Shown one piece after another: positions 1-49,888 of a stretch of DNA of 49,888 bases. Below the pieces are notes generated by a model. That model saw only the letters and a program-made list of their open reading frames with translations, ran no database searches and was not told where the DNA came from. Position numbers and translations under genes: made by a program. The stretch covers positions 1 through 49,888 of the forward strand of contig JARYLU010000020.1 in assembly GCA_029907475.1 (NCBI GenBank). The letters run 5' to 3'. The number at the start of each line of letters is the position of its first letter. Within the stretch, counting starts at the first letter, position 1. Source of the DNA: Bacillota bacterium (lineage in GTDB: Bacteria; Bacillota; DSM-12270; Thermacetogeniales; Thermacetogeniaceae).

Positions 1-195
1 GTGCTGGGGTAAAATATTTTTGCCATTGCCCTAAAACGGCCTATTCATCTTTACTTCCGGTCATCGCAATTGGCTCCGCAGAACTTCCCCCGGGCATCAA
101 ATGCACGCGGAAAAATAAACCCAGGGCCACCCTGCGTATTGGAAAAGGAAATAAGGTTAAATTACAAATTGAAAAGGAAAAAAAGGAGGGCTACC

Positions 196-300
196 ATGGA
201 GAAGCTAATTGCCGTCATTCTTCTGCTGCTTTTAGGAAGCACAATCATTTATATTACTTACACCAACGTCATTCTGCCGCTCAGAAAACCTCCTAGCTGA
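196..300 (+). CDS. Small single-membrane-span peptide (34 aa)
   Basis: A 34-residue reading frame starts at ATG 196 after an excellent AAGGAGGG ribosome binding site at 183-190. It is almost entirely one hydrophobic helix (residues about 4-27, rich in I, L and V) followed by a short basic, Pro-rich tail. This is the layout of a bitopic membrane micropeptide. The family is not recognised and no function is assigned. An upstream in-frame extension exists but lacks a ribosome binding site. Support is the ribosome binding site and the hydrophobic composition only. Confidence 0.55.
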   Translation: MEKLIAVILLLLLGSTIIYITYTNVILPLRKPPS

Positions 301-753
301 AAATTGCGCCCGGTACCTTGTACGGCACAGGGGGGCTTCTGTCCAGAATTGACCGGAAAGACGGCGAGGCCGGCCGTCTTTCGATCTTGAACCCAGAGCC
401 TCCCGAAGCGAGCCGTGGTGCTGTTACCCGCCACTCCATATGTCGCTTGTCAGAAGGCTTGCCTGGCTTAGTAGCGAGGGTAATAATCTGCGTAAGGCTG
501 CGTAAGGTCTTCGAGCGCAAGGATGACTTGGTTTGTATTTTTTATGGCAGATTCAGATCTGTCTAATGTAATGGTCATGCCGCTTGAACAGCCATCACCG
601 GGAACGGGGGAGCTGGAAAGATCAGGAGGGAAAACCAAACTGCACGGCTGTAACATTATTTCGGGACGAGAATATTATGATAGAAAAACTGCTTTTTTTA
701 TTGCAATTTTTATTTTTCTTGAGCAATTAACGCCTTATATGGAGGGGATTGTT
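301..753. other. Stretch without a convincing gene
   Basis: No frame here has both a start with a ribosome binding site and protein-like composition. It contains a GC-rich hairpin (357-381) and a short direct repeat of GCGTAAGG at about 490-507. The frame open from 523 runs into the gene at 754, but its first part looks non-coding. The length is compatible with a long leader for that gene. Confidence 0.4.
357..381 (+). terminator. Hairpin, possible terminator after the 34-aa peptide
   Basis: AAAGACGG (357-364) pairs perfectly with CCGTCTTT (374-381) around a 9-base loop. It lies 57 bases after the stop of the small membrane peptide. The run of T after the stem is short, so termination is only suggested. 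Confidence 0.4.
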
Positions 754-1182
754 TTGGTTAATGCTGATAATCATAAAGAATTACTTCAAGATGATATTAA
801 AATGGAAAATCACCCAGGGGATATCCCGCAAGAGGCAGTGGTTTCCGTTCAATCAAACCCATCTGAAAGCACCGAGGGTATCGCCAGCCACTTTGACGCG
901 GGGCTGAAAACCGTGGTTTTATGGATTTACAACATCAACCAGAACGGAACTGCCAACACTTTTCGGGAGGAGATGAGCCAGTTTTTTACCCGGAACGAAA
1001 ACGGCACCGTGGTTCTCAAGGACATGACCCCGGAAATGCTTGCGGAATTTTTCGCAAATTTGACAACAGCAAAGGAAATTAAAATACCTGACCTGGGAAT
1101 CCGTCTCATTCTGTTAATTTACAACTGCAACCAGAACGGATCAAGCAACATCGCCGAAGTTGCATATATGTCACAACCTTAA
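754..1182 (+). CDS. Protein with two curlin-like NQNG motifs (142 aa)
   Basis: The start is taken as TTG 754 because GGAGGGG (741-747) lies six bases before it; a longer frame exists upstream without that support. The N-terminal half is acidic and polar. Two copies of a motif, IYNINQNGTANTF near residue 62 and IYNCNQNGSSNIAEV near residue 127, fit the curlin repeat pattern Q-x-G-x-x-N-x-A used by CsgA/CsgB amyloid subunits. They are separated by a spacer of roughly 55 residues. No signal peptide is evident. The same motif ends both small proteins downstream (1408 and 1613), so the three probably work together, perhaps as a surface fibre or assembling matrix (inference). Base composition is AT-rich compared with the following metabolic genes. 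The family is not recognised beyond the motif. Confidence 0.6.
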   Translation: MVNADNHKELLQDDIKMENHPGDIPQEAVVSVQSNPSESTEGIASHFDAGLKTVVLWIYNINQNGTANTFREEMSQFFTRNENGTVVLKDMTPEMLAEFFANLTTAKEIKIPDLGIRLILLIYNCNQNGSSNIAEVAYMSQP

Positions 1183-1236
1183 ATTTTTCTCAAAAGTAAA
1201 ATTCAAGCTTCCATTATGTTATGTTTAAACACGATC

Positions 1237-1295
1237 ATCCCCCGTTAACCTCTTGAAGTCTTTCAGAGGTAGTTTAACTGGAAAATTCGGGGGAT
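1237..1295 (+). promoter_or_regulatory. Long structured leader hairpin upstream of the small NQNG genes
   Basis: ATCCCCCG (1237-1244) pairs perfectly with CGGGGGAT (1288-1295). Inside it GTTAA pairs with TTAAC (1274-1278), and CCTCT (1249-1253) with AGAGG (1265-1269). The stem-within-stem spans 59 bases and ends 112 bases before the next start codon. No T-run follows, so it is more likely an RNA control or processing element, or a site of recombination, than a plain terminator. Confidence 0.5.
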
Positions 1296-1407
1296 TAACT
1301 GTTTGTACCAGATTATAACTCCTAAGTAACATTTTTCAATTAGCCTGCATATTTTAGCATAGACTACCGGATAGCCAATTAGTTCAAAACAAAGGAGGGA
1401 TTAATTA

Positions 1408-1566
1408 ATGGATGACAAAAAGAAAGATATCGACATCGATCAAATTCAAGTGCCGGTCGCGGTAGCGATTCTTGGTGCAGCAGCCGCCGCTGCCGCAGCC
1501 TCAAAATGTATTTGTAAAAACGTGAACCAGAACGGTACTGCCAACAATTCAAATATTACGCAGTAA
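1408..1566 (+). CDS. Small Ala-rich membrane-type protein ending in an NQNG motif (52 aa)
   Basis: ATG 1408 follows AAAGGAGGG (1391-1399). The order is an acidic DIDIDQIQ segment, a hydrophobic VAVAILG plus poly-Ala stretch of about 16 residues, a C-x-C pair, and the tail NVNQNGTANNSNITQ. The tail fits Q-x-G-x-x-N-x-(A/S)-x3-Q, a full curlin-type unit. The last 46 residues are nearly identical to the next gene, so the pair is a recent tandem duplication. The poly-Ala helix could be a membrane segment or an export/leader region. A RiPP-precursor role is possible because the protein has a leader-like part and a small polar C-terminal part, but no modifying enzyme is visible. Confidence 0.65.
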   Translation: MDDKKKDIDIDQIQVPVAVAILGAAAAAAAASKCICKNVNQNGTANNSNITQ

Positions 1567-1840
1567 CATTATCCCGTCTGATCCACAGTCTAATGACAAG
1601 GGAGGGTTATAAATGGGAGAGAGTGAATTCAAATCCTTTATGGTAGAATACATGAACAATCTTAAAGAACTCACGGATTTAATGAAGAAAGCCAAAGACG
1701 ACATAGATATAGATCAAATTCAAGCACCGATCGCGGTAGCGATTCTTGGTGCAGCAGCCGCCGCTGCCGCAGCCGCAAAATGTAAATGCAAAAACGTGAA
1801 CCAGAACGGTACTGCCAACAATTCAAACATTACGGAGTAA
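1426..1840 (+). repeat. Tandem duplication of the NQNG mini-gene
   Basis: Segments 1426-1566 and 1700-1840 align without gaps at an offset of 274 bases and differ at few positions, many of them silent. The poly-Ala and NQNG coding parts are almost identical in DNA, which suggests recent duplication or gene conversion. Confidence 0.75.
1613..1840 (+). CDS. Small Ala-rich membrane-type protein ending in an NQNG motif (75 aa)
   Basis: ATG 1613 follows GGGAGGG (1600-1606). The paralogue of the 52-aa protein carries an extra N-terminal amphipathic segment of about 25 residues with a Lys/Glu/Asp-rich pattern. It is followed by the same DIDIDQIQ, hydrophobic AVAILG plus poly-Ala helix, C-x-C, and NVNQNGTANNSNITE tail. 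The tail carries three consecutive N-x-S/T sequons as well as the curlin-type spacing. The gene ends 13 bases before a strong terminator, so the cluster closes here. Function is unknown; a role in a self-assembling surface or spore structure is inferred from the motif only. Confidence 0.65.
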   Translation: MGESEFKSFMVEYMNNLKELTDLMKKAKDDIDIDQIQAPIAVAILGAAAAAAAAAKCKCKNVNQNGTANNSNITE

Positions 1841-1853
1841 AAGTTCTTTTTCT

Positions 1854-1885
1854 AAGACCGGCTAGCTGCTTGCCGGTCTTATTAT
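1854..1885 (+). terminator. Rho-independent terminator of the NQNG cluster
   Basis: AAGACCGGC (1854-1862) pairs perfectly with GCCGGTCTT (1872-1880) and is followed by ATTATTT. It closes the rightward small-gene cluster. Confidence 0.8.
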
Positions 1886-2055
1886 TTAAATCGGAGATTT
1901 TGTAAACCATACCGGCGCCTTACATTGCAACATCCTTATAAACGCCGTTCATCCCATCAAAAAAACCTCTGGCCCAGCCTCGTAATCTGGTTCAGCCTGT
2001 TGATTAGCATTCGAACTGGACTTTATCCTTTTTTCTCCCTGAGTAACAGCGGCTA

Positions 2056-3456
2056 TTAATTATTTAAAAGGTATTTATGTATCGCGGCAGCCGACTTTTT
2101 ACCGGCGCCCATCGCCTCAATGACCGTTGCCGCACCTGTGACGATATCCCCTCCGGCAAACACAGCGCCTTTGCTGGTTCTGCCGGTTGCCGGGTCGGCG
2201 ACAATATTACCCTTCCGGCTTACCTCCAAACCGGGGGTGGTACGGGAAATGAGGGGATTGGGCCCCTGCCCGATGGCTATGATCACCGTATCTGCCTCCA
2301 TGACGCATTCGGAACCCGGCACAGGAACCGGGCTTCTCCTTCCCGAGGCATCAGGTTCACCGAGCTTATAGCGCTGGCATACCACCGCCCTCACCTGGCC
2401 GCCCTCATCACCGAGAATCTTGACCGGACTGGTCAAGAACTGGAACTGAACACCCTCTTCGCGGGCGTGGTCCACCTCTATCTTGCGGGCCGGCATTTCT
2501 TTCTTCGATCTTCGATAGATAATCCAGGACTCTTCCGCCTCCAACCTGAGCGCCGTACGGGCAGAATCCACCGCTACGTTGCCCCCGCCGATAACTGCCA
2601 CTCTTTTCCCGATGCGGATAGGGGTTTGGTATTCCGGGAACAGATAGGCCCTCATGAGATTAACCCGGGTCAGAAATTCATTTGCGGAATAGACCCCATT
2701 CAAGTTTTCGCCTGGAATGTTCATGAAGTAGGGAAGCCCTGCACCTGTGCCGATAAAAACGGCATCATAGCCGGAGGTGAGCAGTTCATCAACAGTAGTG
2801 ATCTTGCCTACCACCATGTTGGTTTTTATCTCAATGCCCAGTTTCTTAATATTGTCGATCTCCCGCCTGACTATCTCCTTGGGTAAACGAAATTCGGGGA
2901 TCCCGTACACTAAAACCCCTCCCGGTGTGTGCAGGGCCTCGAAAACTGTCACCTGGTGCCCCAGCCTGGCCAGATCTGCCGCCGCAGTTAAGCCTGCCGG
3001 GCCTGACCCGACTACTGCCACCTTCTTCCCGGTCGGCGGTGCCTTTTCGATCAGGGAACCGCTGTTTTTTAACTCCCAATCAGCTACGAACCTTTCCAGG
3101 CTCCCGATAGCTACCGGCTCCCCTTTCTTCCCCCGGACACAGTATTTCTCACACTGGTTTTCCTGAGGACAGACCCGGCCGCAAATGGCCGGCAAATTGT
3201 TTTTTTCCCTAATTTTTGCAACTGCCTCTTTGTATGCTTGATTTTTGATGTGTTCTATAAAGGAGGGAATCTCTACACCCACCGGACACCCTTCAATACA
3301 GCCGGGCTTCTTGCATAACAAACAGCGAGAGGCCTCGAGAAGGGCCTGTTGCTCGCTGTACCCCAGGGCTACTTCATCAAAATTCTTAACCCTTGAGCGG
3401 GCATCCCGAACCGGCATAGGCTGTCGCCCCAGGTTCATCTTATCTGGCAAAGGCAA
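2056..3456 (-). CDS. nfnB: NADPH-binding flavoprotein subunit, NfnB / glutamate-synthase small-subunit type
   Basis: This 466-residue protein has the layout of the GltD-like family: an N-terminal iron-sulfur domain with two cysteine clusters (CLLCKKPGC.EGCP near residue 46 and CGRVCPQ..CEKYC near residue 93), then an FAD-binding GSGPAG (about 152) and an NAD(P)-binding GGGNVAVDSART (about 292). It partners with the gene just upstream in transcription, whose end overlaps its start by 22 bases. That pairing is typical of NfnAB (NADH-dependent reduced ferredoxin:NADP oxidoreductase) or sulfide dehydrogenase SudAB, rather than glutamate synthase, whose large subunit is absent here. It probably balances NADH, NADPH and ferredoxin in the cytoplasm. 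Confidence 0.88.
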   Translation of the reverse strand: MPLPDKMNLGRQPMPVRDARSRVKNFDEVALGYSEQQALLEASRCLLCKKPGCIEGCPVGVEIPSFIEHIKNQAYKEAVAKIREKNNLPAICGRVCPQENQCEKYCVRGKKGEPVAIGSLERFVADWELKNSGSLIEKAPPTGKKVAVVGSGPAGLTAAADLARLGHQVTVFEALHTPGGVLVYGIPEFRLPKEIVRREIDNIKKLGIEIKTNMVVGKITTVDELLTSGYDAVFIGTGAGLPYFMNIPGENLNGVYSANEFLTRVNLMRAYLFPEYQTPIRIGKRVAVIGGGNVAVDSARTALRLEAEESWIIYRRSKKEMPARKIEVDHAREEGVQFQFLTSPVKILGDEGGQVRAVVCQRYKLGEPDASGRRSPVPVPGSECVMEADTVIIAIGQGPNPLISRTTPGLEVSRKGNIVADPATGRTSKGAVFAGGDIVTGAATVIEAMGAGKKSAAAIHKYLLNN

Positions 3457-4283
3457 TCACTTCCCGTACAATAAATTTCCATAGCTTTCTTTTCCTCCGC
3501 GCGGAACATCCGGGCGCGCTGGATGACAACCGGCCAATCGACCAGATGTCCGTCAAATGCGGGCCCGTCTACGCAAGCAAATCTGGTCTCCCCGCCGACA
3601 GTAACGCGGCAGGCACCGCACATTCCGGTGCCATCAACCATAATGGGGTTCAGGCTTACGACTGTTTTGATCTGGTACGGTCTGGTAAGTTCAGCCACTG
3701 CTTTCATCATAACAAGTGGTCCCATAGCCACCACCAGACCGATCCCAGCCTCTTTCTCCAGAATTTTCTTTAACACGTCAGGAGCACACCCCTGCTGACC
3801 CGCTGAGCCGTCATCTGTGGCAGTAAACAATTGGTCACTGACTGCTTTCATTTCTTCAACCAGTATGAGGTAATCGCGACTGCGGGCACCTATGACAGAT
3901 ATTACCTCGTTGCCGGCACGCTTGAGAGCGCGGGCTACCGGGTAGATAGGGGCAACCCCGACGCCGCCCCCCACACAAATAACCCTTCCAAACTCGTCAA
4001 TCTCGAACTGTTTGCCCAGGGGACCCACAACATCCAGGATATAATCCCCTTCATTTAATTTACCAAGTTGAACAGTTGTTCTACCCACCTCGCGAAAAAT
4101 GAGGGTCAGAGTACCGCTCTTTTGCTCGGAATCAGCTATTGTGAGCGGGATCCTCTCGCCCCTCTCACCTATCCTTAAAATAATGAACTGTCCGGGCTGG
4201 GCCCTGGCTGCTATCTCCGGGGCAAAAACGTTAATAAGCTTGATCGACGGGGCCAGGATTTTTTTCTTGATGATTCTAAACAT
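3435..4283 (-). CDS. nfnA: FAD/NAD-binding [2Fe-2S] subunit, NfnA / SudB type
   Basis: This 282-residue protein resembles the dihydroorotate dehydrogenase electron-transfer subunit PyrK: an FAD-binding ferredoxin-reductase fold over residues 1-95, an NAD-binding part (GGGVGVAPIYPVARAL near 108), and a C-terminal [2Fe-2S] site with cysteines in MCGAC and FACVDGP near 215-235. The start has an AGGAGGTG ribosome binding site. It is first in a two-gene leftward operon with nfnB. In the known Nfn complex this subunit oxidises NADH and bifurcates with ferredoxin. The SudB name is an equally valid family label. Confidence 0.87.
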   Translation of the reverse strand: MFRIIKKKILAPSIKLINVFAPEIAARAQPGQFIILRIGERGERIPLTIADSEQKSGTLTLIFREVGRTTVQLGKLNEGDYILDVVGPLGKQFEIDEFGRVICVGGGVGVAPIYPVARALKRAGNEVISVIGARSRDYLILVEEMKAVSDQLFTATDDGSAGQQGCAPDVLKKILEKEAGIGLVVAMGPLVMMKAVAELTRPYQIKTVVSLNPIMVDGTGMCGACRVTVGGETRFACVDGPAFDGHLVDWPVVIQRARMFRAEEKKAMEIYCTGSDCLCQIR

Positions 4284-4400
4284 TTTGCACCTCCTATCTT
4301 ATTATACTCCCTGAGCCGGGCCTTGCAAAATACGCCTGGCAGCTCCTGGTGCTACTTTTCGGCCACAAAAGCCAAACACAACGAGCCACCAGTATTAGGT

Positions 4401-4660
4401 TTTCGGGGAAATCTCGGGAAATCTCGGGGGAAATCTCGGAAATCTCGGGGACACCATACTCAATTATCTTTTAGCAGCATATCCCAAATTGCAATGCCCC
4501 TCAAAGTCCTTGGAACGCCATTCTGCCGGCTAAAGCAGATCTATATTCTTCTTCCCAGGTTGCCCCGCTGCGTGTAAGATATATCGGGCGGGGTGACTCG
4601 CTCTGTTCTAACCGTACCTGTACCATCCTGACCTCCAGGGGGAAATTTATCATACTGTTT
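4401..4660 (+). mobile_element. Non-autonomous element, left-end copy (truncated)
   Basis: A short array of (G)GGAAATCTCGG units (4403-4450) leads into the left terminal sequence GGGGACACCATACTCAATTA (from 4447). The following 200 bases align, with many changes, to 8878-9080, for example around CTGCGTGTAAGATATATCGGGCG against TTGCGTGTAGAACACATCGGGCG. The right terminal inverted repeat seen in the second copy is missing, so this copy is decayed. It encodes nothing. Confidence 0.65.
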
Positions 4661-4703
4661 CTCTCCCGAACGTTAGGAAACTATATGACCTGTAAGCCGA
4701 TAG

Positions 4704-4766
4704 CTTATAATTAGCGACTATAAGGCCTCATCTTATATTCCGTGATTATAAGTTATTTTCTTATAT
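4704..4766 (+). promoter_or_regulatory. Array of CTTATA dyads at 28-base spacing (C-box-like operators)
   Basis: Two 21-base dyads have the form CTTATA-N9-TATAAG, at 4704-4724 and 4732-4752, and a third left half-site CTTATAT lies at 4760. The starts are exactly 28 bases apart. The second dyad contains TTCCGTGATTATA, close to C-boxes bound by controller proteins of restriction-modification systems. It lies about 280 bases before the putative endonuclease gene. No controller gene is visible here. Confidence 0.5.
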
Positions 4767-5035
4767 TATGGATTGGATACTCTAGCTTGCAGTCATCTTC
4801 ATGAGGATTACCCCCAGGGAATTTGAAAGCGTTTTAATCTCCTGGTCCAAATGGCATGTGTTTGGCAACAGATCCGTTGACGATTACAACTATGTTTTGC
4901 TTTAACAGTTTTAAACCCCTCCTCTTGCTGAATTAGCTTATTTTGAAAAATCATATGACACCTTAAAGAAGGATTTACTATTTTCTTAGAGAAACCTCCA
5001 TTTGTCAACAATAGCAGCCGTGGAGGCGCGATATT

Positions 5036-5983
5036 ATGGTGGATAAAAGAACAAGCAGGGTCCAAGGCTATCCCCGGAAAAGTGATGATCTTTTAGATGA
5101 ATCTTATCTGCAGCCACATATGTATAAGCCAATAAAACATGAAATGCAAGCAATAATAATTGATGCTATAAGGCAGGCAAATAAAAAGTCCAGCAGGGAA
5201 ATATTAAAGATACCTGATGGAGTAACAGCAAAACAGCTAACGGAAATATATAGAAAAGCAGGAAAAGCATTATTTAACTATTTTAAAAAAACCTATGCTG
5301 ATCCCGCATCAACGGCATATTACTATCTAAATAAGCACTATTCTGTAATTGGTAGAGAACTGTTCAAAAATAAAGCACTCCATGATGAACGTATGAACGC
5401 AGGTTGGAGATACCAGTACATCGCTAAGGGTGCCGCACTAGTTACCCAAAGATTTCAAACCATATCCGACATTGGCAGCAGTGGCACAGATTTTACTGCA
5501 ACTATTGCCATGAAAGGCTCCAACTCTGAAACGTTAAGCATTTATGCTTCAGTTAAAAACCGTTCCAGTACAATATCTGGTTCGAACTGGCCGAAAGCAA
5601 TACAGGCTCTTGAGGAAACAGCTAAAAGAGACATTAACCGAATAGGCCCCTATATATGCGTGTTTTGCCTCACCATGGAAAAAGGCAACCGTGTGATAAA
5701 GGTTGCAAGGGAGACGAATATAGCCTATTCACTTAATGTTGAGGTCTGGCCTGCTAATTTCTTCTGGCCGTTTTTCACTAACCACTCTTACGAAGAAGTT
5801 GTAAAAACAGTCATGACTGTATTACCTGATGTGGAGGAACAAGACAGTCTGGGCGTAGATGTTCCCGGGGAGCTGCTCGAATCTTTCGGAGAGCACTGCA
5901 AGGCTAAAAAACTCGTGGACGATAATGGGTATTTCAATAATCCTGAAAGACTTGTAGAATTCTTTGTACGGGGCAGCCGCTGA
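5036..5983 (+). CDS. Putative type II restriction endonuclease
   Basis: This 315-residue protein has no clear family match by eye. The convergent neighbour is a TSPPY DNA methyltransferase, and the C-terminal half has a nuclease-like core: GTDFTATIA (D152) followed by a strand SIYASVKNR (S172-V-K174), matching a degenerate PD-(D/E)xK site in which the acidic residue before the lysine is replaced. The following segment with SGSNWPKAIQALEE is helical. The start at ATG 5036 has GGAGG ten bases upstream. Base composition is lower in GC than the flanking metabolic genes, which suggests transfer. The role, cleaving unmodified DNA at the site protected by the neighbour, is inferred from context. Confidence 0.55.
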   Translation: MVDKRTSRVQGYPRKSDDLLDESYLQPHMYKPIKHEMQAIIIDAIRQANKKSSREILKIPDGVTAKQLTEIYRKAGKALFNYFKKTYADPASTAYYYLNKHYSVIGRELFKNKALHDERMNAGWRYQYIAKGAALVTQRFQTISDIGSSGTDFTATIAMKGSNSETLSIYASVKNRSSTISGSNWPKAIQALEETAKRDINRIGPYICVFCLTMEKGNRVIKVARETNIAYSLNVEVWPANFFWPFFTNHSYEEVVKTVMTVLPDVEEQDSLGVDVPGELLESFGEHCKAKKLVDDNGYFNNPERLVEFFVRGSR

Positions 5984-6040
5984 AAAAATAAATAGCCTGT
6001 ACCACACGATACAGACTACATAACCCGGTGGTAAAAAGCT

Positions 6041-7660
6041 TTAGACCATATGGAAAATACTCTCTCCATAGGGGTTTTTGTCCCGGGCGGTACGGTTGAG
6101 CACCGGGCGCTTGAACTCCTGAATTATCTCCAGGCCCGCCCGCCTGGCAATATCGGGGTACAGGCCGTGCCGATCGTTGGCAACGATAAAGATATGGCTG
6201 TTCTGGGTAAGAAATCTCTTGCAGTTGATTAACGCCTCACTGATGCCCCGGACATAATCCTCTTGGGCTTTGAGTCCCTTGCCCTTGCTCGATTTGCCGA
6301 TCTCCTCCTCATCCCGCCTGGTAAAACCGAAAAGCTCATAAGCATATTCATGTTGCTGATGATAGTCTAACTGCCCCACATAGGGGGGCGAGGTAAAGAT
6401 GCCCTGGATTCTCTGCTTTAACAGCAGGTCGTAGAAGGCCGGGTTCTGCCGGCGGACGGCGGCGAAGATGTCGGCGGTCCTGGCGTCCTGGTCAATGAGG
6501 GCATGGTAAGCCCCGGTTTTGACCGCCTGGAACTCCCTGATCCGCCTGACGGAATCTTTGTAATATCTGGTAAATTTCTCAGCCATGGAAAGAACCGGCC
6601 GGCAGATCTTTTTGTGCTTATAGCAGTAGTACGGCTCGAAAACAGGCGTTTCCAACCTCTCCAGCTGGTAGTGCGGGGTGGCCCGGCAGGAGCGGAGCGT
6701 CCGGGAGAGAATCACCGTCAGCAGCCTGCGCTCGGCTTCCGGGAACCGCTGCAGGCAGTCCCGGCCGGCCAGGACTTCTTTGAGCACCGGGGCGGCGTAC
6801 CAGGTATCCAGAAAGTCAGAGCCTGCCAGCCCATCCTTTAAAACAGGCTGGTATATCTTAAGCAGCTTCTGCCAACCCCGGTTCAGTTCATGCATGGCCG
6901 CCTGCGCTGCCGCTTTCTCGTCAAGCCCTGCATGGGCAATCTGGTATCTGTAGTCGTTGGGAAAGTATTTTCTGTTGACACCGGCCAACAGTTCGTCCAG
7001 TTCCCTTTCCAGGGCGGCAATGCCGGAGCTATCATGCTCCCTCTTGATGCAGCAATATACCTCCTGGCACCCGGCAAGTATGGAGTCCGGGTTGTAGCTC
7101 CCCAGCTTGGCCTCGGCGATCAGGCAGTTGAAGTAGGAAATATCCAGTCCGATGGAGTGCAGGCCCAGTTCGTTGGCCTGGACCAGGGTGGTACCAGAAC
7201 CGGCGAAGGGATCAAGAATAATATCGCCCTGGTGAAAGTAGACCTCTCGCTTGAAGCTGTCGGTATGGCTGTCCAGAAAATACTCCACTAGCTGGGGGAT
7301 GAACTTGCCTTTGTAGGGGTGGAGCCGGTGCACGTGTTTGGTGGTCTCGGCCTCTTTGACCCAGGCAAAGGACAGATCCCAGTTTATATCCTCACCAAGG
7401 GCGTTCTCGAACTTATGGCGCATCCCGTTTGCGTGCTGTTCGTAATAGTCTCGCAGCTCTTCCAGGGAGACAAGGGTTTGGTTTTGCTGCTGGTACTTCC
7501 GAATTCTCCCGTACTGTAGAAGGTAGGTGATGTTGCTGGCGGTCACATCCTTCTTGGTAAATCTGGATGCCCATGCTGCCGCCGCGTTGATGGTAAGCAT
7601 GGTTAAATCACTCTCAGCGGTCTTTTCTGGACAATATGCTGCGAAGATTGCCGGCTTCAC
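6041..7660 (-). CDS. DNA methyltransferase of the TSPPY (N4-cytosine / N6-adenine) class
   Basis: The start is taken as GTG 7660 because GGGAGGG lies six bases before it, giving 539 residues. DPFAGSGTT (about residue 150) is the SAM-binding motif I, and FTSPPYVGQLDY (about residue 427) is the catalytic motif IV characteristic of N4-cytosine and some N6-adenine methyltransferases. The long region between the two motifs is where target recognition would sit. The gene converges on the putative endonuclease with 57 bases between stops, and the two form a restriction-modification unit. Solitary methylation is the alternative if the neighbour is not a nuclease. Confidence 0.85.
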   Translation of the reverse strand: MKPAIFAAYCPEKTAESDLTMLTINAAAAWASRFTKKDVTASNITYLLQYGRIRKYQQQNQTLVSLEELRDYYEQHANGMRHKFENALGEDINWDLSFAWVKEAETTKHVHRLHPYKGKFIPQLVEYFLDSHTDSFKREVYFHQGDIILDPFAGSGTTLVQANELGLHSIGLDISYFNCLIAEAKLGSYNPDSILAGCQEVYCCIKREHDSSGIAALERELDELLAGVNRKYFPNDYRYQIAHAGLDEKAAAQAAMHELNRGWQKLLKIYQPVLKDGLAGSDFLDTWYAAPVLKEVLAGRDCLQRFPEAERRLLTVILSRTLRSCRATPHYQLERLETPVFEPYYCYKHKKICRPVLSMAEKFTRYYKDSVRRIREFQAVKTGAYHALIDQDARTADIFAAVRRQNPAFYDLLLKQRIQGIFTSPPYVGQLDYHQQHEYAYELFGFTRRDEEEIGKSSKGKGLKAQEDYVRGISEALINCKRFLTQNSHIFIVANDRHGLYPDIARRAGLEIIQEFKRPVLNRTARDKNPYGESIFHMV

Positions 7661-7901
7661 TATCATCCCTCCCAAGAAGAGTGAAGACCAAGTCGCCCGT
7701 TATCGATCGGGCTAACTCGGCTTTGTAGCGCGAAAAATCTGGCCTTCCCACCAGCGTCCCACCCTTCCGCCGGGTTTGTATTTTATTTCTATGCGGAAGA
7801 GCATTTTCCTGCAATGTGAAATTATTTAAATTTTGCACCAGAGAACAGCTCTTGGGACTTCCTAGGAGTACTTTTTGCAGGGGTCTGAATCGAATCTTAA
7901 G

Positions 7902-8387
7902 TTACTGAACGAGAATCAATGGTACCCCCTGAATTAAGCTAAATGCTCTCATTCCATGCGGAAGTCGATTATTTTCATCAAAAGTACACCTGGAGCAGAT
8001 CTGCTTTAGCTTTTGCAGGAATAATACTGACACCAGCGGTAAATGTAGCAAACCACCAAAAACGAGTGCATCAAGGTTAAGGTACTCGATCCGCTCCTGG
8101 TAGTATTTTTGCCGGGACATGTCCTTCTGTTTGGCATTAAGCCTCCCCCGTAATCCCTGATTCTTAAATGAACCATTCTTGCGCAAGGTACCTGCCTTAC
8201 CAATGTAAAGCAGTTTAAATTCCTTTTTCTTGCAGCCAAAGATAAGATAGACACCTGGTTCTTCGGGCACCCCTTCTTCTTTGGAGCGTTTGCTGATCCT
8301 TTCCCCTTTTCTCAATTCAAAAGAACCGTGCTTGGGAAAACGTTGATGATAATCCGCCAGTAGTTCATTGAAGGTCATTTTAATCAT
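7902..8387 (-). CDS. GIY-YIG domain protein (161 aa)
   Basis: The core [23 protein letters not shown] (residues about 42-64), followed by LRGRLNAK, matches the GIY-YIG nuclease fold. The first Tyr/Ile positions are GVY and LYIG, and an Arg lies downstream. The start ATG 8387 overlaps the stop of the upstream YjbQ gene by eight bases, so translation is probably coupled. A second in-frame ATG lies at 8378. The usual C-terminal helix with its acidic residue is hard to see. It may be a stand-alone endonuclease or a decayed one. It sits in the island between the two element copies. Confidence 0.6.
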
Positions 8388-8797
8388 CACCAATGATCTT
8401 GACCAGTACCCGTTTTTTCCGTTTTCCGTCGAACTCACCATAAAAAATTTGCTCCCAGGGCCCCAGATCCAGCACCCCCCCGGTAATGGCGACCACTACT
8501 TCCCGGCCCATGATGGTCCGTTTCAGATGAGCATCGGCGTTGTCTTCAAAAGTGTTGTGGCGGTAGCGCTCATAGTTTCTCCGGTGCCAGGCTCTCCAGC
8601 CATTGTTCAAAATCCTGATGCAGCCCCGCTTCGTCATCATTAACAAAAACACTGGCGGTAATATGCATGGCGTTGCATAAAACCACCCCTTCCTGGATAC
8701 CGCTCTCCTTTACACATTCCGCAACAAGTGGGGTGATATTGATAAATTCCCGGCGATTTTTGGTGTTGAACCAGAGCTCCTTACGGTAATGCTTCAC
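8380..8797 (-). pseudogene. YjbQ (UPF0047) family protein, frameshifted
   Basis: The N-terminal half runs from 8797 ([16 protein letters not shown], then [23 protein letters not shown]) to a stop at 8570. The C-terminal half continues in another frame ([44 protein letters not shown]). Together they cover a full YjbQ protein of about 138 residues. The break is one extra base around 8580-8592 in GGAGAAACTATGAG. The family is linked to thiamin-phosphate-synthase-like activity. Both halves are well conserved, so the frameshift is recent or a sequence error. Confidence 0.8.
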
Positions 8798-8825
8798 GGC
8801 ATTTCTCCCCTTTTATCTTCAAAAT

Positions 8826-9134
8826 CGGAAATCTCGGGGGAAATCTCGGGAAATCTCGGGGGAAATCTCGAAATCTCGGGGACACCATACTCAATTATCG
8901 TTACCGAAAATTTTGTCCCTCAAATTATGAAACTTGGAACACCATTCCGCCAGCAAAAGCAGATATGGTCTTCCTCGCAAAAAATGTTTGTAGCCTCGGT
9001 GCTCCGTTGCGTGTAGAACACATCGGGCGCCGTTCCCTCAACGCGCTATACTGACCGTACCTATACCATACTGTACAGTGAGCATAGTTTCCAGGCTAAT
9101 AAATTAGTATGAAAATTAAGTATGGTGTCCCCCG
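8826..9134 (+). mobile_element. Non-autonomous element with terminal inverted repeats (MITE-like), complete copy
   Basis: An array of GGAAATCTCGGG units (8826-8877) abuts the left end CGGGGACACCATACTCAATT (8877-8896). The right end AATTAAGTATGGTGTCCCCCG (9114-9134) is its inverted complement with one mismatch over about 20 bases. The interior of about 215 bases has no gene and resembles the copy at 4401-4660 in the same direction. The end sequence recalls palindromic units mobilised by IS200-like/RAYT transposases, but no transposase is present. Confidence 0.7.
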
Positions 9135-9211
9135 AATTCCCAAATCACCAAATGAGTAACATAACAAAAAATAAAAGAAACCGCCAAACCCTTGCGGTTC
9201 CTGACTTTCAC

Positions 9212-9287
9212 TGGTGGGCCATGAGGGAATCGAACCCCCAACCTCCTGATTAAGAGTCAGTTGCTCTACCAGTTGAGCTAATGGCCC
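9212..9287 (-). tRNA. tRNA-Lys (CTT)
   Basis: This is a complete cloverleaf of 76 bases with an encoded CCA end. The anticodon loop CTCTTAA gives anticodon CTT, and the T arm contains GGTTCGATTCC-type sequence. Confidence 0.95.
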
Positions 9288-9300
9288 TCGTAAATAAAAA

Positions 9301-9375
9301 TGGCTGGGGCGGGAGGATTCGAACCTCCGCATCCAGGATCCAAAGTCCCGTGCCTTACCGCTTGGCCACGCCCCA
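9301..9375 (-). tRNA. tRNA-Gln (TTG)
   Basis: This is a complete cloverleaf of 75 bases with an encoded CCA end. The anticodon loop CTTTGGA gives anticodon TTG. It follows tRNA-His in the direction of transcription. Confidence 0.95.
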
Positions 9376-9393
9376 GCGCGGCACTTTTTAGCA

Positions 9394-9471
9394 TGGGGTG
9401 GGTGATGGGACTCGAACCCACGACCCTCAGGGCCACAACCTGATGCTCTGTCCAACTGAGCTACACCCACC
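9394..9471 (-). tRNA. tRNA-His (GTG)
   Basis: This is a complete cloverleaf with an encoded CCA. The anticodon loop TTGTGGC gives anticodon GTG, and an extra G precedes the acceptor stem, as expected for tRNA-His. It is the first of three leftward tRNA genes. Confidence 0.95.
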
Positions 9472-9639
9472 GCGAAAACAGACAGCGATGCTGCCAAGTA
9501 TTATTTTAACCTCCCCCGAAAGCCGTGTCAAGAGAACCGCCTTGCCTTAACCGCCTTGCCTTTAAAAGGGCCCTCGACCCGAGTAATACGCCGCTTTAGA
9601 TTGTTAATACCTGCCTGGATCCGGGAGTTTTTGTGGATC

Positions 9640-9668
9640 TTGCCCGGAAACTAATTATAGACTATAAT
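9640..9668 (+). promoter_or_regulatory. Sigma-A promoter for the gene at 9704
   Basis: TTGCCC (9640-9645) and a perfect TATAAT (9663-9668) are separated by 17 bases. The predicted start of transcription, about 9675, lies some 30 bases before the GTG start. Confidence 0.65.
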
Positions 9669-9703
9669 AATTAAGAACATGTGTTCGAAAAGGAGGGAAC
9701 CTT

Positions 9704-10051
9704 GTGACGGACAACAACAAGCTCTGGGAGAGCCACCGCATCCTCCTTCCGGAAGTGCGGGAAATTATTGTTTCCCGGTGCGGCGAGTGCCGGTTTTTTG
9801 TGCAGATTCAGGGGCAGGAAGAGATCCGGTGCGGATGTGTTGTAACCATCAAACGGTACAGAAGGCTCCACCAGAGGGTCCCGGGGCGGGTCCACGTCAT
9901 GGAACTGCTAAAGCTTGCAGGGAAAAGCGGGCTCCAGAAAATCCTGGAGCACGGAGATCCGGAGGAAAGGGCATGCGGAATGTTTCTCCCGCGGCTGCAG
10001 CCTCCACAAAAAGCAGGTACTTCTCCCTCAAAATTTCGGAAATCTCCCTGA
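9704..10051 (+). CDS. Small protein with CxxC and CxC cysteines (115 aa)
   Basis: GTG 9704 follows AAGGAGGG with good spacing and lies under a strong promoter. Residues about 24-45 contain SRCGECRFF and then RCGCVV, a four-cysteine pattern suggesting a small zinc or iron-sulfur site. The rest is basic, and a further cysteine lies near residue 91. The family is not recognised. The downstream amidohydrolase has its own promoter inside or just after this gene, so the two need not be co-regulated. Confidence 0.6.
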   Translation: MTDNNKLWESHRILLPEVREIIVSRCGECRFFVQIQGQEEIRCGCVVTIKRYRRLHQRVPGRVHVMELLKLAGKSGLQKILEHGDPEERACGMFLPRLQPPQKAGTSPSKFRKSP

Positions 10052-10072
10052 GCAGAGAAAAGGCAACCCTGG

Positions 10073-10099
10073 TTGCGGCGGTTCAATTCATGCTATAAT
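10073..10099 (+). promoter_or_regulatory. Extended -10 promoter for a leaderless transcript
   Basis: TGCTATAAT (10091-10099) is a perfect TG-n-TATAAT extended -10 element. A weak -35 candidate TTGCGG lies at 10073 with a 15-base spacer. Six bases separate the -10 from ATG 10106, so transcription would begin at or next to the start codon. Confidence 0.6.
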
Positions 10100-10105
10100 T
10101 GTGGC

Positions 10106-11239
10106 ATGAGGAGAAGCTCTTTTCTCGACGCCCACATCCACCTCTGGGAATTCTGCCTTTTCAATTACTTTACAAACCTGGCCGGGGTTTCCTCAAAAGA
10201 AGAGCTCGTCACGGCCTTAAAAGCAGACCCCCTTGAGGGATGGTACGTGGGAGTGCGCTTCAACCAGGAATCCCTAAAAGAGAAGGCCCTCCCGGAGAGA
10301 TCTTTTCTCGACCGCGCCTTTGGGAAGGCTCCGGTGCTTATTTTTCGCACCTGTCTGCACCTTGCGATCGCAAATACCGCAGCTATGGAGGCGCTGGGAC
10401 GCCCGGCGCCGGAGGGGATTTTCCGCGAGGCCGACGTCTTCGCCATCCTGAACGAGCTTCCAGAAAGGCTCAAACTCGACCCCGAACTCATCGTCAAAGA
10501 AGGAGTTGCCGGGCTGGAAAGCCTGGGAGTAACGAGGGCCATCGACATGGGGATGGACCTTTCCAAAAGGAAGTTCTTCGGCAAAATTGACTACTATACC
10601 ACCGATTTCCGGCTCCTCGGGGAAGCCCTGGGGTTCAAGCTGTTCCTGGACGGGAGCCTGGGGGCGCGCACCGCCGCCCTGAGCGAGGAGTACAGCGACG
10701 ACCCCGGGAACTGCGGGGTTCTCAACTACTCCGACGCCGAACTCCTGGAGATGGTGGAGAGGGTACACCGGGCAGGCAAGCCGGTGGCCTGCCACGCCAT
10801 CGGAGACAGGGCCGCAGACCAGTTCCTCAGGGTGATCGGGAAATCCCGCCACCCGCAGGACAGGCTGGAGCACGCCCAGTACCTGCGGCATGACCAGATC
10901 GACGCCCTCGCGGAGCTGGGGGTTGCGGTGTGCATCCAGCCCATCTTCTCCCGGGAGATCCCCTGGGCGAGAGAGCGCCTGGGTCCCAGGAGAATAAAAA
11001 CCGCCTACGCCTGGGGGCTGCTCCTCAAGCGGGGGGTGAGGCTCCTCGCAGGGTCAGACGCCCCCGTGGACGCGGTGAGCCCCTTTGAGGCAGCTAACGC
11101 CGCCGCTTCCCTGAAAGGGGCGCAACGCCTCGCCCGGGCGCAGGCGCTCGACCTCTTCGGCCGCGCCAACTGGGAGTTCTACGGCTGGGAGCCCGGCGCC
11201 CCGGAGGAAAAAAGATCTGAATCCGGCAGGCTCACTTAA
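10106..11239 (+). CDS. Metal-dependent amidohydrolase, YtcJ-like
   Basis: The start is taken as ATG 10106 (377 residues), placing the metal-binding motif DAHIHLWE at residues 8-15. Further active-site landmarks are DGSLGARTAAL (about 180), CHAIGDRA (about 225), LEHAQ (about 252) and AGSDAPV (about 315), all typical of the YtcJ/AepA branch of the amidohydrolase superfamily. Family members are usually near 530 residues with an N-terminal beta-sandwich strand set; this one lacks that part and begins almost at the HxH motif. The substrate is unknown. Its end overlaps the opposite-strand DUF1648 gene by eight bases. Confidence 0.82.
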   Translation: MRRSSFLDAHIHLWEFCLFNYFTNLAGVSSKEELVTALKADPLEGWYVGVRFNQESLKEKALPERSFLDRAFGKAPVLIFRTCLHLAIANTAAMEALGRPAPEGIFREADVFAILNELPERLKLDPELIVKEGVAGLESLGVTRAIDMGMDLSKRKFFGKIDYYTTDFRLLGEALGFKLFLDGSLGARTAALSEEYSDDPGNCGVLNYSDAELLEMVERVHRAGKPVACHAIGDRAADQFLRVIGKSRHPQDRLEHAQYLRHDQIDALAELGVAVCIQPIFSREIPWARERLGPRRIKTAYAWGLLLKRGVRLLAGSDAPVDAVSPFEAANAAASLKGAQRLARAQALDLFGRANWEFYGWEPGAPEEKRSESGRLT

Positions 11240-11738
11240 ACCGGCTCGCCCGGTACAGGTAAAGCCCCAGCGTCCCAAACACGACTATCAGGAAGACCGG
11301 CGTCCAGGCAGCCCCGAGACCTTCTGCCCGGCCCAGCGCAACCTGGATGCTTTTCCACTGGACGTAGGCAAAGGACCAGACCACTTCGGTTTTGACAACA
11401 ATAAAAAAGGTCCGGGCCAGCCGGTACTGAACCCTCGCATTTTCCGGAGTGATCGCCCAGGGGTAATTGAATAGATGGGGATAGCGCCCGAGCGCCGTCA
11501 TCGCCGCATAAAGCAGAAGGGCTATAGCAGGAAGAAAGATGACGAAGTTCCTGTCCGCCCAGGCGTCGGCCTTCCCCATGAATCCGAAGTGCCTGGGCAC
11601 CAGCTCGGGCAGCACCGGCCAGAAGAGTACCGTCATGAAGATAATGCCCAAAACACCCAGGGCGGCAATAACTTCGAAGCCGATTTCCGTGCGGGTAAGA
11701 GGCAGCTTCAGCACAGGCCTCTTCTCTCTGGTCATCAT
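11232..11738 (-). CDS. DUF1648-domain membrane protein
   Basis: The start is taken as ATG 11738 (168 residues) after AAGGAGG. Residues about 20-45 and 75-95 are membrane helices, and two more follow near 115-135 and 145-163. Between the first two lies LPELVPRHFGFMGKADAW, the LP-x-x-x-P-x-HF-x-x-x-G-x-x-D-x-W signature of DUF1648, found in SdpI-like immunity proteins and related membrane proteins. No partner toxin is visible. It converges on the amidohydrolase gene. Confidence 0.75.
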   Translation of the reverse strand: MMTREKRPVLKLPLTRTEIGFEVIAALGVLGIIFMTVLFWPVLPELVPRHFGFMGKADAWADRNFVIFLPAIALLLYAAMTALGRYPHLFNYPWAITPENARVQYRLARTFFIVVKTEVVWSFAYVQWKSIQVALGRAEGLGAAWTPVFLIVVFGTLGLYLYRASRFK

Positions 11739-11986
11739 CTTGATGTGAACCTCCTTGCGCGTCTCCCATTTACTGCCCGGCAGCGCCTGGCAGCCCGGCA
11801 GCACCGGCAGTGCCCCTCCCACTGCCGGGCCCCAGCCCTGCACCCGGGCCTTTCCCGCCTCAAGAACCTGCCCGGATGCACTTGCTTAAATTAAACTACT
11901 TCACCGAAACGGAGGTCAAGATTTAATGGACGATCCCCGCCATCCTGCTCTTGGGTCAAGGGCCTGCGCCCGCTAAAAGAGGCATG

Positions 11987-12015
11987 TTGTGAAAAAGCCG
12001 CAGGGAGGATATAAT
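11987..12015 (+). promoter_or_regulatory. Sigma-A promoter of the GerM lipoprotein gene
   Basis: TTGTGA (11987-11992) and TATAAT (12010-12015) are separated by exactly 17 bases, about 32 bases before the start codon. Confidence 0.75.
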
Positions 12016-12047
12016 ACAATCAACCCACTGCAGAGGAGGTTTTGCGC

Positions 12048-12659
12048 ATGACGAAAAAGAAAAACCCCAGGGCACGCCGGTTCACCGCGCTCCTTATTTG
12101 CCTTTCCCTGCTTCCGCTCGCGCTCCTGCCTTTCTTCGCAGGCGGCTGCGCCCCGCGCTCCGATGTTGAGGAGCTCCAGGCCAGAAACCGGGCCCTGGAA
12201 AAGAGGGCAGCAGAACTCGAACGGGAACTCCGCGCGGAAAGAGCGCGCGGGCAGGAGGAGACCGTCACCCTCTACCTCGTCCGGCAGACGGAAAACGACT
12301 TCTGGCTCGTCCCGGAGGTCCGCAAAATCCGCCGCCAGCCCAACATGCTCAAAGCGGCGCTGGAGGAGCTCATCCGCAGCCCTGTCAACCCTATTCCTAA
12401 GGAGACCAGGGTGATCGACGTTACGGTGAAAGACTTCGTGGCCTACCCTGACTTCTCGCAGGAAATCACCAGGATGTCGGTGGGAAGCAAAGGCGAGGCC
12501 CTGGTGGTGGCCGCCATTGCCAACACCCTGATCAAGTTCCCGGGTGTGGAAAAGGTCCAGATTCTTGTCAACGGCAGGAAAGTCGAGTCGCTGGCCGGCC
12601 ACGTCGATGTCTCGCAGCCCGTGGGCCGCAGCGACGAGTTCCTGCTGCTCGAGCAGTAA
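12048..12659 (+). CDS. GerM-domain lipoprotein
   Basis: ATG 12048 follows GAGGAGGT with ideal spacing. The 203-residue product starts with a basic N-terminus, a hydrophobic segment and the lipobox FAGGC (Cys at about 35), so it is exported and lipid-anchored. A coiled-coil linker (about 40-70, Glu/Arg-rich) leads to a GerMN domain (about 75-195: VTLYLVRQTENDFWLVPEVR, the conserved LKAALEELI, and YPDFSQEI). In Bacillus GerM supports sporulation and germination, and the domain is common in anaerobe lipoproteins. A strong promoter lies directly upstream. Confidence 0.85.
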   Translation: MTKKKNPRARRFTALLICLSLLPLALLPFFAGGCAPRSDVEELQARNRALEKRAAELERELRAERARGQEETVTLYLVRQTENDFWLVPEVRKIRRQPNMLKAALEELIRSPVNPIPKETRVIDVTVKDFVAYPDFSQEITRMSVGSKGEALVVAAIANTLIKFPGVEKVQILVNGRKVESLAGHVDVSQPVGRSDEFLLLEQ

Positions 12660-12715
12660 AGCAGCAACCATTGGAAGAGAACCAAGCGGGAGGAAAGAGA
12701 GTTTGGAGACGGGAG

Positions 12716-13060
12716 ATGAGAAACTTGGATAACGACAGGTTTCAAGAACTGGTGCTTGAGCAGTTAAAAAATCTTGCTGAAGGGCAGTCGCAATTGCAGC
12801 TTCAAGTAACCGGCGCCACCAGCAGATTAGATGGAATTGAGAAGCAGTTGAATGGCCTCGAACAGGACGTAAAACGCATGGAAATCCGCATGGAAAACGA
12901 AATTATAGATAAAATCCGGGCCCTATACGATGCCCGCTCAGTTCAGGAAGATGTCAACAACAGGATCATAAATACCCTCGACCGCATTGAAGCCAAGCTC
13001 GATGTCTTGCAGATGGAAACAGCCCACATCAGGAGGATAAGACGAAACAAAGGTATTTGA
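12716..13060 (+). CDS. Coiled-coil protein of unknown function (114 aa)
   Basis: ATG 12716 is used; a longer frame starts at TTG 12671 without a ribosome binding site. The product is nearly all heptad-type helix (SRLDGIEKQLNGLEQDVKRMEI and similar, residues about 30-100) with a basic tail. Such small coiled-coil proteins are common in clostridia and have no assigned role. It follows the GerM gene by 56 bases and may share its transcript. Confidence 0.6.
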   Translation: MRNLDNDRFQELVLEQLKNLAEGQSQLQLQVTGATSRLDGIEKQLNGLEQDVKRMEIRMENEIIDKIRALYDARSVQEDVNNRIINTLDRIEAKLDVLQMETAHIRRIRRNKGI

Positions 13061-13156
13061 TGCCGGCCGCAACACGCTTTTTTAAAATCTTCCACAAAAA
13101 TAGATTACAGGCGAGCTGGAAATGATGTTATGAGGATCTGACTTTAAGGAAGCAGG

Positions 13157-13330
13157 ATGATGAACAAAATGGACAGGAAATACAATGGCAGGAAACCCAA
13201 CAGGCTTATTCATGAAAAAAGCCCCTACCTGCTCCAGCACGCGTACAACCCCGTCGACTGGTACCCCAGCCCGGTAAAGTTCTTCGAGGACCTTCCTGCG
13301 CGAATTTTTTCAGGTGCTTACTGGTTATAG
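13157..13330 (+). pseudogene. N-terminal stub of a DUF255 (YyaL-like thioredoxin-domain) gene
   Basis: From ATG 13157 (GGAAGCAGG upstream) the frame reads [23 protein letters not shown], the nearly invariant beginning of the DUF255 / YyaL / spermatogenesis-associated-20 family. Homology stops right after WYP, and the frame ends at 13330. Family members are near 650-700 residues, so over 90 percent is missing. The 3' end overlaps the convergent VIT/vWA gene, so a deletion probably joined the two loci here. Confidence 0.8.
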
Positions 13331-15918
13331 AAATGGTTTTTATAAATGGCTAAGAGGGCGTGGCGGGCAAGCACAGACGGGGAAACGTTTTTCCAATCTC
13401 CGGCATCCGGCAGGCTGCTGGAGATCCCCAGAAAATCCAGAAGGGCTGCTGCGCTCTCGGGCTGTTCAAAGTGTTCCGCTCCCTCTACCGCCTGTCTGAT
13501 CGTCCCGGAAACCCGGGCGGCAGTCTGCAGCGCCTCCTCCAGCCGCCCGAGCAACCCCTGTACCAACCCCTGTACCGCACTTCTCTCTTTTCTTTTCACG
13601 ACCCCCCGGAGCAGAGATTGCTTCAGAGCCAGGAAGAGGAGCAGGCAGAGCCTGGCATCAGCTTCCCTCTCCAGGTCAAAGCGCACTTTTCCGTCTCCCA
13701 AAACTTCCAGGATGAAGCGAAGAGACTTCCTGAGCTGGTTCAGGTAAATGCAGATATCCTCATTGCTGAGCAAAAACGCCAGGATGCTGAGAGCGGTGGT
13801 TTCCAGCTTCTGGTTCAGGTCCTGGGCCTCGCCATCGGCGAAAACCCCGTCGGCCATCTGCGTCCGGGCAAGCATCCTGAGCAGGCCTGCAGCGCCCGGC
13901 CCGTCCGGAGCTTCCTGCTCGCCCAGAACCCCCCGGGGAGGAATGGAAAAACAGGGAATGCTGGCATCGAAAAGGCTCACTGATGAGTCTGCCATCCCAG
14001 AAAACACTGCGTCTTCAAATACTCCCGATTCATAAGGCACTCCTGAGAATTCTGCCATCCTGGAAAACACTGCGCCATCGCTCAGCCACATGCGAGAGAG
14101 TCCAAACATCTCCCAGCCCCTGGGTGGTGATACCGGGATCGGGCGTGTTACAGGCAGACCTGTGGCTTTCTCCAGCCTTTCCTCAACAGCTACGAAGGAG
14201 GTAAGGGAGGAAATGATGCCGTGCTCGAGGGAGAGCCTCTCGATTTCCGCTTCGATTTTTTTCCTGTTCCTGCCGGACACGCAGTCCAGCTCCTGTTCCA
14301 GTTCCCGGATTATCCGGTGCGCCCAGGCTTTTTCCAGCAAATCCGCATCGCTGCAGCGGGGGAGGGTGTTCAGGTCAATCCGGCTCTCAAATACCGTATC
14401 CCCGTCTTTTCCTTTAATCCTGCCCCTGAGTACTACGTTTCCCCCGGGCTCACCTTTCACCCGGGCAAAAACGTGGAGCGGCTCCATGTCATAGATGATG
14501 CCAATCCTGCGGGGAAAATGGTCTTTCACCCTGTTGCCACCCCATTCAATTTGCGCATCCTCGACAAAAGGTGACACGATCCGGGAAAACTGCCTTAAAA
14601 CCTTGTCGTCGATCCGCTCGCCGGGATAGACGAATTCCGCTCTTCCCCTGCCCACCCGGGCAAGCTCATTGAGGAAATAGCTGTTCACTGCGGTGTCGAT
14701 TCCGAAGGTAAAGATCCTTCCTTTTCTGAGGTGCCGTTCGGCGAAAGCCAATACCTCCCGTTCGTTGCCCACCTGGCCGTCCGTGAAGAAAAGAATGATG
14801 CAGTCTTCGGAACCTCCACCGCCCTTCAGGCAGGAGGCCAGGGGCTCCAGGATTTCCGTTCCACCCGAAGCCTGAAGACTCTCAATCCAGCGGCCGGCCT
14901 GGTCGAGGCTCTGCTGGCTGAAGGGGACGGCTTTTTTTGAAAAACGGGTGCAGGCGTGGTTGAAGGCAATGATGTTGAAGCTGTCCCCGGCAACAAGGTT
15001 TCTCAGGCAAAGCTGGAGGGCGCTTTTGGCCTGCTCGAGCTTTATCCCCATCATGGAGCCGGAAATGTCGATCACGAAAAGGTAGGTCTTTCCCCCAGGC
15101 GGGGCCTGCGGCTCCAGCTCTGGGAGAAACATTAGGTGCAGCAGCTTTTCCTGCCCGTCTTTCGAGTAGATCACACCACCCGCCCTCATCTCCTCGTCCA
15201 GGGTGCAGATCAGAACGAAGTCAGAGTCCATGGCGACGGAGGCCCCGGCAAAGGTGATCCGGGCAGTGTTTTCGGCGATCCAGTCGACATGGATCCTGTG
15301 GCTGGGAGAATCAAAGAGGGTGGATTGCGGAGCGAGCACCCTCAGGTCCAGGGTTGCCCGGTAGTCTGCATCTCCGACGACAGGGGTGATGAAATCAGCA
15401 TCAGGCACGCGGTCGGTGGGATCTGCCAGGCCGGGGCCCCTTTTCTCTCCGGTTTTGATGCCGGGGATGTACCTAGGAGCCACAACCATCGGGATCGCCA
15501 GCCTCAACTCCCGGTCCTGGCACTGCAATTCTTCCAGGTAGGAGATTTCCACTTCGACGGTCTCACCGGGCAACAGATGGCCCACCGAGAGCTGGAATAT
15601 GTTGGGCCGGTGCTGCTCCAGGAGCACTGCCCCGTCGCCCGCCTGCACGGCGTCCCGGTAAACCTGAGATGCCTCTTCCCTTTTCCTGATCTCCCCCTTG
15701 ATCGCTCTTTCACCGATGCGGGCCGTGAAGCCGAGCACCACAGCTGTATCCGGAACGGGAAAGGTATAGACTGCCTCGATGCTTTCGCCACCGGTGTTTT
15801 CGTAGCACTGCACAACGGTGATGCGGGCGAAGGGAAGGCAGAGATCCCCGGTAATCTTCACACTCTTAAGAGGAATCTCGCCGACCTCCCCGAGCACGGC
15901 TAAACCACTCCTCTCCAC
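13318..15918 (-). CDS. VIT and von Willebrand factor A domain protein
   Basis: GTG 15918 follows TGGAGGTG. The 866-residue product has an N-terminal VIT domain (about 1-135, with [16 protein letters not shown] and [21 protein letters not shown]), as in inter-alpha-trypsin-inhibitor heavy chains. A vWA domain follows (about 280-455) with an intact MIDAS motif DISGS and a later [10 protein letters not shown]. The C-terminal third includes a low-complexity segment in which S-x-M-A-(D/E)-x-S-x patterns recur, followed by a helical domain. There is no signal peptide, so it is probably cytoplasmic. It is co-directional with, and 45 bases downstream of, the MerR gene, which likely controls it. Its ligand is unknown. 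Confidence 0.85.
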
Positions 15919-15963
15919 CAGAACACCTCCATTTCATGCAAATCCTGACTTTCTGCCGGGGTT

Positions 15964-16452
15964 TCAACCTCCGCCGTCATGCAGAAGTTTTCTGGCGTAT
16001 CTGACAATGTGGAGAACGGTCTTGAGGTGCTTTTCCTGCAGCTCTTTGGGAAACAGCAGGCTGATGCCGCAGGCAATGTCGATTTTCAAACACTCCGTGA
16101 TCCCGCCGGCAGCAAAATCCTCCGGGGTTTCCCAGGCCTCAAGGAGCTTAAGCTCCGAAGCGGGAGAAATGCCCGGCTTTTCGCACGACTGCCTCTGAAG
16201 TTCCTGGAGTTCCCTTCTCACATCTTCGTCTGAGAGGGTGTTCAGGTGCTCCCGGATTTTGTCCAGCGGCCAGTACCTTTCCTGGAGTTTTTTTAAGAGT
16301 TCGAGCCTGAGCAGGTGCCCCTCGGTGTAAAAACTCCGGGGCCCTGCACCCCTGGGTGGAGGAAGAAGCCCCCGGCTGAGGTAATAGTGGATCGTCCTTT
16401 TCGAAAGCCCGCTTTTTTCCGCCAGTTCCCCTATCCTGTATCCTTCTGCCAC
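15964..16452 (-). CDS. MerR-family transcriptional regulator
   Basis: GTG 16452 is preferred because GGGGGG lies a few bases before it (162 residues); ATG 16479 is an alternative. The N-terminus YRIGELAEKSGLSKRTIHYYLSRGLLPPP is the MerR helix-turn-helix and wing, followed by a dimerisation coiled coil (about 50-85). The C-terminal part has only one cysteine-containing helix pair and no classical metal-binding cysteine loop. It is the first gene before the VIT/vWA gene, and its own promoter has the long spacer and central dyad used by MerR proteins. Confidence 0.85.
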   Translation of the reverse strand: MAEGYRIGELAEKSGLSKRTIHYYLSRGLLPPPRGAGPRSFYTEGHLLRLELLKKLQERYWPLDKIREHLNTLSDEDVRRELQELQRQSCEKPGISPASELKLLEAWETPEDFAAGGITECLKIDIACGISLLFPKELQEKHLKTVLHIVRYARKLLHDGGG

Positions 16453-16517
16453 AACCAATCCCCCCGATCTGCCCGTCATAGCAGTTACCTTACAGGTCCC
16501 CGGCAGATCCTGCCACA

Positions 16518-16547
16518 ATCATAACACTATAACTGTTACGATGTCAA
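16518..16547 (-). promoter_or_regulatory. MerR-type promoter with operator in the spacer
   Basis: On the minus strand a perfect -35 TTGACA (16547-16542) and -10 TATGAT (16523-16518) are separated by 18 bases. The spacer contains a dyad TAACA-N7-TGTTA (16522-16538). A dyad between -35 and -10 in an over-long spacer is the arrangement that MerR regulators untwist. Confidence 0.72.
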
Positions 16548-16631
16548 GATGCTGAAATAGATGCCTCGCTCCCTGAGGATCAGATATCCTTGGAATTCTT
16601 ACCCTCCCGGCACAGCTACGCCAAGTGAATG

Positions 16632-16742
16632 TTACAACAGAAAGCGCCGTTTCAACAAATAACTGGCAGCTGCTATCCCTGCAATTCCTATGATTGCAAA
16701 ACCGGCAACGGCACCAATCCAAGTGGAGAAGAGCGGTGACAT
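16632..16742 (-). other. Possible 36-aa membrane-anchor tail or gene remnant
   Basis: The frame from ATG 16742 reads a short polar start, one hydrophobic helix (WIGAVAGFAIIGIAGIAAASY) and the basic end LLKRRFLL. This is the shape of a C-terminal membrane anchor of a surface protein. There is no ribosome binding site, and upstream in-frame sequence looks non-coding, so it is probably the 3' remnant of a lost gene or chance. The rest of 16548-16892 shows no gene. Confidence 0.3.
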
Positions 16743-16892
16743 ATTGGTACTTTTTAGGAAGTCAGGATGGAGGATTAGGAAGGAGAATGGTGGAATGTGC
16801 CGGAGCCCTGCATAGCAGGGGTTTGTGGGTTTCGGTAACTGGCTCTGGCGAAATCGATTCAGACACCTTTTTGCATGTTTGGGCACCAATCC

Positions 16893-17270
16893 TTATTTTC
16901 CGCTTTTTGAAATAATATCCCTTGCAAAACTCAAAAACTGCCTCAAGGCCTCTTCCGGTACCTCGCTCAGGTTGCTCGCCTCGACATGAGCCTCGCTTCC
17001 ATTGTGAAAATGCCTGGGAAAAGTAACGATCCCTTCCCACCGCTTATGGGGAGCGTTATCATGCCTGTAAATCTTCCCGTCAAGGGCTCTTCTTTCCCAG
17101 TGGTAGCTGTACCGTCCTTTAAGCTTCAAAGAAAACCAGATATCGATGTAACTGCCGTCAATCAGAATAATGCGCACTTCGCCAGGATCAGGACAGTAGG
17201 CCTCTTCCACAATGTCGGCAAACTCTATCACCGCTATCTCCACCAGCCGGGAGGTATCGCAAGGCCTCAC
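16893..17270 (-). CDS. TumE-family toxin (DUF6516)
   Basis: The 125-residue product carries the family pattern: RYSYHWERR, then IYRHDNAPHKRWEGIVTFPRHFHNG (about 58-88), and a C-terminal helix EEALRQFLSFARDII. The D-N-A-P-H and F-P-x-H-x-H histidines are the conserved polar residues of the family. Its start overlaps the stop of the upstream partner by four bases (ATGA), the usual coupling in toxin-antitoxin pairs. The cellular target is not known from sequence. Confidence 0.8.
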   Translation of the reverse strand: MRPCDTSRLVEIAVIEFADIVEEAYCPDPGEVRIILIDGSYIDIWFSLKLKGRYSYHWERRALDGKIYRHDNAPHKRWEGIVTFPRHFHNGSEAHVEASNLSEVPEEALRQFLSFARDIISKSGK

Positions 17271-17566
17271 CGCAGCTCCTCCAGGATTTCCTCCAGCCGC
17301 TCCTTCTTGTACTCCAGGTGGTCCAGCCGGTGGTAGTCATCCAGGCTTCCTTCTTCCTCCAAAACGCCGCGCCTGTAGAGGGCCTCCATCTCCTCAACTG
17401 AGGAAACCCCGTACTTCCCGGCAATCTGAAAGATCTCAGCCTTGATGCTCCGCAATTTCTTTTCTAAAAAGCTTTTCAACCCTTCCTCGAGAATAGCTTC
17501 ACCGGGAAGGTTCAATTCCCTGGCCAAGGCGTCGATCACTTTCTTTGCCCTGAGAGCCATCTCCAT
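17267..17566 (-). CDS. Antitoxin partner of the TumE-type toxin
   Basis: ATG 17566 is preferred over a longer frame from 17617. The 99-residue product is charged and helical, with KYGVSSVEEMEALYRRGVLEEEGSLDDYHRLDHLEYKKERLEEILEEL at its C-terminus (the end given in parts: KYGVSSVEEMEALYRR and DYHRLDHLEYKKERLEEIL). This matches the small proteins regularly encoded immediately before DUF6516 toxins. It precedes the toxin with a four-base overlap and probably neutralises it. A perfect minus-strand -10 TATAAT lies at 17682-17677. Confidence 0.75.
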   Translation of the reverse strand: MEMALRAKKVIDALARELNLPGEAILEEGLKSFLEKKLRSIKAEIFQIAGKYGVSSVEEMEALYRRGVLEEEGSLDDYHRLDHLEYKKERLEEILEELR

Positions 17567-17739
17567 CACGCCCTTTCGAGCCTCATGCTCTTTGATGATA
17601 ATAATCAGCGTGACCACCTAGGGGAACCTGAGTCCCCTGCATAGACCGGGCTTAACCAACAATCGTACTCTGCTACTATTATACCCCAAATGATCCCCTT
17701 CCAGAGCTAAAAACAGAAATCGAGGGAAGTACCTACCCG

Positions 17740-17991
17740 TCAACCCGCACAAGCCGAGTCGAAATAAGCGCAGTTCCCCGGCGGCCAGCCCTGGACCCGG
17801 CACGCCTGACCGGCCTGTGGCGCCCCGGCCAGCGTACAGGTCCCTCCCCTGGCGTGGACGCAGCAGGTCTCCTCCCGCTCCAGGAACAAGCACTTCCCCC
17901 TGCAGAGCGGGCAGTCGCAGTTGACGCAGCACCTGCCGTGGCACTCCTCCGCCGTGTGGGCCACCCCAGGGCAGTCAAAACGGACGCGCAA
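17740..17991 (-). CDS. Cysteine-rich small protein (83 aa, 13 Cys)
   Basis: TTG 17991 is preferred because AAGGAG lies eight bases upstream. The product has clustered cysteines ECHGRCCVNCDCPLCRGKC (about 16-34) and then CCVH, CTLAG, CRVQGW and NCAYFDSAC. The density suggests a metal- or cluster-binding protein, or a disulfide-knotted one. No family is recognised. The GC-rich composition makes other frames open too, but only this one shows regular cysteine spacing and a ribosome binding site. Confidence 0.55.
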   Translation of the reverse strand: MRVRFDCPGVAHTAEECHGRCCVNCDCPLCRGKCLFLEREETCCVHARGGTCTLAGAPQAGQACRVQGWPPGNCAYFDSACAG

Positions 17992-18126
17992 GCTCTCCAC
18001 TCCTTAGATACCAGAATGTCCAACGCTCTTACCAATTCGAATAAAATTCATCCCCTTCACATTCACCCTTGCATCGGGAGACTGCCCAGGAGGAAACTTT
18101 GAAAAGGATGAGAGTACATCCCAACC

Positions 18127-18506
18127 TCATTTTATCCTGTCCTTGGACTCCCCCAAAATAGCGGCAACCAGGAGTTGATATTCTTTCCCGGGGTCAAGAC
18201 TCAGGGTCGCCATTTGTTCTGCTACGGTTTTCAGTTTTTCAAGTGGTAACTCAGCGAGTTGGCGGAGCAAAGTGGAGATGAGGGTTCTCCTTTGAGCTTT
18301 AGGTTGTACAGAGAGACCTAAAGCATGGCAGAAATTCCTCACTCCGTTTGAGGTAGGAAGTAACTCGCGGGATTGGAGCCCTTTATTAAGCTTAGATAGA
18401 ATGGTGGCTTTTTCAGGCTCAGTTTGATACAGCGACTCGAGAAAAACCTCAAACTCCTGAGCAGAAGAATGTGTTCAGAAAGCTCAAGATCAAAAATTTC
18501 CTCCAT
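18127..18506 (-). pseudogene. Unknown protein gene with a single-base frameshift
   Basis: ATG 18506 follows AGGGGGA and reads EEIFDLELSEHILLL. A missing base near 18455-18465 then throws the frame, after which the original reading continues as QEFEVFLESLYQTEPEKATI and SKLNKGLQSRELLPTSNGV to the stop at 18127. The restored protein would be about 126 residues, helical, without a recognised family. The C-terminal part has LISTLLRQLAELPLEKLKTV. Either it is a recent pseudogene or the base is a sequence error. Confidence 0.55.
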
Positions 18507-18792
18507 AAATTCCCCCTGGAGAATATCCTTAACCTTTTTCCGGAGGGAGTCGAGCGGGCACTTTTTGTTCCCCGCGGCCAGGGAGTGCTGGAGGGCCCGC
18601 AACCTCAAGGCGCACTTCTCGATATTCCTGGATCAATCCTGTCCAGGTAATCCCGTAAATACTCAGGCTGCTGTCAAATTTACAATAAAAAACATATCTT
18701 TGCCTAAGGACGATACTGCCGGGTGCCGAAAAAGGACTCAAAGAACTTTATAAAATATTTGGTGCGTCAGCACTGTGGCCTGCTTTGGGAAC

Positions 18793-18822
18793 TTGCCCGA
18801 GAGCTTTCCCCTGTGGTATGAT
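18793..18822 (+). promoter_or_regulatory. Possible promoter of the PocR-GAF-HD-GYP gene
   Basis: TTGCCC (18793-18798) and TATGAT (18817-18822) are separated by 18 bases, about 24 bases before ATG 18846. Confidence 0.4.
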
Positions 18823-18845
18823 TTTGGGTAACGCGATGTGACAGA

Positions 18846-20528
18846 ATGCGGCAGCAGACCAAAACAACCGGCAGATGGGAAAGACGTGTTCTCCTTGAGA
18901 AATATTACAGGGAACTAAAACAGCTCGGTTTGCAAGGATTACTGGATAAGTTGAGCCTCGCCCTCGGGCTGGCGATGATCGTTACCGATAACCGGGGCCG
19001 GCCTTTAATGCAGAACAGGCACCTGTCGCCTTTTTGCAAAGTTCTACGCGGGCACCCCCGGGGAAGGACGCGCTGCGAGGCGTCCCGCCTGGCCTCGGTC
19101 AGGGCTGCTACCGTGGCGGCCGACGTGGTGCTGCACACCCACGCCGGGCTGGTGCATATAGCCGCGCCGCTGCGGGTCAACGGCGAAACCATGGCGGTGG
19201 TACTCGCCGGCGGCAACGCAACGCTGGTGCCACCGGAAAAAGAAATCGTGCAGGCCATCGCACGGGACACCGGCCTCGCGGAAGAAGACCTCCTTGCTGC
19301 CGCGGCGCGTGTGCCCGTCTGGACGGAGGCCCGCCTGCGCAAGGTGGCGGATGCCGTCTTCGCCGTCGCCGCCATCATCGGCGAACTGCTGCACGCCCGC
19401 CTACAATTACAACAAAGGGTGGAAGAGCTAACCGCCCTTTTCTCCTTCGCCCGGACCGTTTCCGCCAGCCTGGACGTGAGCCAGGTGGCCACCTGGGCCC
19501 TGGAAGCGGTGCTGGCCCTGACCGGCGCCACCAGCGGCTCCGTTATGATGCTGCCCGAACCTCTGGGGGAAGGGAGAAAGGCAGAAGTAGCGGCCACCGT
19601 CGAATCGCGCCACGAGTTTCGCGTGATTCCCGCCGCCGAGGTGATAGCCTCCGTCGAAAAAGAAGCGCGCGCCGCGCATTTCGACAGCCGGCCCGGTGAA
19701 GCCACCCGCGAGGAGAAGCGGCCGGCGGTGGCCCTGCCCCTGGTCGTCGGCAGCAGGGTCACCGGGATTCTGACCATCGCGGGAAAGCCGAAGGGGGCAC
19801 GGTTCTCGGAGGACGAAGCCGCCTTTCTGACCACGCTGGGCACAGGCCTCGGCCTGGCGCTGGAAAACGCCCGCCTCTACTCCACGCTCCGGCAACACTA
19901 CGTGCGCGTTGTGCGGGCGCTCGCGGCGGCCCTGGAGGCCAAGGACCGCTATACCCAGGGCCACTCGCTCCGGGTGGCCCAATGGGCGCGGGCCTGCGCC
20001 GTTCACCTGGGACTGAGCATCGAGGAGCAGGAACACGCTTATACGGCGGGACTCCTGCACGACATTGGCAAAATCGGCGTGAGCGAGACCGTACTGGCCA
20101 AGCCCGCGCCCCTCACCGAAGAAGAAAGGGCACACGTGGAGCAGCACCCCGTGCTGGGAGCGAAAATCCTCGAACCGGCCGGACTGCCGGCCCCGGTCAT
20201 CGCGGCCGTGCGCCACCACCACGAAGACTACGACGGCGGCGGCTACCCCGACGGATTGGCAGGCGAAGACATACCTCTGCTGGCGCGCATCATCCGCGTT
20301 GCCGACGCCTACGACGCTATGTCCTCGGAGCGGCCGTACCGGCCCGCCTTCACGCGGGAACGGGCGCGGGAGGAGCTGGCGCGGAACGCGGGACGCCAGT
20401 TCGACCCCCGGGTGGTAGAAGTGTTTCTTCGGCTGCCGCCGGAAGAAACGGACGCCCTCGCCGTCTCCGGGCCCCACCCCGACATCCCGCTTGCCTTCGG
20501 TCCTTCCTCTGCTACCGGGCGGGCCTGA
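18846..20528 (+). CDS. PocR-GAF-HD-GYP signalling phosphodiesterase
   Basis: The 560-residue product has a PocR sensory domain (about 20-185, with CKVLRGHPRGRTRCEASR and HAGLVHIAAPLRV), a GAF domain (about 195-345) and an HD-GYP domain (about 355-530). Its metal and substrate residues are intact: HSLRVA, GLLHDIGKIGV, RHHHEDYDGGGYPDGL and RIIRVADAYDAMSS. HD-GYP domains hydrolyse cyclic di-GMP. PocR domains are thought to bind small hydrocarbon ligands such as propanediol. It is cytoplasmic, with no membrane helix. It converges on a second HD-GYP gene, and the two share similar C-terminal domains. Confidence 0.88.
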   Translation: MRQQTKTTGRWERRVLLEKYYRELKQLGLQGLLDKLSLALGLAMIVTDNRGRPLMQNRHLSPFCKVLRGHPRGRTRCEASRLASVRAATVAADVVLHTHAGLVHIAAPLRVNGETMAVVLAGGNATLVPPEKEIVQAIARDTGLAEEDLLAAAARVPVWTEARLRKVADAVFAVAAIIGELLHARLQLQQRVEELTALFSFARTVSASLDVSQVATWALEAVLALTGATSGSVMMLPEPLGEGRKAEVAATVESRHEFRVIPAAEVIASVEKEARAAHFDSRPGEATREEKRPAVALPLVVGSRVTGILTIAGKPKGARFSEDEAAFLTTLGTGLGLALENARLYSTLRQHYVRVVRALAAALEAKDRYTQGHSLRVAQWARACAVHLGLSIEEQEHAYTAGLLHDIGKIGVSETVLAKPAPLTEEERAHVEQHPVLGAKILEPAGLPAPVIAAVRHHHEDYDGGGYPDGLAGEDIPLLARIIRVADAYDAMSSERPYRPAFTRERAREELARNAGRQFDPRVVEVFLRLPPEETDALAVSGPHPDIPLAFGPSSATGRA

Positions 20529-20600
20529 CGGGCCGTACGCCTTCCCACGCCGGGGCGCGTGCTCCCGGCTTCCGAACCTCCACTCGCCCGCGGAACCCCG

Positions 20601-23578
20601 CTACTCGTCTTCTGCCAGAATCTTCAGGAACGTCTCCACCACCCGCGGGTCGAAGTGTTTGCCCGCCTCGTCCTTCAGATAGGCGCGCACTTTCTCCGGC
20701 GGCCAGGCCGGCCGGTAGGGACGGTCTGAACTCAAGGCGTCCCACACGTCCACCAGGCAAAGATGCGCGCCGCCAGCGGAATCTGCTCACCCTTCAGCCC
20801 CCGCGGGTAGCCCGTGCCGTCCCACTTCTCATGGTGGCAGTAAGGGATGTCCAGCGCCGGGCGCAAGTAGGCAATGGGAAAGAGCATCTCGTAGGCGTAC
20901 TGCGGGTGCCGGCGCATGATCTCCCACTCCTCCGGGGTAAGCGGCCCGGGCTTGAGCAGGATGCCGTCGGGGACGCCCATCTTGCCGATGTCGTGCAGCA
21001 GGGCTCCTCTGCGCACATGCACCAGCTCCTCTTCCTTCATTCCCAGTGCCCGTGCCAGGCGCAGGGTCATCTCCGTGACGCGCTGGCTGTGGCCTTCGGT
21101 TTCCCTGTCCCGCAGGTCGAGGGCGCGCGACCAGCCCTCGATGGTGGAATCATACGCCAGGATCAGCTCCAGGTGGGAACGCTGCAGCTGGTCAAGCAGG
21201 GCGACGTTGTCAATGGCAATGGCGGCCTGCCCGGCCAGAGTTTCCAAAAACTCCAGCCACTCCCCGTCAGGCTCGACGCCCGACCGGTGGCACACTTCCA
21301 GCACCCCCTGGATCTGCCCCTTGGCGATGAGGGGTATCGCGCAGTAGGTGACAAAGCCTTCGTCCGCCAGAAGCGTGGCCTGGACCGGGTCGCGCGCGTC
21401 CTCGGGCAGAAAGGGAATGTATATGGTGCGGCGTTCGAGAGCGGCACGGCCGGCGTAACCCTCGCCCAGGCGCAGGCGGAGACGCCGGATGGCCGCTGTG
21501 CGAAAGCCGCGCCAGGCGGCGTATTCCAGCGTCTGGGTGTGCAGGTTGAAGAGCAGGATGGCCGCAGCGTCCAGGTCCAACTGAGCGGTTATCTCGTCCA
21601 GTACCACGCTGAAGGTGACGCGCAGATCGAGACTCCCCGTGATGGCCAGGTCGATGTTGCGCAGGGCCTGCACGAGCTTCAGGCGGCGCCGCGTTTCGTC
21701 AAACATCCGGGCGTTGGTAATGGCTTGGGCGGCCTGATCCGCCAGGCCCTGGAGCAGCGCCACTTCTTCGGCGGAAAAGTGGCGCACTTCGCCCGCGGTG
21801 ATTAGGGTTAAAACGCCGATGAAGTGCCCGTCCCGCTGCATCTTTACGCCGACACCGGTGCGGAGGTTGTAATCGACGCACAGGTCCGCCACGCGCCGGT
21901 CAGGGACGGCCCGGAGATCGGAAATTATGACGATGGGATCCCCCTGCAGAATGTATCCCTCGTAAAGGGACCGCGGGAGCAGCCTCATCCGCTCGGCTAG
22001 CCCCGGGGGCAAGCCCGAGTCGGCGGCCAGGTTGAGCACGTTGCGCCGCTCGTCGTACAGCAGGACGGCCGCCACGGGCACGTGGAGCGCGGCGCGGGTT
22101 TCCTCGCAAACCACCTGCAGCACGCGGCCCAGGTCGAGCTGGGCGTTAAGGCGGGAGGCGATGCGCAACAGCGCCCCGGCGCGGGCGGCCTGGCGGCGGA
22201 TTTCCTCCTCCATCTGCTTGCGCCCGGTGGCATCGCGGACGATGCCCTGCAGCAGCCCGTTGTCCAGCACTTTGGCGCTGATCTCGACCGGCACGAGTGA
22301 GCCGTCCTTGCACCTTAACCGCCGCTCGACGAGAATGGTCTTCCCGGGCCGCAGCTCGTCAAAGCGAATGGGCTGGGCGGCCAGGTCCTCCGGCGGGATC
22401 AAGTCCTGGATGCTGAGTTGCAGTATTTCATCACGCGTGTAACCGAGCACGGCGCAACCGCTGGGGTTCACGTCCACAAGGCGCCCCTGTGCGTCGGCCA
22501 GGAAGATACCATCGGAGGCCTGCTCCACCAGGGTGCGATACTTCGCCACGCTCTCGCGCAACGCAATCCGGGCGCGCAGGGTCTGAATACCAAACGCAAG
22601 GTTGTCTGCCAGTCTACGCAGCAACTCGACCTCGTCCGGCGCAAAAGCATCCGGCTCCGCAGCATAAATGTTGAGCGCGCCGAACGTCTGAGCCCCGGCG
22701 GTGAGCGGCAGGGCGATGGATGAGGCATACCCGCGCCGCGTGGCCTCCTCGCGCCAGGGAGTGTAAGCGGGATCGGTCAGCATGTTTCTGACAACCGCCG
22801 GCCGGCCGGTGCGTATGGCCGTGCCGGTGGGCCCGCGCCCGTGTTCCGAATCGTCCCAGGTGATGGTGACCGTTTCTAGATAGCCTTCTTCAAATCCGGC
22901 CTGCGCCACCGGGCGCACCGTTTTGGCCGGATCCTGCTCGGCAAAGCCCACCCAGGCCAGCCGGTACCCGCCATCCTCCACCAGCAGGCGGCAAACCTCC
23001 CGCAACAGCAAGGTTTCATCCGCCGCCCGCACCACTGCCTCGTTGCACTTGCCGAGCACTTTGAGAGCGCGGTTCACCCTGCGGCGTTCTTCCTCCGTCA
23101 GCAGACTTTCGATGGCCGCTTTAAGCAGGTGGGCCACGGTCTCCACAAGTGCTATTTCCGTGCCGGTCCACGCCCGCGGTTGGGACGCCGCCACAGCAAG
23201 CCCGCCGGCATGCCCTTCGTGTTGGAGGGAAACGGCGATGGAAGCCCGGATGCCCATACACCCCATTACGTCTGCCAGCGGTGCCAGCCCGGGGTGGGTC
23301 TCCCCGACCTTTTGCCAGTCGGGAACGGCCTGCACGTCAGGGATGTTCAGGCCGGCTTGAGCCGCAGCTTTCCCGAACGCAACCACTTTCTCCGGCAGGC
23401 CGCGCGTCACCCTGTGGGGATGGAGCCAGATAGCCCCCATCTCCAGGCCCAGCGCCCGGAGCACGCGGTCGAGGCTGGTTTCCAGAAGCGCGCGCAGGCC
23501 AGTAGCGGTTTCCGCCGCCCTGCCGCTTGCGGCGGGGGCGCAGTAAGGGCGGTTTTCCTCTTTACTCAGCAAATCCAT
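20601..23578 (-). CDS. Multi-GAF/PAS HD-GYP signalling protein, C-terminus frameshifted
   Basis: ATG 23578 follows GGGAGATG. The domain order is GAF (about 20-130), GAF (about 145-330), PAS (about 350-465, VDVNPSGCAVLGYTRDEIL), GAF (about 475-625), GAF (about 640-800), then HD-GYP (about 810 on) with HSQRVTEM, ALLHDIGKMGV and HHEKWDGTGYPRGL. After AARIFA a base is missing near 20757-20760. The frame as read stops at 20732, while the next frame continues LVDVWDALSSDRPYRPAW and FDPRVVETFLKIL to a stop at 20601. The catalytic HD and GYP residues precede the break, but the last helices do not. It is either a sequence error or a damaged phosphodiesterase. Confidence 0.82.
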
Positions 23579-23755
23579 GTTTTCATCTCCCGTGACCCTG
23601 GGGGCGGGTGCCTTGCCCGTCCCCGCTACTATCCCCATTTTATCATGCGCTGTCAGAATCTGACGAGTTTTCTGCTGCACCTCAACCCTGTCAGCGCCAG
23701 AAACTGCTCGGGTTGCGGCTCTCCGCCTCTTGATTCCCGAGGTGCCGGGAGCTTT

Positions 23756-24595
23756 TCAGCTGGCCTGAGAATCCAGCAAAACAAGCAAAATGCTGCGGAT
23801 GGCAGTCTTTGCCACATCGGCGCGGGAGCCCCCGCTTAAAATGAAAAGCAGAGGTTTTCCCGCCGCAAACTTCTTGACCTTTGCGGCAAAAGCCGGGTAG
23901 GCGGCGTCGGTGAGGCGAAACCCTCCGTAGTCCTTGAAATGGGAGTCATGCCCGAAAATCACGAACATAAAATCGAACTCGTAGGACCGGCTGAAGGCCT
24001 CGTCCAGGGCCCTGAGAAAAGCCTCGTCATCAGCCGCCCTCAGGCCGAAGTCGTAGTTGTGGTAAACCTCGTCGGCTCTGCTGTCCCAGCCAGCGTAAAA
24101 GTTCAGGTGAATTACCTCGGGGTCCTTTCCCAAAAGGTCGCGCGTGCCGTCCCCGAAGTGGGGGTCGACGTCGAGGACCAGAAACCTTTTCAGCCCGTAT
24201 CTTTTTCTGAGGTGAAGAACTGCCGCCGCAACATCGTTTAAATAACAGAAACCCCAGAAATGGCTGCGGCCGGCGTGGTGGCCTGCGGCCCCCACGTAGG
24301 CAAAGGCCGCCTCCGCTTCTCCCTCCGCCAGCGCCGCAGCCCCCTGAACGACCCCGGCGCAGGAAAGGGCCGCCACATAGTAAAATCCTGCTTCTTTCAC
24401 CTCTGCGATGTGTGCGGGGGTATGAATTTGCTCGATCAGGCTGTGAATTTCGGGGGTCAGCACCGGGACCGCGACCTGAAGCCGGTTGGCGGCCACCAGG
24501 TCATTTAAATTTTCAAAAGATGGGGCAACCCGGTCCTTTAAAACCGGATGGCCGTACCTGCCGAAGTCATCATGGTAAAGCACGAGTACCTTCAT
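23756..24595 (-). CDS. Histone-deacetylase-superfamily hydrolase (AcuC / acetylpolyamine type)
   Basis: ATG 24595 follows a GGAGGAGGA ribosome binding site. The 279-residue protein has the zinc-hydrolase landmarks GAAGHHAGRSHFWGFCYLND (histidine pair and the GFC(Y/F)xND motif, about 107-126), LVLDVDPHFGDGTRDLL (metal-binding D-x-D and H, about 145) and a C-terminal ILSGG. Known members deacetylate acetylated lysines, polyamines or acetoin-related substrates, and the specificity is not visible here. The upstream region was cut into by an integrase remnant that begins directly before this gene. Confidence 0.82.
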   Translation of the reverse strand: MKVLVLYHDDFGRYGHPVLKDRVAPSFENLNDLVAANRLQVAVPVLTPEIHSLIEQIHTPAHIAEVKEAGFYYVAALSCAGVVQGAAALAEGEAEAAFAYVGAAGHHAGRSHFWGFCYLNDVAAAVLHLRKRYGLKRFLVLDVDPHFGDGTRDLLGKDPEVIHLNFYAGWDSRADEVYHNYDFGLRAADDEAFLRALDEAFSRSYEFDFMFVIFGHDSHFKDYGGFRLTDAAYPAFAAKVKKFAAGKPLLFILSGGSRADVAKTAIRSILLVLLDSQAS

Positions 24596-24640
24596 TTCCG
24601 TCCTCCTCCTCAATCAAGGAAAGGTCACCTGACTCTCCCG

Positions 24641-25225
24641 AGCAATTACCCAGGCTTCCTGCCAGCATATATTGCCGTCAACACCGGACTGCGGATGGGA
24701 GAAGTGTTAGGCCTGCGCTGGCAGGATATAGACTTCAAGCGGGAGACATTGACGGTAAAGCAAACCCTACAAACCGTTAACAGGGAGATAAGAATTAGAC
24801 CCAAAGCAAAGACCAAAGGCAGTCAAAGAACCATTGACCTGCCGAAGAACTTAATCCAGGAATTGAAGAAACACCGGCTGGAACAGAAGAAAAACATGCT
24901 TGCCTTTGGAGAGCTGTACCAAAAGCAGTATGACCTGGTATGCTGTAAAGAGGACGGATCACCCATTAAGTCAAGCTCATTCGGCAGTTACTTCGTAAGC
25001 ATGGCAAAACGCTGCGGGTTGGATATTTCCTTCCACGCCTTACGCCACACCCACGCCAGCCTTTTGATTAAGGCAGGAGTCCACCCAAAGGTTATTTCTG
25101 AAAGGTTGGGACATTCAAATATCGGCATTACAATGGACTTATACGGCCACCTTATGCAGGGTATGCAGAAGGAAGCGGCCAATAGGATAGACAACATCAT
25201 AACTGGAATGAATTTCTCTCGGTAG
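24641..25225 (+). pseudogene. Tyrosine recombinase (phage-type integrase), C-terminal remnant
   Basis: Homology begins at YPGFLPAYIAVNTGLRMGEVLGL (catalytic Arg in TGLRMGE) and runs through HALRHTHASLLIKAG (H-x-x-R), LGHSNIGITMDLYGH (H/W position and the catalytic Tyr) to 25225. The catalytic domain is complete, but the N-terminal arm-binding and SAM-like domains, about 170 residues, are absent. The sequence joins the start of the deacetylase-like gene. It ends 82 bases from the 3' end of tRNA-Arg, the usual place for an integrase beside its attachment site, so this is a scar of an excised or decayed element. Confidence 0.8.
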
Positions 25226-25306
25226 AAACTCGGTAGAAAAATCGGCTTGAAAGACAAAACGGCAAGTGTTTCCAGTCCCGGAATCCTTGCCGTTACTGCT
25301 TTTCTC

Positions 25307-25383
<77 letters not shown>

Positions 25384-25391
25384 ATAATAAA

Positions 25392-25465
25392 TGGAGCGGG
25401 TGATGGGAATCGAACCCACCCGACTGGCTTGGAAGGCCAGGGCTCTACCACTGAGCTACACCCGC
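25392..25465 (-). tRNA. tRNA-Gly (TCC)
   Basis: This is a complete cloverleaf of 74 bases with an encoded CCA. The anticodon loop CTTCCAA gives anticodon TCC. Confidence 0.95.
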
Positions 25466-25545
25466 TCGTACTGCTCCGTCGATATTTTAACACAAGAAAC
25501 AAAATTCGGCAACCTGTTTCCGGCCTGACCCCGGTTTGAGAAGAA

Positions 25546-25622
25546 TGGTCGGGGTGGGGGGATTTGAACCCCCGGCCTCTTGGTCCCAAACCAAGCGCGC
25601 TGCCAAGCTGCGCCACACCCCG
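25546..25622 (-). tRNA. tRNA-Pro (TGG)
   Basis: This is a complete cloverleaf of 77 bases with an encoded CCA. The anticodon loop TTTGGGA gives anticodon TGG. It is the first of three leftward tRNA genes. Confidence 0.95.
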
Positions 25623-25926
25623 TTATTTTAGCAATACAAAGTATAGCATGATTCAAGTTTCCTTTCAACATATCCTGGGCTGATCCGCTACTTCCTCCAT
25701 GTAATGTGGCCATTGAAAGGTGAAAGGTTCTTCTTTTGCTTTTAAGCCTGTAGAGATCACAGGGCGAGATAGGCCGGATGATGAGGAGCGGTAGAATAGC
25801 CGGAAGAGATAAACAGGGGGTGACGACCTGTCGGGTCGGGTACGCCCCACAATTAAAAAACACTAAAGTAAAAAATACCTCTTTTGAGCCGGGATGAAGC
25901 CACCCCGGTTAACACCCTGAAATCGT
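25623..25926. other. Stretch without a recognised gene
   Basis: Open frames here are short and lack ribosome binding sites. No hairpin with a T-run was found. Confidence 0.5.
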
Positions 25927-26202
25927 TCAACCGGAAGAGGACTTCGTTTCTGTTTTCGTTTTTGCCGGAGCAGGTTCCTTCCCGCCTTCTTCCCCTTGGA
26001 ACTTATGCTTTTCCTCTTTGCTCCTGTAATCGGTACAATAGAAGCCCGGGCCTTTGAAAATGATTCCGATATTGCGCGCGATTAACCGCCGGACGGGTTT
26101 TCCGCAGGTCGGGCACACTTCCAGGGCGGGTTCGGTGATTCTCTGGGAATACTGAAAGCGGCCACAACCACTGCACTCGTATTCGTAACTCGGCATCTTC
26201 AT
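25927..26202 (-). CDS. FmdB-family zinc-ribbon protein
   Basis: The start ATG 26202 has AGGAG five bases upstream; ATG 26196 (MPSYEYEC) is equally plausible by homology. The first 45 residues, YEYECSGCGRFQYSQRI and VCPTCGKPVRRLI, form the four-cysteine zinc ribbon of the FmdB family. The tail is Lys/Glu/Ala-rich and probably disordered. FmdB was first noted beside formamidase/amidase genes as a putative regulator, and its real role is unclear. Confidence 0.85.
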   Translation of the reverse strand: MKMPSYEYECSGCGRFQYSQRITEPALEVCPTCGKPVRRLIARNIGIIFKGPGFYCTDYRSKEEKHKFQGEEGGKEPAPAKTKTETKSSSG

Positions 26203-26300
26203 CACCTCTCCTGGATGAACCTGAATTTCTTCCACAAACACTTATATACGGTAATTCCTGAATTTTGTCAAGCAACATCCTTTCCAACGAGAAATAACGG

Positions 26301-26336
26301 AACCCCGGTTCTGATACCCTCAGGGCCGGGGTTTTT
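26301..26336 (+). terminator. Hairpin with T-run (terminator-like)
   Basis: AACCCCGG (26301-26308) pairs with CCGGGGTT (26326-26333) and is followed by TTT. No rightward gene precedes it, so it may end an unrecognised small RNA. Confidence 0.5.
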
Positions 26337-26337
26337 A

Positions 26338-26416
26338 GGTGGTTGGTCGTTTGTGGGAGGTATGTTCCTATGCCCACACCTGTGAATCCCTTTCCAACGA
26401 CTAACGACCAACCACC
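26338..26416. repeat. 14-base inverted repeat with inner hairpin
   Basis: GGTGGTTGGTCGTT (26338-26351) is the perfect inverted complement of AACGACCAACCACC (26403-26416). Inside, TGTGGG and CCCACA form a second stem. Confidence 0.6.
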
Positions 26417-26711
26417 AGCGACTAAAAATGCAGGCACCGGAACCGTCTCCATGCCTGCCCATGCCTGCGCACCGGAACCGCTTCTAGCTGTAATCTTCTT
26501 TAAGTCTACGATTATCTCAATTACCAGTCAACAAGTATTAACCATGGCAATTAATCACTGTAAAGTGTTGAGAAACCGGGAATTATCGAGAAATATATAT
26601 AGTACCGGGTGGCTTAAAGCAGCGGCACCGTAGCTTTGCCTTGAGCCTCGGCATTAAGCGGCAGGTGGAGAGATGGCCAGGAAAATTTATGCTGTTTCTT
26701 CCAAGTTAAGT

Positions 26712-26767
26712 TTGCAGGAGATTTTATTTTTAATGTAGAATTACCTTATTAATGTAGAATTATCTTA
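26712..26767 (+). promoter_or_regulatory. Promoter overlapped by a 19-base tandem repeat (transport operon)
   Basis: TTGCAG (26712-26717) and TAGAAT (26736-26741) have an 18-base spacer. Two tandem copies of TTAATGTAGAATTACCTTA (26730-26748 and 26749-26767, one mismatch) cover the -10 and the start region. This is an arrangement expected for a regulator binding to direct repeats. Confidence 0.5.
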
Positions 26768-26807
26768 TAGAGCATATGCCACGAAATAACTAAAAACTGC
26801 TAAATTG

Positions 26808-26864
26808 ACCACGGAGGTCTGTTATCCCTGCTGGAGCAGGGTATGATAGGCTTTCGTGGTTTTT
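26808..26864 (+). terminator. Leader terminator (attenuator candidate) before the transport operon
   Basis: ACCACG (26808-26813) pairs with CGTGGT (26855-26860), which runs into TTTTT. An inner perfect hairpin CCCTGC-TGGA-GCAGGG (26826-26841) sits within. It lies between the promoter and the first start codon (26915), so it would block read-through unless an alternative fold forms. No known riboswitch class was recognised. Confidence 0.55.
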
Positions 26865-26914
26865 GTTTTAACAGGAAAAAACATATTTGTTTATAACTCC
26901 GGGAGGATCTGTTG

Positions 26915-27859
26915 ATGCTCAAATGCATCGCCAGGCGCCTGGCCATGCTGATCATCGTGGTGTTCGGTGTTACACTGATCACCTTTACAATGATGCACCT
27001 GGCACCAGGGGATCCGGCGGAACTGATTGCCACAGCCAGGTACGGCTTGGAAAATCTTACAGAAGAAGATGTTGAACGAATCCGGGTGGCGGAGGGTTTG
27101 GATTCCCCTGTTTTCATCCAGTATCTGCGCTGGCTGGGTCACACGGTCAGGGGGGATTTCGGGTGCTCACTGGTCACCGGTGACCCGGTTCAGGAGGAGA
27201 TCTTGCTCAAGCTTCCCGCCACATTTAAGCTGGCTCTGGCCGCCTTGATCGTTTCCCTCTTGATAGCAATACCTGCGGGAATTATTTCAGCAGTAAAGCA
27301 GTATTCCCCGGTAGATTATTTGACCATGACCGGTGCCTTGCTGGGGGTCAGCATGCCCAACTTCTGGCTGGGGCTGCTGCTTATTCTCTTATTTTCCGTG
27401 ACCCTGGGGTGGCTTCCGGTCTGCGGCTACGGTGGTTTGCACCACATGATCTTGCCTGCGGTGACCCTGGGCACAGGGATGGCCGCCATTACCACCAGGC
27501 TGACGCGTTCCAGTATGCTGGATGTATTAAGGCAGGATTATATTATCGCTGCCAGGTCCAAGGGTTTGGGTGAAGGAAATGTCATCTACAGCCATGCGCT
27601 GAAAAATGCTTTCATCCCTGTGATCACCATGGTCGGCCTTCAAATAGGGCATTTGCTTGAAGGAACAGTGATCGTGGAATCGGTCTTCGCCTGGCCGGGC
27701 ATAGGAAAACTGCTGGTGGATTCGATCTTTGCCAGGGATTTTTCTATGATTCAGGGGTGTGTTCTTTTTTTCGCAGTTCTCTTTGTCATAGTCAATTTGC
27801 TGGTGGACATTTCTTATGTATACCTGGATCCGAGGATCAGGTTGGAGAAGGAGAGTTAG
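26915..27859 (+). CDS. Nickel/peptide-type ABC transporter permease 1 (NikB/DppB-like)
   Basis: ATG 26915 follows GGGAGGA. The 314-residue protein has six membrane helices, starting with RLAMLIIVVFGVTLITF and the family-typical LAPGDP near residue 30. The binding-protein-dependent transport signature DYIIAARSKGLGEGNVIYSH (about 208-227) is the loop that docks to the ATPases. It is the first gene of an operon of five transport genes plus two methyltransferases. Substrate type (nickel, opine-metal or oligopeptide) cannot be settled from this subunit. Confidence 0.85.
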   Translation: MLKCIARRLAMLIIVVFGVTLITFTMMHLAPGDPAELIATARYGLENLTEEDVERIRVAEGLDSPVFIQYLRWLGHTVRGDFGCSLVTGDPVQEEILLKLPATFKLALAALIVSLLIAIPAGIISAVKQYSPVDYLTMTGALLGVSMPNFWLGLLLILLFSVTLGWLPVCGYGGLHHMILPAVTLGTGMAAITTRLTRSSMLDVLRQDYIIAARSKGLGEGNVIYSHALKNAFIPVITMVGLQIGHLLEGTVIVESVFAWPGIGKLLVDSIFARDFSMIQGCVLFFAVLFVIVNLLVDISYVYLDPRIRLEKES

Positions 27860-27861
27860 TA

Positions 27862-28731
27862 TTGACCTCAGCAGTGGTTGCAGCCGAGCGGAATTTTACC
27901 CTTTACCAGCTTAGTAAAAATAAATTGGCCCTTACAGGGTTGGCGATCATCTTGCTGCTGGTGATTGTCGCACTTTTTGCACCTGTTTTGGCGCCTCATC
28001 ATCCCTATGAACAAGATTTGGACAAGGTACTCTTGGGTCCCTCGCTGGAGTACCCTTTCGGAACCGATGATTTTGGCCGTTGTATCTTCAGCAGAATCAT
28101 CTTTGGAACAAGAATATCGCTGGCAATCGGTATTATTGTAACCACAATCTCCGCGGTTGCTGGAATCATTCTGGGGATGCTGGCCGGATTTTACGGTGGG
28201 GTGATCGATGAGGTAATCATGCGGATAGTTGATATTTTCCTGGCCTTTCCCGGGCTGATCCTCGCTTTGGTAATCGCCGGACTTTTGGGCCCCGGCATGT
28301 TTAATGTTCTGTTTGCTCTGGCACTCGTCGGATGGATGGGCTATGCCCGGGTGGTGCGGGGGGCCGTACTATCAGTAAAGGAAAAGGAGTTTGTGGAAAC
28401 GGCAATGTCTCTGGGAGCAAGTGACCTGTATATTATGTGCCGGCACCTGCTGCCCAATGTGATTGCACCTGTGATTGTGATGGCAACCCTGGGTATCGGC
28501 CAGACCATTTTAGCGGCCGCGGGTTTGAGTTTTTTGGGGTTGGGGGTACAGCCACCCGTACCGGTTTGGGGTTCTATGTTAAATGATGGAAAGGCGTACC
28601 TGCAAACCGCACCCCACCTAACCATTTTTCCCGGCCTGGCCATTATGATTACGGTGCTGTCTTTTAACTTCCTGGGAGATGGGCTGCGAGATGTTCTCGA
28701 TCCCAGACAGAAGGAAAGAAGGATTGAATAG
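27862..28731 (+). CDS. Nickel/peptide-type ABC transporter permease 2 (NikC/DppC-like)
   Basis: TTG 27862 is chosen: it lies two bases after the previous stop with GAAGGAGA upstream, giving 289 residues. It has a short cytoplasmic start, a first helix LALTGLAIILLLVIVALFAP, the DppC-type LLGPSLEYPFGTDDFGRCIFSR, and the docking loop EFVETAMSLGASDLYIMCRH (about 180-200). The long frame that overlaps the previous gene has no support. It forms the membrane channel together with permease 1. Confidence 0.85.
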   Translation: MTSAVVAAERNFTLYQLSKNKLALTGLAIILLLVIVALFAPVLAPHHPYEQDLDKVLLGPSLEYPFGTDDFGRCIFSRIIFGTRISLAIGIIVTTISAVAGIILGMLAGFYGGVIDEVIMRIVDIFLAFPGLILALVIAGLLGPGMFNVLFALALVGWMGYARVVRGAVLSVKEKEFVETAMSLGASDLYIMCRHLLPNVIAPVIVMATLGIGQTILAAAGLSFLGLGVQPPVPVWGSMLNDGKAYLQTAPHLTIFPGLAIMITVLSFNFLGDGLRDVLDPRQKERRIE

Positions 28732-28742
28732 GAGGGATCCTG

Positions 28743-29738
28743 TTGGCTCTACTCAGTATTCGGAATCTGACAACCATTTTTCATGCAGAGGAGGGAGATA
28801 TCAAGGCGTGTGATCAGGTCAGCCTGGATATCCCGGCGGGAAAAACAATTGGCCTGATCGGGGAAACAGGGTGCGGCAAATCGGTCTTGGGGATGTCCAT
28901 TTTGCGCTTACTGCCGCGCAATGCTGCAATAAAAGGGGAAATATACTATAAGGGCCAGGATATTCTGGCTATGAACGGAGATCAGCTGCGGCGTTTGCGG
29001 GGAGATGAGATAGCACTACTCCCTCAGAGCCCCTCCACCTCCTTGAACCCGGTTTTGAAGATAGGCTTCCAGATCGCTGAGGGTCTGCATCTCCACAGGA
29101 AAACAAAGTGGGAACAGGCATGGGAGAAAGCTGTGGAGATGCTGGATTTTTTGAAACTGCCTGAACCCGCAAAGAGGGCCCAGGAATATCCCCATCAACT
29201 GAGCGGCGGTATGAAGCAGCGCGCTTTGGCGGCTGTAAGCATTACCGGAAGACCCTCTTTGTTGATCGCTGATGAGCCCACCAAGGGACTGGATGCTGTT
29301 TTGCGGGCTCAGGTTGTAGGGGTGCTCCGGCAGCTCGCCCGGGAAACCGGTGCGGCGATGCTCTTGATCACCCATGATTTGAAGGTGGCGGCCAGCCTCT
29401 GTGATGAAATCGCTGTCATGTACGCCGGGGAGATACTGGAACATGGGACTGCAGAACAGGTGCTTGGAGCCCCTGTGCACCCGTATACAAAGGGACTGCT
29501 GTCTTCACTCCCCCAACACGGCCTGCACCCCATCCCCGGATACAGCCCCAGTTTGCTGGACTTGCCTTCTGGATGCAAGTTTCATGAGCGCTGTTCGCTG
29601 GCCAGGGAATTATGTGCCAAGCAACACCCTCCTTTACAGGCAACCAATGGAGCTCATGTGAGGTGTTTGTTCATTGATCAGAGTGGAGAAGCTCAGCAAG
29701 ATCTATACAACAGGGATCTTCAAAAAGCGGCAGTTTAA
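28743..29738 (+). CDS. Oligopeptide/nickel-type ABC transporter ATP-binding protein (OppD/NikD-like)
   Basis: TTG 28743 follows AGGAGGG. Its 331 residues contain Walker A GETGCGKSVLG (about 39), Q-loop LLPQSPSTSLNP (about 94), signature LSGGMKQR (about 155), Walker B LLIADEPTKGLD and the H-loop ITHD. The C-terminal cysteine-bearing segment CKFHERCSLARELC (about 283-297) is the oligopeptide/nickel-family extension, which often binds a [4Fe-4S] cluster. The next ATPase gene begins inside its last 65 bases. Confidence 0.87.
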   Translation: MALLSIRNLTTIFHAEEGDIKACDQVSLDIPAGKTIGLIGETGCGKSVLGMSILRLLPRNAAIKGEIYYKGQDILAMNGDQLRRLRGDEIALLPQSPSTSLNPVLKIGFQIAEGLHLHRKTKWEQAWEKAVEMLDFLKLPEPAKRAQEYPHQLSGGMKQRALAAVSITGRPSLLIADEPTKGLDAVLRAQVVGVLRQLARETGAAMLLITHDLKVAASLCDEIAVMYAGEILEHGTAEQVLGAPVHPYTKGLLSSLPQHGLHPIPGYSPSLLDLPSGCKFHERCSLARELCAKQHPPLQATNGAHVRCLFIDQSGEAQQDLYNRDLQKAAV

Positions 29739-30606
29739 AGCAGTTGATGATGTAAACTTTACCATCGCTCCAGGGGAAACTCTTGGGTTGGTTGGGGAAA
29801 GCGGCTGCGGTAAATCTACTTTGGCAAGGACTATCTTGAGGTTGATCCCTCCATCCAGGGGGAGGGTCTACTTTAAGGGCCGGGATATTGCCGCTGCCGG
29901 ACCCCGGGAGCTCAATAAAATCAGGGGAAAAATGCAGATCATCTTCCAGCATCCAGAAACTGCCCTCAATCCTCATCTGAGGATTTATGACAGTCTGACC
30001 GAGCCGCTGCGCATCCAGAACTTGGTCAGGGACCGGGCTGAGGAGAAAAAGCGGGTCTCCAACCTGCTAGAGCAGGTTGGCCTTTATGAAGAACACCTAA
30101 CCCGTTATCCCCATGAACTGAGTGGGGGACAGATCCAAAGGGTTGTGCTGGCACGTATCCTTTCCCTGCACCCGGAATTTATTGTGGCAGATGAGCCTAC
30201 ATCTATGTTGGATGTCTCTGTTCAGGCGCAGGTGCTCAATATTTTTAAAGAGATCCAGCAAAAATATGATATTTCTTACCTGTTTATTTCGCATGACCTG
30301 GAGGTTATCCGCTGGATGAGCGACCGGATGGCGGTGATGTATAAAGGGAGAATAGTGGAGATAGGACCCACAGAAGAAGTTTTTCAAAACCCACAGCACC
30401 CTTATACATCCCTCCTGGTGGACGCCTTTACCTCTTTTAATAACAGTCAGGATAAAACCCCTGAGGTGGCAGTAGTGAGCAAGGAACTGCTGCCAGGGGG
30501 TTGCAGGTATGCTCCCTTTTGTTCCGGTGCCAGCGCACTATGCAACCAAGTTCCGGAGTTAAAAGAGGTTTCTATAGGACACTATGCGGCTTGCTGGCAC
30601 CTCTAA
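29674..30606 (+). CDS. Oligopeptide/nickel-type ABC transporter ATP-binding protein (OppF/NikE-like)
   Basis: TTG 29674 lies within the end of the upstream ATPase gene (65-base overlap), a coupled arrangement; GTG 29683 is an alternative start. The 310-residue protein has Walker A GESGCGKSTLA, Q-loop FQHPETALNPH, signature LSGGQIQR, Walker B FIVADEPTSMLD and H-loop ISHD. It ends in the family extension with cysteines CRYAPFCSGASALC (about 277-290). It pairs with the previous gene to form the ATPase heterodimer. Confidence 0.87.
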   Translation: MIRVEKLSKIYTTGIFKKRQFKAVDDVNFTIAPGETLGLVGESGCGKSTLARTILRLIPPSRGRVYFKGRDIAAAGPRELNKIRGKMQIIFQHPETALNPHLRIYDSLTEPLRIQNLVRDRAEEKKRVSNLLEQVGLYEEHLTRYPHELSGGQIQRVVLARILSLHPEFIVADEPTSMLDVSVQAQVLNIFKEIQQKYDISYLFISHDLEVIRWMSDRMAVMYKGRIVEIGPTEEVFQNPQHPYTSLLVDAFTSFNNSQDKTPEVAVVSKELLPGGCRYAPFCSGASALCNQVPELKEVSIGHYAACWHL

Positions 30607-30641
30607 CAGGCCGGCCGATTCCCGCTAAGGAGGTTAGTTTT

Positions 30642-31676
30642 TTGTTAAAGAAGAAATTATCTGAGTTTGAGCCTGGGGTTGAAGGGAAGTTTTTACTAGA
30701 AATGTTCAGCGCATATGAACATTCCCTGGTCCTCTACCAGTCCTATAAATTGGGTGTTTTTGATGCACTCCATGGTTCCCCGCAAAGCGCTGAACTGCTG
30801 GCCAGGGAAACCGGTTATCTGCCGGAAAGACTCATCTTTTTGCTCGATGCCCTGACATCCATGGGGCTTCTCGAAAAAACCGGTGATGAGTATGTCAATT
30901 CTCCGGTTGCCAGGGCATTTCTTTCTCGGAGCAGCAGCTTTTACTTGGGGGATTTAATCGCTATGAATCTTTCACCCGAAAGGATTCGGCACTGGGAGAC
31001 GCTCGATAGTTGGCTGAAAGGTAAAACCACAGGGGATGACAGCCATAACCCCATGAGTGTATTCAACCCGTCCTTTGTCAGGGCCATGGCACAGGGGGTT
31101 TTGTGCAATAAAGGTTTTCTGGAAACCATTTCCCTGGTGGCAGGCCACAGTTGTTTTCCCTCCGCTCAGAAACTGCTTGACCTGGGCGGAGGGCACGGGT
31201 TGTTTTCTATTGCTCTCAAGCGGATCAAACCGAATCTGGAGGCCGTGGTCTTTGACCTGCCGCAAGTAGAGCAGGTAACCAGGGATTATGCTCAGCGGTA
31301 TGCAGCAGAGATCGGCTTTCACCCAGGGAACTTTTATGAAGATGAGCTGCCTCCAGGTCAGGATATGATCCTTGCTTTTGATATCCTTCACCCCGTCCCA
31401 CCCTCTCAAAAAGAAGGGGTGTTCGCCAGAGTGCACAGGGCACTGAAACCCGGGGGACACCTTTTTTATAAGCTGTGGTTCCTCGATGCAACTCGTACCA
31501 ATCCCAGAAGAGCAGCAATTTTTGCACTAAGCTGCAAGTTGAGAAATGAAAGTTCCCATGTTTATACCCTGGAAGAAGCGAAAGAAATGCTGGGTCGGAT
31601 AGGGTTTCAAGTGGAAGGTGCTGTGGATGCCGGGGATATGGTTTCAACTATGCTGGTTGCCAGGAAGGAGAGGTGA
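30642..31676 (+). CDS. SAM-dependent O-methyltransferase (acetylserotonin / hydroxyneurosporene type)
   Basis: TTG 30642 is preferred because AAGGAGG lies upstream at the right distance, giving 344 residues. The N-terminal part (about 15-100) is the winged-helix dimerisation domain of plant-type O-methyltransferases, with DALHGSPQSAELLARETG. The catalytic part has KLLDLGGGHGLFSIAL (SAM motif I, about 178), VVFDLPQV, and LKPGGHLFYKLW. Its place between transporter ATPases and receptor suggests that it modifies the transported compound or a metal-binding ligand. That is inference, since no biosynthetic partner is visible. Confidence 0.8.
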   Translation: MLKKKLSEFEPGVEGKFLLEMFSAYEHSLVLYQSYKLGVFDALHGSPQSAELLARETGYLPERLIFLLDALTSMGLLEKTGDEYVNSPVARAFLSRSSSFYLGDLIAMNLSPERIRHWETLDSWLKGKTTGDDSHNPMSVFNPSFVRAMAQGVLCNKGFLETISLVAGHSCFPSAQKLLDLGGGHGLFSIALKRIKPNLEAVVFDLPQVEQVTRDYAQRYAAEIGFHPGNFYEDELPPGQDMILAFDILHPVPPSQKEGVFARVHRALKPGGHLFYKLWFLDATRTNPRRAAIFALSCKLRNESSHVYTLEEAKEMLGRIGFQVEGAVDAGDMVSTMLVARKER

Positions 31677-31706
31677 AAAAGCCGCTAAAAATGTGATTTT
31701 ACGTTG

Positions 31707-31740
31707 GGTTAGCGCAAAGCGCGGCTCCGCTTATTAAACC
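31707..31740 (+). promoter_or_regulatory. Intercistronic stem before the receptor gene
   Basis: GGTTAGCG pairs loosely with CGCTTATTAAACC around an inner GCGC/GCGC stem. It sits between the methyltransferase and receptor genes and may stabilise the receptor mRNA. Confidence 0.3.
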
Positions 31741-31776
31741 TTTGTAAATAATCAAAATGGTAAGGAGGTTGTAGCT

Positions 31777-33315
31777 GTGAGAATGAAAAGACTCTGTGTT
31801 TTGCTCTGTTTTGCTGCGCTTTTTCTTTTTGCTCTAGGGGGATGTGCTGGAGAAGAGGCCAAACCGGAACAGGTTCTTAAAGTAGCGATCGGTACGGATA
31901 TCAATACTTGGGATATCGTGCAGTTCCCTGATGGAGATGCCAGGTTTGTTTGGTCACAGATCTATGAAACCCTTGTCCGTTTGGACCAAGATCTTAATTT
32001 GGTACCTGGTCTGGCCGAGTCCTGGGAATCCCAGGATAATGGAAAGGTATGGATATTTCACCTGAGGAAAGGGGTTAAATTTCATGATGGCACCCCATTT
32101 AACGCAGATGCAGTTAAATATTCCTATGGCGACCGTGGATATGTTACCCAGGTGAAAACACTGCAGTTGGAGAACATCGAAGCCCTTGATGATTACACAG
32201 TGAAGTTCACCTGTGTGAAACCCATACCCCTGCCCACCTACCTGACACATGTGGCCTGGCCCATTGTCAGCCCTACCAGTATTGATTCTGAAGGGAAGTT
32301 TACCAAGCCCATCGGTACCGGCCCTTTTAAATTCTCCAAGCATACCAAGGGGCAGGAGGTTGTCCTGGAGAGAAATGATGACTATTGGGGAGGAAAGCAA
32401 AAACTGGAAAAAGTAATCTTTAAGATTATTCCGGATGCATCTACCAGGATGATGGCCCTCACCTCCGGAGATGTTGATATGAGCATTAAGGTGCCCGAAT
32501 CGGAAGTAAAAAAGCTGGAGCAGGACCCGAAGATCACAGTACACAAGAAGATGACCACCTTCACGGATTTTATGCAGTTTAACTGCGCCCGTCCTCCCTT
32601 TGATGATGTCAATGTAAGAAAAGCTGTGGCTTACTCCATCGACACAGAGGGGATCGTTAAAAACATCCTCAACAACATCGGTGTTGCAGCCAAAGGACGC
32701 CCCTACTCACCTGTGATGATGTACAGCAGTAAGGATCTACCCCTTTACAGCCAGGATTTGGACAAAGCCAAGAGCATTTTAGCTGATGCCGGATGGAAAG
32801 ACAAAGATGGTGACGGGATTTTGGAAAAGGACGGAAAACAGCTGAAAATAGACCTTGTTCTTTCCCCATCATGGAGCGCCAGGCAGCAGAAAATAGCAGA
32901 GGCATGCCAGGCCCAGCTGACCAAAGCCGGTTTTGCGGTTAATGTCAAACAAATGGAAGGCGCAGCTATGGAGCAGCTGGAAAAGGAAGGCAACTTTGAC
33001 ATTCTGATGCGAACCGGGTTCTTTGTTTGGGGGCCTTATCCCCACCACGTTAAGATTCACCATTCCAAAAACTACAAGAGCCATTACAACAATCCTGCTT
33101 ATGACCAGCTTGTAGACAAAGGGGAAAGCGAAATCAATGAAGAGGAAAAGCAGAAGATTTATACTGATATCCAGAAGATGATTCTGGAAGAACTCCCTGC
33201 ATTCTATCTTGTCCATGAACAGAAGATAGTAGCCACAAGAAGTAATGTGAAAGGATATAAGATCACTGCAGAGGACCCGTGGCTGGAACTGAAGGGGATA
33301 GAGCTTGTTAAATAG
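31777..33315 (+). CDS. Lipoprotein substrate-binding protein (SBP family 5, nickel/peptide type)
   Basis: GTG 31777 follows AAGGAGG. The 512-residue protein begins with a signal peptide and the lipobox LGGC (Cys about 24). It continues as an SBP_bac_5 receptor: YETLVRLDQDLNLVPGLAESW, GVKFHDGTPFNADAVKYSY, IGTGPFKF, and a C-terminal W-containing lobe. It captures the substrate outside the membrane for the adjacent permeases. A pair of histidines in YPHHVKIHH (about 425) could ligate a metal, but receptors of this family bind metals through varied residues, so specificity stays open. Confidence 0.87.
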   Translation: MRMKRLCVLLCFAALFLFALGGCAGEEAKPEQVLKVAIGTDINTWDIVQFPDGDARFVWSQIYETLVRLDQDLNLVPGLAESWESQDNGKVWIFHLRKGVKFHDGTPFNADAVKYSYGDRGYVTQVKTLQLENIEALDDYTVKFTCVKPIPLPTYLTHVAWPIVSPTSIDSEGKFTKPIGTGPFKFSKHTKGQEVVLERNDDYWGGKQKLEKVIFKIIPDASTRMMALTSGDVDMSIKVPESEVKKLEQDPKITVHKKMTTFTDFMQFNCARPPFDDVNVRKAVAYSIDTEGIVKNILNNIGVAAKGRPYSPVMMYSSKDLPLYSQDLDKAKSILADAGWKDKDGDGILEKDGKQLKIDLVLSPSWSARQQKIAEACQAQLTKAGFAVNVKQMEGAAMEQLEKEGNFDILMRTGFFVWGPYPHHVKIHHSKNYKSHYNNPAYDQLVDKGESEINEEEKQKIYTDIQKMILEELPAFYLVHEQKIVATRSNVKGYKITAEDPWLELKGIELVK

Positions 33316-33363
33316 TAGTTGTGTAAAGATTTTGCACCAGACAAGGGATGAAATAATAAGTTT

Positions 33364-33412
33364 AATTGGTGCTGTGGGCGGCGACACAGGGTTACCGCCC
33401 ACAGTAGCAATT
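33364..33412 (+). terminator. Long hairpin after the receptor gene
   Basis: CTGTGGGCGG (33372-33381) pairs perfectly with CCGCCCACAG (33395-33404), extended by AATTG/CAATT with an internal mismatch. The T-run is weak. It probably ends or tunes the transcript before the second methyltransferase gene. Confidence 0.55.
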
Positions 33413-33510
33413 TGAATATCTTGATCTGATAGCTAACCACCAATCATGCTCCCACTTATTTTTATAGCTGTGGGATAAGTGGCGCTAAGTTCTGAGAAGT
33501 TCACCGAAAA

Positions 33511-33538
33511 AGCAGGTGGGGTTAAAACACCATCTGCT
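33511..33538 (+). promoter_or_regulatory. Hairpin just upstream of the second methyltransferase
   Basis: AGCAG-G-TGG pairs with CCA-T-CTGCT (33511-33538), followed by ATAAGTTTT. It is a possible attenuator ahead of TTG 33574. A further dyad CCACTTA...TAAGTGG lies at about 33449-33481. Confidence 0.4.
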
Positions 33539-33573
33539 ATAAGTTTTACTTGATGGAGGGAGGAAGAAATAAC

Positions 33574-34173
33574 TTGTCTGAAAAACACCGCAGATACTTT
33601 AATGAAAAAGCCGCTATTTGGGATCAATTGGTCGAGGATAAAACCCTGCAACGCCTTGACCTGATTATTAAAGGATTAGAAATCCAACCCGGAAGTGTTG
33701 TCCTGGATGTTGGTACAGGAACTGGTATTCTGATTCCCATCCTCAAAGAGGTTATTGGATCCTCCGGTAGTATTGTTGCCCTGGATTTAGCAGAGGAGAT
33801 GCTCAAAAGAGCAAGAGAAAAACACGGAGATGAACAGATCCGCTATGTGGTGGGAGACATTGTCCATACCCCTTTTGATGAGAACTCCTTTGATGAGGTT
33901 ATCTGCAACTCATGTTTTCCCCACATTCAAGACAAAGGAGCAGCAGTAAGGGAGATGATGCGCATCTTGAAACCGGGAGGAAGGATTACTGTTTGTCATA
34001 CCGCGAGCAGAGAGGAACTGAATTCTATGCATAAGTCATTCGGCGGTGTGGTGGGAGAAGATATGCTGCCTGATGATGATGAGATGCAGTCCTTGTTTCA
34101 GCAGGCGGGATTTACCGGTATTGAGATCACTGATGGCTCCAAGGGGTACATTCTCACCGCTGGCAAGCCTTGA
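33574..34173 (+). CDS. Class I SAM-dependent methyltransferase (UbiE-like)
   Basis: TTG 33574 is preferred, with GGAGGGAGG about ten bases upstream; a longer start at 33553 would overlap that site. The 199-residue product has motif I VVLDVGTGTGILIPIL (about 42), DLAEEMLKRAREK, a post-I VVGDIVHTPFDENSFDEVIC stretch, and LKPGGRITVCH. The N-terminus with RRYFNEKAAIWD is typical of small UbiE-like enzymes that act on quinones, metal-binding ligands or arsenic compounds. It is the last gene of the transport region and may methylate the same compound as the O-methyltransferase (inference). Confidence 0.78.
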   Translation: MSEKHRRYFNEKAAIWDQLVEDKTLQRLDLIIKGLEIQPGSVVLDVGTGTGILIPILKEVIGSSGSIVALDLAEEMLKRAREKHGDEQIRYVVGDIVHTPFDENSFDEVICNSCFPHIQDKGAAVREMMRILKPGGRITVCHTASREELNSMHKSFGGVVGEDMLPDDDEMQSLFQQAGFTGIEITDGSKGYILTAGKP

Positions 34174-34226
34174 TCTAGCGACCTGAACACTACCCCGGTA
34201 TGAAGCATCACTGGCTGGAAATCCCA

Positions 34227-34256
34227 TTGTGGGAATAGACTAAAACATGCTACACT
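34227..34256 (+). promoter_or_regulatory. Promoter with a long structured leader for the gene at 34390
   Basis: TTGTGG (34227-34232), an 18-base spacer and TGC-TACACT (-10 at 34251-34256, extended) imply a leader of about 125 bases. The leader can form GCGGT...ACCGC (34278-34310) and CCCGT...GCGGG stems. No known riboswitch was matched. Confidence 0.45.
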
Positions 34257-34389
34257 ACAATTAAGAAGAGCAGTAATGGCGGTCCCGTTAGCGATTTAGC
34301 TCCTTACCGCTTGAGTTGAAAAGGCTCCGTGGGTCTCCCGTCATGTTATCTGGTTTAGCGGGCAAGAGGACCTTCAGGGAGGTGAAATT

Positions 34390-35214
34390 ATGAGCGTGGC
34401 GATGATGTACCTGAAAGATTTATCCGAGGCGGATCTCTATTTTATCGTGACGACAGTTGTGACAAAACGCCGGGACTACGAGTATCTCTGTAATCTCTTA
34501 AAAGATAAGCCAGATTTTATTGACATCATGCTGGATGATGAGAAATTATTCAAACGTGTCCAGGAAGATCAGGATATTTTTTTAAAAATTTCTCCTTTTC
34601 TCCTTTTTAGCATTTTATTGCGGCAGGCAAAACGGGAAATGGAAAAGCAGACATATACAATGGAAATCGTGAGCCGGAAGGAACGGATTCCCGTTTTCGA
34701 CGCCAGGGATGCCACGAAACTTTTGCAGAACAAAGATGTGCGCGAGTACCTGGCGCGCATGCTGGCTTCTTTCACGCGGGTTGAATGTGCGACCGTCGTT
34801 TTCAAGGCCCGGGGGATGACGTACCAGCGCCATTTCAGCGACCTCGATTTTGATGATGTCTTGGAGCTCGCCGGCATGGTCGAACTCCCCTTTCGCTTCC
34901 CCTTCTATAAACGTTTAGCCGACATCGCCCTTTTTTTGTCCGGAATCTTCCCCGAATATCTCTGCCGCAACCAAACCTTTGGAGAGGATGAAATCCCGGC
35001 TCGCTTAACAGGGCAAAGGCCGCGTACACTCCATGACTACGAGGAAGAAGGAAGGCGGTACTATGATCTGGCGTCTACTTACGATGAAGCCAGGGAACAG
35101 GGGCTGGCGGAGGTGCTGTCCCTCCTGGCCGAGAAGTTTACGCTGGCGCGGAAGCCCCTCAACTACCTCACTGAGAACTACATCGATAAGCACCGGTCGA
35201 AGTGGTTCGCTTAA
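34390..35214 (+). CDS. Conserved-looking protein of unknown function (274 aa)
   Basis: ATG 34390 follows GGGAGGTG with good spacing. The protein is soluble and mostly helical, with a charged N-terminal half (SEADLYFIVTTVVTKRRDYEYL) and a central KLLQNKDVREYLARMLASF. A C-terminal DYEEEGRRYYDLASTYDEAR helix is followed by LNYLTENYIDKHR. No catalytic motif or known fold was recognised. It sits 105 bases before motA and might belong to motility control, but its own promoter and leader suggest separate regulation. Confidence 0.7.
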   Translation: MSVAMMYLKDLSEADLYFIVTTVVTKRRDYEYLCNLLKDKPDFIDIMLDDEKLFKRVQEDQDIFLKISPFLLFSILLRQAKREMEKQTYTMEIVSRKERIPVFDARDATKLLQNKDVREYLARMLASFTRVECATVVFKARGMTYQRHFSDLDFDDVLELAGMVELPFRFPFYKRLADIALFLSGIFPEYLCRNQTFGEDEIPARLTGQRPRTLHDYEEEGRRYYDLASTYDEAREQGLAEVLSLLAEKFTLARKPLNYLTENYIDKHRSKWFA

Positions 35215-35319
35215 AATTAATTAATTTTTTACATCTCCCGGTATTCGGAAGCAGGAAAATACCAGAAGCCGTCGAACATGAAATGGGAACGGCGAGCTAT
35301 TTTCACCGGGGGAAAATAA

Positions 35320-36099
35320 ATGGACATTACAACCCTTGCGGGACTCGTAATCGGCTTTGCAGCCTTAATCGTCGCCTTTATCCTTGAAGGAGGAACCATG
35401 GGCTCCTTGTTCTCCCACACGGCAGGGCTGATTGTGATCGGGGGAACGATAGGGGCGACGGTTCTTTCTTTTTCTCTGGAAGAATTAAAAACAATCCCCT
35501 CTCTCCTAAAAACAACTTTTCAGGAGCGCCGGTATAATTACGTGTCTTTGATTCAGGAAATCGTGCGCCTGGCCGATCAGGCCCGGCGGGAGGGGCTCCT
35601 CAGCCTTGAGCAGAGCCTTCAGGAAATCGAGGACCCCTTTCTCAAACTGGGACTCCAGCTGGTCATCGACGGCACCGAAGGAACGCTCCTGCGCGATCTC
35701 CTCGAAATGGAAGTTTACTGCATGGAAGAGCGGCACCAAAACGGGATCGCCATTTTCGAAGCTGCCGGGGGCTACGCTCCAACGATGGGAATTATTGGGA
35801 CCGTGATGGGACTTGTTCACGTATTGGGTAATATGGAAAGCCCCGAAGAGCTGGGTCCTGCCATTGCGGTGGCCTTTATCGCCACCCTCTACGGGGTCAG
35901 CACCGCAAACCTGATCTGGCTCCCGATTGCGGCGAAGCTGAAAAATAAAAGCAAAAAAGAAAGGATCTACCGGGAACTGGCACTCGAAGGAGTTCTCGCC
36001 CTTCATGCAGGGGAGAACCCGGCTTTTATCCGGGAGAAACTGCGGGTTTTTCTTGATCAGAAAAGCCGTGCTTTAGAGGCTCAAGGGAGGGAAGAATAA
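35320..36099 (+). CDS. motA: Flagellar motor stator protein MotA
   Basis: ATG 35320 follows GGGGG. The 259-residue protein has four membrane helices: two near the start (LAGLVIGFAALIVAFILEGG and TAGLIVIGGTIGATVLSF) and two near 150-205 (YAPTMGIIGTVMGLVHVL and IAVAFIATLYGVSTANLIWL). The cytoplasmic loop between helices 2 and 3 carries the basic and acidic residues that contact FliG. It is followed without a gap by motB, and the two form the ion-conducting stator. Confidence 0.9.
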   Translation: MDITTLAGLVIGFAALIVAFILEGGTMGSLFSHTAGLIVIGGTIGATVLSFSLEELKTIPSLLKTTFQERRYNYVSLIQEIVRLADQARREGLLSLEQSLQEIEDPFLKLGLQLVIDGTEGTLLRDLLEMEVYCMEERHQNGIAIFEAAGGYAPTMGIIGTVMGLVHVLGNMESPEELGPAIAVAFIATLYGVSTANLIWLPIAAKLKNKSKKERIYRELALEGVLALHAGENPAFIREKLRVFLDQKSRALEAQGREE

Positions 36100-36837
36100 A
36101 TGCGGCGCCGCGGTCGGGCAAGCGGCGGTGAAAGCGGGCCGGGCATGGAGCGCTGGCTTTTAACCTACGCCGACATGATCACCCTGCTCATGATCTTTTT
36201 TATCCTCATGTACGTGATGAGCAACATCAACATGCAGAAATTCCGCGCCCTCGCCACCGCTTTAAACGTTGCTCTTAAGGGGGAGCCAACCGGGATTTTT
36301 CAGGAGGCAGGGCCTTCCTTCGTACCGGGCGAAGGAAGAGAGGCAAGCCAGATGGCTGATGTTCAAAGAGAACTGGAGGCTTATCTTGAAAAACAAAACC
36401 TCACCCGCCTGGTAACGATCCGTGAAGAGGAACGGGGACTTGTGGTAAGCTTCCAGGAAACCGTGCTTTTCCCCCGGGGCTCTGCTACCTTAACTCCGGA
36501 GGCCCGCCGCATTATTGCCCAGGTGGGAGCAATCTTGAAGGGTTTGCCCAACTACATCAGGGTAGAGGGGCATACCGACAACCTTCCGATCAATACCCCT
36601 CAGTTTCCCTCCAACTGGGAGCTTTCCTCGGCGCGGGCCACCAATGTGGTGCGGGAGTTAATCGCCGCCAGCCGGATTCCGCCGGCCCGTCTTTCGGCCA
36701 CCGGATATGGAGAATACCGGCCGCGCTACCCCAACGATTCCGAGGCCAACCGCCAGTTGAACCGCAGGGTAGATATTCTTGTTCTCCGGGCGACGTACGG
36801 AGAAGTGGAGCCATCTTCCCGGAAACCTATTCCTTAA
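36100..36837 (+). CDS. motB: Flagellar motor stator protein MotB (OmpA domain)
   Basis: ATG 36100 directly follows the motA stop. The 245-residue protein has a basic N-terminus and one membrane helix starting at LLTYADMITLLMIFFILMYV. Its Asp25 is the conserved ion-binding residue of stators. A linker and a C-terminal OmpA-like peptidoglycan-binding domain follow, with VEGHTDNLPIN and NWELSSARATNVVREL (about 150-190). The residues around the Asp resemble proton-type MotB. Its 3' end overlaps the opposite-strand ABC gene by 11 bases. Confidence 0.9.
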   Translation: MRRRGRASGGESGPGMERWLLTYADMITLLMIFFILMYVMSNINMQKFRALATALNVALKGEPTGIFQEAGPSFVPGEGREASQMADVQRELEAYLEKQNLTRLVTIREEERGLVVSFQETVLFPRGSATLTPEARRIIAQVGAILKGLPNYIRVEGHTDNLPINTPQFPSNWELSSARATNVVRELIAASRIPPARLSATGYGEYRPRYPNDSEANRQLNRRVDILVLRATYGEVEPSSRKPIP

Positions 36838-37705
36838 GTTCCCGCATTTCGAGGGCACGCAGGCTCTCTTCCCGGATCAGCGCCAGCACCTCCTGCTTTA
36901 AATCCAAAAAATGCCTGCTTGATCTCACCTCATAACGGCGGGGGCGCTGGAGGGGAATCGAGATTTTGGCCTTAAAGCGACCGGGGCGTGCCGTCATCAC
37001 ATAAAGGGTATCTCCGAGAAAAATTCCCTCTTCGACATCGTGGGTAACGAAAATAATCGTCTTTTTCGTTTCCTCCCAAATCTGAACCAGCAGCTCCTGC
37101 ATCAAAGCCCTTGTTTGCGCATCCAGGGCACCGAAGGGTTCGTCCATCAAAAGCACTTCGGGATCTGTCGCAAGCGCCCTCGCAATGGCAACCCGCTGCT
37201 TCATTCCCCCGGAAAGGCTTTTAGGATAGGCATCTTCAAACCCTGTAAGGCCGATGAGGTGCAGGTAACGGGTCACTACTGCTTCCCTTTCGCCGTTGGG
37301 GAAGCCCTGGAGCTTGAGACCAAATTCGATATTCTGGCGCACCGTGAGCCAGGGGAAAAGGGTATATGATTGAAAGACCATTCCCCGGTCCCGCCCCGGG
37401 CCTGTAACCTGCTTGCTGTTTAGGAAAACAGCCCCGGTTGTAGGGAAAGTTAACCCCGCGATGATTTTGAGCAAAGTGGATTTTCCACAGCCGGAGGGAC
37501 CTAAAATCGTCACGAATTCACCTTCGCCGACATCCAGCGAAAGGTCAGACAGGGCAGTAATCTGCTCCCGGGGGAAACTGAAGACTTTGCTTATATTTTG
37601 CACTGAAAGCTTAGGTGAAACTGAAAGTTCAGGCAGGTCCCCCAAAATTCTGTTTCCCCTTCCATTTTTAAATAGCTCGCTTGCGCCGGGCCGGTTCCAG
37701 TCCAA
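36827..37705 (-). CDS. ABC transporter ATP-binding protein (nitrate/sulfonate/taurine type)
   Basis: The frame starts at TTG 37705, three bases after the permease stop, but lacks a strong ribosome binding site; a TTG near 37642 with AAGGGG upstream is a possible true start. It contains Walker A GPSGCGKSTLL, Q-loop VFQSYTLFPW, signature LSGGMKQR, Walker B LLMDEPFGALD and H-loop VTHD. These match SsuB/TauB/NrtD-type ATPases, and the usual length is about 255-290. It is the last of three importer genes. Confidence 0.88.
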   Translation of the reverse strand: MDWNRPGASELFKNGRGNRILGDLPELSVSPKLSVQNISKVFSFPREQITALSDLSLDVGEGEFVTILGPSGCGKSTLLKIIAGLTFPTTGAVFLNSKQVTGPGRDRGMVFQSYTLFPWLTVRQNIEFGLKLQGFPNGEREAVVTRYLHLIGLTGFEDAYPKSLSGGMKQRVAIARALATDPEVLLMDEPFGALDAQTRALMQELLVQIWEETKKTIIFVTHDVEEGIFLGDTLYVMTARPGRFKAKISIPLQRPRRYEVRSSRHFLDLKQEVLALIREESLRALEMRELKE

Positions 37706-37707
37706 TT

Positions 37708-38499
37708 TTAAAGCCAGTGGGCAAAAAGCCGCCGGTAAAGCACCTTAAACAGCAAATCAATCACAAGGCCTAAAACCCCAATGGTGAGGATTCCCACGAT
37801 GATTTCGGGAGTTTGTAAAAGCCGCTGGGCCGTCATAATCCGGTACCCCACCCCCGACATGGCAGCAACCAGCTCTGCAACAATGACATACGTCCACGCC
37901 CAACCGCAGCAAATGCGCAAAGTATCCAGAATCCCCGGCAGCGAGGCGGGAAGGAAAACCCAGCGGAAAACCTCCCAGCGCTTCGCTCCCAGGGTATAAG
38001 ATACATCCAGCAGCTCCTGGGGTACGTTCTTCGCAACATCCATTACCATTAAAACAAGCTGGAAAAAGGTGCCGATAAAAATCAGCAAGATCTTCTGAAG
38101 GTCCCCGATCCCGACCCAGAGAATTAAAAGGGGGATAAAAGCAGAGGCCGGCATGTACCGGATAAACCCGACCACCGGCTCGAAAAAAGCCTCTGCGATC
38201 CGCAAACTCCCCATTAAAATGCCCAGGGGCACCCCTACCAGAGCCGCAAGAAAAAAGCCAACCATAATCCGGAAGGTACTCACAGCAATATCGTACAGAA
38301 AGTGGGCTTCCTTAAAAAGATAAACCGCTGACCGTAAAACATCTCCGGGGGAGGGAAGAAAAAGGGGTGACACCAATCCGCTGTAAGTAAAAAAAGCCCA
38401 CCCTGTACCAAGGAGAACAAAAGCCCCGGCACTAAAGGCAAGGTATACTAAGGGCGGAATCTCGGCCCTTAGTTTGAAAAAATCGGTCTTTCCGGCCAC
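37708..38499 (-). CDS. ABC transporter permease (SsuC/TauC type)
   Basis: The 263-residue protein has about six membrane helices, beginning with FSAGAFVLLGTGWAFFTYSG, and the family segment FLPSPGDVLRSAVYLF near 46. The ATPase-docking loop DVSYTLGAKRWEVFRWVFLP lies near 163-182 and is followed by LPGILDTLRICCGWAW. It forms the channel of a sulfonate/nitrate/taurine-type importer with the neighbouring genes. Confidence 0.87.
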   Translation of the reverse strand: MAGKTDFFKLRAEIPPLVYLAFSAGAFVLLGTGWAFFTYSGLVSPLFLPSPGDVLRSAVYLFKEAHFLYDIAVSTFRIMVGFFLAALVGVPLGILMGSLRIAEAFFEPVVGFIRYMPASAFIPLLILWVGIGDLQKILLIFIGTFFQLVLMVMDVAKNVPQELLDVSYTLGAKRWEVFRWVFLPASLPGILDTLRICCGWAWTYVIVAELVAAMSGVGYRIMTAQRLLQTPEIIVGILTIGVLGLVIDLLFKVLYRRLFAHWL

Positions 38500-38549
38500 G
38501 TTCCCCCTCCCCCAACGGCCTGACGATTATTAATTGAATTGTTAACCGG

Positions 38550-39560
38550 CTATACCGAAGCTTTCCTGACACACTCCGGATCGATCATTTCCCGATGGTC
38601 GGGTTTCTCCTTAATAACATTATTCTGGTAGTAAAATTCGATACACTGTTTTTGAGTTTCATACAGAGGACCCGGCTCTTCAGGAGAACCAAAGAGGATC
38701 TTATTCTGCGCAAGGTCGTAGAGGCGGATTGATTTCAGATCACTTTCAAACTCCTCCGGTTTTGCTTTTAAGCCTGCGGCCATGATGCGATTGCTTTCAT
38801 CGGGATGTTCTTTCCAGTATTCCATCGCTTCGGCAAGGGCATCTACCATCGCCTGCACTGCCTCCGGGTGTGCCCCGGCAAAATCTTTCTTGAGGGCAAC
38901 GGTATCTACAATCAAACCCGGCGTTTCCCTGGAATCGATCAAAATTTTTCCCTTGCCTTCTTTTACCGCCTTGCTCAACCAGGGCTCCCAGGTAACCGCC
39001 GCGTCCACCCGGCCGGCGACAAAGGCGGCACCCGCATCTCCTGCCGTCATTTGGATTGGTTGAATGTCCTGCTCCGTCATCCCAACCCGCTGAAGCACGG
39101 TCATTAAGAAGATGTGGGAGGCGGTACCGTAGTCATAAGCAACGGTTTTTCCCTTCAGGTCTTCCAGTTTATTGATCCCTTCTTTAACGAGGATGCCGTC
39201 CCCTCCGTAAGAATCATCAAGCGCCCAGATAGAAACGAGGGGTATTCCGCTCGCCACGAACTGGGACTCGATATTGAGGGTTGTTGCAATCCCGTCGACC
39301 TGATTCCCGGCAAGGGCCTGCTTTCTTTCGGACAGCCCGTCGATGATCACTAAATCCACGTCGAGCCCGTGTTTCTCAAAAAAGCCTTTATCGCGGGCCA
39401 GAAACAGGGGGCCATAGCCGCTCCAGGTCGTCATCGTTAAACGCACCCTGGTGAGCTCTTTTTCCCCTGTCGTTGTTTTTGCACACCCGGCTCCAGCAAA
39501 GAGCAGGGTCAAAATGAGGGCTGCACCAAGCAGCCTGATAAAAGCCGTCTTTTTCACCAT
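38550..39560 (-). CDS. ABC transporter lipoprotein receptor (SsuA/NMT1 type)
   Basis: ATG 39560 is preferred, with AGGGGAG just upstream (336 residues). It has a signal peptide with lipobox FAGAGC (Cys about 26). The receptor core shows TMTTWSGYGPLFLARDKGFF, DGIATTLN, LEDLKGKTVAYDYGT and VDAAVTWEPWL, typical of the NMT1/SsuA group that binds sulfonates, nitrate, bicarbonate or pyrimidine precursors. It is the first gene of the leftward importer operon, and the substrate is not fixed by sequence. Confidence 0.85.
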   Translation of the reverse strand: MVKKTAFIRLLGAALILTLLFAGAGCAKTTTGEKELTRVRLTMTTWSGYGPLFLARDKGFFEKHGLDVDLVIIDGLSERKQALAGNQVDGIATTLNIESQFVASGIPLVSIWALDDSYGGDGILVKEGINKLEDLKGKTVAYDYGTASHIFLMTVLQRVGMTEQDIQPIQMTAGDAGAAFVAGRVDAAVTWEPWLSKAVKEGKGKILIDSRETPGLIVDTVALKKDFAGAHPEAVQAMVDALAEAMEYWKEHPDESNRIMAAGLKAKPEEFESDLKSIRLYDLAQNKILFGSPEEPGPLYETQKQCIEFYYQNNVIKEKPDHREMIDPECVRKASV

Positions 39561-39610
39561 TACATCTCCCCTCGTGTTCAAACTGACCTGTTCACTAAAA
39601 CCAAATCCTA

Positions 39611-40759
39611 TTAGTCCTCTCTAGTCCTCTCGCCACCCCCCCGGAATTCCCTTTTCCAATGCCAGGCCCTCCAGAGGGCCCTTTCCACAAGTTCGGGAGT
39701 AACCGGAAAAGGCATATTTTCCATCCCGGCCAGAGAGGCAGCCTGTTCAGCAACCAGGCGGAGTTCGGCACTGTTTATTTCGCCCAGCCCGAGCTCTGAA
39801 AAAGTGGTGGGCAGGCCCGCACTCAGGCAAAAATCTACGTAGGCCTCCAGCTCGGCGCGGGGCTTTTCCTCCATGATCAGCTGAACTAAAACGGCAAAGG
39901 CAACGACTTCCCCGTGCAGGGAGGCGCGCGTCGCCGGGAGCAAAGTCAGCCCGCCGTAAATGGCGTGGGCAGCCGCGCTGCGCACCTGGTCTCCCGCAAA
40001 CTCACTGACCATTCCGGCCAGGAAAATTACCGCATCCACAACATTTGCAAGGTCGGCCGTAACCTCGTGCTCACGTGCCGCCGCGAGGGCGCCCTCTGCA
40101 TGGGCACACAGGACTTCAAAGCAAAGCCCGGAAAGCTTCCATGCCGCGGTGAGGGCAACATCGGGTGATTGGGCTTCCTTTTTCAGCTTCCGGTAGGCGG
40201 CGTCGAATTCGTACCACTTTGCTGCGGTATCCCCGATTCCGGCCCGGAGATAGCGGTCGGGGGCCTGTCCGATTACGCCTAAATCGCACAGAACAAAAGC
40301 AGGAGCTTGAGAGGCGCGGGAAATTCCCAAGTACTCTCCCTCCTGCGTATAAAGAATTGAAATTCCCGTCGTCGCCGCACAGGTTGCGGCAATTGTCGGT
40401 ACAGTCACAACGGGAATCCCGGCGTGATAAGCGGCCGCTTTCGCGGTATCCAGCGCCTTCCCCCCGCCTACCCCGATCAGAAATGACGCCTTTACCTTGC
40501 CTGCCACCGCAGCAAGGCTCCTGATATTTCCTTCATGGCACTCCCCGCCGAACCAAACGGGGTCGGGTACGGAGATCCCTGCCCCATCCAGCGATTTCTG
40601 AAGGGTGGCCCCGGCGGCGGCAAGAGCCCGCCTTCCCCCCGCGATCAGGGTCCTCGGCCCAAGCTTCTGTAACAGAGTGCCGGCCTCCAGGAGAATCCCC
40701 TCCCCCCGCACGTAGCGCCCGGGTCCTGCTTCAATCGTACGTAAATTTACCTTTTTCAT
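39611..40759 (-). CDS. Iron-containing alcohol dehydrogenase, glycerol-dehydrogenase-like
   Basis: ATG 40759 follows GGTGAG. The 382-residue protein has the NAD-binding GVGGGKALDTAKAAAY (about 96), PTIAATCAATTGIS, the metal-binding Asp in GIGDTAAKWYE (about 174), and histidines in AAHAIYGG and SLHGEVVAF (about 263 and 280). This is the GldA / E. coli YbdH branch. It precedes the importer genes on the same strand, so its substrate might be a product of the imported compound (inference). C-terminal residues are Arg/Glu-rich. Confidence 0.83.
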   Translation of the reverse strand: MKKVNLRTIEAGPGRYVRGEGILLEAGTLLQKLGPRTLIAGGRRALAAAGATLQKSLDGAGISVPDPVWFGGECHEGNIRSLAAVAGKVKASFLIGVGGGKALDTAKAAAYHAGIPVVTVPTIAATCAATTGISILYTQEGEYLGISRASQAPAFVLCDLGVIGQAPDRYLRAGIGDTAAKWYEFDAAYRKLKKEAQSPDVALTAAWKLSGLCFEVLCAHAEGALAAAREHEVTADLANVVDAVIFLAGMVSEFAGDQVRSAAAHAIYGGLTLLPATRASLHGEVVAFAVLVQLIMEEKPRAELEAYVDFCLSAGLPTTFSELGLGEINSAELRLVAEQAASLAGMENMPFPVTPELVERALWRAWHWKREFRGGGERTRED

Positions 40760-41036
40760 TTGTACTCACCGTTTTTTCGCCACTTGGTTTGGCTTAAAAA
40801 ACACAATACAAAACTACTACGAGACGACGGAGAAATCCTGCCACCTGCTGATAAAATACGACATTTTTTGCAGGAAACTCTTTGAGATGCGCCGCTGCCC
40901 GTCCAGTGTAGGTCTGGGGACCAGGCTGTACGTATCTCTTGAGGCTAAAACCGGACTTCGAAACAAAAGGCTGAAAGGTCTCCGGCCGGAGAATGCAACA
41001 GAGAATTTGAAGCCGGAAATTTGGCCTGGAAAACAA
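40760..41036. other. Gene-free stretch upstream of the dehydrogenase gene
   Basis: No frame has a ribosome binding site. On the minus strand it carries CCTGC...GCAGG words around 40845-40875 that could pair. Otherwise nothing was recognised. Confidence 0.45.
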
Positions 41037-41070
41037 AGAAAGAGAGAACCCTCGAAAATAAGCTCTCTCT
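41037..41070 (-). terminator. Terminator of the trehalose operon / NifU gene
   Basis: On the minus strand AGAGAGAGC...GGTTCTCTCT forms a stem (41070-41037) followed by TTCTTTGTTTT. It lies about 30 bases after the NifU stop and ends the long leftward operon. Confidence 0.7.
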
Positions 41071-41099
41071 TCCCGGGAGAAAAACCCCGGTTTTGTTTC

Positions 41100-41324
41100 T
41101 TAACGCACCGCAACCACTTGGGTCACTTCCGGGAGCTCCTGCTTGAGCGACCGCTCAATTCCCTGTTTCAGGGTGACAATCGCCATCGCTCAGCCCCCGC
41201 ACGCGCCTTTTAAGCGCACTTTGACCACGCCCTGGTCGTCCACGTCCACAAGCTCGACATCCCCGCCATCGCGCTGGAGGTAAGGGCGGATCTTGTTGAG
41301 GACGGCCTCTACCTTTTCCCGCAT
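41100..41324 (-). CDS. NifU-domain protein with in-frame TGA at a conserved Cys (probable selenocysteine)
   Basis: ATG 41324 follows AAGGAGTG and reads [21 protein letters not shown], the start of a NifU C-terminal domain, up to [10 protein letters not shown]. The codon at 41192-41190 is TGA, precisely where the family has the second cysteine of the C-x-x-C iron-sulfur site. The same frame then continues [19 protein letters not shown] and [10 protein letters not shown] to a TAA at 41100, giving a full 74-residue domain. Reading TGA as selenocysteine gives C-G-G-U. Proline after the second Cys is replaced by alanine. The gene lies 27 bases after galU. NifU-type domains deliver iron-sulfur clusters. 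The alternative is a nonsense mutation; the intact, well-conserved frame beyond and a hairpin at the TGA argue against it. Confidence 0.8.
41144..41192 (-). promoter_or_regulatory. Candidate bacterial SECIS hairpin
   Basis: On the minus strand TGAGCGA (41192-41186), which includes the TGA itself, pairs perfectly with TCGCTCA (41150-41144). Inside it CCCTG-AAA-CAGGG (41173-41161) forms an apical stem whose loop lies 22-24 bases after the TGA, within the distance known for bacterial SECIS elements. The apical GAAAC includes a G at the first loop position if the closing pair opens. Confidence 0.5.
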
Positions 41325-41351
41325 CCTGTTTTTCACTCCTTATTTTTCTTT

Positions 41352-42272
41352 TTATATTTTGGAACTCGCTACTTCCTCCATAACTTCCCGGGAGGCATCA
41401 TTTACTACCTCGACTAGAAAGCGGCGGAAACTTGAAGCCAGTTCCGGACGCGCTAAAGCCAGCTTCACCGTCGCCTGCAAAAAACCGAGTTTATCTCCTA
41501 CATCATATCTTACCCCATGGAAGAGGTAAGCATAAATCGGCTGGATCTTGACCAGCTCCCTGAGTGCATCTGTTAACTGGATTTCTCCGCCTGCTCCCGG
41601 GGAAATCGCACCGAGGATCTCAAAAATTTCCGGTGTAATCACGTAACGACCGATCACCGCATACTGCGACGGGGCTTCCTCGGGAGCCGGTTTTTCTACG
41701 AGATCTTCCACTCTGATGAGTTGAGAGGAAGGATGAGCTGCCGGCTTGATGATCCCGTACCTTTTTACTTCAGGAGGCCCCACCTTTTGGACAGCCAGGA
41801 CTGAACAGTGATATTCTTCATAAACATCAAGCAACTGGCGGAGACAAGGAACTTCCCCTACTATTAAGTCATCCCCCAGTAAGACCGCAAAGGGCTCCTC
41901 TCCAACAAACTTCCGGGCGCAGTAGACCGCGTGACCCAGGCCCCGCGCCTCTTTTTGCCGGACATAGTGAATGTCTACAAGGCTAGAGATATCCTCAATC
42001 AACCGGAGCAACTCATCTTCTCCTTTTTCTTTGAGGACTGTTTCCAGTTCCACGGCGCGGTCGAAGTGATCTTCAATGGCGCGCTTGTTTTTTCCCGTCA
42101 CGATAATGATGTCTTCAATCCCTGATGCCACCGCCTCCTCCACAATATACTGGATGGCCGGCTTGTCCACAACAGGAAGCATCTCTTTCGGCTGGGCCTT
42201 GGTTGCGGGAAGAAAACGGGTCCCCCAACCCGCAGCAGGTATAATGGCCTTCTTCACCCTTCTTTTGCTCAA
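41352..42272 (-). CDS. galU: UTP-glucose-1-phosphate uridylyltransferase
   Basis: TTG 42272 is preferred, with AAGGAG eight bases upstream (306 residues). The N-terminus KKAIIPAAGWGTRFLPATKAQPKEMLPVVDKPAIQ (in parts: AAGWGTRFLPATKA and PKEMLPVVDKP) is the nucleotide-binding signature. Further landmarks are GLGHAVYCAR, LLGDDLI, VEKPAPEEAPS and GGEIQLTDAL. It makes UDP-glucose for OtsA and other glycosyltransferases in the same operon. Its start overlaps the stop of the upstream TreT-like gene by four bases. Confidence 0.92.
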   Translation of the reverse strand: MSKRRVKKAIIPAAGWGTRFLPATKAQPKEMLPVVDKPAIQYIVEEAVASGIEDIIIVTGKNKRAIEDHFDRAVELETVLKEKGEDELLRLIEDISSLVDIHYVRQKEARGLGHAVYCARKFVGEEPFAVLLGDDLIVGEVPCLRQLLDVYEEYHCSVLAVQKVGPPEVKRYGIIKPAAHPSSQLIRVEDLVEKPAPEEAPSQYAVIGRYVITPEIFEILGAISPGAGGEIQLTDALRELVKIQPIYAYLFHGVRYDVGDKLGFLQATVKLALARPELASSFRRFLVEVVNDASREVMEEVASSKI

Positions 42273-43546
42273 GCTTTCCACTCCTTCAATTTTCCCATTC
42301 TCTGCTTTCCTATTCTATGCGATGAATTCCCTTCTTTTTCTTTTAAAGCCCGGAGGAGCTTCAACCAGTTTAAAAGATAAACCGGTAAGAGAAATTTCTT
42401 TCTCACATGCTCCTTACCGGCCTCTCCCAGCCGCCGTCCCAAAACCGGGTCGCGCAGGAGTCCCCGGATCGCTGTAGCCGTCTCGGCAATGCTGTGGACT
42501 AAAAGCCCGGTACGACCGTGTTTAATCTGGTGCCGGATTCCTCCCACCGCACTCCCGACAACAGGCCGTGCCTTCCAGAGCGCTTCCGTCACGGTAAGGC
42601 CAAACCCCTCCCTCAGCGATTTCTGCACAACAACAGCCGCGGTGCGCTGCAGGGCGTTAATTTCTAAATCACTGTCCGGATTTAAGGAGAATACCTTGAT
42701 ATCGGGGTCGCCACCTGCCGCCTCCTGAACCTCAGCCAGGACCTGCGCAGCCTCGGGGTCATCGGCCGCGCTCCCCCCGGCCAGCACGAGCTGGGCCGGA
42801 ATGCCATAACGGGCAGCCCGGAAAGCGTCAATAACCCCAAGGGGGTCCTTCAAACGGTCAAAACGCGAAACCTGCAGGACCACCGGGCGGTCCACGTCCA
42901 CCCCCAGCCGCGTCAAAATTTCCTCCTGCTCGATAGGTGTTAACTCCTGGTTTTTTTGACTCAAGGGATCGATCCCCGGCGCCATCGTATGCTGGGTGAC
43001 GTGGAGATCGGGGCGCAGGTATTCCGGGAGGTGAAAGATCGCGAGATCGAACTGGTCAACATACTCCCGGAGAAACCGCCAGACCCGCCGGTCCGCCTGC
43101 GTCGGATCGACGTGGCAGTACCAGATCCACCGGGCACGGGATTCCGCCCGCCGCGCCACCAGACCCAAAGGCTGGAGATCGTGAATGACGACAAAATCGA
43201 CATCCGGATCTACAAGCTCCAGGTTCGCCTGGATCCCTTTTTGATAGGCGTGCACCAGGGCCGGGGTGAAGTCCAGCTTTTGCCCGTGCAAAGCGTTGTG
43301 AAAGGTTTTTGTGGCGCGGAAGAATTCTTCCTCTGCCTGCATCACCGACCAGGCGCAGGCAAGTCCTGCGGCCCTCATGAGGGGAGCCAGGCTGCTTAAA
43401 AGTTCGGCAACTCCCCCTCCGATTGCTGTAGAATTAACGTGCTGGATCGAGGCTCCCTGGAGCCGCTCCCTGCAATTTTGCAAAGCCGCCCTTGTACCCG
43501 GTTCCAGAAAAACGTAGTAATCCTCCAAACGAAAGGTCCGCCCCAT
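42269..43546 (-). CDS. treT: Trehalose synthase, glycosyl-transferring (TreT-like, GT4)
   Basis: The 425-residue protein has IQHVNSTAIGGGVAELLSSL near residue 34 and VVIHDLQPLGL near 120. WYCHVDPTQADRRVWRFLR follows near 144, a hallmark of TreT. The GT4 donor site comprises VLQVSRFDRLKDP, KSLREGFGLTVTEALWK and VGGIRHQI. TreT enzymes join NDP-glucose and glucose into trehalose in one reversible step. The basic C-terminal tail is extra. It lies between otsB and galU in the operon, so the cell would carry two trehalose routes. Confidence 0.83.
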   Translation of the reverse strand: MGRTFRLEDYYVFLEPGTRAALQNCRERLQGASIQHVNSTAIGGGVAELLSSLAPLMRAAGLACAWSVMQAEEEFFRATKTFHNALHGQKLDFTPALVHAYQKGIQANLELVDPDVDFVVIHDLQPLGLVARRAESRARWIWYCHVDPTQADRRVWRFLREYVDQFDLAIFHLPEYLRPDLHVTQHTMAPGIDPLSQKNQELTPIEQEEILTRLGVDVDRPVVLQVSRFDRLKDPLGVIDAFRAARYGIPAQLVLAGGSAADDPEAAQVLAEVQEAAGGDPDIKVFSLNPDSDLEINALQRTAAVVVQKSLREGFGLTVTEALWKARPVVGSAVGGIRHQIKHGRTGLLVHSIAETATAIRGLLRDPVLGRRLGEAGKEHVRKKFLLPVYLLNWLKLLRALKEKEGNSSHRIGKQRMGKLKEWKA

Positions 43547-43579
43547 CTTACCCCTGCCCTCTTATTAATTCTCCATGGA

Positions 43580-44419
43580 TTATACGCCAGCAGGCCGGGA
43601 AAATTCCCTGTTGTTAAACCGTTTTAATGCAATCTGGTGCCGGTCCTGAAAAATATCCGCAAGAAAAAGTGCAACATCGCCGGGGTCATCCAGCCGGTAC
43701 CGCGCCGCGCTTTCCCTGGGGTGCCGGGAGATCAGAACGCCCAATCCGATTTCCGCGACAGCACGAAAGGCGTCCTCATCGGTATCGTCATCTCCCAGGT
43801 AGACAGGAAAAGCCCCGCGCCAACCGGAAAGCAGAAATTTTACTCCCTCTCCTTTGTTAGCCAGGGCGGGGCAAAATTCCAGCACTTTCTTTCCGCTTCT
43901 CAAAACAAAACCTGCCTCCTGAAGCAAGGGCCGGACTTCCCTGCAAATCCGGCGGAGCACCTCAACCCCTTCATGAGGAAAAGCCAGGCGGTAATGCAGG
44001 GCCAAGGCGATATCTTTATTTTCGAGAAGAAAACCCTTTTTCCCTTCCAGAAGTGGTTCCAGCTTCCTGGTTAATTTTTTTACCCAGGCTCTCGCCTCCC
44101 CCCCTTCTTCACCTCTCCAGACCTCCTCTCCGGTAGGGTACCTGATCACCAGCCCGTGTACCCCTGCCAGGTAAAGCCCGCGGACGGGCAAGAGCCTTTT
44201 TAAGTCATCAATCCCCCGCCCGCTGACAACAGCAACCCGCAGGCCGGGGCAAAGGCAAAGCCCGGCGAGCATCTCGAGCAAATGACCGGGCGGGCGGGCC
44301 TGCTCCGGGGTCGCAGCGAAGGGAACAAGGGTACCATCATAATCTAATAAAAGGAAGAGGCGCCCCTCTTTCCGGATCAATTTTCGAAGCTCGGCGCGGA
44401 TCTGAGGAGAGTTAGACAT
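43580..44419 (-). CDS. otsB: Trehalose-6-phosphate phosphatase
   Basis: The 279-residue HAD-superfamily protein has motif [13 protein letters not shown] (about 22, with the nucleophile Asp), motif [12 protein letters not shown], and motif [16 protein letters not shown] near 215. The cap region includes [16 protein letters not shown]. It removes phosphate from trehalose-6-phosphate made by OtsA, whose stop lies only four bases upstream in the same operon. Confidence 0.9.
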
Positions 44420-44422
44420 TTT

Positions 44423-46003
44423 TTAAAATCTTTCTCCTTTTGTAGCTTTACTGCTCCAAAAAGCTGCGAGGTCCGCTTTTTTCTCTTTGCCTCGCCCCCT
44501 GGTCTCGACTTTGAGCGGGGACCGGATACCGGTTTGTTGCTCATTCCGGAAAACTCTCAGGGCCGGTTCTGCGCCTTTCGCGCTCCATTCGGCAAGGAAA
44601 GTATCGATCCACCAGGTAACGTCCCGGCGGGCAACCAGGTCGTAAAGGGCCTCCATCCGCCGCGTTTTTTCAGCCTCAGGCATCTCCAGCCCAAACCTGA
44701 TCTGGTCGCCCAATTCCTCAGGATTATAAGGATTTATAAAAAGCGCCGGCGCGAGTTCCTCCGCAGCGCCTGCGAAGGGACTTAAAATGAGAACTCCATT
44801 TCCCGCGTGACTTGCCACATATTCCTTCGCAACAAGATTGAGCCCGTCCCGGAGAGGGGTAACGAGAAGCAGGTCGGCGGCGAGGTAGTAAGCAACCAGC
44901 TCGGAACGCGACAGTGCCCGGTAAAAGTAAACAACCGGGGTCCAGCCGGGCTTCCCGAACCGCCCGTTGATCCGGCCGACGATTTCCTCTACCTCACGCC
45001 GCAAACTCTGGTATTCCGCAACCCCGGGACGGGTTGGGACGGCAACCTGGACGTAAGTGAAGCGACCGCAGTATGCAGGGTTCTTCTCGAAAAAAAGCTC
45101 GATCCCGAGCAGCCTTTCTTTGATTCCCTTGGTATAGTCCAGGCGGTCGACACCCAAGGCCACATACCCGGTCCCGAGCAAATCCCTGAGCTCGCGCGCC
45201 TGGGAGCGCACTTCGGGCCGCCGGGCCAACCCGGCGAAAGCCTCATAATCAACACCTACAGGGATGCTCCGAACCAGGACCCGCCTGCCCTCCCACTCGA
45301 CAGCGCCCCTTTCGTGATCGGCGCGGGCCCCTAAAATTAACTCAACCGAATTTAAAAAATTACGGCAGTATTTTTGAACGTGAAAACCAAGGAGATCGCT
45401 CCCCAGGAGCCCGGTCAAAATCTCCCGGGCCTGGGGGAGAACGCCGAAGATGTCGGGATCGGGGAAGGGAATGTGCCAGAAAAATCCAATCCGGGCTTGC
45501 GGATTTTCGGCACGAATCAAGCCGGGGACAAGGGGAAGGTGGTAATCGTGCACCCAGATGAAATCCCCCGGGGCAGCTTCCTCGCAGGTGATTTTGGCAA
45601 ACTTTTCGTTTACATTCCGGTAGAAAACCCAGGCTTCCGGGTTGTAGCTGCATCTTTCTAAAAAGTAGTGGCATAAAGGCCAGAGGACCCTGTTGGCATA
45701 GACGTGATAGTACCCCTCGACCTCTTCCGGGGTTAAAATAACTTCACGCAAGGTATACCGGGAGCGATCCAGGGGAACACCGATCCTCGCCCCGGGGAAA
45801 TCCCGCCCGAGGCGCCCTCCCCAGGCGATCCAGACCCCCTGCGCGGCAATCGCCAGGGGTTCTAAAGCGGATACAAGGCCGCCCGAAGCTCTTTCTCCTT
45901 TGAGACCCTGGGGCGTCTCCTGCAAGACGAGCGAGGCACGGTTGGAAACAAGCACAATCTTACCTGTATTCAGCCCTTCCAGACTTTTCAACCGCCTTTC
46001 CAT
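44423..46003 (-). CDS. otsA: Trehalose-6-phosphate synthase
   Basis: ATG 46003 is chosen, with AAGGAGG upstream; the frame is open further but without support. The 526-residue GT20 protein has the N-terminal loop LVSNRASLVLQETPQGLKGE and ASGGLVSALEPL, then WVHDYHLPLVPGLI, GFFWHIPFPDPDIF, and donor-site segments ALGVDRLDYTKGIKERL and LRDGLNLVAKEYVA. The C-terminal 40 residues, with RGRGKEKK, are an extra tail. It transfers glucose from UDP-glucose to glucose-6-phosphate. Confidence 0.92.
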   Translation of the reverse strand: MERRLKSLEGLNTGKIVLVSNRASLVLQETPQGLKGERASGGLVSALEPLAIAAQGVWIAWGGRLGRDFPGARIGVPLDRSRYTLREVILTPEEVEGYYHVYANRVLWPLCHYFLERCSYNPEAWVFYRNVNEKFAKITCEEAAPGDFIWVHDYHLPLVPGLIRAENPQARIGFFWHIPFPDPDIFGVLPQAREILTGLLGSDLLGFHVQKYCRNFLNSVELILGARADHERGAVEWEGRRVLVRSIPVGVDYEAFAGLARRPEVRSQARELRDLLGTGYVALGVDRLDYTKGIKERLLGIELFFEKNPAYCGRFTYVQVAVPTRPGVAEYQSLRREVEEIVGRINGRFGKPGWTPVVYFYRALSRSELVAYYLAADLLLVTPLRDGLNLVAKEYVASHAGNGVLILSPFAGAAEELAPALFINPYNPEELGDQIRFGLEMPEAEKTRRMEALYDLVARRDVTWWIDTFLAEWSAKGAEPALRVFRNEQQTGIRSPLKVETRGRGKEKKADLAAFWSSKATKGERF

Positions 46004-46053
46004 CACCACTCCTCCTTCCGTCTTTGTATCCCGAACCGGAAAGCCAAAAACGA

Positions 46054-48276
46054 TTAAGGATGAATAACAACCTTCACTTCTCCCTCGCACCTGATTACAT
46101 TGCAGAAGGTTTTCCCCCGGCTCCGGGCAAATTCGAGTTCCACATGCCCTGACCCCACCACAAGATTTTGCACGTAAAGCTCACTTAACCACTCCGGGAG
46201 AAAAGGTTTGCCAACCAGGATTTCGTTTCCCCGGCAACTCAAGCCGAGCATTGCCCGGAGAAACAAAAAGACGCTGCCGACCGCCCAGGCCTGGGGATCG
46301 CAAGAAGTAGGATAGCGGACCGGTCCCCCCACCTCGCGCCGGGCGAAGCCGCAAAAAAGCTCCGGAAGCCGGTAGTAGGGGAAAAACAGGGCTGCCTCAT
46401 AAATGTCGGTAAGGAGGCGCTCAAGCAGCGCGAACTGCTCGTAGTGACGCAGGCCTTGCGCAATAATGGCGTTATCGTGGGGCCAAACCGAACCGTTGTG
46501 ATAGCTCATGGGATTGTAAGCTTTTTCCGCCGCGCTCATGGTCCTGATCCCCCAGCCAGAATAAAGATCCGGTTCGAAAAGCCGCTGTGCTACCCGCTCT
46601 GCCTGGGGCGCAGGCAAAATCCCGGTAAAGAGACATTGACCCGGATTCGACACAATTGTCTTCAAAGGGCGTTTCTTGTAATCCAGACAGAAGGCAAGAA
46701 ACCCTTCCTCCTGCATCCAAAAATCCCGCAAGAATTGATCTCGCACGCGGGAAGCCTCCTGGGTTAACCTCGCTCCTTCCCTGTAGTCCCCCAGCACAAA
46801 CATCAGGTCTGCGGCATACCTGAGTGCGAGGTAAAGATATGCCTGCACTTCTACGAGGGCAAGCGGTCCCCGGGGGATACTTCCGTCCTGATCCACCACC
46901 CCATCCCAGGAGTCTTTCCACCCCTGGTTCGTAAGACCGTGTTCCGACTCTCTCAAGTATTCGACATAACCATCCCCATCCAGGTCTCCATACTCCCGGT
47001 ACCAGTCCAAACACTTGTAGAGAGGGCCGGCCAGTTCTTCTAAAAAGTCCCGGTCTCCCGTCCAGTAGTAGACCTCGGCCAAAAGGATGATGAACCAGAG
47101 CGTGGCGTCAACGGAACCGTAGTAGGGGGTATGGGGAACTTCCCGAGCGCAAGCCATTTCACCGCGTCTGATTTCGTGAAAGATCTTTCCCGGCCTCTCC
47201 TCCCGCCAGGAGTCGACTTTCTGCCCCTGGTAACCGGCCAGAAAACGGAGGGAATCTTTCGCGATCTTGGGATTCAGAATGAGCGTCTGCCAGGATGCAA
47301 TCAAGGCGTCCCGCCCGAAGGGGGCGGCGTACCAGGGAATGCCTGCATCCACAATCCGCCCCATTCCGGTATAATCAGTCATTAAAGCCCGCAGATCGGT
47401 CACGGCCCGGCCGACCATCTGGTTAAAATGGCTGTTGTCCGAGGTAAAGGAGGTGCACTCCCGCCGCCATTCCGAGTAGCTTTTAGCCAGATCGTAGGAG
47501 GCGCGGGGGAAAGCGATTTCGATATTGTCATCTCCTGGGCTCCCCGGCCAGTAGCCGGATGAGCCGGGTGGTTGCACCTCTCCTTCCCTTCGTTCAATGA
47601 AGGGGGTCACCTGGACAAAAATATAGCGTCTTTTTTGGGGAAGAAGATTTAGTTCAAATTCGGCAATCCCGTGACCACCCTCGGCCCAGATCCGATCGGG
47701 AAAAGGAGAAAAGGCGATGAAGGTGGAGCGCCGGATTTGATCCCTTCCCACGTAGGAAAAAAGGAAACCATCGCGCCGTACCGCTAAAGGGTCGTAAACG
47801 CCCCGCACCGCCCGCTGCGCTCCCCTGACCTCGAAGATGTCGGCAAAATCGGCACAGAACACAAGGCGTACCCGGAGCGTAATAGGGCAGGAAGCAAAAC
47901 TCACGAAACGCACCCGCTGGTACAGGCTGTGCCTTAAAACCCTAAGCGTCCGCTGGTGGATTGTTTGCAGGGGCACTACCGCCCCATCATCGGTTTTAAA
48001 CTCGCTGTTGGTCGCCTCAATGCGCGAAAAATGACTCTCCCGCGTCACCCCGGAGAGGAAAACAGGCCTGGTACCGGCCAGGTAAACCTCGAAACAGCTG
48101 AGGAATCTGGTATCCATATAGTAAAGACCCAGTCCGGCGCGGTTTTCTCGAGGGATTTCTCCGCCTGGTAAGGAAACGAGAAATACTTCACCCTCTTTCA
48201 GGACTTCGGTGACCGGCTGAATTTCCTGGGGGGAAATCCGCCAGATATCCATGGGATGCAGGGGACAGATCGACAA
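46054..48276 (-). CDS. Glycogen-debranching-like glycoside hydrolase (amylo-alpha-1,6-glucosidase type)
   Basis: TTG 48276 is used; ATG 48252 is a shorter alternative and neither has an ideal ribosome binding site. The 740-residue protein has an N-terminal glycogen-debranching domain (about 25-220, RENRAGLGLYYMDTRFLSCFEV) and a C-terminal (alpha/alpha)6 barrel (about 280-700). The barrel shows IPWYAAPFGRDALIASWQTL, the acidic cluster in DGDGYVEYLRES, and YHNGSVWPHDNAIIAQGL. Archaeal and bacterial relatives act on glycogen branches or other alpha-glucans. It is the second gene of the operon and would supply glucose or glucose-1-phosphate for trehalose synthesis (inference). Confidence 0.83.
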   Translation of the reverse strand: MSICPLHPMDIWRISPQEIQPVTEVLKEGEVFLVSLPGGEIPRENRAGLGLYYMDTRFLSCFEVYLAGTRPVFLSGVTRESHFSRIEATNSEFKTDDGAVVPLQTIHQRTLRVLRHSLYQRVRFVSFASCPITLRVRLVFCADFADIFEVRGAQRAVRGVYDPLAVRRDGFLFSYVGRDQIRRSTFIAFSPFPDRIWAEGGHGIAEFELNLLPQKRRYIFVQVTPFIERREGEVQPPGSSGYWPGSPGDDNIEIAFPRASYDLAKSYSEWRRECTSFTSDNSHFNQMVGRAVTDLRALMTDYTGMGRIVDAGIPWYAAPFGRDALIASWQTLILNPKIAKDSLRFLAGYQGQKVDSWREERPGKIFHEIRRGEMACAREVPHTPYYGSVDATLWFIILLAEVYYWTGDRDFLEELAGPLYKCLDWYREYGDLDGDGYVEYLRESEHGLTNQGWKDSWDGVVDQDGSIPRGPLALVEVQAYLYLALRYAADLMFVLGDYREGARLTQEASRVRDQFLRDFWMQEEGFLAFCLDYKKRPLKTIVSNPGQCLFTGILPAPQAERVAQRLFEPDLYSGWGIRTMSAAEKAYNPMSYHNGSVWPHDNAIIAQGLRHYEQFALLERLLTDIYEAALFFPYYRLPELFCGFARREVGGPVRYPTSCDPQAWAVGSVFLFLRAMLGLSCRGNEILVGKPFLPEWLSELYVQNLVVGSGHVELEFARSRGKTFCNVIRCEGEVKVVIHP

Positions 48277-48307
48277 GGAAGTTTTCGCACTCCTCTCTCA
48301 ACGATTT

Positions 48308-49516
48308 TTAGTTCGCAGCGGTTCCGGCAAAACCAAACTTGCCCGCGGCTGCCTGCCTGTAAACAGCCTCGGTGCGGTCAACCATAATTTCCTGCGTGAA
48401 AGCGGTCCGCACTCTCTCTAACCCGTTTTCTGCCAGGATACGAGCCAGTTTTGGGTCCTCAAGGAGAGCAATCAACCTCTCCGCGAGCTCCCGGTAACTC
48501 CCCTTCTCGATCAAAAGCCCGCTTCTTTCATCTTCAATGATTTCGGGCATCCCTCCCGCCTTACTGGCAACGACCGGGCGCCCCGAAGCCATCGCCTCCA
48601 GGAGCGCAATTCCAAAAGGCTCTTCAAAGCAGGAGGGATAAATGCAAACATCCGCGGCCTGGTACATGACAGGCATCTCTTCCCAGGGGAAGAAGCGGAC
48701 AAAAATATGATCTGTCAGGTCCAGTTTTTCAGCAAGGGCCATGATTTGAGCAACCTCTTGATCCCGCACCCGTTCCCAGTCAACGGTCTGTTCCGTCCCG
48801 GCAAGCACCAGCAAGACATCGGGAAAAGCCTTTTTTACTTCTTTTAAGGCCCGGACGGCGAGGTGAGAACCCTTTGCGAAACTCATCCGGGCCGGGTGGA
48901 AGATCACGCGCCTTCCTCTCAGCCGGGGAAACTTTTCCCGCGCCCGGGAACAGGCTTCTGAGTCTGCCGGCCGGAACCGGCTTAAATCGATCCCGTGATG
49001 AACAACAGTAATCCGGTCTTCAGGATAGCCGGAGGCGGCCAGTTCCTTCTTGAGATAGTGACTAACTGCGATTACCGCGTCCCACTGGCCGGCACACCAG
49101 AGCATCTCCTCCCAGAGCCTGTCCTCCCAAACATTGTGAGCAGTCAAAAGAAGCGGTATCCCTGCCTTGACTTTAAATTCTCCGAGAATTTGGGCGTGAA
49201 CCGGGGAAAAATAATGCATGTTATGGGCGTGGACCAGATTGGGCGCGCTTCTTTCTAGAAAAGAAGTAACTTTTTCTCCAATCTCCTGGCGGCGCTCCCT
49301 GATCAAACCGGGAGAAAAAGAATTCAGGTCCAGCAAAGGAGTCCGCAAGACGCGCACAGCATTCCAGAAAAACTCTTCCTCTCTCCCATCGCAGGCACCT
49401 GTAAGGAGGTCCACCTCCCAACCCCTTTTCATCAGTTCCGGTCCCAACAGGGCAAGGTGAGTTTCTACGCCTCCAATAACAGGGTGGAAAGCCCAGTGCA
49501 GCATTGCTACTTTCAC
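48308..49516 (-). CDS. GT4-family glycosyltransferase
   Basis: GTG 49516 follows AAGGAGGA. The 402-residue retaining glycosyltransferase has the acceptor-side loop HPVIGGVETHLALL (about 11), LVHAHNMHYFSPVHA, and AVSHYLKKEL. The donor-side region shows IFHPARMSFAKGSHLAV and YPSCFEEPFGIALLEAMASG with the E-x7-E motif, then VVASKAGGMPEII. It is the first gene of the trehalose/glucan operon. The product is not predicted; glucosylglycerate-, sucrose- or exopolysaccharide-type reactions are all possible. Confidence 0.83.
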   Translation of the reverse strand: MKVAMLHWAFHPVIGGVETHLALLGPELMKRGWEVDLLTGACDGREEEFFWNAVRVLRTPLLDLNSFSPGLIRERRQEIGEKVTSFLERSAPNLVHAHNMHYFSPVHAQILGEFKVKAGIPLLLTAHNVWEDRLWEEMLWCAGQWDAVIAVSHYLKKELAASGYPEDRITVVHHGIDLSRFRPADSEACSRAREKFPRLRGRRVIFHPARMSFAKGSHLAVRALKEVKKAFPDVLLVLAGTEQTVDWERVRDQEVAQIMALAEKLDLTDHIFVRFFPWEEMPVMYQAADVCIYPSCFEEPFGIALLEAMASGRPVVASKAGGMPEIIEDERSGLLIEKGSYRELAERLIALLEDPKLARILAENGLERVRTAFTQEIMVDRTEAVYRQAAAGKFGFAGTAAN

Positions 49517-49601
49517 AGTGCATCCTCCTTAGAATCAAATTTAAGAAAGCAACGACAGCAATCTTGCGCGATTCAATTTACTAGAACACCAGTTCCCTAA
49601 A

Positions 49602-49635
49602 TTGAAAGCGTTCAACTACTCAAAGCAATTGCTTT
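49602..49635. promoter_or_regulatory. Two palindromes in the operon leader (LacI/CcpA-like operator candidate)
   Basis: TTGAA-AGCG-TTCAA (49602-49615) is a dyad with a central CG, as in LacI/GalR/CcpA-family operators. AAAGCAATTGCTTT (49622-49635) is a perfect 14-base palindrome. Both lie between the promoter and the first gene of the leftward trehalose operon. Confidence 0.45.
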
Positions 49636-49767
49636 TAAAATTTTTGCCTGTTTTGTTCCAGAACCTTGAGCCAGAACAATTTGGGTTATTTGGAAGGTTA
49701 TTTTCGAAAAAAGAACGGGGAGCTTAAAGAAATGGAAATTTTCCGGGTACTTTTACAAGCAATTTAA

Positions 49768-49797
49768 ATTATACCATTAAGTTGCCTGGTCTGTAAA
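49768..49797 (-). promoter_or_regulatory. Promoter of the trehalose/glucan operon
   Basis: On the minus strand TTTACA (49797-49792) and a perfect TATAAT (49773-49768) are separated by 18 bases. The predicted leader to GTG 49516 is about 245 bases. Confidence 0.6.
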
Positions 49798-49806
49798 TAT
49801 TGTGAA

Positions 49807-49838
49807 AACAAAAGCTTTTTGCGCTGTAAGCTTTTTTT
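49807..49838. terminator. Terminator-like hairpin at the window edge
   Basis: AAAAGCTT (49810-49817) pairs with AAGCTTTT (49828-49835) followed by TTT. The symmetric A and T runs would allow either direction, and it probably ends a gene beyond the window. Confidence 0.45.
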
Positions 49839-49888
49839 AACTTCGGTGTAAACAGCAAACACCAAACACCGCTGTTTTTAAGCAAAAG

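Follow-up and report, generated by a model that had tools for sequence, protein, structure and literature searches.

The window, that is the whole stretch of 49,888 nt that was analysed, begins at the end of a contig (position 1), and close to this end three adjacent genes lie on the forward strand: one encodes a protein with two copies of an NxNQNGxxN unit, the other two encode mini-proteins with one copy each. Homologues were found in three genomes from three other families of the same phylum, referred to as G021, G031 and G316, whereas G000 denotes the genome of the window itself. The genes and the elements around them are the following.

754–1182 (+): gene of the two-unit protein P0001 (142 aa, TTG start); homologues in G021 and G316, dN/dS ∼0.23
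937–957 (+): first unit of P0001, NQNGTAN, from the motif scan
1129–1149 (+): second unit of P0001, NQNGSSN, from the motif scan
1226–1305 (+): stable hairpin in the gap that separates the two-unit gene from the minis; it may serve as terminator or attenuator (z = −2.67)
1328–1356 (+): AACA-N16-CATATTTTA, a predicted promoter of the sigma-K type that lies 51 nt ahead of the mini operon
1358–1366 (+): second CATAGACTA, just past the predicted promoter of the mini operon
1408–1566 (+): gene of mini-protein P0002 (52 aa) with acidic start, Ala-rich segment and KCICKNVNQNGTANNSNITQ tail; 86% DNA identity to the P0003 gene
1525–1545 (+): unit of P0002, NQNGTAN, from the motif scan
1613–1840 (+): gene of mini-protein P0003 (75 aa) with longer N-terminal helix, Ala-rich segment and KCKCKNVNQNGTANNSNITE tail; homologues in G021 (one), G031 (two) and G316 (two)
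1799–1819 (+): unit of P0003, NQNGTAN, from the motif scan
1853–1881 (+): 10-bp stem behind the mini operon with an only moderately T-rich tail, likely a transcription terminator (z = −3.45)

A six-frame scan located the motif NQNG[TS][AS]N at 937, 1129, 1525 and 1799, all on the forward strand, and nowhere else in the window. As a DNA pattern these four matches compare with 0.01 expected from shuffles, so the four motifs in three adjacent genes that had been pointed out in a sequence-only reading of this DNA are real. The same reading had taken the two mini-genes for tandem duplicates, which is borne out by an identity that extends over 162 nt; the 34 nt that encode the motif are 76–82% alike at all four places. 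Plausible ribosome sites, read from the sequence, precede all three genes (∼741–747, 1394–1400 and 1600–1606), and since homologues exist elsewhere as well, we regard all three ORFs as real genes. P0001 most likely starts at the TTG at 754, because its homologue in G021 also begins with TTG-GTT behind a strong ribosome site. Three other loci of the window were recorded. At 196–300 (+) a gene with a strong ribosome site and no Pfam match encodes a hydrophobic peptide of 34 aa. A Type II DNA methyltransferase gene (6041–7675, −; PADLOC E 3.5e-191) lies between genes at 5036–5983 (+) and 7902–8441 (−), both without Pfam match, which are possibly an undescribed restriction partner. A phage-type integrase gene at 24548–25225 (+; Pfam E 7.4e-26) is a possible island border.

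Searching 61 genomes turned up a neighbouring pair of mini-protein and two-unit homologues in G021, and in G031 two minis that are not linked. A profile search over 398 genomes added G316, whose closed chromosome has the genes in the order mini, mini, two-unit, so that homologues with a conserved motif, on which the sequence-only reading had made its idea depend, exist in three further genomes. The mini-protein occurs in 4 of the 398 sampled genomes and the two-unit gene in 3; the homologues of P0001 share 63–65% identity in G021 (E 1.6e-58) and reach a profile E of 1.3e-66 in G316, and no two-unit gene was detectable in G031, one of whose two mini copies lies at a contig edge. The cassette of one or two minis plus the two-unit gene is thus found in three genomes of three families, and as order and neighbourhoods differ between them, the cassette genes belong with each other and not with a neighbour. 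Ratios of dN/dS of ∼0.23–0.28 in most measurable pairs, and of 0.39 in the recent tandem pair, indicate purifying selection.

The profile searches covered one phylum, and those at class or order level around G021, G031 and G316 covered very few genomes. None of the sampled genomes from the genus and family of the window yielded a homologue, and this distribution suggests horizontal spread or frequent loss. Scans of genome contigs with P0003 and A1 gave nothing; these are weak negatives, as confirmation by tblastn is insensitive for a short Ala-rich query. Weak profile matches in other genomes (read in part, 12 loci of one set) look like chance, and the one in G009 looks like ribosomal protein L7/L12. 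P0003 itself shows a sub-threshold match to the N-terminal dimerisation domain of L7/L12 (PF16320; E 3.9e-5, 23.7 bits at a cut-off of 25) that spans the helix and the Ala-rich stretch. However, this domain is matched by only two of seven family members, and the match is best taken as common Ala-rich composition. The family has no counterpart in Pfam, NCBIfam or PHROGs, a credible relative was not found among solved structures, Rfam gave zero matches on window positions 1–9000, and a literature search found no paper on the motif or on curli-like spore proteins. The genes form a rare, undescribed family of small proteins with a strictly conserved short unit.

All seven minis share a variable, acidic and helical N-terminus, an Ala-rich segment that often follows a Pro, one invariant Cys and a tail of the form N-[VI]-NQNG-x-[AS]-N, and no signal peptide is apparent in them. 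P0001 has an acidic N-terminus and two units, each a hydrophobic strand followed by NxNQNGxxN, which lie ∼60 aa apart and are joined by a conserved linker. Over the 13 units the core reads N-x-N-Q-N-G-x-[AS]-N, in which the N, N, Q, N, G and N positions are invariant and I, V or C stands between the first two Asn. The C-x-C that the sequence-only reading had listed for the two tandem duplicates turned out to be specific to the window's genome; the terminal Gln it had seen in one tail is indeed present there (P0002) and in no other of the 13 units. Structure prediction was poor (pLDDT 35 for P0001 and 59 for P0003) and too weak for a comparison with fold libraries; the P0003 model gives a hint of two helices followed by a short strand pair around NQNG.

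The upstream regions were compared with the sigma-K promoter consensus of C. difficile, which has AC at −35 and a CATA-type −10, whereas sigma-E has ATA at −35 (PMC3789822). A perfect AC-N17-CATAnnnTA lies 40–51 nt before three lead genes, with identical spacing: the first mini of the window, the two-unit gene of G021 (50 nt) and mini b of G031 (40 nt). Mini a of G031 has a 7/8 match with the same spacing (CATAAGATA, with GC replacing AC), and the sites before the two-unit gene of the window (6/8) and the G316 operon (7/8) are imperfect. Perfect sites thus occur in three of seven upstream regions versus 1 of 115 in the background (binomial P ∼2e-5, an optimistic value, since the pattern had already caught the eye in two of the seven when the test was made). 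Each of the four genomes carries sigK, three of them with a match above the family cut-off and that of the window with the gene in two halves. The idea of a spore-surface role, one branch of the sequence-only reading, gains independent support from these sigma-K type promoters together with sigK in the four genomes. Scans for sigma-70 promoters and terminators gave nothing decisive; a sigma-70 type promoter (11/12) was noted at 1312–1339 (−), between the two-unit gene and the minis and antisense into the former. A split sigK was also observed in two relatives of the window's genome: the halves lie at G000:C39:4774–5094 (L072) and G000:C16:42344–42694 (L073), in G006 within C1:1687410–1691783 (L071) with a gap of ∼3.7 kb, and in G001 within C2:79675–108538 with a gap of ∼28 kb. 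In G000 and G006 a serine recombinase of ∼520 aa directly adjoins one half, and the arrangement resembles a skin-type element that is cut out as the cell sporulates.

The units had originally been described as curlin-type, and a curlin-like amyloid would make each mini one Q-x-G-x-x-N rung of a cross-beta stack, the fibre being nucleated by the two-unit protein. The likeness to the CsgA/CsgB repeat is clear in the core: Q-x-G-x-x-N is found in 13 of 13 units, always with I, V or C two residues before the Q; the second residue past the final N is Ala, Ser or Phe, and the minimal published curlin repeat is X6QXGX2NX10 (PMC3521004). When flanks were scored with a matrix from ten CsgA/B repeats, P0002 reached 4.7 (null fraction 0.007), similar to CsgB repeats against a CsgA-only matrix. 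However, none of the 12 other units has flanks that score above the 5% null level, and positions that are variable in CsgA/B are invariant Asn (N, N, N) here. The Curlin_rpt profile (PF07012) returned zero matches at E ≤ 1 in the four genomes although the E. coli control was matched, and hmmscan likewise gave no curlin match. Instead of several tandem repeats with terminal Gln there is one unit per mini and a distant pair in P0001; Dueholm and colleagues, who recovered curli from just one strain of Firmicutes, assumed that homologues carrying one repeat or none do not function (PMC3521004). Searches by tblastn with the E. coli K-12 Csg proteins found no csgA/B/C/E/F/G-like sequence in the window or at the homologous loci (all E ≥ 1), in line with the earlier remark that the window has no csgE/F/G-like gene. 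Curlin membership was rejected on these profile, flank and Csg searches, and the two-unit protein as an obligatory nucleator is weakened by G031, where two minis (one at the contig edge) occur and a two-unit gene was not detectable. That the family works like curlin is possible, and we consider the amyloid reading as a whole unlikely.

Other roles were weighed as well. Small proteins anchored in or active on the membrane through their Ala-rich segment, for example a sporulation-stage toxin or a bacteriocin-like peptide, would agree with the hydropathy of the best 19 residues (1.55–2.08 in all seven minis, about at or above the cut-off) and with the conservation of this segment, which Cys and Lys adjoin. 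Its insertion energies, however, sum to positive values of +2.7 to +5.2 (position-independent), transporter, immunity or processing genes do not recur at the loci, and the conserved core is the hydrophilic tail and not the hydrophobic part, which leaves this reading doubtful. A RiPP precursor, with an acidic helical leader and a C-terminal core KCxNxNQNGxxNN, had been named as an alternative; it would fit the small size, the conserved motif with one Cys and the tandem copies. A modification enzyme, protease or exporter did not recur at the four loci when neighbouring genes were judged, mostly by eye and for ten genes by Pfam, and the NxNQNGxxN unit is also found in the interior of the longer two-unit protein, well away from any C-terminal core. 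As the tail of P0007 has no Ser/Thr after its Cys, lanthionine is excluded there, and we regard the RiPP reading, including a lanthipeptide, as very improbable. Glycosylation, the other alternative named, is likewise disfavoured: N-x-S/T sequons are absent from the tails of P0004 (NGA, NNA) and P0007 (NGV, NNA), so neither sequons nor lanthionine are family traits. Finally, the genes could ride on a mobile or genomic island and serve some non-structural function, for example as a stress or defence accessory. The patchy spread, missing in sampled relatives, and the GC content of ∼0.41 versus 0.52–0.58 in adjacent genes speak for this, as do toxin-antitoxin type HEPN/nucleotidyltransferase-like pairs that ring the G021 cassette (L035, G021:C114; 1642–2510, 3029–3749 and 5237–6068, two by Pfam and the third by eye). 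Yet phages, plasmids and viral contigs gave zero matches for the family, PADLOC gave none, and the promoters point to sporulation; we judge this reading to be as unlikely as the amyloid.

The explanation we favour, tentatively and at somewhat less than an even chance, is that sigma-K probably drives these genes late in the mother cell and that their products are small structural components of the spore coat or crust. Coat proteins that originate in the mother cell require no signal peptide, and coat and crust proteins evolve fast, many being without recognisable relatives. This account is the most economical because it covers the missing export signal and partner enzymes, the late promoter, the small self-complementary units, the Cys, Lys and Gln available for cross-links and the lineage-specific spread. 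In Bacillus and Clostridia, small coat and crust proteins that depend on sigma-K resemble the minis in promoter arrangement, in being small, signal-less and lineage-specific, in bearing Cys and Lys and in needing no partner enzymes. In contrast, the window family is unrelated in sequence to any Pfam or NCBIfam family tested, and we did not find an Ala-rich helix with a single NxNQNGxxN tail described. No spore gene recurs beside the cassette at the four loci, and a role as core coat protein is excluded by the presence of the family in only 4 of 398 genomes.

For the coat or crust account we infer expression time, spore location and assembly as follows. After transcription by sigma-K RNA polymerase late in the mother cell, the signal-less minis would be made there and travel to the surface of the forespore in the manner of coat proteins. 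The N-terminal helix and the Ala-rich segment may pack or adsorb, while the exposed tail, with its invariant Cys and the NxNQNGxxN unit as a beta-turn, could stack or cross-link subunits through disulfides and perhaps Gln–Lys bonds. The two-unit protein might act as an accessory linker that joins two tails, a guess from its two unit copies; G031 seems to manage without it. A more specific version, which we hold to be quite unlikely, is a spore-surface polymer in which tiny one-rung proteins, made by the mother cell under sigma-K, would stack into a fibre or lattice without secretion machinery and be cross-linked by the two-rung protein, as a convergent, export-free counterpart of curli.

The finding is a compact, conserved and undescribed family that combines a strict nine-residue unit with a testable sporulation signal. 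If its members polymerise, they would represent a minimal self-assembling protein of ∼60 residues with one unit per chain, which could be useful for spore surfaces and as a biomaterial.
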